Shown: positions 1-40,231 of the stretch, in pieces
How positions within the stretch are numbered: position 1 is the first letter of the stretch
How the letters are laid out: each line of letters starts with the position of its first letter
DNA from: Clostridia bacterium
GTDB taxonomy: Bacteria; Bacillota; Clostridia; UBA1212; UBA1255
Direction of reading: 5' to 3'
Assembly (NCBI GenBank): GCA_017560765.1
Contig: JAFZEI010000025.1
Coordinates: forward strand, 1-40,231
Length of the DNA stretch: 40,231 nucleotides
Notes under the pieces: model-generated
Told to the model about the DNA's origin: nothing
Seen by the model: the letters and a program-made list of their open reading frames with translations, nothing else
Database searches by the model: none
Program-made: the position numbers and the translations under genes

Positions 1-61
1 CTTTACACAGAATTTTATTATGCAGTGTGAAGTCTCTTATTTATTGCGTTTTAGAATAATG

Positions 62-96
62 TTTGATATACTTTATCAAAAGCTTATGTTTATAAT
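62..96 (+). promoter_or_regulatory. proBA promoter with inverted repeat
   Basis: A consensus -10 hexamer TATAAT lies at 91-96, about 34 bases before the proB start. Upstream, TTTGATA (62-68) and TATCAAA (74-80) form a perfect 7-5-7 inverted repeat where the -35 element should be. The -35 itself is weak, so an activator or repressor bound at the repeat is plausible. The regulator is unknown. Confidence 0.4.
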
Positions 97-129
97 AATA
101 GGCAGAATATAAAGAAAAGAGATATTGCA

Positions 130-951
130 ATGATAGAAGCAAGAGCAAAGCTAAAAGAAGCAAAAAGAATTGTTATTAAGATAGGTACATCGTCACTTGT
201 ATATGAAAATGGTAAAACAAATCTCAAGAGAATTCAGACATTGGCAAGAGTAATTTCTGATTTGATGAATACGGGTAAAGAAATTGTGTTGGTTTCATCA
301 GGTGCCATTGGCTTGGGTGTGACAAAATTAAATTTACCCGGAAAACCAAGTACTGTAGCCGCTCGTCAGGCTGTTGCAGCCGTAGGACAAGTAAATTTGA
401 TGAGAACTTATGGCAGAGCCTTTGAAGATTACGGATACACTGCAGGTCAAGTCCTTCTCACAAAGAATATATTAGAAGGTGAGGAGTCGAAGCACAACTC
501 GTTGAATACGTTTAATGCCTTGCTTGATATGAATATTGTTCCTATAGTAAATGAAAATGATACAGTTGCTGTAGATGAGATTAAGTTTGGAGATAATGAC
601 AATTTGTCAAGCATAGTTGCAAGGCTTATTGGTGCGGAACTTCTTATTATTCTAACAGATATTGATGGATATTATTCCCAAAATCCGAATGAACATCCCG
701 ATGCTGTCTTGTATCACAACATTTCCGACTTGTCAGAGAAAATAGAAGAGGCGGCCGGCGGAGCAGGCAGCAAGCTTGGAACAGGCGGAATGCTCACGAA
801 AGTTCATGCTTCAAGAATAGCTGCAGAACACGGAACAAATTCCGTAATAGCAAACGGCAATAATCCGGAGATAATATACGATATTTTAAATGGTGTAGAT
901 ATTGGTACATTATTTATTGCATCTAATGACAGTTTAAGAGAGGGCGAATAA
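130..951 (+). CDS. proB: Glutamate 5-kinase
   Basis: This enzyme phosphorylates glutamate to gamma-glutamyl phosphate, the first step of proline synthesis, in the cytoplasm. The 273-residue protein has the amino acid kinase fold: an N-terminal VIKIGTSSL, then VLVSSGAIGLG near residue 55, IVNENDTVAVDEIKFGDND near 137-155, and GTGGMLTKVHAS near 220. It is much shorter than the E. coli enzyme of about 367 residues because the C-terminal PUA domain is absent, as in several other bacteria. The ATG at 130 follows a purine-rich AAAGAAAAGAG. proA starts one base after the stop codon, so the two are co-transcribed and probably translationally coupled. The family call is secure. Confidence 0.97.
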   Translation: MIEARAKLKEAKRIVIKIGTSSLVYENGKTNLKRIQTLARVISDLMNTGKEIVLVSSGAIGLGVTKLNLPGKPSTVAARQAVAAVGQVNLMRTYGRAFEDYGYTAGQVLLTKNILEGEESKHNSLNTFNALLDMNIVPIVNENDTVAVDEIKFGDNDNLSSIVARLIGAELLIILTDIDGYYSQNPNEHPDAVLYHNISDLSEKIEEAAGGAGSKLGTGGMLTKVHASRIAAEHGTNSVIANGNNPEIIYDILNGVDIGTLFIASNDSLREGE

Positions 952-952
952 A

Positions 953-2242
953 GTGACAGAGAACGAAATTTTAAGCTATATTACTGAATATGGAATGAAA
1001 GCTAAAAAAGCAGCTTCTGTTTTGGCAACTGCTGCTGTAGAAAAGAAAAATCAAGCTTTAGCAAATGCAGCGAAACTCCTTATTGAAAAAACGCAATACA
1101 TTATCGCAGAGAACACTAAAGATATTGAAATGGCTGCTGCTAACGGAATGTCAGTACCGATGCAAGATAGGTTGCGCTTAACACCCGCCAGAATAGAAGG
1201 CATGGCAGAGGGATTAACACAGCTCATTTCTCTTGAAGATCCCATAGGAGCAATTATAGAGGGATATAAGAGACCTAACGGTTTGGAAATCATAAAAAAA
1301 CGAGTTCCTTTAGGAGTTATTGGGATTATTTATGAGGCAAGACCAAATGTTACGGCTGATGCTGCAGGTTTGTGTATAAAATCCGGAAATGCTTGTATTT
1401 TGCGTGGTGGAAAAGAAGCTCTTCGTTCAAACATAGCTGTTGCCTCTGTATTTTATGAAGCTCTCGAACAGGCAGGCTTGCCCGGTGACTGTGTACAGCT
1501 TATCGATAATACTGACAGAGAAATTGCAACAGCAATGATGAAACTTAATAAATACGTAGATGTATTGATTCCCAGAGGCGGAGCAGGATTAATTCGTTCT
1601 GTTGTAAACAATGCCTCTGTACCTGTCATTCAAACGGGAACAGGAAATTGTCATATATATGTTGATAGTGAAGTAGATAAGGAAATGGCCGTTTCGATAG
1701 TTATGAATGCGAAAACACAAAGACCTTCTGTTTGCAATGCGGCTGAAACTCTGCTCGTAAATGAAAAAATCGCAAAAGAATTTCTGCCGGTTATAGCAGC
1801 AGAATTATCAACAAAAAAAGTAGAATTAAGATGTTGCGAGTTTTCCTATGATATTATTAAAAATAGCGATAAGGTTATAGATACATCTGTTTTACACGCT
1901 ACAGAAGCTGACTGGGATACAGAATATGACGATTTGATTCTGGCTGTTAAGGTCGTTTCGGACTATAAAGAAGCAGTACAACATATTAATTGTTACGGCA
2001 CAGGTCATTCGGAGGCAATCATAACTACAAACTACGATAAAGCAAGATATTTCCAAGAAAATATTGATGCTGCTTGTGTATATGTCAATGCGTCAACAAG
2101 ATTCACAGATGGCTTTGAATTTGGTTTTGGTGCAGAGATAGGCATAAGCAATCAAAAACTTCACGCAAGAGGCCCTATGGGACTTAAGGAATTAACGACA
2201 ATTAAATATGTTATTAATGGTAATGGCCAGATAAGAGGATAA
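953..2242 (+). CDS. proA: Gamma-glutamyl phosphate reductase
   Basis: This NADPH-dependent enzyme reduces gamma-glutamyl phosphate to glutamate semialdehyde, the second step of proline synthesis. The 429 residues match the usual family length and show aldehyde dehydrogenase superfamily features: GVIGIIYEARPNVT near residue 122, a glycine-rich GGAGL, and the catalytic cysteine in QRPSVCNAAETLLV near residue 261. Translation starts at GTG 953, just after the proB stop, and the GAGGGCG before that stop can serve as the ribosome binding site. The gene ends 8 bases before the stop of the convergent membrane protein gene; no convincing terminator separates them. Confidence 0.97.
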   Translation: MTENEILSYITEYGMKAKKAASVLATAAVEKKNQALANAAKLLIEKTQYIIAENTKDIEMAAANGMSVPMQDRLRLTPARIEGMAEGLTQLISLEDPIGAIIEGYKRPNGLEIIKKRVPLGVIGIIYEARPNVTADAAGLCIKSGNACILRGGKEALRSNIAVASVFYEALEQAGLPGDCVQLIDNTDREIATAMMKLNKYVDVLIPRGGAGLIRSVVNNASVPVIQTGTGNCHIYVDSEVDKEMAVSIVMNAKTQRPSVCNAAETLLVNEKIAKEFLPVIAAELSTKKVELRCCEFSYDIIKNSDKVIDTSVLHATEADWDTEYDDLILAVKVVSDYKEAVQHINCYGTGHSEAIITTNYDKARYFQENIDAACVYVNASTRFTDGFEFGFGAEIGISNQKLHARGPMGLKELTTIKYVINGNGQIRG

Positions 2243-2250
2243 TTTAGATG

Positions 2251-2751
2251 TTATACGTGATTTTTAAAAAGCGTATTTCTGATTTTATCGCCTAAATTCA
2301 AACCGGCAATACCACAAATAGAGCCTATAAGCAAGCCGCAGAGTAACATCGTAAGGATATCCTTATTGAAAGAAATGCGGCTTTCTAATATCCATCTGAT
2401 AATTACAAGGGCAAACATATATACAAAACCCACAAGTGTACCATTAAACCAGCCTTTTGACTTTGCTGCTGCAGTGGAATAGAAGGCTGAAATAACAATG
2501 CTTATTAATATAGTGCTTAAAAGTGCAGGAGACATATACTCTTCGGGAAAATCTGTTATTTTAATTGCGTATCCTATAATGAAAAAAAGAGGTACAGAAA
2601 TTAAAAATGACATTACTGTTCCTTTTATGAAATAGTATAGTCTTCCGTGAGAATCTATAACATGTCTTTTTTGTATTTCTTTTGCCTTTTCCTTTGCTGC
2701 TCTTTTTGTGTAGTTACTTTTAGGTGTAATAGTAGGGGTATGATAGCTCAT
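2251..2751 (-). CDS. TIGR04086/YrzE-like membrane protein
   Basis: The protein has 166 residues: a basic, hydrophilic N-terminal tail of about 45 residues followed by four predicted membrane segments. The AKSKGWFNGTLVGFVY stretch and the final GIAGLNLGDKI resemble the TIGR04086 (YrzE-like) family of small Firmicute membrane proteins, whose function is not known. I chose ATG 2751 over TTG 2757 because GGAGA lies about 8 bases upstream of it. The long positively charged N-terminus is an extension relative to what I recall of the family. The gene lies downstream of, and on the same strand as, the amidohydrolase gene, 60 bases away, with a perfect inverted repeat between them. Confidence 0.7.
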   Translation of the reverse strand: MSYHTPTITPKSNYTKRAAKEKAKEIQKRHVIDSHGRLYYFIKGTVMSFLISVPLFFIIGYAIKITDFPEEYMSPALLSTILISIVISAFYSTAAAKSKGWFNGTLVGFVYMFALVIIRWILESRISFNKDILTMLLCGLLIGSICGIAGLNLGDKIRNTLFKNHV

Positions 2752-2766
2752 ATACAATCTCCAAAA

Positions 2767-2788
2767 ATATCTTTTAGTTAAAAGATAT
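2767..2788. repeat. Perfect 10-bp inverted repeat
   Basis: ATATCTTTTA (2767-2776) and TAAAAGATAT (2779-2788) are exact inverted copies separated by two bases. The repeat sits about 16 bases upstream of the ATG of the minus-strand membrane protein gene, just before its ribosome binding site. It could be an operator or an RNA hairpin that affects translation. There is no U-tract after it, so it is not a standard terminator. Confidence 0.5.
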
Positions 2789-2811
2789 GAGCTAATTTAA
2801 AAGCTTATGAA

Positions 2812-3615
2812 TTATTTTATATTAAAGAATAAGGCTGCATTTGTTCCTAATATTTTTTCTTTATAATCATCAGATAAAGGAAGTGCTTCAATAAAATCAA
2901 CAGATTTGTCAGGTGATTCCCATGGACAATCGCTGCCTAAAAAAATATTTTCGATAGGGTGTTTGTTTATTATCTTCATAGCTGTATCAGTGCTATCCAT
3001 ATATGTTGCTGCCATGGCTGTGTCAAAATATACATTTTGCAAGCCGACTAGATGCTCAACAACATCGTCCCACAACTTTAAACCGCCGAAATGAGCTAAA
3101 ACCATTTTTAATCTAGGGAATTTTTTTGCGATTTTAGCGCTTGCCTCAGGCATAGCGTGAACGAGCTGCGGACTATAACAATCCCATCCTGAGTGAAAGA
3201 CTATTGGTAAATCTAAATCGGAACACATTTGATAAATAGGAAACAGTTTTTCTTCATCAATAAAAAATCCTTGGTAATCCGGATGTAATTTGATAGCTTT
3301 AATTGAAAGATCTTTTATGCGCTGCAATTCATTAAGGGCATCGGGATTGTCGGGGTGAACGGAGCCTGTTGAAATCATTGCATGGTATTTCTCATTATTC
3401 TCAGCAGCAGTGTTATTAATTGTAATCTGTTGGGAGGGAGATGTGGAAATATTTAAATTTATAAACTTGTCAATGTTCAAACTTTTCATATATGAAATGG
3501 TACCGGATACAGTACCGTTTGTTGCAGGTGTGATGCCGGAAATAACAGCAAGGCGGTGGAGTGCCTTTTCTGCAATTTTATCGGGGAAAGTATGAGCGTG
3601 TGCATCTATTATCAT
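2812..3615 (-). CDS. Amidohydrolase-family metal hydrolase
   Basis: A 267-residue TIM-barrel hydrolase of the amidohydrolase-2 type (the decarboxylase/hydrolase group typified by PF04909). The N-terminal DAHAHTFPD supplies the HxH metal motif at residues 6-8. HSGWD near 142, LAHFGG near 174 and the C-terminal GSDCPWESP supply the further histidines and the metal-binding aspartate expected on later strands. The substrate cannot be read from the sequence. ATG 3615 follows GAGG at a good distance, and a TTGCAG-N16-TATAAT promoter precedes it, so it is expressed separately from dinB. The membrane protein gene downstream may share its transcript. Confidence 0.8.
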   Translation of the reverse strand: MIIDAHAHTFPDKIAEKALHRLAVISGITPATNGTVSGTISYMKSLNIDKFINLNISTSPSQQITINNTAAENNEKYHAMISTGSVHPDNPDALNELQRIKDLSIKAIKLHPDYQGFFIDEEKLFPIYQMCSDLDLPIVFHSGWDCYSPQLVHAMPEASAKIAKKFPRLKMVLAHFGGLKLWDDVVEHLVGLQNVYFDTAMAATYMDSTDTAMKIINKHPIENIFLGSDCPWESPDKSVDFIEALPLSDDYKEKILGTNAALFFNIK

Positions 3616-3646
3616 ATAAAAACCTCTTCTTTTATTTTTCTATGAT

Positions 3647-3674
3647 ATTATACCCCAACAAACGTATACTGCAA
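3647..3674 (-). promoter_or_regulatory. Promoter of the amidohydrolase gene
   Basis: On the minus strand, TTGCAG (3669-3674) and TATAAT (3647-3652) are separated by 16 bases. The promoter lies between the dinB stop and the amidohydrolase start and points into the latter. Confidence 0.55.
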
Positions 3675-3688
3675 TATTTATTTTTATA

Positions 3689-4903
3689 TTATGCTTTTTT
3701 TTCGCAAAAAGCATAATGTGAGCGATCGTATATTATCATTGCATAATTAATAACATTTTCACCGAAACGATATTGTAATTGATCCATTGTGGATTCTATT
3801 TTTTCGGATTTGTTTATTCTTTGTGCTGTTCCCCATAGGTCTAATTGGTAGGGAGTGCCATAGGGGACAAGATTAATTGCACGAACACTGATGGAGCGAA
3901 TATCATGTGTCCATTTATATTTCTTTTGAAAAAGAGCATGTCCTTGTCTTGAAATGGCTAATGAACTTTGTGTAGGTGTGGGTAGGATGCATTGGAATTC
4001 GTGATTGTTGAATTCTGAATCTCTAACAGAGATTTGAATACCGCTTGCAGCCAATCTGTTGGAACGTAACTTTTTTGCAACTGTTTCTGATAAAGCAAAT
4101 ATTAGATGCCATACATCGTCATTGCATTTTAAATCGGTAGGCGTTGTAACACCATGTCCGATGCTCTTAACGGGAGATGAAAAGTCACAATCTGATACGG
4201 GACTGTTCTCTAATCCGTTGGCATATTCCCAAAGTTGAGAGCCGCTTTTTCCTAAAATCTTCTGCAGACATTCCGGAGATTCTTTTGCAAGATCTCCGAT
4301 AGTTTTAATATAAACTGAATTTAATATTTTTGAAGTTTTGCGACCAACTCCCATTAAGTAATCAACAGGTAAGGGCCAAATGTCTTTTTTAAAAGATTTT
4401 TTATCGATTACCGTAACTGCGTTTGGCTTTCTTAAATCTGATGCGAGTTTTGCAAAAATCTTATTGAAGCTCACTCCTACTGATACAGTTATTCCCAGCT
4501 CGGAATGGATTGTTCTTCGTATAAGATTTGCTATTTCTTCACCTGAACCGAAGAGCTTTGTACTTCCCGTTACATCCAACCAACACTCGTCAAGTCCGAA
4601 GGATTCTATTTTATCGGTAAAACTATAATAAATGTCTCTTGCTGCCTTTGAATATCGCATATAAGTGTCGTAGTGTGGTTTTACCGTTATTAAAGAAGGA
4701 CATTTAAGCCTTGCCTGCCAAATTGTTTCGCCGGTCTGTACACCGTATTCTTTGGCTTCGTAACTTTTAGCAAGTACAATACCATGACGATCCTCCGGAT
4801 CTCCGCATACAGCAATGGGTTTGCCCTTTAAACCGGGGTTCTCGGCACATTCTATAGAAGCAAAACAGTTATTTATATCACAGTGAAGTATTATTCTTTC
4901 CAT
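3689..4903 (-). CDS. dinB: Y-family DNA polymerase IV
   Basis: A 404-residue translesion DNA polymerase. The catalytic carboxylates are visible: D9 in HCDINN and D105-E106 in FGLDECWLDV. F14 occupies the steric-gate position. VSVGVSFNKIFAKLASDLRKPN near residues 140-160 is the typical palm/thumb junction. A QLDLW stretch near residue 355 resembles the beta-clamp binding pentapeptide, which suggests recruitment to the replication clamp. ATG 4903 follows AAAGGA. The gene has a consensus promoter (5009-5037) whose spacer holds a CGAAC-type site, and it diverges from an XRE repressor and an ImmA/IrrE peptidase. Damage-inducible expression is therefore likely, though this is inferred. Confidence 0.95.
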   Translation of the reverse strand: MERIILHCDINNCFASIECAENPGLKGKPIAVCGDPEDRHGIVLAKSYEAKEYGVQTGETIWQARLKCPSLITVKPHYDTYMRYSKAARDIYYSFTDKIESFGLDECWLDVTGSTKLFGSGEEIANLIRRTIHSELGITVSVGVSFNKIFAKLASDLRKPNAVTVIDKKSFKKDIWPLPVDYLMGVGRKTSKILNSVYIKTIGDLAKESPECLQKILGKSGSQLWEYANGLENSPVSDCDFSSPVKSIGHGVTTPTDLKCNDDVWHLIFALSETVAKKLRSNRLAASGIQISVRDSEFNNHEFQCILPTPTQSSLAISRQGHALFQKKYKWTHDIRSISVRAINLVPYGTPYQLDLWGTAQRINKSEKIESTMDQLQYRFGENVINYAMIIYDRSHYAFCEKKA

Positions 4904-4946
4904 TTCTTTGTTCCTTTCTTTTTCTTTTGTTTTTTACATTTTGCTA

Positions 4947-4975
4947 TTGACAAGCAATGCGAACGGTTGTATCAT
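4947..4975 (+). promoter_or_regulatory. Promoter of the xre-immA operon
   Basis: TTGACA (4947-4952) and TATCAT (4970-4975) are spaced by exactly 17 bases and point towards xre. Site A (4960-4973) covers the 3' half of the spacer and most of the -10. Transcription would start near 4982 and run through the dinB promoter, giving a leader of about 120 bases. Confidence 0.6.
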
Positions 4976-5061
4976 AAAAGCGAACGGTGATTCGTTGTTG
5001 TGAGAGGGATTATAACACGAACGTAAATGCGTGTCAACACCCTAAAGCGAATAAATTTTCG
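4960..5061. promoter_or_regulatory. Array of four CGAAC-type operator-like sites
   Basis: Four 14-bp elements share a CGAAC-N4-nTTCG pattern. A is at 4960-4973 (CGAACGGTTGTATC), B at 4981-4994 (CGAACGGTGATTCG), C at 5018-5031 (CGAACGTAAATGCG) and D at 5048-5061 (CGAATAAATTTTCG). Site B is the closest to a palindrome and differs at one position from CGAAC-N4-GTTCG, the core of the Gram-positive LexA/DinR box. A lies in the xre promoter, C fills the dinB promoter spacer, B lies between the two start points and D lies upstream of the xre ribosome binding site. They could bind LexA, the XRE protein, or both. Confidence 0.6.
5009..5037 (-). promoter_or_regulatory. Consensus promoter of dinB
   Basis: On the minus strand, TTGACA (5032-5037) and TATAAT (5009-5014) are perfect hexamers with a 17-base spacer. 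The spacer (5015-5031) contains the whole of site C. A promoter this strong on a mutagenic polymerase gene implies tight repression. Transcription would start near 5002, heading towards dinB, opposite to the xre promoter. Confidence 0.75.
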
Positions 5062-5101
5062 CATAAGTATTTATAGCGATTTATAGAAAGTGAGTTTTAA
5101 A

Positions 5102-5509
5102 ATGCAAATAGGTGATAAAATTAGAAATGCAAGAAAAAGAGCCGGTTTTACACAAAAAGAGTTGGCGGCAAAAGTTAATGTAACAACGAGATGCATTCAG
5201 TATTATGAGGCTAATATCAGAAAACCTCAAAGTACGGAGATCATCATTAAGCTTGCGGCAGCTTTGAATGAAGAAGTAAATTATTTTCTTTCTGAGCAAG
5301 AGCTTGCCATAATGAGAGAAAACGAGATGTTTATCGGAGAAGCGGAGTCAAAATATGGCAAAACAGGTAAGGCACAAGCAAACCATATTATTGAGAGTGC
5401 ACAGGCATTGTTTGCAGGCGGAGAACTTGCGGAGGAGGATAAAGAGGCATTCTTCAGAGCGATAACAGAGATATACTTTGATTCAAAGAAGAATAGTCAA
5501 CAAAAATAG
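5102..5509 (+). CDS. XRE-family HTH repressor
   Basis: A 135-residue DNA-binding protein. Residues 1-60 form a Cro/CI-type helix-turn-helix: IGDKIRNARKRAGFTQKELA, then VTTRCIQYYEANIRKPQ as the recognition region. The remaining 75 residues are acidic and helical and probably serve dimerisation or contain the cleavage site for the peptidase. I prefer ATG 5102, which follows GAAAGTGAG by about 7 bases, over GTG 5090, which lies within that ribosome binding site. The ImmA/IrrE gene starts one base after its stop, so the two form a repressor-antirepressor pair of the ImmR/ImmA or DdrO/IrrE type. The likely targets are the operator-like sites upstream. Confidence 0.88.
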   Translation: MQIGDKIRNARKRAGFTQKELAAKVNVTTRCIQYYEANIRKPQSTEIIIKLAAALNEEVNYFLSEQELAIMRENEMFIGEAESKYGKTGKAQANHIIESAQALFAGGELAEEDKEAFFRAITEIYFDSKKNSQQK

Positions 5510-5510
5510 C

Positions 5511-6020
5511 ATGAGTCATTATATCGCGGAGAAGGTAACTCAATTAAAAGAGGATTATGGCACAGATAATCCTTTTGATATTCTTGAAGCGCTTGGAGTA
5601 ACGGTAAAATACAACTATGAGTTTACTAAAATAAAGGCGTTCTATTATATTATGTTTGGGAAGCCTTATGTTGTTATAAATGGTAATTTAGATACCTACC
5701 AAATGAGAACGGTTGCAGCGCACGAATTGGGACACCACATTTTGCACAGCGATCTTGCCGTGAATTCACCTTTAAAAGAGTTGGGTTTTTATGATATAAA
5801 ATCAGGACCTGAGTATGAAGCAAATATTTTTGCTGCAAATCTGCTCGTTGATGATGAGAGGTTGGAGAGCATGTTGCAAGAGGAATCGGACTTTTTTAGA
5901 ATATGTGCAAATTTGGAGGTTGCACCTGAGTTAATGGCCTTTAAAATGAAAACTTTTAATGTGAAAGGGAAGCGTTATAATATCCCAATTACATTTAAAA
6001 GTGATTTTTTGGCAAAATAA
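5511..6020 (+). CDS. ImmA/IrrE-family zinc metallopeptidase
   Basis: A 169-residue protein of the ImmA/IrrE (COG2856) group. The zinc motif HELGHHILH lies near residue 76, and a later acidic EYEANIFAANLLV supplies the third metal ligand, the typical arrangement in this family. Known members cleave an XRE repressor encoded beside them (ImmA on ImmR in ICEBs1, IrrE on DdrO in Deinococcus) after DNA damage. I start at ATG 5511, one base after the xre stop, with translation likely coupled; an in-frame TTG at 5478 is less likely. No integrase or phage gene is nearby, so this looks like a resident chromosomal pair, not an element's immunity region. Confidence 0.88.
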   Translation: MSHYIAEKVTQLKEDYGTDNPFDILEALGVTVKYNYEFTKIKAFYYIMFGKPYVVINGNLDTYQMRTVAAHELGHHILHSDLAVNSPLKELGFYDIKSGPEYEANIFAANLLVDDERLESMLQEESDFFRICANLEVAPELMAFKMKTFNVKGKRYNIPITFKSDFLAK

Positions 6021-6125
6021 TAAATAAAACTTTTGAATTCTTTAATTTTTATTGCACATACTTGTAGAAGGATGTTTTAAACAATATCTGATGTTTATTT
6101 TTGAAATAAAGAGAGTGTGTAATAA

Positions 6126-6368
6126 ATGAATCAAAAAAAGAATAATAATGGAGATTTTAATAACAGAATAACTAATCCCGTAAATCCAAATGAAGGAATT
6201 TTAAAAGGTTTGGATTATGCAAAAGATGCTTTTTTGCATAATCCGATTGCTTCAGCTACAGATACCACTGGCTATGTTCAAAGAGTTCCGTTTGGAGAGT
6301 TTGAGGCAGGTTCTTACGAAGATATGTTTGATGTTCCTGTCTCTTACGAGAAAGAAAAAAGGGATTAA
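6126..6368 (+). CDS. Small hypothetical protein
   Basis: An 80-residue hydrophilic protein that I do not recognise. The N-terminus is rich in Asn and Lys, followed by a middle with alternating aromatic and small residues (DYAKDAFLHNPIASATD) and an acidic, tyrosine-containing tail. It has no signal peptide, no membrane segment and no cysteine. AAGAGAGTG lies at a suitable distance before ATG 6126, and a good terminator follows at 6391-6432, both of which support a real gene. It is 105 bases downstream of immA on the same strand and could be read from the same transcript. No function is proposed. Confidence 0.6.
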   Translation: MNQKKNNNGDFNNRITNPVNPNEGILKGLDYAKDAFLHNPIASATDTTGYVQRVPFGEFEAGSYEDMFDVPVSYEKEKRD

Positions 6369-6390
6369 TATATCTTAATATTTTTATTAG

Positions 6391-6432
6391 GCAGAGTTTC
6401 AGCACTTTCGTTGTGTCAGACTCTGTTTTTTT
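6391..6432 (+). terminator. Intrinsic terminator
   Basis: CAGAGT (6392-6397) pairs with ACTCTG (6420-6425), with additional inner CAC/GTG pairing, followed by seven T residues at 6426-6432. It ends the transcript of the small orphan gene and insulates the cell division cluster from the xre-immA side. Confidence 0.8.
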
Positions 6433-6489
6433 GTTGATTTTAAACAAAAATAAAGTCCAAAATAAATTTCTAAAATTATAAAAAAGGTA

Positions 6490-6518
6490 TTGCAATCTTA
6501 CATATATTGGTGTATTAT
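6490..6518 (+). promoter_or_regulatory. Promoter of the mraZ cell division cluster
   Basis: TTGCAA (6490-6495) and TATTAT (6513-6518) are separated by 17 bases. The predicted start near 6525 leaves a leader of about 320 bases before mraZ. The region 6433-6843 holds no gene other than a possible short leader peptide at 6560-6634. It also has a small hairpin (AGATGC/GCATCT, 6785-6800) without a U-tract. Confidence 0.65.
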
Positions 6519-6527
6519 TAGCTTGTC

Positions 6528-6552
6528 GGTGGTGATTTGAGGAATTTTGAGG
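6528..6552 (+). promoter_or_regulatory. Candidate MraZ operator, three G-rich boxes
   Basis: GGTGG (6528-6532), TGAGG (6538-6542) and TGAGG (6548-6552) are separated by 5-base spacers, a strict 10-bp period. They begin just downstream of the predicted transcription start. MraZ proteins bind three or four TGGG-type repeats with 5-base spacers ahead of their own operon, so both spacing and position fit autoregulation. The exact bases differ from the E. coli consensus. Confidence 0.55.
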
Positions 6553-6559
6553 TTCCTAG

Positions 6560-6634
6560 ATGAATAAAAGTGGTTTTTGTTGGACAAGAATTGCGTTTTC
6601 GAGAAAAATTACTTACATAGACATTTTTTACTAA
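6560..6634 (+). CDS. Possible 24-residue leader peptide
   Basis: A short open frame begins at ATG 6560, seven bases after the GAGG of the third MraZ-like box, and ends at TAA 6632-6634. The peptide starts MNKSGFCWTR and ends YIDIFY. If translated, its ribosome binding site would coincide with the operator. It may equally be a chance frame in the leader. Confidence 0.25.
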   Translation: MNKSGFCWTRIAFSRKITYIDIFY

Positions 6635-6843
6635 AGATTAATTTTCTTAATGAGAAAACAAAAGACAAAACCCGTAAGGGAAATAGGATTTACAAAAGAT
6701 AAAATTTTAATTTACTAAAGAAACGTTTTTTAAGATACAAAGGATTTAAAAAACACAAAAGCTATTAAAACTGTACGTATGATAAGATGCTTAGGCATCT
6801 CGTAAAAGTACAAAGGATAAATTCTTGAAAGGGGAACTCGGCT

Positions 6844-7272
6844 GTGTTTTATGGAGATAGTTTCGTCACCATTGACACAAAAGGCAGGACAGCTATTCCT
6901 GCAAAATTCAGAGAAGAGCTCGGCGATAAGTTTTTTCTTATGCGGGGCTTTGATTTGTGTGTATCCGTTTATCCCGCAGAGAGATTTGAAAAGCTTGCAC
7001 AGTCTTTCAAAGAGATGCAGACATCAGACGAGGCTTACAGAATATTATCGAGAAGAATTCTTGGCTCTGTTCAAGAAGTTGAATGTGATGCGCAGGGCAG
7101 ATTAAGTATTTCTCAACCTCTTCGTGAGTTTGCAGGATTTAAGAAAGAGATCCACGTTTTAGGTACAGGTGACCATATTGAGTTATGGGATAAGGACGAA
7201 TACGACCGTTATTATAATCGCTATTGTACAGGTGAATCTTTTGCCGAAGCATCAAAGAGCTTAGACTTCTAA
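6844..7272 (+). CDS. mraZ: Transcriptional regulator MraZ
   Basis: A 142-residue protein with two tandem SpoVT/AbrB-like domains (residues 5-50 and about 78-125). The first begins FVTIDTKGRTAIPAKFREEL, and the second contains VECDAQGRLSISQPLREFAG. These are the DXXGR signatures of MraZ. The family forms ring-shaped oligomers that bind repeats ahead of the division and cell wall operon. The start is GTG 6844, preceded by AAAGGGG. It is the first gene of the cluster; rsmH follows after 12 bases. It probably binds the three boxes at 6528-6552. Confidence 0.96.
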   Translation: MFYGDSFVTIDTKGRTAIPAKFREELGDKFFLMRGFDLCVSVYPAERFEKLAQSFKEMQTSDEAYRILSRRILGSVQEVECDAQGRLSISQPLREFAGFKKEIHVLGTGDHIELWDKDEYDRYYNRYCTGESFAEASKSLDF

Positions 7273-7284
7273 TGGTGTAAAGAT

Positions 7285-8256
7285 ATGGCAGAATTCAGTC
7301 ATGAACCGGTATTGTTACAGGAATGTATAGAAATGTTAAATATAAAGCCTGACGGTGTTTATATTGACGGAACTTTGGGCGGAGCAGGTCATAGCTCGCA
7401 CATTTTACAGAAATTAGGCAAAAATGGTATTTTAATTGGTTTAGACCAGGATATAGATGCAATCAGAGCGGCTTCTGCAAGATTGGAGAAAGTGAAAAAA
7501 GACTATAAGAGCGAAGCAGAATATGCTATAGTCAAAACAAACTTTGAAAAGATGTCAGAAGCAGCAGAAGATGTTTTAAAAGATAAAGGAAGAGAATTGA
7601 AGATTGATGGTATTTTACTTGACATAGGAGTATCGTCATATCAGTTCGACGAACCTGAAAGAGGATTCAGCTATCGCTTTGATGCACCTTTAGATATGAG
7701 GATGAATCAAGAAGCTGAATTAAACGCAAAAACTGTAGTTAATGAATATTCAGAAAAAGAGCTGATAAGAGTAATTCGTGACTATGGAGAAGAAAAATGG
7801 GCTGTTGCCATAGCAAGAGCAATTTGTAAAAAAAGACAGGTAACACCTATTGAAACAACTTTTCAGCTGACAGAAGCTGTGAAGGCTGCTATTCCGCCAA
7901 GAGCGAGGCAGGAGGGCGGTCATCCGGCAAAAAGAACATTTCAGGCAATCCGTATTGAAGTTAACAAAGAGTTAGAGGTACTTGAGAACGGAATTGATGC
8001 TGCACTCGACATTTTGAGCGAAAATGGTCGTTTGTGCATAATTACGTTTCACTCTTTAGAAGATAGGATTGTAAAAAACAAATTAAAACAGGCTGCAAAT
8101 CCGTGTACATGTCCGGCAAGTTTTCCGGTATGTGTCTGCGGAAAAAAGTCAAAGGGGAAAATTATTACAAACAAACCTATTGTTGCCACCGAAAATGAGC
8201 AGTCGGTGAACAATCGTTCTCACAGCGCCAAGTTGCGAGTTTTTGAAAAAAGATGA
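7285..8256 (+). CDS. rsmH: 16S rRNA m4C1402 methyltransferase
   Basis: RsmH (MraW) uses S-adenosylmethionine to methylate N4 of C1402 in 16S rRNA at the ribosomal P site. The 323 residues match the family. Visible motifs are [13 protein letters not shown] at the N-terminus, [16 protein letters not shown] (cofactor-binding loop, about residues 28-43), [13 protein letters not shown] near 107-119 and [12 protein letters not shown] near 253. ATG 7285 lies 12 bases after mraZ. The position after mraZ is conserved in nearly all bacteria with this cluster. Confidence 0.97.
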
Positions 8257-8304
8257 GTTTGTAGTAAGTAAAAAGAACAAAAGATAACAGGTGGGGACTA
8301 AAAA

Positions 8305-8814
8305 ATGAATAGGGGAAACAACGCGTATCAGTACGATTATAACGCAACTCAGGAGGAGTATATAATTCCTGAAGAAAAAATAGAGGAAAAGAGAATTATA
8401 CTCACTGAGCTTAGAAGAAAGAAAGAAGACAAGAAGACAAAACGCAATATTATTGTTGGTATTACCATACTTGTAATGATGGGATTGACAGTCGCTTTCC
8501 GATATGCATCGGTTACACAGATCAATTACGAAAATCATAAATTAGAGCAGGAATACCAGCAAAAAACTGCAGTAGTGCAAAATCTTCAAGTAGATATCGA
8601 AAGCAATATGAATATTGCAGAGATAGCTGAAATAGCAGAAACAAAGCTTGGAATGCATAAACCGTTTTCTTATCAAATTAAATACATTGATGTAGAAACA
8701 CCGGATCAAACGGAGTATAAAAATACAGAATTTACAAAAGAGGAAAATAATGATGATATTCCGTTTGTTAAAAGATTGTTTAAGGATATAAAGCAGTTTT
8801 TTGGAGTGATATAA
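8305..8814 (+). CDS. ftsL: FtsL-like division protein
   Basis: A 169-residue bitopic membrane protein with a charged cytoplasmic N-terminus of about 50 residues. One membrane segment (about residues 51-70, IIVGITILVMMGLTVAFRYA) is followed by a coiled coil with ENHKLEQEYQQKTAVVQNLQ and a short outer tail. Size, topology and position between rsmH and the transpeptidase gene all fit FtsL, which joins FtsB/DivIC and FtsQ/DivIB in the divisome. Sequence conservation in this family is low, so the call rests mainly on architecture and context. A GGTGGGG ribosome binding site precedes ATG 8305. Confidence 0.82.
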   Translation: MNRGNNAYQYDYNATQEEYIIPEEKIEEKRIILTELRRKKEDKKTKRNIIVGITILVMMGLTVAFRYASVTQINYENHKLEQEYQQKTAVVQNLQVDIESNMNIAEIAEIAETKLGMHKPFSYQIKYIDVETPDQTEYKNTEFTKEENNDDIPFVKRLFKDIKQFFGVI

Positions 8815-8865
8815 TTACGGGAGCACGGCATATATTTTACCGTATAGGACAGGAGGCATGGTAGG

Positions 8866-11184
8866 GTGGCTAAGAATTCCCGTAATGTTGACCGTGACAG
8901 CGGCAATAAAACAAAAAAGAATAATGTAATTAGGGCAGTGATGTCATACGAGAGTGAGGACAGAGACGATAAGATTGCAGGAAAATCAATTGCAGTTTGT
9001 GTTGCGGTTATGGCTCTTTTGGCAGTACTGCTTTTTCGCTTTGCTTATTATCAATTTATAAAGGGAGATTATTATACCAAAAAGGCATATACACAGCAAA
9101 ATTCATGGAGGACAATTTCTGCCAAACGAGGCACTATTACAGACAGAAACGGGAATGTCTTGGCAATCAGTGTATCTTCTTATTTAGTTAATGTAAATCA
9201 AAAAATTATACATGATAATCCGTCAAAAGGTCTGACAGTAGAGCAATACCAAGAAAAAATAGCAAAAGGCTTGTCACAATATCTAAATATGGACTACAAT
9301 CTCATTTTAAAGCAGATAAAAACAGAGGGTAGATATAAACTAATAGCAGAAAATATAAATTTGGAAAAAGGCGAAGCAATAAAAGCTTGGTTAAAAGAAG
9401 AAAAAATAAAAGGTGTTTATGTAGATGAAGATACTACGCGTTATTATCCTAACGGAAATCTTGCAAGCCATCTTATTGGTTTTACCGGAAAAGATGATCA
9501 AGGACTCGTTTGCGGTGTTGAAGTTGCGTTAGATGAGCTACTTACCGGTACGGATGGCAGAATAATCACAGCAGTTGATGCGGCGGGCAATGAACTGCCG
9601 TATGATGAGGTGACAAGACTTGATCCTACAGATGGATATAATGCAGTTCTTACGATAGATGCAACTATTCAAAGTATGGTCGAAAAGGCGTTAAAGGAAA
9701 CAATCAGCGAATTTAACGTAATCAAAGGCGGAGCAATTGTTGTAATGCAACCTGATACATGCGATGTTTTGGCTATGGCATCTTATCCTGATTTTAATTT
9801 AAATGATCCGTATGCGGCGCCTCCCGGAGAAGATGAGAGCACATGGATAGGTAATACGGAGGATAACGTAAAAAAACTCTATGAAACTGTTTGGAGAAAC
9901 AAAGCACTCACAGATACGTATGAACCGGGATCTACATTTAAGTCCATTACGGCCGCTATGGGTATTGAAGAAGGCCGTATAAACAAAAATTCGATTGTAA
10001 GTGACGCACCTCTTGATTTGTCAGGTTGGCAAATTCGTTGTTGGAGAAAATATCAGGACCACGGCTCAGAAACTTTTGCCGACGCAGTTAAAAATTCCTG
10101 TAACCCTGTATTTTCAAAGCTTGCCCTTGATATAGGAATTGATAAGTTTTATGAGTATATAGAAGCTTTTGGGTTTAAAAGCAAAACAGGAATCGTACTT
10201 TCTGGAGAAGCTAACAGTATTTTCCATACTAATCCTACGGAAATTGACATGGCTGTTACGTCTTTCGGACAAAGAGTTCAGATTACTCCCATACAATTGG
10301 CAACGGCGTATTGCTCAATTGCTAACGGTGGAAAACTTATGAAACCCAGAATTGTAAAGGAAATTACTGACAGTAACGGAATTGTTGTAAAAAGCTATGA
10401 ATCCCAAGTCGTTCGTCAAGTTATTTCAGAAAGCACATCAAAAGAGCTTATGAACATGTTGGAACAAGTTGTAGCTTCAGGTACGGGAAGTAACGCATAC
10501 GTTTCAGGTTACAGAGTTGCAGGTAAAACCGGAACTTCACAAACAACTACATCAGAAACAGATGGCCGTTACATAGCATCATTTTGCGGAATAGCACCTG
10601 CTGATAATCCTGAAGTTGTTATTTTAGTAATGCTTGATCACCCGGCGCCGGAAGATGGCACATCAGCCTCAGGAGGTAAGCATGCGGCACCTGTAGCAGG
10701 AGACCTTATTGAAAAAATACTTACATATATGGAGATTGAAAAAAGATATACTGAGCTCGACAAAACAAGCATGATGGTAAAGAAATACGTTCCGAATGTA
10801 TCAAACAAGACAGTAGAAAAAGCCATTGAAGAACTAAAAGCGCAAGGATTTTCTTACATTATTGCAGACGCTGACTCAAGTGCGGACTTGTCAAAGCTTA
10901 TAGTTACAGAGCAAATTCCACGATATAATTCATACGTTATGTCCGGCTCAAGCGTTGTGCTTTATACGAGTCAAGAAAGCACAAGAAAAACAGTAACTGT
11001 GCCAAATCTTGTTGGATATTCTCTTGCGGAAGCAGTAGAAACACTGAATAATATGGGACTTAACGTTCACGCAAATAACATTGGAAACGTAGTTTCGCAA
11101 AGCATAGAGGCGGGAACGGTCGTAAACAAGGGCTCTGTAATAGAATTGGAATTAATTAATAATGATACGGAGGTTGCAGGTTGA
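8866..11184 (+). CDS. ftsI: Class B penicillin-binding protein with PASTA domains
   Basis: A 772-residue D,D-transpeptidase of the FtsI/SpoVD/PBP2x type that cross-links peptidoglycan during septation or spore cortex synthesis. It has one membrane segment (about residues 43-65) and a dimerisation domain (about 85-240) with SAKRGTITDRNG. The transpeptidase domain contains S356-T-F-K359, S411-C-N413 and K554-T-G556. Two C-terminal PASTA domains follow (about 642-708 and 710-769, starting VPNVSNKTV and VPNLVGYSL). GTG 8866 follows AGGAGG (8851-8856) at 9 bases. Which paralogue it is, vegetative FtsI or sporulation SpoVD, cannot be settled here. It overlaps the murE start by one base. Confidence 0.94.
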   Translation: MAKNSRNVDRDSGNKTKKNNVIRAVMSYESEDRDDKIAGKSIAVCVAVMALLAVLLFRFAYYQFIKGDYYTKKAYTQQNSWRTISAKRGTITDRNGNVLAISVSSYLVNVNQKIIHDNPSKGLTVEQYQEKIAKGLSQYLNMDYNLILKQIKTEGRYKLIAENINLEKGEAIKAWLKEEKIKGVYVDEDTTRYYPNGNLASHLIGFTGKDDQGLVCGVEVALDELLTGTDGRIITAVDAAGNELPYDEVTRLDPTDGYNAVLTIDATIQSMVEKALKETISEFNVIKGGAIVVMQPDTCDVLAMASYPDFNLNDPYAAPPGEDESTWIGNTEDNVKKLYETVWRNKALTDTYEPGSTFKSITAAMGIEEGRINKNSIVSDAPLDLSGWQIRCWRKYQDHGSETFADAVKNSCNPVFSKLALDIGIDKFYEYIEAFGFKSKTGIVLSGEANSIFHTNPTEIDMAVTSFGQRVQITPIQLATAYCSIANGGKLMKPRIVKEITDSNGIVVKSYESQVVRQVISESTSKELMNMLEQVVASGTGSNAYVSGYRVAGKTGTSQTTTSETDGRYIASFCGIAPADNPEVVILVMLDHPAPEDGTSASGGKHAAPVAGDLIEKILTYMEIEKRYTELDKTSMMVKKYVPNVSNKTVEKAIEELKAQGFSYIIADADSSADLSKLIVTEQIPRYNSYVMSGSSVVLYTSQESTRKTVTVPNLVGYSLAEAVETLNNMGLNVHANNIGNVVSQSIEAGTVVNKGSVIELELINNDTEVAG

Positions 11185-12668
11185 TGAATTTATATGATGT
11201 TATAAAAACTAATGAAATAACAACAGAATATAATGGTACTTATGACATTAGCAAAATTAATATAAAAACAATAGAAATTGATAATAGAAAATGCGTAGAA
11301 GGTTCATTGTTTATCTGCATAGAGGGTTATGTTACAGATGGACATAAGTTTGCTCAAAAAGCTGTAGTAGCAGGAGCAGTTGCTGTTGTCGCGAAAAATC
11401 CGGAAGCTCTTGCCAAATATGGAATAGCTTTAGATGTACCTGTTATTTACACAAAAGACACACGCAAAGCCTTGGCGGCTTTTAGTGCATCTCTATACGG
11501 AAATCCGTCGCACAAAATCAGTCTTGTGGGAATTACAGGCACAAAAGGAAAAACAACAACCTCATATATGATAAGGTCTATATATAAAGCGGCAAAACTT
11601 GACACAGGTCTTATCGGCACAATATGCAATAAAATAGGAGACGAAGAAATCCCCACAGAGCGCACAACACCGGAGGCAAATGTATTGCAGGAATTACTCT
11701 GCAAAATGAAAGAAAGAGAAATTAATACATGTATTATGGAGGTTTCCTCTCAAGGATTGCACCTTGACAGAGTAGGTTTTTGCAAATTTTCTACAGCAGT
11801 ATTCACAAACCTCTCAAAAGACCATATAGGCGAGAATGAACACGCGAATATGGAGGAATATGCAGAGGCAAAGGCAAAGCTTTTCTCTATGTGTGGCAAT
11901 GCTTTAATTAATGCTGATAACTCTTATTCTCATATCATGATAGAAAGTGCAAAAAAATCGTCAGCAAAAATTTATACTTACGGTATAGATTGTGAGAGTG
12001 ATTTTAAAGCAGAAAATATAGTAAAAAATTTTAACGGTGTGGAGTATGACATTGTTACCGCAAAAGAAACATATCATATAAAGGTGCCTATACCGGGGAA
12101 ATTCAGCATATACAACTCACTTTGCGCTTTTGCATGTGCGTATATAGAAGGAATCTCTCCGAAATGTGCAATAGACGGATTGGAAAACGTATTTGTACCG
12201 GGAAAAGCAGAAAATGTTCCAACAGGTAAAGATTTTTCTGTATTAATCGATTATGCCCACAATCCTGACAGCTTTGAAAATATATTGACAACAGTTAAAG
12301 AGTATGCTAAAAGAACTATTTTTGTTTTTGGCTGCGGTGGCGACCGTAACAGGCCGAGAGCTCTTATGGGAGAAACTGCCGGTAAATTTGCTGATTTTAC
12401 GATAATTACATCAGATAATCCTAGAAGTGAAAATCCCGAGAGCATAGTGAAGGATATAGAAAAAGGCATAATTCCCACGGGCGCAGACTATATTTGTATT
12501 GTGGACAGGAAACAGGCTATTGAGTATGCAATAAAAAATGCACAGCCCGGTGATGTTATTATTTTGGCAGGAAAAGGACATGAAACAGAACAGATTTTTG
12601 CAGACAGAACTGTCCATTTCGATGAAAGAGAAATAGTGAGAGAAATTTTGAGAGGAATAGAGGAATAA
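11184..12668 (+). CDS. murE: UDP-MurNAc-tripeptide synthetase, meso-DAP type
   Basis: MurE adds the third stem-peptide residue to UDP-MurNAc-L-Ala-D-Glu with ATP. The 494 residues comprise an N-terminal UMAG-binding domain, the central ATPase domain with GITGTKGKTTT (residues 116-126) and the C-terminal ligase domain. D411-N-P-R414 is the motif that in known enzymes selects meso-diaminopimelate over lysine, which agrees with asd and dapA at the end of the window. ATG 11184 overlaps the preceding TGA (TGATG), and GGAGG (11169-11173) is its ribosome binding site; an in-frame TTG at 11181 is less likely. Confidence 0.96.
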   Translation: MNLYDVIKTNEITTEYNGTYDISKINIKTIEIDNRKCVEGSLFICIEGYVTDGHKFAQKAVVAGAVAVVAKNPEALAKYGIALDVPVIYTKDTRKALAAFSASLYGNPSHKISLVGITGTKGKTTTSYMIRSIYKAAKLDTGLIGTICNKIGDEEIPTERTTPEANVLQELLCKMKEREINTCIMEVSSQGLHLDRVGFCKFSTAVFTNLSKDHIGENEHANMEEYAEAKAKLFSMCGNALINADNSYSHIMIESAKKSSAKIYTYGIDCESDFKAENIVKNFNGVEYDIVTAKETYHIKVPIPGKFSIYNSLCAFACAYIEGISPKCAIDGLENVFVPGKAENVPTGKDFSVLIDYAHNPDSFENILTTVKEYAKRTIFVFGCGGDRNRPRALMGETAGKFADFTIITSDNPRSENPESIVKDIEKGIIPTGADYICIVDRKQAIEYAIKNAQPGDVIILAGKGHETEQIFADRTVHFDEREIVREILRGIEE

Positions 12669-12675
12669 GGTAATT

Positions 12676-14073
12676 ATGAATCTGAACATAAAAAAAATTG
12701 CAGAATATACTTCAGGTACATTGTACGGCGATAAGGATGTTATTGTTACAAATGGTGTTATTGACTCGAGAAAAGCAGAGCAAGGCAGTCTTTTTATAGC
12801 TCTTAAGGGAGAAAATACAGATGGTCATCGTTTTGTTGAGACTGCATTTAAAGCAGGTGCCGCTGCAGCAATGGTGCAAAAAGGATATTCCGTAGCAGCT
12901 GAAGACAGAAATGTTGTGGCAGTTGATAACACAGAAAAGGCGATGGGTGACATAGCTGCCGGGATAATACGCGAAAGAGGAAACTCTCTTATAAAAGTGG
13001 CAGTGACAGGCAGTGTAGGTAAAACTTCCACAAAAGACATGATTGCTTTTGTTCTTGCGCAGAAGTACAAAACACTTAAATCTAAGCTTAATCACAATAA
13101 TGAATTAGGTCTGCCGTTAACAGTTATGGGATTGGAAAAAGAGCATCAGGTACTTGTTGCGGAAATGGGAATGCGCGGCATGGGACAGATTGAATATCTT
13201 ACAAATATTGTTAAACCTGACATTGCGGTTATTACAAATATAGGAGTTGCGCACTTAGAACTCCTTGGTTCGAGGGAAAACATTCTGAAAGCCAAACTTG
13301 AGGTTTGTAAAGGTATGAAGGCTGACAGCACACTTGTGCTTAACGGTGATAATGATATGCTTTCTCAAGAAAATATTGTGCGTAATATTTTGTCGGAATA
13401 TGGTGTTTCGTGTCCGAATATTATATATTTTGGTACAGAAGGTAATTCTGATTATAAGGCAGAAAATATACACGGTAGCAACTATTTACTCTTTACACCG
13501 TCAGGGGAGAAATTTGAGATTCGTCTTAAGGTTCCCGGTGTCCACAATGTGTATAACAGCATGGCGGCAATTTGCGTTGCAAATTCTGCAGGGATTTCTG
13601 TAGAGGATGCTGTAAGAACTCTTTCTGAGTTTGGAAAAGACGTTTCAAGACAAAAAATCATCGAAATGCCATGGGGATACATAATTGACGACACATATAA
13701 TGCAGGTCCGGAGTCTATGGAGGCATCGCTTTCTGTATTGGGAGAAATGAAAGCAGATTTAAAAATTGCTGCTTTGGGAGATATGCTTGAGCTTGGAGAA
13801 ATGACTGAAAAATCCCACAGTAAAGTCGGAATGCTTGCTGCTAAACATGCGGATATACTCCTTGCGGTAGGTCATAATTCTATGTTATATTATGATGTGT
13901 TTTCGGGGGAGAAAAAAATACATACAAATGATTCGGCGGCAGGAGCCAATGTGTTGCTTCCGCTGATAAAAGAGTACATCTGTAAAGGAAAACGACTTGC
14001 CATACTTGTAAAGGGTTCAAATGCTATGAAAATGAATATTATTTCCGAAGCCTTGATTCATTTTGGCGTATAA
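12676..14073 (+). CDS. murF: UDP-MurNAc-tripeptide D-Ala-D-Ala ligase
   Basis: MurF joins D-Ala-D-Ala to the UDP-MurNAc tripeptide, completing the pentapeptide precursor. The 465 residues have the Mur ligase layout: an N-terminal substrate domain with VIDSRKAEQGSLFIALKGEN, the ATP loop VTGSVGKTSTKD near residues 111-122, and EMGMRGMGQIEYL near 170. The C-terminal domain contains DDTYNAGPESMEA, a MurF hallmark. ATG 12676 lies 7 bases after murE, inside the cluster. Confidence 0.96.
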   Translation: MNLNIKKIAEYTSGTLYGDKDVIVTNGVIDSRKAEQGSLFIALKGENTDGHRFVETAFKAGAAAAMVQKGYSVAAEDRNVVAVDNTEKAMGDIAAGIIRERGNSLIKVAVTGSVGKTSTKDMIAFVLAQKYKTLKSKLNHNNELGLPLTVMGLEKEHQVLVAEMGMRGMGQIEYLTNIVKPDIAVITNIGVAHLELLGSRENILKAKLEVCKGMKADSTLVLNGDNDMLSQENIVRNILSEYGVSCPNIIYFGTEGNSDYKAENIHGSNYLLFTPSGEKFEIRLKVPGVHNVYNSMAAICVANSAGISVEDAVRTLSEFGKDVSRQKIIEMPWGYIIDDTYNAGPESMEASLSVLGEMKADLKIAALGDMLELGEMTEKSHSKVGMLAAKHADILLAVGHNSMLYYDVFSGEKKIHTNDSAAGANVLLPLIKEYICKGKRLAILVKGSNAMKMNIISEALIHFGV

Positions 14074-14099
14074 GTTGCAAAACACGGAGGTTTATTTAT

Positions 14100-15074
14100 A
14101 TGACAACTAAGTTGACAATTGCTTTTTTAGTTACGTTTGCAGGAGCGGTGTTGCTGGCTCCGTTTTATATTCCGCTTTTAAGACGTTTGAAATTTGGGCA
14201 GACAATCAGATACAATGGGCCGCAAACTCATCTTAAAAAGCAGGGTACACCTACTATAGGAGCTCTTATTTTTATTACACCGCTTATAATTGTTTCCCTT
14301 GTGATGTATTTTGCTGATATTGCACCTCAGATAATTCCGTTGCTTTGGACTACGGTTGGCTTTGCTTTTGTTGGTTTTCTTGATGATTTTATCAAAATCA
14401 GAAAAAAGAGCAAGGACGGTTTAAAACCTTACCAAAAAATGGTTCTGTTATTTGTTGTTTCTTTAGCTTTTGTTTTTTATATTACTTATAAAGATTATGT
14501 TAATAATTCTATCATTATTGAGTTTTTTGGGTTAAAAGCAAGCTTGAATATTTCATGGCTTTTTATTCCGTTTTCTGTGCTTGTACTTCTTTCTGCAACA
14601 AATGCAGTTAATCTTACAGACGGTCTTGACGGTTTGTGTGCAGGATCCTCGTTCATTGTTTGTATGTTGTTTACGGCAATTTCTATTATGCTGTGCCCAA
14701 ATGATTCTGTTGCATATTTTTCTGTTGCAATGGCAGGCGGATTGCTCGGGTTTTTATTATTCAATGCAAATCCGGCAAAAGTATTCATGGGAGACACAGG
14801 CTCTTTGGCTATAGGCGGAGCAATAGGTGCTTGCGCAATTATGCTTCAAAGACCGTTGATTCTTATTATTGCAGGTGCAGTTTTTGTAATAGAAGCATTG
14901 TCCGTAATACTTCAGGTAGGTTTCTTTAAGATGACGAAAGGCAAGAGACTTTTCCGTATGGCGCCTATACACCATCATTTTGAACTTTGCGGATGGAGTG
15001 AACGAAAAGTTGTTATAGTATTTTGGATTTTTACGTTACTGTGCTGCATATTAACTTTTTTATCCATAAAATAA
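14100..15074 (+). CDS. mraY: Phospho-MurNAc-pentapeptide transferase
   Basis: MraY transfers phospho-MurNAc-pentapeptide from UDP to undecaprenyl phosphate on the inner face of the membrane, forming lipid I. The 324-residue polytopic protein (about ten membrane segments) shows the cytoplasmic loop signatures GTPTIGALIF, FLDDFIKI, NAVNLTDGLDGL, FMGDTGSLAIGG and APIHHHFEL, which include the catalytic aspartates and the histidine cluster. GGAGG lies about 8 bases before ATG 14100. In most Firmicutes murD follows; here ftsW follows directly. Confidence 0.97.
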   Translation: MTTKLTIAFLVTFAGAVLLAPFYIPLLRRLKFGQTIRYNGPQTHLKKQGTPTIGALIFITPLIIVSLVMYFADIAPQIIPLLWTTVGFAFVGFLDDFIKIRKKSKDGLKPYQKMVLLFVVSLAFVFYITYKDYVNNSIIIEFFGLKASLNISWLFIPFSVLVLLSATNAVNLTDGLDGLCAGSSFIVCMLFTAISIMLCPNDSVAYFSVAMAGGLLGFLLFNANPAKVFMGDTGSLAIGGAIGACAIMLQRPLILIIAGAVFVIEALSVILQVGFFKMTKGKRLFRMAPIHHHFELCGWSERKVVIVFWIFTLLCCILTFLSIK

Positions 15075-15121
15075 TCTGATTTTTAAAAGTAAAGCAAGCA
15101 AAGAAAGGGGAGGTGGAGCAA

Positions 15122-16312
15122 GTGATTCCGTCTGATAATAAAGAAAGAAAGAATAAGAGTAATTCAATGGAGGACGTGAAGCGGCGTGTACGTGAAAGCA
15201 TACGATATAATCAGCCTGATTTTTGGTTGCTTTTATCAATCGTTTTACTTTTAGGTTTGGGAACCATGATGGTTTTCAGTGCCAGCTCTGCCACTGCCTA
15301 TGCATCGAAGGCAGGTTCTGCCTATGCAGTACTTAAAGACCAGCTGTTAAATGCTGTTATAGGTGTTGTTGCAATGGCTTTTGTGAGCTTTATAGATTAT
15401 AAGTTTTTAGCAAAATTTACAATTCCTTTTTTTATTGGCTGCAATGTTCTTTTGGTGCTTGTTCAGGTTATGGGTATAACTCTTAATTATGCAAAGCGTT
15501 GGCTTAAAATCGGAATAACATTTCAGCCTTCGGAATTCTACAAAATTGCAGTTATTCTTTTTCTGGCCTATGTTTTTTCGAAACCTGGTTTGTCTCACAA
15601 GGCAGTGCGTTTGATGGGTGTGGTAATATATATTATTCCCGTTGGAGTAGGTATACTGCTTCTTGCTTTGCAACCACATATAAGCTGCGTTATGATAATA
15701 GGTCTCGTTATGGTGGCAATGATGTTTGCCGGCAGGGTTAAATTGCCAACATACATTTTAATGGCTGCAGGCGTTGTAGGATTGGCGGCAGTTGTTTTTG
15801 CCTCCGGAATGGTTGACTTCTCATATATAGGCGAGCGTTTTACCACATTCCTTGATCCTGAACGTGATACATCAGGTGACAGCTACCAAATTATGCAATC
15901 TCTGTATGCAATTGCATCCGGCGGACTTTTTGGAAAGGGATTTGGTCAGGGTGTCCAGAAATACCTTTATTTGCCTGAACCGTACAACGATTTTATTTTA
16001 TCTATATTGGCAGAAGAACTTGGTTTTGTAGGCGTAGCTCTCGTTCTCGGCTTATTTGCATTGTTTATTTGGCGAGGCTTTAAGATTGCACGTCATGCGC
16101 CTGATAAATTTTCTTCGCTTACTGCCTTCGGAATTACCATGTTGATTACAGTTCAGGTTTTAATGAATGTTGCAGTTGTAACGTCTTCTATGCCTGTTAC
16201 GGGAATTTCTTTACCGTTTTTTAGCTATGGAGGAACTTCACTTGTTATTCTGTTGGCGGGTATGGGAATTCTTCTTAATATTTCAAAACAGTCTCATTAT
16301 GACAAGTTTTAA
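15122..16312 (+). CDS. ftsW: FtsW/SpoVE SEDS glycosyltransferase
   Basis: A SEDS-family peptidoglycan polymerase of 396 residues that works with the class B PBP encoded upstream. There are about ten membrane segments after a basic N-terminus of about 30 residues. Family motifs are visible: MMVFSASSATAYA, the GITFQPSEFYKIA region, the long outer loop with DSYQIMQSLYAIASGGLFGKGFGQG and LPEPYNDFILSILAEELGF, and PVTGISLPFFSYGGTS. I chose GTG 15122, about 8 bases after AAGGGGAGG, over GTG 15113, which lies within that site. It is the last gene of the cluster and converges on murA. Confidence 0.94.
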   Translation: MIPSDNKERKNKSNSMEDVKRRVRESIRYNQPDFWLLLSIVLLLGLGTMMVFSASSATAYASKAGSAYAVLKDQLLNAVIGVVAMAFVSFIDYKFLAKFTIPFFIGCNVLLVLVQVMGITLNYAKRWLKIGITFQPSEFYKIAVILFLAYVFSKPGLSHKAVRLMGVVIYIIPVGVGILLLALQPHISCVMIIGLVMVAMMFAGRVKLPTYILMAAGVVGLAAVVFASGMVDFSYIGERFTTFLDPERDTSGDSYQIMQSLYAIASGGLFGKGFGQGVQKYLYLPEPYNDFILSILAEELGFVGVALVLGLFALFIWRGFKIARHAPDKFSSLTAFGITMLITVQVLMNVAVVTSSMPVTGISLPFFSYGGTSLVILLAGMGILLNISKQSHYDKF

Positions 16313-16324
16313 TTACCGCCCCAT

Positions 16325-17653
16325 TCACGGGTCCACGTGACATTCCGTAATGTCACCACCTAAAGCACGAATTTTTTCGGTTAAGCCGTCATATCCTCTT
16401 TTTATGTAATCTTCATCGTATACGGATGTCTGTCCGTGTGCTAAAAGACCGGCAATTATCATAGATGCGCCGCCTCGTAAATCATAAGAATACAGAATAT
16501 TGCCTTTTAGATGATTTCTGCCTGTAATATGTATTCCGGATTCAGTATGTTTGATTTTTGCTCCGGTCTTCATTAACTCTTCTGCTGCTTTAAATCTTTT
16601 TGGAAATATTTTATCTATGACATACGTTTCTCCTTTTGCTACTGCAAGAAGGGGAAGTATAAGTGATTGTGCATCTGTCGGAAAAGATGGGTAAGCATCA
16701 GCAATAATAACTCCCGGTGATTTTAGTTTTTTTCTTATTGCTCCATCTGAAATTTCAATGACTGACTGCTCCTGGCCGTCATATTTATATTTGTGCTCTT
16801 TTATATTGCATCCCATGGTACGCAAAATATCTAAAGTTTCTTTGCAATGTGCGGGAATGCAACCATGTACGGAAATGCCGTCGCCTACTGCAGCTGCTGT
16901 AATAAAATATGTAGATGCTTCAATTCTGTCAGGTATTATTTTAAATATTAGATTTTCTTTTGCATAATCCTTTTGTCCCTTTATTTTGATACATCCTGTT
17001 CCTAAACCTTGTATTTTGGCGCCTAACTCCTTTAAATAGTTGCCGAGACACAAAATTTCCGGCTCGGTGGCGGCTCCGTAAATAATTACACTTTCTTCTA
17101 ATCCTGCTGCTGCCAACATTGCGTTTTCTGTGGCTCCTACGCTGGGAAACTTTAAATAAATGTTTTTCGTAGGCTCTGTGTTACAGTCAGTCCTAAACAC
17201 TTTTGTTTTTATATGTGTGTTATTCAAGGTTGTTTCTATACCCATTTCACGCATTGCGGTCTCGTGAATATCGATTGGCCTCTCTCCGATTGTGCAACCG
17301 CCGGGATAGGCAACTTCTGCTTCTTTTAATCTTGCTGTAAGTGCACCTAAAAAGGTTACGGAAGATCGGCACAGACATGCTTTGCTTGCTTCTATTTTAG
17401 ACTTATTTACATTTGTGGCATCTACTTCAATGATGTTTCCCGGACTCTTTTTTATGAACTTAACTTTGCAGCCAAGATCTTTGAGAATATCCATTGTCGT
17501 TCTTACATCGGAAATATCCGGACAGTTGATTATTCTTGAAATACCTTTGTTAATTAATGTTGCAGACAATACGGGCAAAACTGCATTTTTTGCACCGCTT
17601 ATCATAACATCTCCTTTTAAAATACAACCTCCGTTAATAGTATATTTTGTCAT
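16325..17653 (-). CDS. murA: UDP-GlcNAc 1-carboxyvinyltransferase
   Basis: MurA transfers enolpyruvate from PEP to UDP-GlcNAc, the first committed step of peptidoglycan synthesis. The 442 residues fold as two EPSP-synthase-like domains. The conserved K22-N23 in SGAKNAVLP and the catalytic C120 in PGGCTIGERPIDIH are present, so the enzyme should be fosfomycin sensitive in principle. I chose ATG 17653, preceded by GTGGTGA, over in-frame GTGs at 17662 and 17665. The gene converges on ftsW with only 12 bases between the stops, so it is not part of the division transcript. Confidence 0.95.
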   Translation of the reverse strand: MTKYTINGGCILKGDVMISGAKNAVLPVLSATLINKGISRIINCPDISDVRTTMDILKDLGCKVKFIKKSPGNIIEVDATNVNKSKIEASKACLCRSSVTFLGALTARLKEAEVAYPGGCTIGERPIDIHETAMREMGIETTLNNTHIKTKVFRTDCNTEPTKNIYLKFPSVGATENAMLAAAGLEESVIIYGAATEPEILCLGNYLKELGAKIQGLGTGCIKIKGQKDYAKENLIFKIIPDRIEASTYFITAAAVGDGISVHGCIPAHCKETLDILRTMGCNIKEHKYKYDGQEQSVIEISDGAIRKKLKSPGVIIADAYPSFPTDAQSLILPLLAVAKGETYVIDKIFPKRFKAAEELMKTGAKIKHTESGIHITGRNHLKGNILYSYDLRGGASMIIAGLLAHGQTSVYDEDYIKRGYDGLTEKIRALGGDITECHVDP

Positions 17654-17775
17654 ATATTTCACCACGTAATTATCAAATCAATCTGTAACTATTCTATGCC
17701 CAAAAGGTCGATATTGTTACTTTGTGTCTATCTTTCGCATATCAAAAGGGACGAAAATTTGTTTTGGGGCCGGAC

Positions 17776-17803
17776 TTGAAATATTTTTTTGATAATGTAG
17801 AAT
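17776..17803 (+). promoter_or_regulatory. Promoter of the HAD hydrolase gene
   Basis: TTGAAA (17776-17781) and TAGAAT (17798-17803) are separated by 16 bases, 39 bases before the GTG start. The region is shared with the divergent murA. Confidence 0.5.
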
Positions 17804-17842
17804 AACAAGGAAACAAAAAGTATGTGAAGGGAAGAAAATAAA

Positions 17843-18514
17843 GTGTTTCGCAACTGCAAATATGCGATATTTGATTTAGATGGTACAATTACAGATCCTA
17901 AGGTAGGTATAACCACAAGTGCTAAATATGCACTTAGTGAATTGGGGTATAAAGATCAAGCAGAACAAGACCTAACTTGGATGATAGGTCCTCCGCTTTT
18001 AGACACATTTATAAAACTCACAGGACGTGATAGTAGTGAGGCGCAAATATTAGTAGATAAATACAGAGAACGCTATAGTATTTTAGGTGTACATGAAAAT
18101 ACACTTTACCCAGGTATCAAAGATTTACTTGAATTATTAAAAAAGAAAAATATATGTCTTGCAATAGCATCTTCGAAGCCGACAATTTTTGTAGAACAGA
18201 TTCTCGATGATTTTAATATTAAGGAATATTTTACTGTAATACAAGGCAGTGATATGGCAGGAAAATATGTTGAAAAGGAAGATGTGCTTAATATAGCGTT
18301 GGAAAAATTAGGTATAGCTTGCGATAAAGAAGAACTAAGCAAAGCAGTTATGATAGGAGATAGAAAATTTGATGTATTGGCAGCAAAAACAATCGGCATA
18401 AAATCAATTGCCGTAACATACGGGTATGCTGTTAAAGGTGAATGGGATAATTTGCATGCAGATAAATTTGTATCTACAACACAAGAGTTGATTTCACTTT
18501 TCTTACTTAATTAA
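17843..18514 (+). CDS. HAD-superfamily phosphatase, Gph-like
   Basis: A 223-residue HAD hydrolase of the phosphoglycolate phosphatase / pyrophosphatase PpaX type. Motif I is FDLDGTITD (residues 10-18) with both catalytic aspartates. A helical cap follows at about 20-85. Motif II is IASSKPT near 110 and motif IV is VMIGDRKFDV near 171. It acts on a small phosphorylated substrate that cannot be named from sequence. The start is GTG 17843; AAGGGA lies 12 bases upstream, and the nearby ATG is out of frame. The 3' end overlaps the convergent GH25 gene by 12 bases. Confidence 0.85.
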   Translation: MFRNCKYAIFDLDGTITDPKVGITTSAKYALSELGYKDQAEQDLTWMIGPPLLDTFIKLTGRDSSEAQILVDKYRERYSILGVHENTLYPGIKDLLELLKKKNICLAIASSKPTIFVEQILDDFNIKEYFTVIQGSDMAGKYVEKEDVLNIALEKLGIACDKEELSKAVMIGDRKFDVLAAKTIGIKSIAVTYGYAVKGEWDNLHADKFVSTTQELISLFLLN

Positions 18515-19198
18515 AAGTTTTTCAAGCTCAGCTTTTTTGCCGCGAAAAACATTTAAATCAATTGCTTGACCTTGATGACCGGAAAGAATTCCGGAGTCAG
18601 AATATTGCCAGAATTGCCAATCACTAACTCCAAGGAATAGAGGGTTAAAATAAATATTACGAATCCACAGAGGATACGCATCATATCTGTCTTTGATATA
18701 CAGAGAGTAAGCTTTATACGTTGTGTATATTATTGGCTTAACACCATAAAAACGTTCCAGCTCATAAAGAAAATCATTGAGAATAACTTGAACTTTTTCT
18801 GCAGAAGGAGGATTTTTATAGTAATCCCCGTAAAACTCTACATCAACAACAGGAGGGAGCATTCCGCTATGCTTGCCCACAGTGGAAATAAAGTTTTCTG
18901 CTTGTGTAATACCGCTGCTGTCATAGCTTAGAAAATGGTAAGGCGAAGCATAAATTTCTGTATCAGCTATATTTTGCCAATTATCAGCAAAGCATTTATC
19001 TACGTGGTTACTGCCCTCGGTTGCCTTGATGAAAGCAAAAGATATATTTTGTGAAGCAAATTCTTGCCAATCGATTTCGCCTTGATAGCGAGAAACATCT
19101 ATGCCAACAGTATCATAAAGCGAAAGAGTTGGCTTTATGCAAATCATTAAAACTATAAAATATATGACAAATAGTATAAATGTTATTTTTCTTTTCAA
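18503..19198 (-). CDS. GH25 muramidase (lysozyme)
   Basis: A 231-residue exported glycoside hydrolase family 25 enzyme that cleaves the MurNAc-GlcNAc bond of peptidoglycan. Residues 5-25 are a single hydrophobic segment, either an uncleaved anchor or a signal peptide. The catalytic domain begins VGIDVSRYQGEIDW (D34), contains D119 and E121 in VVDVEFYG and ends with WQFWQYSDSG and IDLNVF, all typical of GH25. No cell-wall binding repeats follow. It overlaps the upstream GH127-like gene by 4 bases (ATGA), so the two are translationally coupled. Confidence 0.92.
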   Translation of the reverse strand: MKRKITFILFVIYFIVLMICIKPTLSLYDTVGIDVSRYQGEIDWQEFASQNISFAFIKATEGSNHVDKCFADNWQNIADTEIYASPYHFLSYDSSGITQAENFISTVGKHSGMLPPVVDVEFYGDYYKNPPSAEKVQVILNDFLYELERFYGVKPIIYTTYKAYSLYIKDRYDAYPLWIRNIYFNPLFLGVSDWQFWQYSDSGILSGHQGQAIDLNVFRGKKAELEKLLIK

Positions 19199-20790
19199 AA
19201 TATAATTTGCCTGCTTTCTTCTGACAGTTCGTCAATTTCTACATCAGTCATGTCTGACAGAGGCTTGTAGATTAAACCCGTCGTAATATCTTTATATGTG
19301 TCAGAGGATAAATATTCCAAATTTCCCGGTTTGGCAGGGGGAACTTCCTCTCCGGAATGTATATTGCGCACGCCGAGAATACGGTCGCCAAGCATAAACT
19401 TTTTGCCGTCAAAAACAGGACGCTTATTGTATTTATGCACCCAACTGCAAAAACCTAATTCGCCGCACATTGTAAGATGTTCATCACTAAAAGGATTGTA
19501 AACATAAATGTAAATACGTTTGCCTGTTTTATTTGTAAAGGATAATTTAAAACTGTCATCATAACAATCAAGACACATGTTAAAGTGCTCGCAAGATATT
19601 TCAAAAGGCTCAAGCATATTAATATATACACTTTTTGGCGTGTTTTCTTCATCTGATGTGTAAAAAGCAATGTGCTTTGAAACAGAAGAAAGACCTTCTG
19701 CACCGCGCATGGTACAACACCAAAAGGCCTCGGTTATATTGGCACCGCCATTTGGCGCAAGTATTTTTTGAAAAACAGTAACACATTTGTCACATCCGAA
19801 ACCGCCGTTTATACGTTGAGCGTAACATAGAGCATTTCTGTATATTTTGTTCGCAAGCGATAAATAGAAGTATTTACATGTATCTTTATAAAGCTCCATG
19901 GCACAAATCCAAGAATCTACAATGGCGCATGGCTCGGTCCAAGAATCTGTACGTGAGAACCAATTAAAATTAGCGTAATTTTCTGTCATGCCGTTTGTTG
20001 TATAAATATCAAAAATTTTCACAGCAATATCTAAATATTTAACGTCCTTAGTTACAGAATATAACCTAAGTATACCGCGACAAGCAGATAAGGTGGCATG
20101 TGTTTGCATTGCACTTTCGATAAAATTGATTTTTGAAAACACCTCAAGCATCTCGTCAGCAAGCTCTTTGCACTCTTCAAGTCCTAAAATCTCGTATGCT
20201 TGAGACAGAGCATCAAGGCACATAAAGGCACAGCCGATGTCAGTAGAAATAAGCCAATTACGTACCTTTCCGCAAATATTACCATCATATCGCCCTTGGC
20301 AAGATGTGCGCTCTTTTGCGGAAAGGGGATAATCTTTGTACTTTCCCATTAATGGCAAATATAGGTTTTTGACAATATTTATGGCAATATTTTTTGCCGC
20401 CACATCATCGCAAAGAATATAGTATTCAATCAAACCGCGAAGCAGCCAATTATGGCCGGAAAGTTGCTGCTCGTCAAAAAGTTGCAAGCCCGTTTCCGAA
20501 TCAATACCGTATATTTTACCAAGGTAGCCTTTTTTGTTAAGCTTGGAGGGAAGTATTCTCAATATTTCGCGAAGGTAAGCCGGCTCACGACGTGTTGATG
20601 ACTTTAATTTTACAAGAGCAAGAATCGTGCGACCTTCCCAATCTCCGGGCCAGCCGCTTTGGTCAGCACCGAAAATATGCTCCGGTCTGTAGTGCCTTGA
20701 CTCCATGCGAGAATAGTTAAGATTTATGCGTCTTTGCAAATCGCCGTATATGTGAATTTGTTCAGATGAGAAAAAACAAATATTGTCCAT
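19195..20790 (-). CDS. GH127-like glycoside hydrolase
   Basis: A 531-residue (alpha/alpha)6-barrel protein without a signal peptide, so cytoplasmic. It resembles the GH127 (DUF1680) beta-L-arabinofuranosidase family. In the characterised enzyme HypBA1 the active site uses E322 and a zinc held by E338, C340, C417 and C418. Here E286-P-C288 and C358-C359 reproduce the ExC and CC pair, and E270 lies exactly 16 residues before E286, as E322 does before E338. Substrate specificity may differ. AGGAG precedes ATG 20790, and an extended -10 promoter lies upstream, back to back with the MFS transporter promoter. Confidence 0.72.
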   Translation of the reverse strand: MDNICFFSSEQIHIYGDLQRRINLNYSRMESRHYRPEHIFGADQSGWPGDWEGRTILALVKLKSSTRREPAYLREILRILPSKLNKKGYLGKIYGIDSETGLQLFDEQQLSGHNWLLRGLIEYYILCDDVAAKNIAINIVKNLYLPLMGKYKDYPLSAKERTSCQGRYDGNICGKVRNWLISTDIGCAFMCLDALSQAYEILGLEECKELADEMLEVFSKINFIESAMQTHATLSACRGILRLYSVTKDVKYLDIAVKIFDIYTTNGMTENYANFNWFSRTDSWTEPCAIVDSWICAMELYKDTCKYFYLSLANKIYRNALCYAQRINGGFGCDKCVTVFQKILAPNGGANITEAFWCCTMRGAEGLSSVSKHIAFYTSDEENTPKSVYINMLEPFEISCEHFNMCLDCYDDSFKLSFTNKTGKRIYIYVYNPFSDEHLTMCGELGFCSWVHKYNKRPVFDGKKFMLGDRILGVRNIHSGEEVPPAKPGNLEYLSSDTYKDITTGLIYKPLSDMTDVEIDELSEESRQIIF

Positions 20791-20823
20791 TTGAAATATT
20801 CTCCTTTACATAAAGCTACACCG

Positions 20824-20852
20824 ATTATACCACATAAACAAAAGTATTTAAA
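20824..20852 (-). promoter_or_regulatory. Promoter of the GH127-like/GH25 operon
   Basis: On the minus strand the sequence has TATAAT (20824-20829) with a TG one base upstream (extended -10) and TTTAAA (20847-20852) at 17 bases. It lies three bases from the -35 of the divergent MFS promoter. Confidence 0.55.
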
Positions 20853-20855
20853 CCG

Positions 20856-20884
20856 TTGACTTTTAATGTTTTTTTATTTACAAT
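20856..20884 (+). promoter_or_regulatory. Promoter of the MFS transporter gene
   Basis: TTGACT (20856-20861) and TACAAT (20879-20884) are separated by 17 bases. The predicted start near 20891 rules out translation from the TTG at 20856. Confidence 0.65.
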
Positions 20885-20915
20885 GCCACAGATTAAAATG
20901 CTTATGAGGGTTGTT

Positions 20916-22109
20916 ATGAAATCTAATTATAAAATAACAAAATATACTTGCTATCTGTTTTATATAATGCAAGGCACTCTTTTAAATATTGCGGCGGTGC
21001 TTTTTGTGCCGCTTCAAGAGCAATTCGGGCTGTCATATATGAAACTCGGCACACTTATTTCTTTAAACTTTGCAATACAGCTTACCGTGGATATTGTACT
21101 TAGCAAAATGGTTGACAAAAAAGGTTACCGGCTTGCACTTCAAATATCATCTGCAGCCGCTTTTATAGGATACGGAATATTTGCGTGGATGCCGAGGCTT
21201 TCCGCTAATCCGTATTTATGGCTTATGATAGGAATGGTATTTATGTCTGTTGGCAGCGGATATATGGAAATTACAATCAGTCCGTTGATACATGCACTTC
21301 CTGATAAAGCTAAGGGCAAAAATATGGCACTTTTGCATTCTTTTTATGCATGGGGGCAGTTTGTTACCGTTGTGGTGACAACAATACTTTTAGCAGTAAT
21401 AGGAAGAGAAAATTGGCATTTGATAGTAACAGGCTGGATGATTTTTCCTCTTGTGGGACTTATTTTATCTTGCATAATTCCTGTTCCCGAAGTAACGGCA
21501 GAAGAAAACAGTTCTTACAGTTTAAAAATATTTAAAGAACCTATGTTTATAGTTTTCCTTTTGATGATATTTTTCGGGGCATGTTCAGAAAACATAATGG
21601 TGCAGTGGAGCTCTGCATTTATGGAGCAGGCAATGGGAATAAAAAAGGTGATAGGTGATATTGCAGGAATGAGCATGTTCGCTGTTATGTTAGGCCTTTG
21701 CAGAGTAATAAGCGCCATGACAGAGAAAAAAATAAAATTATATCATTTTATGCTGTATGGATCATTAACTGCCTTTGTTTGTTATTTGGTGGTAGCAATG
21801 ACAGATGTGTCTGTGCTTGCTCTTGCATTTTGTGGTTTAACAGGTTTTGCCACAGCTATGCTATGGCCCGGAACGCTTGTTTTTGCCGCAGAATACTTCC
21901 CAAAAGCAGGCGCATGGCTTTTTGCATACCTTGCAATTGCCGGAGATTTGGGAGGCGTTTTCGGACCATGGCTAACGGGAACTTTAGCCGATAAATCAGG
22001 TCTGAAGGCAGGAATGCTTGTCTCGGCAATATTTCCGATTCTTTCGGCAGCGTGCATACTTATTTATTTGAGAAAGTGTAGAAAAGATAAACAGCTCCGT
22101 AAATTATAG
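20916..22109 (+). CDS. MFS transporter
   Basis: A 397-residue major facilitator superfamily carrier with about twelve membrane segments. The loop after the second segment has the family motif in the form DIVLSKMVDKKGYRLALQ (D-x4-K-x-G-x-R-like). It resembles the FucP/sugar and multidrug-like MFS branch, but the substrate cannot be assigned. I start at ATG 20916, five bases after GAGGG; ATG 20898 and 20904 are in frame and also downstream of the promoter. Divergence from the GH127-like operon suggests import of the sugar that the hydrolase releases or degrades. Its last 50 bases overlap the convergent DUF1624 gene. Confidence 0.85.
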   Translation: MKSNYKITKYTCYLFYIMQGTLLNIAAVLFVPLQEQFGLSYMKLGTLISLNFAIQLTVDIVLSKMVDKKGYRLALQISSAAAFIGYGIFAWMPRLSANPYLWLMIGMVFMSVGSGYMEITISPLIHALPDKAKGKNMALLHSFYAWGQFVTVVVTTILLAVIGRENWHLIVTGWMIFPLVGLILSCIIPVPEVTAEENSSYSLKIFKEPMFIVFLLMIFFGACSENIMVQWSSAFMEQAMGIKKVIGDIAGMSMFAVMLGLCRVISAMTEKKIKLYHFMLYGSLTAFVCYLVVAMTDVSVLALAFCGLTGFATAMLWPGTLVFAAEYFPKAGAWLFAYLAIAGDLGGVFGPWLTGTLADKSGLKAGMLVSAIFPILSAACILIYLRKCRKDKQLRKL

Positions 22110-22779
22110 GCTGGTGTCCCAAATAAATCCAAAGAGAATGGCGTCCGCAGAAGCGTAAGAATCTTGCGGGCGCATTTTTATGCGGTACATTAGGTAACAA
22201 GCTTTCTTTTTTGTCGTAAACGGTGCGTCCTAAAACAGTACCTACCATAAACCAGCCGAGATTAGGCACGATGGGGAAATAATCAGAAGCCATATAGCCT
22301 CGTGAAAGAATACCGAAAGGCACTGTCCAAAAGCTGTCTGAAATCATGCTTTTAGTAGCAAAACCCATTAAAATAATGACAATACCGATAATTGCAATTG
22401 CCCAAGTAGGCAAGTGCTTGTATAAGGCATAGAAAATCATGCAAAGCCCTAACAAGTGAAGTATACCGAAGTGGATTTGAATTGACGCATCAGCAAGCTC
22501 CAAAAAGTACATTCCGTATGTGACGCCTGTTATAACCATGCCGCAAAGGAAAACGATAATGCCTCGCTTTAGGTTGTGGCGTCCCAAAGTAACACATATA
22601 CCTGACATGACAATAAAAAGCAAACTGCCATAATCGCGTATTATGTTAAAAAAAGTAGGTGTATCGGTTGTCATCATCCCGAACATTTGCAAATCATAAA
22701 TTGTATGAACGATTATTACACCTAATATGCAAAGACCGCGAAACGCGTCCAATTCCCATATTCTCTTTTTATTAGCCAT
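22060..22779 (-). CDS. DUF1624/YeiB-like membrane acyltransferase-like protein
   Basis: A 239-residue integral membrane protein of the heparan-alpha-glucosaminide N-acetyltransferase-like group (DUF1624). The N-terminal RIWELDAFRGLCILGVIIVH is the family signature, with the histidine at the end of the first membrane segment. About seven segments follow, and the protein ends with GRHSLWIYLGHQPIIYG, also typical. Members are thought to move acyl groups across the membrane, but bacterial substrates are mostly unknown. ATG 22779 follows AGGTGA. The 3' end overlaps the MFS gene by 50 bases in antisense. Confidence 0.82.
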   Translation of the reverse strand: MANKKRIWELDAFRGLCILGVIIVHTIYDLQMFGMMTTDTPTFFNIIRDYGSLLFIVMSGICVTLGRHNLKRGIIVFLCGMVITGVTYGMYFLELADASIQIHFGILHLLGLCMIFYALYKHLPTWAIAIIGIVIILMGFATKSMISDSFWTVPFGILSRGYMASDYFPIVPNLGWFMVGTVLGRTVYDKKESLLPNVPHKNAPARFLRFCGRHSLWIYLGHQPIIYGAVYLFYTFSNK

Positions 22780-22821
22780 ATAAATCACCTGCTGACTTCT
22801 GTTTTCTGACGCATTATACCA

Positions 22822-24102
22822 TTAATCAAAAACGTATGGCAATGATTTAATCATATCACCTAAATGGTCTGTGTATGTCTTTCGCACTACGGAATGTTCT
22901 GCCGTTACATCGACTGTCATATCATCTCCCCAATTTATATAAATACTTCCCAGTTTGTCTGAATATTTTACGGGAGCAGTAAGCTTGTTGGTTGCTCGGT
23001 GATATGAAACGGTGACATCGGATACTTCCCATTTTGCAAGGGTGATGTAAATGTCTTTTCCTATAATGCCGTAAACATCATCGTCACGACCTTTTTCTAC
23101 AGAAAAGTAATCTATACGCGTGCCGCGCTCAAGAACTTTATATGTCTTAAAATTTTGCGAAACATACTTTATGAGTTTTCGGCCGTCGCTAACTCTGCTG
23201 TCTGAGGAGGGACAATTGAGAAGAACAACAACAGCTTGTATTCCGTCTGTTTCAATAAAGAAGACAATACACCTGCCGGCACCGCTTGTGTAGCCCGTTT
23301 TGCCACCTGTAACCTCATCGTATTTTCCAAGCAAAGGATTTGTGTTTTTAAGGTTGTGACCATTAAGATATATTGAAGAAGTAGAAATTATTTTGCGAAA
23401 AAGCGAGTGCTTGTATGCCTCTTTTGCAATTAGAGCAAGGTCGTAGGCTGTAGTATAATGGCTTTCTCTGTCAAGTCCGTGGGGTGTTTTAAATTGTGTA
23501 TTTGAAGCGCCGATTTCCGAAGCCTTGTCATTCATCATGTTGCAAAAATCCTCAACAGAGCCGCCTATGTGTTCTGCAAGAGCTACAGCAGCATCATTCC
23601 CGGAATTTAACATCAAACCGTAAAGTAAATCGTGTACGGTAATTGTTTCTCCTTCAGCTAAATGCATAGTGGAACCTTCTGTGTATGCAGCTGCTCTGCT
23701 TACTGTAACCGTTTCGTAAATATCTTCACAGTTTTCCACGGAAACTATAAACGTCATTATCTTTGTAGTGCTTGCCATGGGCGCTTTGGAATAGGCGTTT
23801 TTCTCATGCAGTATGCGGCCTGCACGCATATCCGTTACGATACTTCTTGTTGCAGAAAGCTCCGGGGGAGATATTGGGGTACTATCTTGCTTTTTGCCGC
23901 CCACACTGTATGTAATCAGTTTGTTAAGGCGTGCTGTTACGTCTTTTTCGCTAAGCTGTAATTCCGGCAAATCTACGGAATGTTTTTCTTTCGCCATGGA
24001 TGCGTATGCTGAGATTATATATGAAATGGTTACTCCGGTAAGCAGAAGACAAAATATAAGCTTAATGCTTATTTTTTTTAATATGGCATCTTTTAATTTC
24101 AT
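22822..24102 (-). CDS. D-alanyl-D-alanine carboxypeptidase
   Basis: A 426-residue low-molecular-mass penicillin-binding protein of the DacA/DacF type that removes the terminal D-Ala of peptidoglycan stems outside the membrane. An N-terminal signal (residues about 10-35) ends near ISAYA. The S11 peptidase motifs are all present: ASTTKIM (SxxK), NSGNDAA (SxN) and GGKTGYTSGAG (KTG). The last 100 residues or so form the beta-rich PBP5 C-terminal domain. There is no obvious C-terminal amphipathic anchor, so the uncleaved signal may anchor it. AGGAGG sits before ATG 24102. Confidence 0.94.
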   Translation of the reverse strand: MKLKDAILKKISIKLIFCLLLTGVTISYIISAYASMAKEKHSVDLPELQLSEKDVTARLNKLITYSVGGKKQDSTPISPPELSATRSIVTDMRAGRILHEKNAYSKAPMASTTKIMTFIVSVENCEDIYETVTVSRAAAYTEGSTMHLAEGETITVHDLLYGLMLNSGNDAAVALAEHIGGSVEDFCNMMNDKASEIGASNTQFKTPHGLDRESHYTTAYDLALIAKEAYKHSLFRKIISTSSIYLNGHNLKNTNPLLGKYDEVTGGKTGYTSGAGRCIVFFIETDGIQAVVVLLNCPSSDSRVSDGRKLIKYVSQNFKTYKVLERGTRIDYFSVEKGRDDDVYGIIGKDIYITLAKWEVSDVTVSYHRATNKLTAPVKYSDKLGSIYINWGDDMTVDVTAEHSVVRKTYTDHLGDMIKSLPYVFD

Positions 24103-24122
24103 AAGAAATCCTCCTCATATGT

Positions 24123-24187
24123 TGACAATTTTTGTGACAAGCATTCACTTAAATATTTATATGACAGCACTTAGAAATAAATGACAA
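24123..24187. repeat. Four TGACA direct repeats
   Basis: TGACAA or TGACAG occurs at 24123, 24135, 24162 and 24182, in the region between the divergent carboxypeptidase and NlpC/P60-like genes. The first two are 12 bases apart. Such spacing could reflect a response-regulator binding site, but the motif is short and may be chance. Confidence 0.3.
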
Positions 24188-24205
24188 AATAAAAGTAAAC
24201 ACTCA

Positions 24206-24234
24206 TTGAAAGCAGTTGGCGTTTGTGGTAGTAT
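24206..24234 (+). promoter_or_regulatory. Promoter of the NlpC/P60-like gene
   Basis: TTGAAA (24206-24211) and TAGTAT (24229-24234) are spaced by 17 bases. Because the -35 is the TTG of the longest reading frame, translation must start downstream, at ATG 24287. Confidence 0.55.
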
Positions 24235-24286
24235 TATCACATTGTATTTTGCAATCAGCTTTAAATTCGAAAGTGGTGTGAAGAAA

Positions 24287-26104
24287 ATGAATTGTGTAGA
24301 AAAATCCTATAGCAAATTTGTCAGAATGTTCGTGCTCTTTGCGATGGTTTTTGTAGTGGTTACCGCAGGGTTATCCGTAGGATATGCTGCTGACATGAAC
24401 GATCCGTACGGAGTTATAGTGTCAGATTTAGAGCAACTTGACGGGGCAAAGCATGCAGAACTTTCAGACGGTGTTAAAAACATAATCAAAAGAGCAAGAC
24501 AGCTTTACGAAGTGAAATGGACAGCACTTTCCGAGATAGAAAGCTATCCGGGCAGCGGACAAAATTTATACTTCCGCGAAGGAGTAGAGTATCAAGGCAT
24601 TCCGTATGGTCAGCCTGTGCACAAGGGTTCTTACGTGGGCTTTGACAGTACAATAGAAGATTTTGTGGATGTGACTTCTGATGCGCAAAGCGATATGTAT
24701 ACTACATACGGAGAAAACACATGGTATTATGATGAGTATGGTGATCCCATAAAATACGGACCGTATTATGCAACTGACTGTAGTGGTTTTGTTTCGTATT
24801 CTTGGGGACTTTCGGGCAGAAATACAACGGGTATGATTGCTGAGGCTACTTATAAAAAGGGCGATAAAGAATATGATAAGGCGAGATTTCAGTATGTGGG
24901 CAGAAAGGTAGAAGATCTAAAGGTAGGATATGCTCTTAATAAAGCTTATTCTCACATTATACTTGTTTATGATATTGTTTATGACAAATCAGGCGACATA
25001 CTTCAAGTATCTACTTTAGAGCAAACACCGCCTTTTATGAGAATGCGAGTGTGGGGCGCAGGCGGTAATTCCGGTACGCTTCAGGATCTTCAAAATAAGA
25101 TTGACGGCAGCGGCTATGATATTATTCGTTATACAGGAATGGATAATGTTAAATTTGAGCCTTCTGATGCTATGCCTGTTAATAAAGAAAAAATGAAGAA
25201 TAATGTGAGCAACCCTATAAGCTCTACTGTTTCAAATGGTGTTGTTACAGGTGTGGCAACAGTAACAGAAGACACATACGTTCTTGAGGGTTGGGCGTAC
25301 AACGTCAAAGATATAAAGAAAATTGAGTATTCGGTAGACGGCGGAGAGTGGAAGGCTGCAGAAACAGAAAAATGCGGACAGATTTTAAAATACAAAGCCC
25401 CGTCAGAAATAAAAATTACGGGAGAACAGAGTGTAAAAGTAAGAGGCAATACTTCTGACGGTTATTACGATATTGCTGAATTTACAGTGAGAAAGTCCGG
25501 CGGTGATTACAGTTTTGTGGCTTGCTTCGACGAAATGTCAGGGCTTGTTTTAGGTTCTGCAAAAAATTCTGTAATAGAAGCGTCTATTGATTTAGATGAA
25601 CCTGACGAAAGTAAACTGACTATGAGAGGTTGGGGAGTATGTACAGAGTCCGTAAGGAGCTTTGAGTACAGGATTGACGATGGTTTGTGGACAACATTGG
25701 AAACAGATTTTAGGCTTGATGTGTATAAGAGTGTGAAGGCTTATAAGCAGTATTGCGATGCCTACAATTGTTTTGATGGCGGTATCGGATTTTCTCATCT
25801 TGAGGGCGGCAAATCTTATACGGTTTATGTACGAGGTGTGACTGCTTCAAATGATGTTTTTGAGTTTGCTGCAATCAAAGTTAATCTTAAAGAGGAAACG
25901 ATAACGATTTTCGGAATAGAAATGCTTAAGAGTGTATTCAGACTTATATTGTTGGGTGTGATTTTGCTTGTAGTTATAATTGCAGCGATAGTTATTTTCT
26001 TGGTTATCAAATCAAAGAAGAAAAAAGCTGCAGTTAGCGATACAGATGCAACAGAAGAAACAGTAGCAGAAGAGGCGCAAGAAGATGGCGGAAATAATGC
26101 TTGA
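24287..26104 (+). CDS. Exported NlpC/P60-like protein with C-terminal anchor
   Basis: A 605-residue cell-surface protein. Residues 11-35 form a signal peptide ending GYAAD. A papain-like domain follows, with C165 in YATDCSGFVSYSW and H223 in AYSHIILVYDI, the spacing of NlpC/P60 or amidase cysteine peptidases that cut peptidoglycan peptides. Two beta-rich repeats follow, each built around a YVLEGWA.../LTMRGWG... strand and an IEYSVDGG/FEYRIDDG turn. A membrane segment (about 551-574), a KSKKKK stop-transfer signal and an acidic cytoplasmic tail end the protein. The substrate is unproven. It has its own promoter and diverges from the carboxypeptidase gene. Confidence 0.72.
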   Translation: MNCVEKSYSKFVRMFVLFAMVFVVVTAGLSVGYAADMNDPYGVIVSDLEQLDGAKHAELSDGVKNIIKRARQLYEVKWTALSEIESYPGSGQNLYFREGVEYQGIPYGQPVHKGSYVGFDSTIEDFVDVTSDAQSDMYTTYGENTWYYDEYGDPIKYGPYYATDCSGFVSYSWGLSGRNTTGMIAEATYKKGDKEYDKARFQYVGRKVEDLKVGYALNKAYSHIILVYDIVYDKSGDILQVSTLEQTPPFMRMRVWGAGGNSGTLQDLQNKIDGSGYDIIRYTGMDNVKFEPSDAMPVNKEKMKNNVSNPISSTVSNGVVTGVATVTEDTYVLEGWAYNVKDIKKIEYSVDGGEWKAAETEKCGQILKYKAPSEIKITGEQSVKVRGNTSDGYYDIAEFTVRKSGGDYSFVACFDEMSGLVLGSAKNSVIEASIDLDEPDESKLTMRGWGVCTESVRSFEYRIDDGLWTTLETDFRLDVYKSVKAYKQYCDAYNCFDGGIGFSHLEGGKSYTVYVRGVTASNDVFEFAAIKVNLKEETITIFGIEMLKSVFRLILLGVILLVVIIAAIVIFLVIKSKKKKAAVSDTDATEETVAEEAQEDGGNNA

Positions 26105-26129
26105 CGCATACTTTTTGCGGTGATAGAAT
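26101..26129 (+). promoter_or_regulatory. Promoter of the TPP riboswitch-thiT unit
   Basis: TTGACG (26101-26106) and TAGAAT (26124-26129) are spaced by 17 bases. The -35 overlaps the stop codon of the preceding gene. Transcription would start near 26136, about 15 bases before the aptamer. Confidence 0.6.
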
Positions 26130-26151
26130 GATTCTTGTAGTTAAATAAAGT

Positions 26152-26236
26152 TCGGGGAGCTTGTAAGGCAGGCTGAGAGGAAGACATCGATCTTCGACCC
26201 TTTGAACCTGATTTAGGTAATTCTAACGCAGGGATG
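26152..26236 (+). ncRNA. TPP riboswitch (THI element)
   Basis: The conserved aptamer core is directly readable. GGGGAGC near 26154 is followed by GGCTGAGAGG, a variable P3 hairpin (GAAGACATCGATCTTC), then GACCCTTTGAACCTGAT, and finally the AACGCAGGGA end at 26225-26234. It senses thiamine pyrophosphate. The terminator downstream and the thiamine transporter gene after it indicate an OFF switch acting on transcription. Confidence 0.96.
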
Positions 26237-26264
26237 GGACTTAAGCAATTAAGACGTATTCTTA

Positions 26265-26301
26265 CGGGAGATATCTTCACAGGTATCTCCCGATTTTTTT
26301 T
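26265..26301 (+). terminator. Riboswitch-controlled terminator
   Basis: CGGGAGATA (26265-26273) and TATCTCCCG (26284-26292) form a 9-bp stem with a 10-base loop, followed by eight T residues at 26294-26301. It is the expression platform of the TPP riboswitch and would stop transcription before thiT when TPP is bound. Confidence 0.9.
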
Positions 26302-26355
26302 ATTTTGCATTGTTACACAGCAAATAATTTGTTTGAAAGGTTAGTGATAAGTGAC

Positions 26356-27075
26356 ATGAAATTATTTATGGGAAAAATATTTGACATCTTTTTTAAAGGC
26401 AGTAAGCCTGCTCTATGGGATGACATTGCAGAAAATTGGTTGTTAATTTTATGCGTTGTAGTTGCTTTTGCAGCCATTATTACTGTTTGTGTAGTATTAA
26501 TCAAAAAGAAGAGGGGAGAGCCACATGTTTCCGAAAAGGCAAAACCTCTTTTTGATGTGCGCTCACTGTCGTTCGCGGCGATGTGTCTGGCTGTCGCTTT
26601 TGTTTTGTCTTTTATAAAAGTAGTTGATTTGCCGCAAGGTGGGGGAATTACTCCCGTAAGTATGCTTCCTGTCATACTGTTTGCGTACATATATGGGCCA
26701 AAACGCGGCTTTATCGTTTCTTTTGCTTACTTTTTGTTGCAATTGTTGCAAGGCGTATATTTCCTGAATGTGGTGCAATTTTTCTTTGATTATATCTTTG
26801 CCTTTACAATTATCGGCATTGCAGGATTCTTTAAGAAAAATTTACTTTTGGGAACGATTTCGGCGCACTTGCTTCGTTATTTATCTCATGTTATTGCGGC
26901 ATACGCATTCTTTCGCGAATTTAACCAAACAGGTATCAATGATACGGCATACTGCTTAATTTACAACAGCTTTGTACTGATTGAAATGGTAGCCTGCATC
27001 ATAATAATTTTGATACCGCCCGTTAAAAACAGCATTGAAAAAATGAAACGCAATTTACGCAAATCTGTCCGCTAA
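26356..27075 (+). CDS. thiT: Thiamine ECF transporter S component
   Basis: The membrane substrate-binding subunit of an energy-coupling-factor thiamine importer; the shared EcfA/EcfT module would be encoded elsewhere. The family signature LPQGGGITPVSMLPVILFAY lies near residue 97, followed by GPKRG and further membrane segments. The 239-residue protein is longer than usual ThiT (about 180-200) because of an N-terminal part of about 65 residues with an extra membrane segment. ATG 26356 is the best start, with GAAAGG 15 bases upstream; GTG 26344 is possible. The TPP riboswitch supports the function. The stop codon abuts that of the convergent luxS. Confidence 0.93.
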   Translation: MKLFMGKIFDIFFKGSKPALWDDIAENWLLILCVVVAFAAIITVCVVLIKKKRGEPHVSEKAKPLFDVRSLSFAAMCLAVAFVLSFIKVVDLPQGGGITPVSMLPVILFAYIYGPKRGFIVSFAYFLLQLLQGVYFLNVVQFFFDYIFAFTIIGIAGFFKKNLLLGTISAHLLRYLSHVIAAYAFFREFNQTGINDTAYCLIYNSFVLIEMVACIIIILIPPVKNSIEKMKRNLRKSVR

Positions 27076-27540
27076 TCATTGCGGATATTCAAAATCAGCG
27101 TCTGTACCTGAATAATTTTCTAAGATATGCAGATATTCTCTGCATATTTTTTTTGCGCTTTCTAAATCGAGCTCTCTGTAGTTGCCGCATTCTTCTTCGG
27201 AAGCTCCGAACACTTCTCCGCTGTAATTTATTATATCTTTAAGGATTTGCTTTAATATTTTGTAAACAGTTGCCTTTGGCAAGTCTCTTGTGAGTAGGTA
27301 AAAACCTGTTCTGCAGCCCATAGGGCCAAAGTAGATTATATTTTGTCCGATTTCACTGTTTCTGATAAAAGTGGCAACCATGTGCTCGGTGGTGTGCATT
27401 TCCAAATGGCTCATATAATCACCGGCATTAGGTTTTTTTACTCTCAAATCAAAAGTCGTAATATCTCCGTCGATTCTTGAAACATACATACCCGGTACTA
27501 TTTTATTGTGATCTACTTGAAAACTTGTTATTCTTTCCAT
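27076..27540 (-). CDS. luxS: S-ribosylhomocysteine lyase
   Basis: LuxS cleaves S-ribosylhomocysteine to homocysteine and the autoinducer-2 precursor, as part of S-adenosylmethionine recycling. The 154 residues match the family. The metal motif HTTEH (H-x-x-E-H) lies at about residues 50-54, and GPMGCRTGFYLL, with the catalytic cysteine, near 78. The third metal ligand is C121 or thereabouts in SEEECGNYR. AAAGGAG precedes ATG 27540, and a TTGCTT-N17-TATAAT promoter lies upstream. It converges on thiT with no bases between the two stop codons. Confidence 0.97.
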   Translation of the reverse strand: MERITSFQVDHNKIVPGMYVSRIDGDITTFDLRVKKPNAGDYMSHLEMHTTEHMVATFIRNSEIGQNIIYFGPMGCRTGFYLLTRDLPKATVYKILKQILKDIINYSGEVFGASEEECGNYRELDLESAKKICREYLHILENYSGTDADFEYPQ

Positions 27541-27570
27541 GACTTTAGTAACTCCTTTAGAAATATGGAA

Positions 27571-27599
27571 ATTATAGCAGACCGGAAAAGGAAAAGCAA
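27571..27599 (-). promoter_or_regulatory. Promoter of luxS
   Basis: On the minus strand, TTGCTT (27594-27599) and TATAAT (27571-27576) are separated by 17 bases, 31 bases before the luxS start. Confidence 0.6.
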
Positions 27600-27632
27600 A
27601 AATAAATATTGATACCCATATCCCTTAAAAAT

Positions 27633-27719
27633 ATTCTGCCGTAATTTGAAAAAACGGCCGAAAATTTATCTCATATAAGAAAAAATTCTGCCGAAATCTA
27701 AAAAAACGGCAGAAAATTT
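27633..27719. repeat. Tandem 35-bp repeat with palindromic core
   Basis: Two copies, 27633-27667 and 27685-27719, match at 31 of 35 positions, start to start 52 bases. Each begins ATTCTGCCG and ends GAAAATTT. In the second copy CTGCCG and CGGCAG can form a perfect 6-bp stem; in the first the outer pairs are broken. Both lie between the luxS and perR promoters, so they are probably outside both transcripts. Confidence 0.7.
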
Positions 27720-27733
27720 CCGTGGGGAAGATA

Positions 27734-27761
27734 TTGACAGAGATAAAATATTAAGTATAAT
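27734..27761 (+). promoter_or_regulatory. Promoter of perR
   Basis: TTGACA (27734-27739) and TATAAT (27756-27761) are perfect hexamers with a 16-base spacer. A PerR/Fur box follows immediately. Confidence 0.75.
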
Positions 27762-27766
27762 AATAT

Positions 27767-27781
27767 TAATAATGATTATTG
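27767..27781 (+). promoter_or_regulatory. PerR/Fur box
   Basis: TAATAAT-G-ATTATTG, centred on 27774, matches the B. subtilis PerR box TTATAATNATTATAA at 11 of 14 informative positions. It covers the predicted transcription start of perR, so PerR should repress its own gene. Confidence 0.6.
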
Positions 27782-27809
27782 TTATTGTTTGATGTTTAGG
27801 AGGGTGAAT

Positions 27810-28208
27810 ATGAAAAAATACAGCAGACAAAGAGAAGCTCTTTTGACAGAACTTCGCGGCAGATATGATCATCCCACGGCAGAGGATTTGTATTTTAGTT
27901 TAAGAGCAATTATGCCAAACTATAGTCTTGGTACAGTTTACAGGAATCTGGCAGATTTAAGCGCAGAGGGAATAATTTTAAAAATAACTTCAGGTTACGG
28001 ACCTGAGCGTTATGACGGAAATATTAAACCACATGGACATTTCACGTGTAAAAAGTGCGGAAAGGTATACGACCTTGCAGGCTTTTACGAAAAACACATC
28101 GACGGACAAAAAATGGTAGAAGAGCTGCAAAAAAGCGAAGCAGCCAAAGATATTTCAACTATTAACGAAATACGAATAATGCTTTACGGTACTTGCAAAA
28201 ACTGTTAA
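27810..28208 (+). CDS. perR: Peroxide-responsive repressor
   Basis: A 132-residue Fur-family metalloregulator. All five regulatory metal ligands of B. subtilis PerR have counterparts at the right spacing: H21, D69, H75, H77 and D88. The aspartate at the last position is typical of PerR, where Fur has glutamate. Structural zinc cysteines C80, C83, C129 and C132 are present. Peroxide would oxidise the histidines and release the repressor. ATG 27810 follows AGGAGGGTGA; the TTG and ATG upstream lie before this site. A PerR box overlaps its promoter. Confidence 0.92.
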   Translation: MKKYSRQREALLTELRGRYDHPTAEDLYFSLRAIMPNYSLGTVYRNLADLSAEGIILKITSGYGPERYDGNIKPHGHFTCKKCGKVYDLAGFYEKHIDGQKMVEELQKSEAAKDISTINEIRIMLYGTCKNC

Positions 28209-28240
28209 ATATAAAATAAAGCAATCAATTGAGCATTTGG

Positions 28241-28295
28241 ACCCTTCAAATCATATATTAAAAATGAGATGATATATGATATTGAAGGGTTTTTT
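28241..28295 (+). terminator. Terminator-like hairpin enclosing a ribosome binding site
   Basis: ACCCTTCAAATCATATAT (28241-28258) pairs with 28272-28290 over 18 base pairs with one bulged A. The loop is 13 bases, and six T residues (28290-28295) follow. The GAAGGG ribosome binding site of the next gene lies in the 3' arm, and its ATG (28296) comes directly after the U-tract. It can end the perR transcript and also control the aminotransferase gene. Confidence 0.8.
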
Positions 28296-29420
28296 ATGAT
28301 ATATATGGATAACGCGGCAACTACATGGCCAAAGCCGCAAAAAGTAAAAGAAGCAGTAGCAGAAGCATTGGAAAACGCAGGCAATCCGGGACGCGGCACG
28401 CACCAATATGCCGTATGGTCCTCGACGAAATTAGACGAGGTAAGACGCCAGACAGCAATGTTCTTCGGAATACAAGACCCATTGCAAATTTCATTTACAC
28501 TAAATGCTACACACGCACTGAATATCGCAGTTAATTTGTGTTATGGCAAGATATTAACCACATCGATGGAGCATAATTCTGTTTTAAGACCAACGGTAAC
28601 GCGAGGATATTACAGTATAGTAGATGCAAATACAGAAGGCAGTATTGATTTAGAAAAATTTAAAAATAACATAACTGCGTTGACAGGTGCCGTAATAATG
28701 ACACATGCCTCAAATGTAACAGGTGAGGTTTACGACATCGCACGAATAGGCGAATTTTGCCGAAAAAAGGGAATATTGTTTATTGTGGATTGTGCTCAAA
28801 GTGCAGGAATAGTCCCGATAGATGTTCAGGAGATGAATATTGATGTTTTATGTTTCACAGGCCACAAGGGACTTTTCGGCACTCAAGGCATCGGCGGAAT
28901 TTTTGTATCTCCCCACATAAAAGTGAGACCGTATATGTCAGGCGGTACAGGTAGCCACAGCTTTTTGCTTAAACAGCCTACTGAAATGCCGGATTGTTTT
29001 GAAACAGGTACGGTCAATACCCATGGAGCAGCAGCTTTAGGGGCAGGGTTGGATTATGTAACAAAAATAGGCATAAATAAAATGCAAGAAATTCATACGG
29101 CACTATGGAAATATTTTTCAAGTGAGGCGCGGAAAATAAAGGGTATAAAAGTATATGGCCCCGACGCAGAAAACGACGGAAGTTTAAAGTTAAACACAGG
29201 CATACTTTCTTTAAACATAGACGGAATGGATTCTGCCGAAGTGAGTGCCGAACTGGCAGAAAACGGTATATGCACAAGGGCAGGCTTTCATTGTGCACCG
29301 CTCGCACATAAAACATTGGGAACAGACATGTGCGGAGGAACGGTGAGATTCAGTATGAATCATTTAAACACAAAAAAAGAAATAGATACTATACTCAATG
29401 TGTTGCGGGAAATGAATTAA
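28296..29420 (+). CDS. Cysteine desulfurase-family aminotransferase
   Basis: A 374-residue PLP-dependent class V aminotransferase of the NifS/CsdA-like group (TIGR01977 type, as judged by MIYMDNAATTWPKPQKV). The PLP lysine lies in CFTGHKGLFGTQGIGGI near residue 196. The cysteine that would carry the persulfide lies in CTRAGFHCAPLAHKTLG near 336-352. It probably takes sulfur from cysteine for a cluster or thiolation pathway, but no partner such as IscU or a tRNA thiolase is adjacent. ATG 28296 is preceded by GAAGGG, located inside a hairpin that may regulate it. The sugar isomerase-like gene follows after 35 bases. Confidence 0.88.
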   Translation: MIYMDNAATTWPKPQKVKEAVAEALENAGNPGRGTHQYAVWSSTKLDEVRRQTAMFFGIQDPLQISFTLNATHALNIAVNLCYGKILTTSMEHNSVLRPTVTRGYYSIVDANTEGSIDLEKFKNNITALTGAVIMTHASNVTGEVYDIARIGEFCRKKGILFIVDCAQSAGIVPIDVQEMNIDVLCFTGHKGLFGTQGIGGIFVSPHIKVRPYMSGGTGSHSFLLKQPTEMPDCFETGTVNTHGAAALGAGLDYVTKIGINKMQEIHTALWKYFSSEARKIKGIKVYGPDAENDGSLKLNTGILSLNIDGMDSAEVSAELAENGICTRAGFHCAPLAHKTLGTDMCGGTVRFSMNHLNTKKEIDTILNVLREMN

Positions 29421-29455
29421 AGAGATATAATTCAAAAAAACGGGAAGGTGAAAAG

Positions 29456-30310
29456 ATGAAATTTGCAGTAAACACATATAGCTTTTCAAAAGCAAAAAAA
29501 GAAGACGGCAGCCCGCTTTCGCAATTTGAGATGATAGACGCAGCAAAAGCAATGGGCTTTGATGCGGTAGAAATAGTTGGACTTATGAATGGTGAGGAAG
29601 ATCCTATAAAATATGCAAAAAAATTAAAAGAAGCGGCCAAATCAGCCGAAATTGAAATATCTTGCTATACTATCGGAGCGGACATGCTTTTAGACGGAGA
29701 AGTAGAAAGAGTAAAAAAAGAAGTAGATATAGCAGAAGTTTTAGGTGTACATTTTATGAGACACGATGCGTCTTGGGCTTGTCCTGAGGGCAAAACACTT
29801 GAAGACGTGCTACCGACCATTGCTGATGGCTGCAGAGAAATTACGGAATATGCGGAGAAGAAAAATATACGCACCATGTCGGAAAATCACGGACACTTTA
29901 TGCAAGACAGTGACAGAATGGTGGCGCTGTATAAGGAAATAAATCATCCTAATTACGGATTGCTTTGTGACATAGGTAATTTTATTTGTGTGGACGAAGA
30001 AAATACAGCGGCAGTAAAAAATGTTGCACCTTATGTAATTTATGTGCATGCTAAAGATTTTTTGAGAAAAACAGCAGAAGAATGTGCGGACGGCGTTCCG
30101 GAGGGTTATTATCCTACGAGAAGCGGTAAGAATTACAGGTGCGGCACGATAGTAGGAGAGGGAGTTATAAATGCAAAGGAATGTATAAAAATACTTACAG
30201 AGCAAGGTTATGACGGATATATTTCCGTAGAATTCGAAGGACTGCAAGAACCGATGTATGCAATCAAAAAGGGACTTGAAAATGTAAAAAGTTACATAAT
30301 TCGTACTTGA
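29456..30310 (+). CDS. Sugar phosphate isomerase/epimerase-like protein
   Basis: A 284-residue TIM-barrel protein of the xylose isomerase-like/AP endonuclease-2 group. MKFAVNTYSF opens the first strand. Later strands carry SENHGHFMQD near 143, LLCDIGNF near 167 and YVHAKDF near 191, and SVEFEGLQEP ends the barrel near 262. These supply the Glu, His and Asp residues that bind metal in this superfamily. The sugar or inositol substrate is not evident. GGAAGGTGA precedes ATG 29456. It is likely co-transcribed with the aminotransferase gene and ends at a strong terminator. Confidence 0.85.
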   Translation: MKFAVNTYSFSKAKKEDGSPLSQFEMIDAAKAMGFDAVEIVGLMNGEEDPIKYAKKLKEAAKSAEIEISCYTIGADMLLDGEVERVKKEVDIAEVLGVHFMRHDASWACPEGKTLEDVLPTIADGCREITEYAEKKNIRTMSENHGHFMQDSDRMVALYKEINHPNYGLLCDIGNFICVDEENTAAVKNVAPYVIYVHAKDFLRKTAEECADGVPEGYYPTRSGKNYRCGTIVGEGVINAKECIKILTEQGYDGYISVEFEGLQEPMYAIKKGLENVKSYIIRT

Positions 30311-30335
30311 TTTAAAAGAATGAAAGATGTACAAT
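30307..30335 (+). promoter_or_regulatory. Candidate promoter of pta-ackA
   Basis: TTGATT (30307-30312) and TACAAT (30330-30335) are separated by 17 bases. The predicted start near 30342 falls inside the 5' arm of the terminator of the previous operon, an odd arrangement that lowers confidence. Confidence 0.4.
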
Positions 30336-30337
30336 GA

Positions 30338-30370
30338 GCTGTGGGCGTTTTGCCCACAGCATTTTTGTTT
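30338..30370 (+). terminator. Intrinsic terminator
   Basis: GCTGTGGGC (30338-30346) and GCCCACAGC (30352-30360) form a perfect 9-bp stem with a 5-base loop, followed by ATTTTTGTTT. It ends the aminotransferase/isomerase transcript. Confidence 0.92.
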
Positions 30371-30382
30371 AAATATTACTAA

Positions 30383-31393
<1,011 letters not shown>

Positions 31394-31430
31394 TTTTTAG
31401 AGTTAACAAAATTCAGAAAGGCGGAGAGTT

Positions 31431-32624
31431 ATGAATATTTTAGTTATTAACTGCGGTAGTTCATCACTTAAATATCAGCTTATCGATTCATCAAATGAAA
31501 ATGTTCTTGCAAAAGGACTTTGCGACAGAATAGGTATTGCAGATTCATTTATTAAACAAACAGTAACAGGTAAGGATGCAACAGTTATTAATGTTGACCT
31601 TAAAGACCACAATATTGCTATTGCAGAGGTTGTTAAAGCTTTAACAAGCAAAGAACACGGAGTAATTGAGAGTTTGGCAGATATTTCAGCAGTAGGACAC
31701 AGAATAGTTCACGGCGGAGAAAAGTTCTGCGAGTCAGTTATTATTAATGATGAGGCAATGAAAGCAATTGAAGATTGCGTACCTTTGGCTCCTCTTCATA
31801 ATCCTGCAAACATAATAGGAATTAAGGCTTGCCAGGCAGCTATGCCCGGTGTTCCTCAAGTAGCAGTATTTGATACAGCTTTCCATCAGACAATGCCAAG
31901 CGAAGCATATATGTATGCGCTTCCTTATGAATATTACACAAAGCATGGCATTCGTAAATACGGTTTCCACGGCACATCACATAAGTATGTTGCAGAGCGT
32001 TGTGCAGCTCTTATGGAGAAACCTATTGAGGATCTTAAGATTATTACATGCCACATAGGAAACGGCGGCAGCATTGCAGCAGTTAAGGGTGGTAAATGTA
32101 TGGATACATCTATGGGATTCACTCCTCTTGATGGTCTTGAGATGGGAACAAGAAGCGGCATTCTTGATCCTGCAGTTGTTCTTTTCCTTATGGAAAATGA
32201 GAATCTTTCTTCAAAAGAAATGAATACTGTTCTTAATAAGAAATCAGGTCTTGCAGGTGTTTCCGGCGTAAGCAGTGATATGAGAGATGTAACAGCTGCT
32301 GCAAAAGAAGGCAATGAGAGAGCTAAATTGGCACTTGATATTTTTGCATACAGAGTTAAGTCATATATCGGTCAGTATGCAGCAGTTATGAATGGCGTTG
32401 ATGCTATAGTATTTACTGCAGGTATCGGTGAAAATGATATTGCAACTCGTTTTGCATGTGCAAGCGGACTTGAGTATTTGGGAGTTTCAATTGACGCTGA
32501 TAAGAATAACGTAAGAGGCGGCGAAGTAGAGATTTCCGCAGATGGTTCAAAGGTAAAAGTTTTTGTAATTTCTACAAACGAAGAACTTGCAATAGCAAGA
32601 GAAACTGCCAGATTAACAAAATAA
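31431..32624 (+). CDS. ackA: Acetate kinase
   Basis: AckA transfers the phosphoryl group of acetyl phosphate to ADP, giving acetate and ATP. The 397 residues match the family length. Signature stretches are [19 protein letters not shown] at the N-terminus, [12 protein letters not shown] near 85, [13 protein letters not shown] near 175, ICHIGNGGS-like [13 protein letters not shown] near 205 and [10 protein letters not shown] near 325. AAAGGCGGAG precedes ATG 31431. The codon use and strong ribosome binding site fit a highly expressed gene. A new promoter for rpmF starts 10 bases after its stop. Confidence 0.98.
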
Positions 32625-32634
32625 AATTTATGCT

Positions 32635-32671
32635 TGACATTAAGTGCAGAGGTGTTTATAATACCCTCTGT
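32635..32671 (+). promoter_or_regulatory. Consensus promoter of rpmF with flanking inverted repeat
   Basis: TTGACA (32635-32640) and TATAAT (32658-32663) are perfect hexamers with a 17-base spacer. CAGAGG (32648-32653) and CCTCTG (32666-32671) form an inverted repeat around the -10. The strength fits a ribosomal protein gene; the repeat may be an operator or chance. Confidence 0.8.
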
Positions 32672-32727
32672 TGCTTTATGAGCATAAGACTGTTTCGGCA
32701 GTGTAATACACGGGAGGTGTAAATAAG

Positions 32728-32916
32728 ATGATTTGTCCTAAGAGAAGATGGTCCAAGGCGAGAACTCGCACAAGAAGAGCAAACTGGAAATTGGAGGCTC
32801 CCAATCTTGTAAAGTGTCCTCATTGCCACGAATTCAAATTATCACATACGGTTTGCGGCAACTGCGGTTATTACAAAGGCCGTGAAGTCGTTGCAATGGC
32901 TGAAGATGAGAAATAA
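32728..32916 (+). CDS. rpmF: Ribosomal protein L32
   Basis: A 62-residue basic protein of the large ribosomal subunit. The N-terminal PKRRWSKARTRTRRANWKLE is the usual L32 start, although the common MAVPKRR is replaced by MICPKRR. A zinc ribbon follows with CPHC and CGNC, so this is the zinc-containing form. GGGAGGTG precedes ATG 32728. The yceD (DUF177) gene that usually precedes rpmF is absent; ackA lies there instead. Confidence 0.96.
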   Translation: MICPKRRWSKARTRTRRANWKLEAPNLVKCPHCHEFKLSHTVCGNCGYYKGREVVAMAEDEK

Positions 32917-32948
32917 TATCATTCAGTTTGTGAATTGAGACATGACAA

Positions 32949-32995
32949 ACCCGGCTGATGTCCTTATAAGACATTATGCCGGGTATATGTTTTTA
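32949..32995 (+). terminator. Probable terminator after rpmF
   Basis: ACCCGGC (32949-32955) pairs with GCCGGGT (32978-32984), with an inner ATGTC/GACAT stem. The following ATATGTTTTT is a moderate U-tract. Confidence 0.55.
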
Positions 32996-33033
32996 TAGAG
33001 CTGTAAAACAGCTGTTTACGGAGGTGCAGGGCA

Positions 33034-34365
33034 ATGAGCAGACAAGGAACAGTTGCCATACTTGGTCGCCCTAATGTGGGAAAGTCGTCATTTTTTAATT
33101 ATGTAACAGGAAAACGTATTTCTATTGTAGAAGACGTTCCGGGAGTTACACGCGACAGGATATACGAAGAAGTTGAGTGGAGCGGTAAACATTTTACCCT
33201 TATTGATACAGGCGGATTGGAGCCTAATTCAACAGATACAATATTGCAGCAAATGAAGCGTCAGGCTGAGCTTGCTGTTGAGCTTGCTGATGTCATTTTG
33301 TTCATGTGTGACATGAAAGACGGTGTTACAGCAAGCGATATGGATATCGCTACACTTATAAGAAAAACAAAGAAACCGGTAATACTTGTAGTTAATAAAG
33401 TAGACCATGTAGGAGAACCGCCTGCCGATATTTACGAATTTTATAATTTGGGATTAGGCGATTTTTATTCAATATCCTCAGCACACGGTCTGGGTATAGG
33501 CGAGGTGCTTGACGCGATACTTGAACAATTGCCGGTATTTGAAGAAGACGACGAAGAAAGTAACTTGATCAGAGTTGCTGTTGTAGGCAAGCCAAATGCA
33601 GGTAAATCTTCACTTATTAACAGAATTTTAGGAGAGGAAAGAGTAATTGTAAGTGACATTCCCGGTACAACAAGGGATGCAATAGACACTTATGTAACAA
33701 AAGACGGTCAAGATTTTTGCTTTATTGATACTGCCGGTATGCGTAAACGCGGTAAGATTACTGACAACATTGAACGCTACAGTATAATGAGAAGTTTAAC
33801 TGCAGTAGACAGGAGCGATGTCGTAGTTATAATGGTGGATGCCAAGGATGGCGTTACAGAGCAAGATACAAAAATTGCAGGTTACGCACATAATAAAGGT
33901 AAAGCGTGCATAGTTGCTATTAATAAATGGGATTTGATAGATAAAGAAACAAATACCATGGATGATTATAAAAAGACAGTGCAAGATAAGCTTAGTTTTA
34001 TGCTTTATGCACCTGTTGTGTTTATTTCGGCGCTTACGGGACAAAGGGTTACAAAGCTTTATGAAATGATAAAATTCGTTGCAGACCAGGCAGCACAAAG
34101 AATATCCACAGGTATGCTCAATGATGTTCTTAATGAAGCGGTTGCTATGGTACAGCCTCCGTCTGATAAGGGCAAGAGGTTAAAGCTTTATTATATGACA
34201 CAAATTAAGGTAAAACCACCAACTTTTGCCGTATTTGTCAACAGAGCAGATCTTGCGCATTTTTCTTATATGAGATATATAGAAAACAGGATAAGGCAAA
34301 ACTTCGGATTTGAGGGAACTCCCATTGTTTTTAAGATTCGAGAAAAAGACAGCACGGATGTGTAA
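33034..34365 (+). CDS. der: Ribosome-assembly GTPase Der (EngA)
   Basis: Der is an essential GTPase with two tandem G domains, needed for 50S subunit maturation. The first domain shows GRPNVGKSSFF (G1), the DTGG of G3 near 58 and NKVD near 120. The second shows GKPNAGKSSLI near 190, DTAGMRKRGK near 235 and NKWD near 300. The C-terminal KH-like domain follows and ends FKIREKD. The 443 residues match the family. GGAGGTG lies before ATG 33034. plsY begins 18 bases after the stop, a neighbour pair common in Clostridia. Confidence 0.97.
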   Translation: MSRQGTVAILGRPNVGKSSFFNYVTGKRISIVEDVPGVTRDRIYEEVEWSGKHFTLIDTGGLEPNSTDTILQQMKRQAELAVELADVILFMCDMKDGVTASDMDIATLIRKTKKPVILVVNKVDHVGEPPADIYEFYNLGLGDFYSISSAHGLGIGEVLDAILEQLPVFEEDDEESNLIRVAVVGKPNAGKSSLINRILGEERVIVSDIPGTTRDAIDTYVTKDGQDFCFIDTAGMRKRGKITDNIERYSIMRSLTAVDRSDVVVIMVDAKDGVTEQDTKIAGYAHNKGKACIVAINKWDLIDKETNTMDDYKKTVQDKLSFMLYAPVVFISALTGQRVTKLYEMIKFVADQAAQRISTGMLNDVLNEAVAMVQPPSDKGKRLKLYYMTQIKVKPPTFAVFVNRADLAHFSYMRYIENRIRQNFGFEGTPIVFKIREKDSTDV

Positions 34366-34383
34366 AATTTAGGGGCGAAACAT

Positions 34384-35022
34384 ATGATGTACTACGTATT
34401 ATTAGGATTGGTTGCCGTAATCGGTTATTTGTTGGGTAGCATAAATACTGCAGTAATTTTATCTAAAATTGTGTATAAACAAGATATCAGAACACAAGGC
34501 AGCGGCAATGCAGGAATGACAAATATGAATAGAGTGTACGGTAAAAAAGCTGCACTTTTTACATTTTTAGGAGATTTTTGCAAGGGCATTCTTGCAGTTC
34601 TTATAGGAAAACTTTTACTTGGTTTGGCCGGTTTTGATACTTCATACGGCGCGTGTATTGCCGGAATTTTTGCTGTAATAGGACACAATTGGCCGATTTA
34701 CTTTGGCTTTAAAGGAGGAAAAGGTGTACTCACTTCTTTTTCTGTGCTCTTAATAGTAGTGCCTATACCTACGTTGATTGTTTTTGCATTATTTGTAATT
34801 TTAGTTGCTATAACAAGATATGTATCTCTGGGTTCTATAGTGGGTGCGGCTTCGCTTCCTGTAATTGTGTTTTTTGCAGGAGATTATTTGCTCAGCGTAA
34901 GCGGTTTGTCGGCAGTATTTTATTTGTGCACTTTTGTAGCGGCACTTATAATAATAAGACATCACGCTAATATAAAAAGACTTATTAAAGGTCAAGAATC
35001 AAAATTGAGCCTTAAGAAATAA
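34384..35022 (+). CDS. plsY: Acyl-phosphate:glycerol-3-phosphate acyltransferase
   Basis: PlsY acylates sn-glycerol 3-phosphate with acyl phosphate, the first step of phospholipid synthesis in most Gram-positive bacteria. The 212-residue membrane protein shows the three family loops: LGSINTAVILSKI, GSGNAGMTNMNRVYGKKAAL and GHNWPIYFGFKGGKGVLTS. An additional RHHANIKRLIKGQE ends the protein. About five membrane segments are visible. GGGGCGAAA precedes ATG 34384; the ATG three bases later is equally possible. Probably co-transcribed with der. Confidence 0.95.
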   Translation: MMYYVLLGLVAVIGYLLGSINTAVILSKIVYKQDIRTQGSGNAGMTNMNRVYGKKAALFTFLGDFCKGILAVLIGKLLLGLAGFDTSYGACIAGIFAVIGHNWPIYFGFKGGKGVLTSFSVLLIVVPIPTLIVFALFVILVAITRYVSLGSIVGAASLPVIVFFAGDYLLSVSGLSAVFYLCTFVAALIIIRHHANIKRLIKGQESKLSLKK

Positions 35023-35044
35023 CAATTTTCTATGTAGTATTGCT

Positions 35045-35356
35045 CTAAAATATTATTTGAACCAAAAAGGCGGCAAGGCATGCGCCTACAGCTACGGTAA
35101 GCAAGCTACGTTCAAAAAATGCAAGGAGCAACGCTACAACGAGGCCTGCGGCAGCAGATGCAATATCAGATGTTGAATATAAAATAGCAGGAATTGTCAT
35201 TGCAGCCAAAACTGCATACGGTATGTAATAAAAGAACGACTTTAAAAAGTTGTTCTTTATTTTTTTTCTGAATATAACAAAAGGAAGCATGCGGACAAAA
35301 TATGTTATGCAGGCCATGACGAAGAGTGCTGTTAGAAAGTATTTAAGATCATTCAT
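35045..35356 (-). CDS. azlD: AzlD-family amino acid exporter subunit
   Basis: A 103-residue membrane protein of the AzlD (branched-chain amino acid transport) family, the small partner of AzlC. It has about four membrane segments and contains FVRMLPFVIFRKKI and SFFYYIPYAVLAAMTIPAIL, both typical. I start at ATG 35356, eight bases after AGGAGG. It overlaps the 3' end of azlC by 8 bases, so the subunits are translationally coupled. Known AzlCD pairs export branched-chain amino acids or analogues such as azaleucine. Confidence 0.9.
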   Translation of the reverse strand: MNDLKYFLTALFVMACITYFVRMLPFVIFRKKIKNNFLKSFFYYIPYAVLAAMTIPAILYSTSDIASAAAGLVVALLLAFFERSLLTVAVGACLAAFLVQIIF

Positions 35357-36077
35357 TTTCACATTCCTCCTTATCCTTAACAGGGAATAGTACCGCGAAA
35401 AGTGAAGCGGCGGCAATTGCACAGATTATAATTGAGAAACCGGGAGAAATATATTTGGATAACGGAGTATAATAAATAATACTGCTTAATGTAGCGGCAG
35501 TTAAGACTACTCCAAGAACTGCTTTGCTCTTTTTGGCAGGAGGAATGATGATGGCGATGAACATTCCGTAAATTGCGATACCTAAGCTTGATACTAAATC
35601 AGCAGGAAGAATTTCACCTAAAACAGCTCCGGCAAGTGTGCCGAGCGTCCAGCCAAAATATGGAAGAACTGCCAATGCGCGCATGTATTTGCGACTGATT
35701 GACGGATAACTTGAGGCAACAGCAAAAATTTCGTCTGTTATAAATGCTGATAAAAAGAATCTGTCCGTTGTTGTGAACGAGCTGTCTAACTTCTGGGAGA
35801 GGGAAATGGACATTAGCGAGTAGCGAATGTTTATAACGAGCTGAGCTAAAGCGATTTCCGTAAAAGAAGCAAGGGCGGCCATAAGCGTAACGCCTGCAAG
35901 TTGTCCTGCAGAAGTTAAGTTTGTCATTGAAATTATAAGTGCTTGCCACACAGCAAAGCCTGCTGTGACAGTTGAAAGGCCAAAGGCAAATGATACGGAA
36001 AAGTATCCGAGGCCAATAGGCAGACCGTCTTTTAAACCTTTATTTATATCAGTATTTTTTGAAAATGATTTTTTCAT
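35349..36077 (-). CDS. azlC: AzlC-family amino acid exporter subunit
   Basis: The larger, polytopic subunit (242 residues) of an AzlCD exporter. The N-terminal GLKDGLPIGLGYFSVSFAFGL and the following TNLTSAGQLAGVTLM are AzlC signatures. AFITDEIFAVASS near 130 and YFGWTLGTLAGAVLG near 155 add support. ATG 36077 follows AGGAGA. A TTGCTT-N17-TAAAAT promoter lies upstream, and the pair is divergent from serS. No Lrp-type regulator gene is next to it. Confidence 0.92.
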   Translation of the reverse strand: MKKSFSKNTDINKGLKDGLPIGLGYFSVSFAFGLSTVTAGFAVWQALIISMTNLTSAGQLAGVTLMAALASFTEIALAQLVINIRYSLMSISLSQKLDSSFTTTDRFFLSAFITDEIFAVASSYPSISRKYMRALAVLPYFGWTLGTLAGAVLGEILPADLVSSLGIAIYGMFIAIIIPPAKKSKAVLGVVLTAATLSSIIYYTPLSKYISPGFSIIICAIAAASLFAVLFPVKDKEECENE

Positions 36078-36115
36078 TAATACGTTTCTCCTACAGAAAG
36101 TGTTTTGACTGTGAA

Positions 36116-36144
36116 ATTTTATCACTCTGCGGCAAGTAAAGCAA
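36116..36144 (-). promoter_or_regulatory. Promoter of azlCD
   Basis: On the minus strand, TTGCTT (36139-36144) and TAAAAT (36116-36121) are separated by 17 bases. Confidence 0.5.
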
Positions 36145-36165
36145 TAAGAACAGGCAAAAAAACAG

Positions 36166-36194
36166 TTGCGATATAATGGCGTTTGTTATAAAAT
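36166..36194 (+). promoter_or_regulatory. Promoter of serS
   Basis: TTGCGA (36166-36171) and TAAAAT (36189-36194) are separated by 17 bases. The predicted leader of about 65 bases is too short for a T-box. Confidence 0.5.
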
Positions 36195-36264
36195 ATAGGT
36201 TAGCGCATTAGGTAGATGCGTGTATTGTGCTATGCATAAATATATTTTACGGAGGAGTCGGGAA

Positions 36265-37548
36265 ATGATTGACATTAAGGTACTCAGAGATAATCCGGAG
36301 GCTGTTAAAGAAAATATAAAGAAGAAATTCCAAGATCATAAACTTGTTTTGGTTGACGAAGTTTTAGAACTTGACGGCAAAAATCGTGCAGCTATTCAGC
36401 GCGGTAATGATGCGAGAAAAGAACGTAACGAGATAAGCGGTCAAATCGGTAAGCTTATGCGTGAAGGTAAAAAAGACGAAGCTGAGGCATTAAAAGCCAA
36501 AGTTGGTCAGATCAATCAGGAGTTAGTAGATATTGAGGCTAAAGAGGCTGAGTATGAAGTTGCTATAAAAGAGCGTATGATGAAGATTCCGAATTTCCTG
36601 GATCCTTCGGTGCCGATTGGTAAAGATGACAGCGAGAATGTAGAAGTACAAAAATACGGAGAGCCTTTTGTGCCTGATTATGATATACCTTACCATACAG
36701 ATATTATGAGTGCATTGGGCGGCATTGACCTTGATTCCGCAAGACGTGTTGCAGGCAATGGTTTCTATTATCTTTTAGGCGATATAGCAAGACTCGAGTC
36801 TGCAGTTCTTGCGTATGCAAGAGATTTTATGATTTCTAAAGGTTTCACATATTGCATACCTCCGTTTATGATAAGAAGTGATGTTGTTACAGGCGTTATG
36901 AGCTTCGAAGAAATGGATGCAATGATGTACAAAATAGAGGGCGAGGACTTGTATCTCATCGGTACAAGCGAACACTCAATGATAGGTAAGTTTAAAGACC
37001 AATTCTTACCTAAGGCAGAGCTGCCGTATACTATGACATCATATTCACCTTGTTTCCGTAAAGAAAAAGGCGCACACGGTATAGAAGAACGTGGTGTTTA
37101 CAGAATTCACCAATTCGAGAAACAAGAAATGATAGTTGTTTGCGAACCTGAGGACAGCAAAGAATGGTATGAGAAAATGTGGGCATATACTGTAGAACTT
37201 TTCCGCAGTATGGATATACCTGTAAGAACATTGGAGTGCTGCTCCGGTGACCTTGCAGACCTTAAGTCGAAGAGTGTTGATGTTGAGGCATGGAGCCCCA
37301 GACAAAAGAAATATTTCGAAGTGGGCAGTTGTTCAAATCTTACTGATGCACAGAGCAGACGTTTGGGCATTAGAATTAAAGGTGAAAAGGGTAATTATTT
37401 TGCTCACACTCTTAATAATACTGTTGCAGCACCTCCGAGAATGCTTATTGCACTTCTTGAAAACAACTATAATGAAGATGGCAGCATAAGAATTCCTGAA
37501 GCACTTCGTCCATATATGGGTGGCAAAGAAGTTATCTGCAAGAAATAA
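36265..37548 (+). CDS. serS: Seryl-tRNA synthetase
   Basis: SerRS charges tRNA-Ser (and tRNA-Sec) with serine. The 427 residues comprise an N-terminal tRNA-binding coiled coil (about residues 25-105, rich in Lys and Glu) and a class II catalytic core. Motif 2 is in YSPCFRKEKGAHGIEERGVYRIHQFEKQEM and motif 3 in LNNTVAAPPRMLIALLENN. ATG 36265 follows GGAGGAG; an ATG at 36220 in the same frame lies upstream of that site and is rejected. dut follows after 18 bases. Confidence 0.97.
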   Translation: MIDIKVLRDNPEAVKENIKKKFQDHKLVLVDEVLELDGKNRAAIQRGNDARKERNEISGQIGKLMREGKKDEAEALKAKVGQINQELVDIEAKEAEYEVAIKERMMKIPNFLDPSVPIGKDDSENVEVQKYGEPFVPDYDIPYHTDIMSALGGIDLDSARRVAGNGFYYLLGDIARLESAVLAYARDFMISKGFTYCIPPFMIRSDVVTGVMSFEEMDAMMYKIEGEDLYLIGTSEHSMIGKFKDQFLPKAELPYTMTSYSPCFRKEKGAHGIEERGVYRIHQFEKQEMIVVCEPEDSKEWYEKMWAYTVELFRSMDIPVRTLECCSGDLADLKSKSVDVEAWSPRQKKYFEVGSCSNLTDAQSRRLGIRIKGEKGNYFAHTLNNTVAAPPRMLIALLENNYNEDGSIRIPEALRPYMGGKEVICKK

Positions 37549-37566
37549 CAAAGGGGAATAACAAAA

Positions 37567-38016
37567 ATGAGAGAAAACGTAGAAGTTTTCGTAGAGCTTT
37601 GCAGGGAGGATGTTCAAATACCGCAATATGCCAGGGAAGGTGATGCGGGAATGGATATAAGAGCTGCAGAGACGGTTGTTATTGCACCGAAAAAAACGGT
37701 GCTTATACCAACGGGCTTGAAGGTTGCCATACCTGATGGGTATGAGATACAGGTAAGGCCGAGAAGCGGCTTATCTTTGAAAACACCTCTTCGAGTTGCA
37801 AATTCTCCGGGAACAATAGATGCCGGTTATCGGGATGAAGTTTGCATAATAATGCAAAATACTTCTGATGACAGCGAATTTACAATAGAAAAGGGCGATA
37901 GAGTTGCACAATTCGTGCTTCAAAAAGTGCCGAAAATCTGTTTTACACACGTTGAAAGTGTTAAAGATATAGGCGCAGACAGAGGCGGCGGTTTTGGCTC
38001 TACGGGAGTAGGTTGA
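37567..38016 (+). CDS. dut: dUTP diphosphatase
   Basis: Dut hydrolyses dUTP to dUMP and pyrophosphate, keeping uracil out of DNA and supplying dTMP synthesis. The 149 residues contain the five trimeric dUTPase motifs: GDAGMDIRA, RPRSGLS, PGTIDAGYRDEV with the catalytic aspartate, GDRVAQFVL, and the C-terminal DRGGGFGSTG arm. AAAGGGGA precedes ATG 37567. The stop overlaps the region just before the ispF-like start, so they are likely one transcript with serS. Confidence 0.97.
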   Translation: MRENVEVFVELCREDVQIPQYAREGDAGMDIRAAETVVIAPKKTVLIPTGLKVAIPDGYEIQVRPRSGLSLKTPLRVANSPGTIDAGYRDEVCIIMQNTSDDSEFTIEKGDRVAQFVLQKVPKICFTHVESVKDIGADRGGGFGSTGVG

Positions 38017-38021
38017 AGCTT

Positions 38022-38513
38022 ATGGGAGAGTTTAAATATTCTGTAAGCGCAATCGGACAGGATTCACATCGTTTTACCGATGAGGATAAACCTTTGATTT
38101 TGGGTGGCGTACTGTTTGAGGGTTCCTGCGGAATGCTGGCTAACAGCGATGGTGATGTTGTGCTCCATGCTTTGACGAATGCCATATCAGGGCTGACAGC
38201 ACACAATATATTGGGAAAGCCTGCCGATGAGCTTTGCAAAAAGGGAATAACAGATTCTACAGCGTATTTGCAACTTGCACTTGATGATTTAAAAGGGAAG
38301 AGCATGAGTCTTGTGCATATTTCCGTATCGATAGAGTGCAAAACACCGAAGATTACACCGAACATTCCGCTTATGCGTGAAAAGATAGGCGAATTGTGCG
38401 GTATTCAGCCTGAGGCAGTGGGCATTACGGCAACCACAGGAGAGGAGCTGACAAGCTTCGGCAGAGGCGAAGGTATAGCGGTAATTTGCATTGTAACAGC
38501 AATTAAAGATTAA
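38022..38513 (+). CDS. ispF: Divergent IspF-family protein
   Basis: A 163-residue protein of the 2-C-methyl-D-erythritol 2,4-cyclodiphosphate synthase fold. D14, H16 and H49 (in GQDSHRF and SDGDVVLHAL) match the three metal ligands D8, H10 and H42 of E. coli IspF. GITATTGEELTSFGRGEGI matches the C-terminal motif. However, H34, D46 and D56 of E. coli are replaced by N41, N53 and N62, and the FPDTD loop is missing. It therefore belongs to a divergent subgroup whose reaction is not certain. ATG 38022 lies 5 bases after the dut stop; TTG 38013 is an alternative. Confidence 0.75.
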   Translation: MGEFKYSVSAIGQDSHRFTDEDKPLILGGVLFEGSCGMLANSDGDVVLHALTNAISGLTAHNILGKPADELCKKGITDSTAYLQLALDDLKGKSMSLVHISVSIECKTPKITPNIPLMREKIGELCGIQPEAVGITATTGEELTSFGRGEGIAVICIVTAIKD

Positions 38514-38550
38514 ACATATAATTATAATTAACGAATAATGGAGGAATATT

Positions 38551-39639
38551 ATGAAAAAGTATAAAGTTGGTATTATAGGTGCTACAGGTATGGTTGGACA
38601 GCGTTTTATGTTGCTCCTTGAAAATCATCCTTGGTTTGATGTAGTTGTTTTGGCGGCAAGCAGCAGATCAGCAGGTAAGCCTTATGTTGAGGCAGTTGGT
38701 CAAAAGTGGAATATGACAAAGGAAATTCCCGAAAAGTACAGAGATATGATTGTTTGCGATGCACAAGCTGATGTTAAGAAGATTGCTGAGACAGTTGATT
38801 TTGTTTTCTGTGCAGTAGATATGAAAAAGGACGAGATTAAGGCTCTCGAAGAAATGTATGCTAAAAATGAGTGCCCCGTAATTTCTAACAACAGTGCTAA
38901 CCGCTTTACACCTGATGTACCGATGATTGTTCCGGAAATTAATCCTGAGCATGCTGCTATTATTCCGTATCAAAAGAAGCGCCTTGGCACAAAAAGAGGT
39001 TTTATTGCTGTTAAATCAAACTGCTCACTCCAAAGCTATGTGCCTGCACTTCATCCTTTAAGACAATTCGGCCTTAACAAGGTTCTCGTTTGCACATATC
39101 AAGCTATTTCAGGTGCAGGTAAGACTTTTGCAACATGGCCTGAGATGTTGGATAATGTTATTCCGTATATCGGCGGTGAAGAAGAAAAATCAGAGCAAGA
39201 GCCTTTGAAGCTTTTCGGTAAGATTGATACGGAAAAGGGTGTTATCGTTTCAGCTGAGGAGCCTTCTTTTACAGCTCAATGTATAAGAGTTCCTGCTTCT
39301 GACGGACATATGGGTGCTGTATTTGCAAGCTTTGATAATTTGCCGGAGAATCTTGATGAAGTTATAGAAATCTGGAAGAATTACAAGGGCAGAGCGCAAG
39401 AACTTGAGCTTCCCAGTGCGCCTAAGCACTTCCTTACGTATTTCACAGAGGATAACAGACCTCAAACAAAGCTTGACAGAGAAATCGAAAACGGAATGGG
39501 CATTTCTATCGGTCGTTTGCGTAAAGATACACAGTATGATATAAAATTCGTATGCTTATCACATAACACAATAAGAGGCGCTGCAGGCGGTGCTGTGCTT
39601 ATGGCTGAACTTCTTTGCAAAGAGGGTTATATTGATTAA
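38551..39639 (+). CDS. asd: Aspartate-semialdehyde dehydrogenase, archaeal/fungal type
   Basis: Asd reduces aspartyl phosphate to aspartate semialdehyde with NADPH, feeding lysine/DAP, threonine and methionine synthesis. The 362 residues begin KVGIIGATGMVGQRF (dinucleotide-binding). The catalytic cysteine lies in KSNCSLQSYVPAL near 153, followed by AISGAGKTFATWPEM and the C-terminal SHNTIRGAAGGAVL. The sequence style is that of the archaeal/fungal branch (TIGR00978), not E. coli Asd, and this branch is also found in Clostridia. GGAGGAA precedes ATG 38551; dapA follows after 25 bases. Confidence 0.95.
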   Translation: MKKYKVGIIGATGMVGQRFMLLLENHPWFDVVVLAASSRSAGKPYVEAVGQKWNMTKEIPEKYRDMIVCDAQADVKKIAETVDFVFCAVDMKKDEIKALEEMYAKNECPVISNNSANRFTPDVPMIVPEINPEHAAIIPYQKKRLGTKRGFIAVKSNCSLQSYVPALHPLRQFGLNKVLVCTYQAISGAGKTFATWPEMLDNVIPYIGGEEEKSEQEPLKLFGKIDTEKGVIVSAEEPSFTAQCIRVPASDGHMGAVFASFDNLPENLDEVIEIWKNYKGRAQELELPSAPKHFLTYFTEDNRPQTKLDREIENGMGISIGRLRKDTQYDIKFVCLSHNTIRGAAGGAVLMAELLCKEGYID

Positions 39640-39664
39640 TATTTTATGAGGAGGTACTCCTAAG

Positions 39665-40231
39665 ATGAAAGAAAAGATTTTTACAGGTGCGGCAGTTGCT
39701 ATTGTTACACCTTTTAAGGGACCTAATAACGAACAAGTTGATTTTGATGCTTTAGGTGAGTTGGTGGAGTTTCAAATTGCAGGAGGCACAGATGCTATAG
39801 TTGTTTGCGGTACTACAGGTGAAGCTTCTACTATGCCGGATGAAGAGCACTTATCCGTTATAGAATATGTTGTAAAAAAAGTAAATAAGAGAATTCCTGT
39901 TATAGCAGGAACAGGAAGTAACTATACGATACATGCTATCGAATTGAGTCAGGCAGCTGAGAAACTCGGAGCAGACGCGTTGCTTTCCGTTACTCCTTAT
40001 TACAACAAAACGACACAAGAGGGCTTGTACCAACACTTTAAGGCTATTGCAGAAAGTGTTTCAATACCGATTATTTTGTATAATGTACCGGGTAGAACAA
40101 ACCTTAACATTACACCTGAAACTTACGCAAGACTTTGCAAGATTCCTAATATTAACGCTGTTAAAGAGTGTAATCTTTTGCAACTACCGGAAATTGTAAA
40201 ACTTTGCGGCGACGAGCTTAATTATTATTCC
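39665..40231 (+). CDS. dapA: 4-hydroxy-tetrahydrodipicolinate synthase, 5' part
   Basis: DapA condenses pyruvate with aspartate semialdehyde, the first step specific to DAP and lysine. The window ends after 189 codons, roughly two thirds of the usual 290 or so. Visible features are the N-terminal GAAVAIVTPF, the GTTGEASTM substrate loop, SVTPYYNKTTQEGLYQHF with the catalytic tyrosine, YNVPGRTNLN, and the Schiff-base lysine in NAVKECN. GGAGGTA precedes ATG 39665. It follows asd directly, so the two steps to DAP are co-expressed. Confidence 0.96.
   Translation, partial: MKEKIFTGAAVAIVTPFKGPNNEQVDFDALGELVEFQIAGGTDAIVVCGTTGEASTMPDEEHLSVIEYVVKKVNKRIPVIAGTGSNYTIHAIELSQAAEKLGADALLSVTPYYNKTTQEGLYQHFKAIAESVSIPIILYNVPGRTNLNITPETYARLCKIPNINAVKECNLLQLPEIVKLCGDELNYYS

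Follow-up and report, generated by a model that had tools for sequence, protein, structure and literature searches.

A candidate protease-released repressor switch for translesion synthesis at a divergent dinB/xre-immA locus in Clostridia

Which regulator controls a translesion polymerase gene that stands back to back with the genes of an XRE repressor and a metallopeptidase, in a genome in which no LexA was detected? This question is raised by the window, a stretch of 40,231 nucleotides from a gut bacterium of the Clostridia (contig JAFZEI010000025.1), for which a first-pass annotation had proposed a stand-alone DNA-damage switch serving the host and controlling dinB directly, with a three-gene architecture for which it knew of no description. 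All three genes were confirmed at the annotated places, with dinB diverging from xre-immA across a 198-bp intergenic gap and a single base separating xre from immA (Table 1). The operators, the 80-aa ORF downstream of immA, the absence of LexA and the operator sites elsewhere in the genome go beyond that annotation.

Table 1 Features of the dinB/xre-immA locus (positions in the window)
Feature	Position	Strand	Description
dinB	3689..4903	-	Y-family translesion polymerase, 404 aa
predicted xre-immA promoter	4947..4975	+	TTGACA-17-TATCAT, 11/12 consensus matches
putative operator O1	4958..4975	.	TGCGAACGGTTGTATCAT; within xre promoter spacer and second hexamer
putative operator O2	4979..4996	.	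AGCGAACGGTGATTCGTT
predicted dinB promoter	5009..5037	-	TTGACA-17-TATAAT, 12/12 consensus matches, TG before second hexamer
putative operator O3	5016..5033	.	CACGAACGTAAATGCGTG; within dinB promoter spacer
operator-like O4	5046..5063	.	AGCGAATAAATTTTCGCA
xre	5102..5509	+	ImmR/DdrO-type repressor, 135 aa; HTH_3 2e-10 (Pfam)
immA	5511..6020	+	M78 zinc peptidase, 169 aa; Peptidase_M78 6e-13 (Pfam)
80-aa ORF	6126..6368	+	without family; downstream of immA, kept in two congeneric genomes

DinB carries the Pfam domains IMS (9e-45), IMS_C and IMS_HHH_1 and intact catalytic acidic residues (motifs DINNCFAS and GLDECWLD), which place it among the DinB-like Y-family polymerases, and a clamp-binding-like QLDLW lies close to its C-terminus. 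The xre frame starts with ATG at 5102, with an in-frame GTG at 5090, and immA with ATG at 5511. The predicted XRE structure (pLDDT 91.7) comprises the HTH, a long helix (65-103), an LFAGGE loop and a last helix (111-134); the loop is invariant and is a candidate cleavage region, since DdrO is cut in a comparable C-terminal loop. The annotated HELGH metallopeptidase is borne out by the Peptidase_M78 match, the HELGHH motif with a downstream Glu, and an HExxH that is invariant in 51 relatives. Its predicted fold (pLDDT 90.6) is nearest to PprI-ssDNA, CapP and IrrE (Foldseek probability 0.99-1.00, with E-values of only 0.025-0.07), and the GAF domain of IrrE/PprI proper is absent from the 169-aa model. 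By inspection, the 40-kb window outside the triplet consists of housekeeping genes (neighbours include proBA, DUF3792, an amidohydrolase gene, mraZ-mraW-ftsL-pbp-mur genes, pta/ackA, serS and dapA), and no integrase, relaxase or phage genes were seen in it, in agreement with the first-pass annotation.

The predicted promoters of dinB and xre-immA face apart within the intergenic gap, which holds four copies of one putative operator, about CACGAAC-N4-GTTCGTG, with one copy in each promoter spacer. Other divergent dinB/xre loci likewise show palindromes over both promoters, with differing sequences (GAAGTTnAACTTC, GGAAAnnnnTTTCC, ACAATCnGTTTGT and GAAACTnAGTTTC). When the loci were compared one by one, irrespective of their kinship, five genomes paired the XRE recognition helix VTxRCIQYYE with CGAAC sites, the helix VTSRSIQHYE of locus L091 again went with CGAAC/TTCG half-sites, VTRRVICSYE with GAAGTTnAACTTC, and GLG(T/F)NTI(I/S)NYE with ACAATCnGTTTGT. 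The operator sequence thus tracks the recognition helix at a constant position, as would be expected if the adjacent XRE exerted direct control, and this points to XRE as repressing transcription in both directions. For each region, the three best palindromes were scored and compared with 60 local shuffles. In 12 of 23 regions, or slightly more, no shuffle scored as high; these include region L008, which picked A/T runs and is to be discounted. In the same test, the window's own region was not significant (score 29 of 36, reached by 16 of the 60 shuffles), nor was any palindrome of L012, L016, L091 or L097, so the case for the operators rests on the cross-locus comparison, which carries more weight than this locus taken singly. 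These sequence patterns give good support to direct repression of dinB by the XRE protein, in keeping with the direct control that the annotation had supposed.

The own genome was examined by pattern and family searches. The pattern RCGAACNNNNRTTCGYK, with one mismatch allowed, matched it 10 times, against 18/15 in the reversed control; four of the ten matches lie at the dinB/xre locus, and of the remaining six, three fall in promoter spacers that precede copies of a single gene. Searching with the protein showed that the own genome has one complete copy of this gene along with fragments where contigs end, and that G001 has an ortholog; all five 5'-complete copies (four in the own genome, one in G001) have the operator site in their promoter. 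The family members of the own genome are L161:1501-2433 (G000 C18) and copies at the contig ends of C31, C82 and C86. We read the C-terminus of the 311-aa protein (PDFTLF...VYFVELFG...K) as PD-(D/E)xK nuclease-like; no family in Pfam or PHROGs names the protein, and the C-termini of PADLOC PDC-S68 match it. In G005, a LexA-less genome of the sister genus, the xre locus has a Y-family protein without the first catalytic Asp (HCKVDNFYIS); a second dinB of this genome retains the Asp and stands back to back with a SRAP gene, the two separated by three operator sites in the same layout. The Y-family proteins encoded next to xre in the sister genus (L053:2599-3819 and L054:2766-3842) are without the first catalytic Asp or the segment around it and may therefore be inactive, ImuB-like relatives.

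A scoring matrix trained only on xre-locus sites was applied to held-out promoters, namely the nuclease-like ones (the own four and the G001 ortholog) and the dinB2/SRAP sites of G005. Compared with 172,675 background positions, they ranked above or close to the highest, at or above the 99.99th percentile; these loci had first been found by the pattern search, so that their gene content is independent of the discovery and the score is not. The same operator class is thus found at nuclease-like promoters within the genus and at dinB2/SRAP in the sister genus, and what had been annotated as a stand-alone switch looks, from these sites, like a small LexA-independent damage regulon. Matrix scoring found no clear or strong operator in recA promoters and does not support recA as a regulon member. 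A perfect palindrome, CACGAAAAATATTTCGTG, precedes recA in the own genome (L217) and in G002 (L216), where it can be read either as a weak match to the operator or as the stem of a terminator, and is absent before recA of G003, G005 and G007. The own genome also encodes a second Y-family polymerase of 502 aa (L220:1038-2998, G000 C53), followed by a weak YolD-like gene, with no operator in its promoter.

We propose as the probable reading that the locus is a protease-released XRE repressor switch for translesion synthesis, for which we infer binding, repression, cleavage and a damage signal. XRE dimers would bind three or four of the palindromic operators over both divergent promoters, holding dinB off and limiting their own operon; upon DNA damage, ImmA would cut XRE, probably in its C-terminal dimerisation part with the LFAGGE loop as candidate site; the cut XRE would leave the DNA, allowing transcription of dinB, xre-immA and other operator-bearing genes, until newly made XRE restores repression. 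In genomes without LexA, such as this one, the switch would provide part of the usual role of SOS control. Cleavage by ImmA and induction by damage are suggested by analogy with ImmR-ImmA, DdrO-IrrE and CapH-CapP; IrrE/DdrO and CapP/CapH are activated by damage or ssDNA (PMC8072749, PMC10904395). PprI requires its GAF domain for activation by ssDNA (PMC10904395), and the lack of this domain in ImmA makes the damage-sensing step less certain. We therefore weighed whether the same repressor-protease switch answers to another trigger, with a zinc or redox change or a partner activating ImmA and dinB being induced in general stress. The missing GAF domain speaks for such a trigger, as do a zinc response suggested for IrrE-like proteins without GAF (PMC8072749) and the finding that ssDNA does not stimulate PprI without GAF (PMC10904395); we nevertheless consider it unlikely, given that the target genes detected belong to damage tolerance (dinB, SRAP and nuclease-like).

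The LexA family model TIGR00498, positive in controls, detected no LexA in the own genome (95.75% complete), in G001, G002, G005, G006 and G007 of the same family, or in G053, a one-contig genome carrying the triplet; G004 gave a peptidase-domain match only. Other triplet genomes do carry LexA, and the module thus also coexists with it. Since the operator, CGAAC-N4-GTTCG at its core, resembles the LexA box of the Firmicutes and the Bacillus LexA/DinR box, a missed LexA-type repressor is conceivable, one that controls dinB through these boxes with xre-immA as a passenger under the same control. The search with one family model in incomplete assemblies leaves some room for it; we nevertheless regard this explanation as quite improbable, as LexA was not found in six genomes of the family, the boxes vary among triplets in step with the XRE helix, and the LexA gene of G003 is preceded by a different palindrome. 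The latter gene encodes a divergent LexA-like protein (L219:575-1180) with an S24 peptidase and an IclR-like HTH, and its palindrome, AGGAACGAAACGTTCCT, is unlike the XRE operator. A LexA-box regulon was rejected, because a search for GAACNNNNGTTC gave 16 matches in the own genome and 48 in the reversed control, hence no enrichment. In the sample of relatives, as read from the combined searches, LexA is absent in 6 of 11 triplet genomes and in 17-19 of 86 others; five of the six LexA-less triplet genomes belong to one family, the association by family is not established, and we rejected the triplet as a general LexA substitute. More tentatively, we suggest that LexA may have been lost in this clostridial lineage and that XRE-ImmA may have taken its place, controlling a small damage regulon (dinB, xre-immA and the nuclease-like family, with dinB2-SRAP in the sister genus) through a box resembling the old LexA box, with the same cassette on conjugative elements and phages.

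Conservation across Clostridia, which the first-pass annotation had named as a check, was found. ImmA of the window was matched in 33 of 97 related genomes, and among the loci fetched, ten besides its own have dinB divergent from xre-immA, and these span the genus itself and further families within the class. Two sister species of the genus have the triplet at the same chromosomal site, flanked by DUF3792 and the amidohydrolase gene at one end and by the small ORF at the other; mraZ-mraW is visible in the genome whose contig extends that far, and in the sister genus the amidohydrolase gene is still near the locus. When named genomes were searched with an alignment of XRE sequences, 80 loci were obtained, with a near-adjacent divergent dinB at 29 and xre-immA-dinB all in one direction at 3; as the query alignment was built from dinB-linked XREs, 29/80 is not an unbiased frequency. 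The conserved site together with this recurrence indicates more than chance. Divergent triplets also occur in a Riflebacteria MAG and a related-looking MAG, bacterium ADurb.Bin157 (L055/L056), and in a Synergistaceae MAG (L112). The cultured commensal Faecalicatena orotica has a divergent locus as well (L071). Small ORFs that resemble ImuB-C by eye, with no Pfam match, adjoin dinB or xre at L112:1615-1911, L119:1359-1634 and L121:3505-3849, and L112 also has a SRAP gene after immA. A second recurrent partner divergent from xre-immA is a protein of about 190 aa with no Pfam family (L085:3222-3782), with similar partners in L059, L076, L089, L093-L096, L100, L104, L105, L113 and L129.

Of the 29 divergent-dinB loci, 15 form one closely related group, most of which share about 96-98% identity over 4.4 kb although they come from different genera, and this near-identity indicates that the copies are mobile. 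Besides the triplet, the mobile 4.4-kb block (L078:650-5078; L222) encodes another M78 peptidase and has small ORFs. A Monoglobus plasmid record carries a related copy together with tet(40), tet(O/32/O) and the gene of a site-specific integrase, and one phage has dinB<-xre. A service to the host, as annotated, agrees with the chromosomal location of the window's pair; the architecture as such is not confined to host chromosomes. We hold it very unlikely that the locus is a remnant immunity module of an ICE or prophage that captured dinB and has no present host role. The near-identical copies across many genera, the triplet on an integrase-bearing element with tet genes and the phage would fit such an origin, whereas congeneric species keep the chromosomal neighbours and intact reading frames at 63-87% identity, integrase or mobile genes accompany L222 and not the own 40 kb, and other operator sites lie elsewhere in the genome. 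That xre-immA is a COG2856-Xre toxin-antitoxin-like pair, a kind listed among putative TA modules (PMC2701414), with dinB nearby by chance, is scarcely credible, as the divergent dinB with shared operators recurs. With its three-gene arrangement recurring on mobile elements as well as in many bacteria, the proposed repressor switch probably offers a second route to mutagenic repair that does not depend on LexA.

Among known systems, the triplet belongs with the ImmA-ImmR, IrrE-DdrO and CapP-CapH kind. ImmR-ImmA of ICEBs1 (Bacillus subtilis) shares the adjacent XRE repressor and short GAF-less M78 peptidase, and ImmR is the top solved-structure match of the window's XRE, with DdrO also among the matches; in contrast to the host chromosomal locus facing dinB, ImmR controls excision and transfer of its element. 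IrrE/PprI-DdrO of Deinococcus is alike in its tie of repressor and M78 peptidase to DNA-repair genes, its operators in promoters and its peptidase fold, and differs in the GAF-like domain of IrrE, a regulon that includes recA and another operator motif; this radiation response is marked by the repressor motif at recA and other core repair genes, whereas the recA promoters here showed no strong site, beyond a weak palindrome in two genomes. CapH-CapP of CBASS islands is likewise a damage-responsive XRE-peptidase pair, and CapP is the best PDB sequence match of ImmA, whereas its output is an antiphage system. UmuDAb of Acinetobacter is a UmuD-like protein and not an XRE cut by a metallopeptidase. 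Together with DdrR it is described (PMC7273328) as a local repressor that controls error-prone polymerase genes without LexA, the point of likeness to the present locus. The open-access literature searched contained no description of this triplet, of its operators or of its occurrence in Clostridia without LexA, in line with the annotation; the linkage of peptidase and polymerase as such is older, since DUF955 (M78) peptidases had been tied to DinB and ImuB-C by genomic linkage in 2013 (PMC3765255). The ImuB-C-like ORFs of L112 and L119 recall that prediction, whereas the XRE repressor, the shared operators and LexA loss are not described in the portion of its text found.

If the proposed switch is correct, a number of gut Clostridia would regulate mutagenic repair via metallopeptidase cleavage of an XRE repressor rather than via RecA/LexA, and mobile elements would carry the same module, one of them with tetracycline resistance genes. 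This bears on the induction of mutation in LexA-less bacteria, and damage sensing by short GAF-less peptidases would become directly testable.
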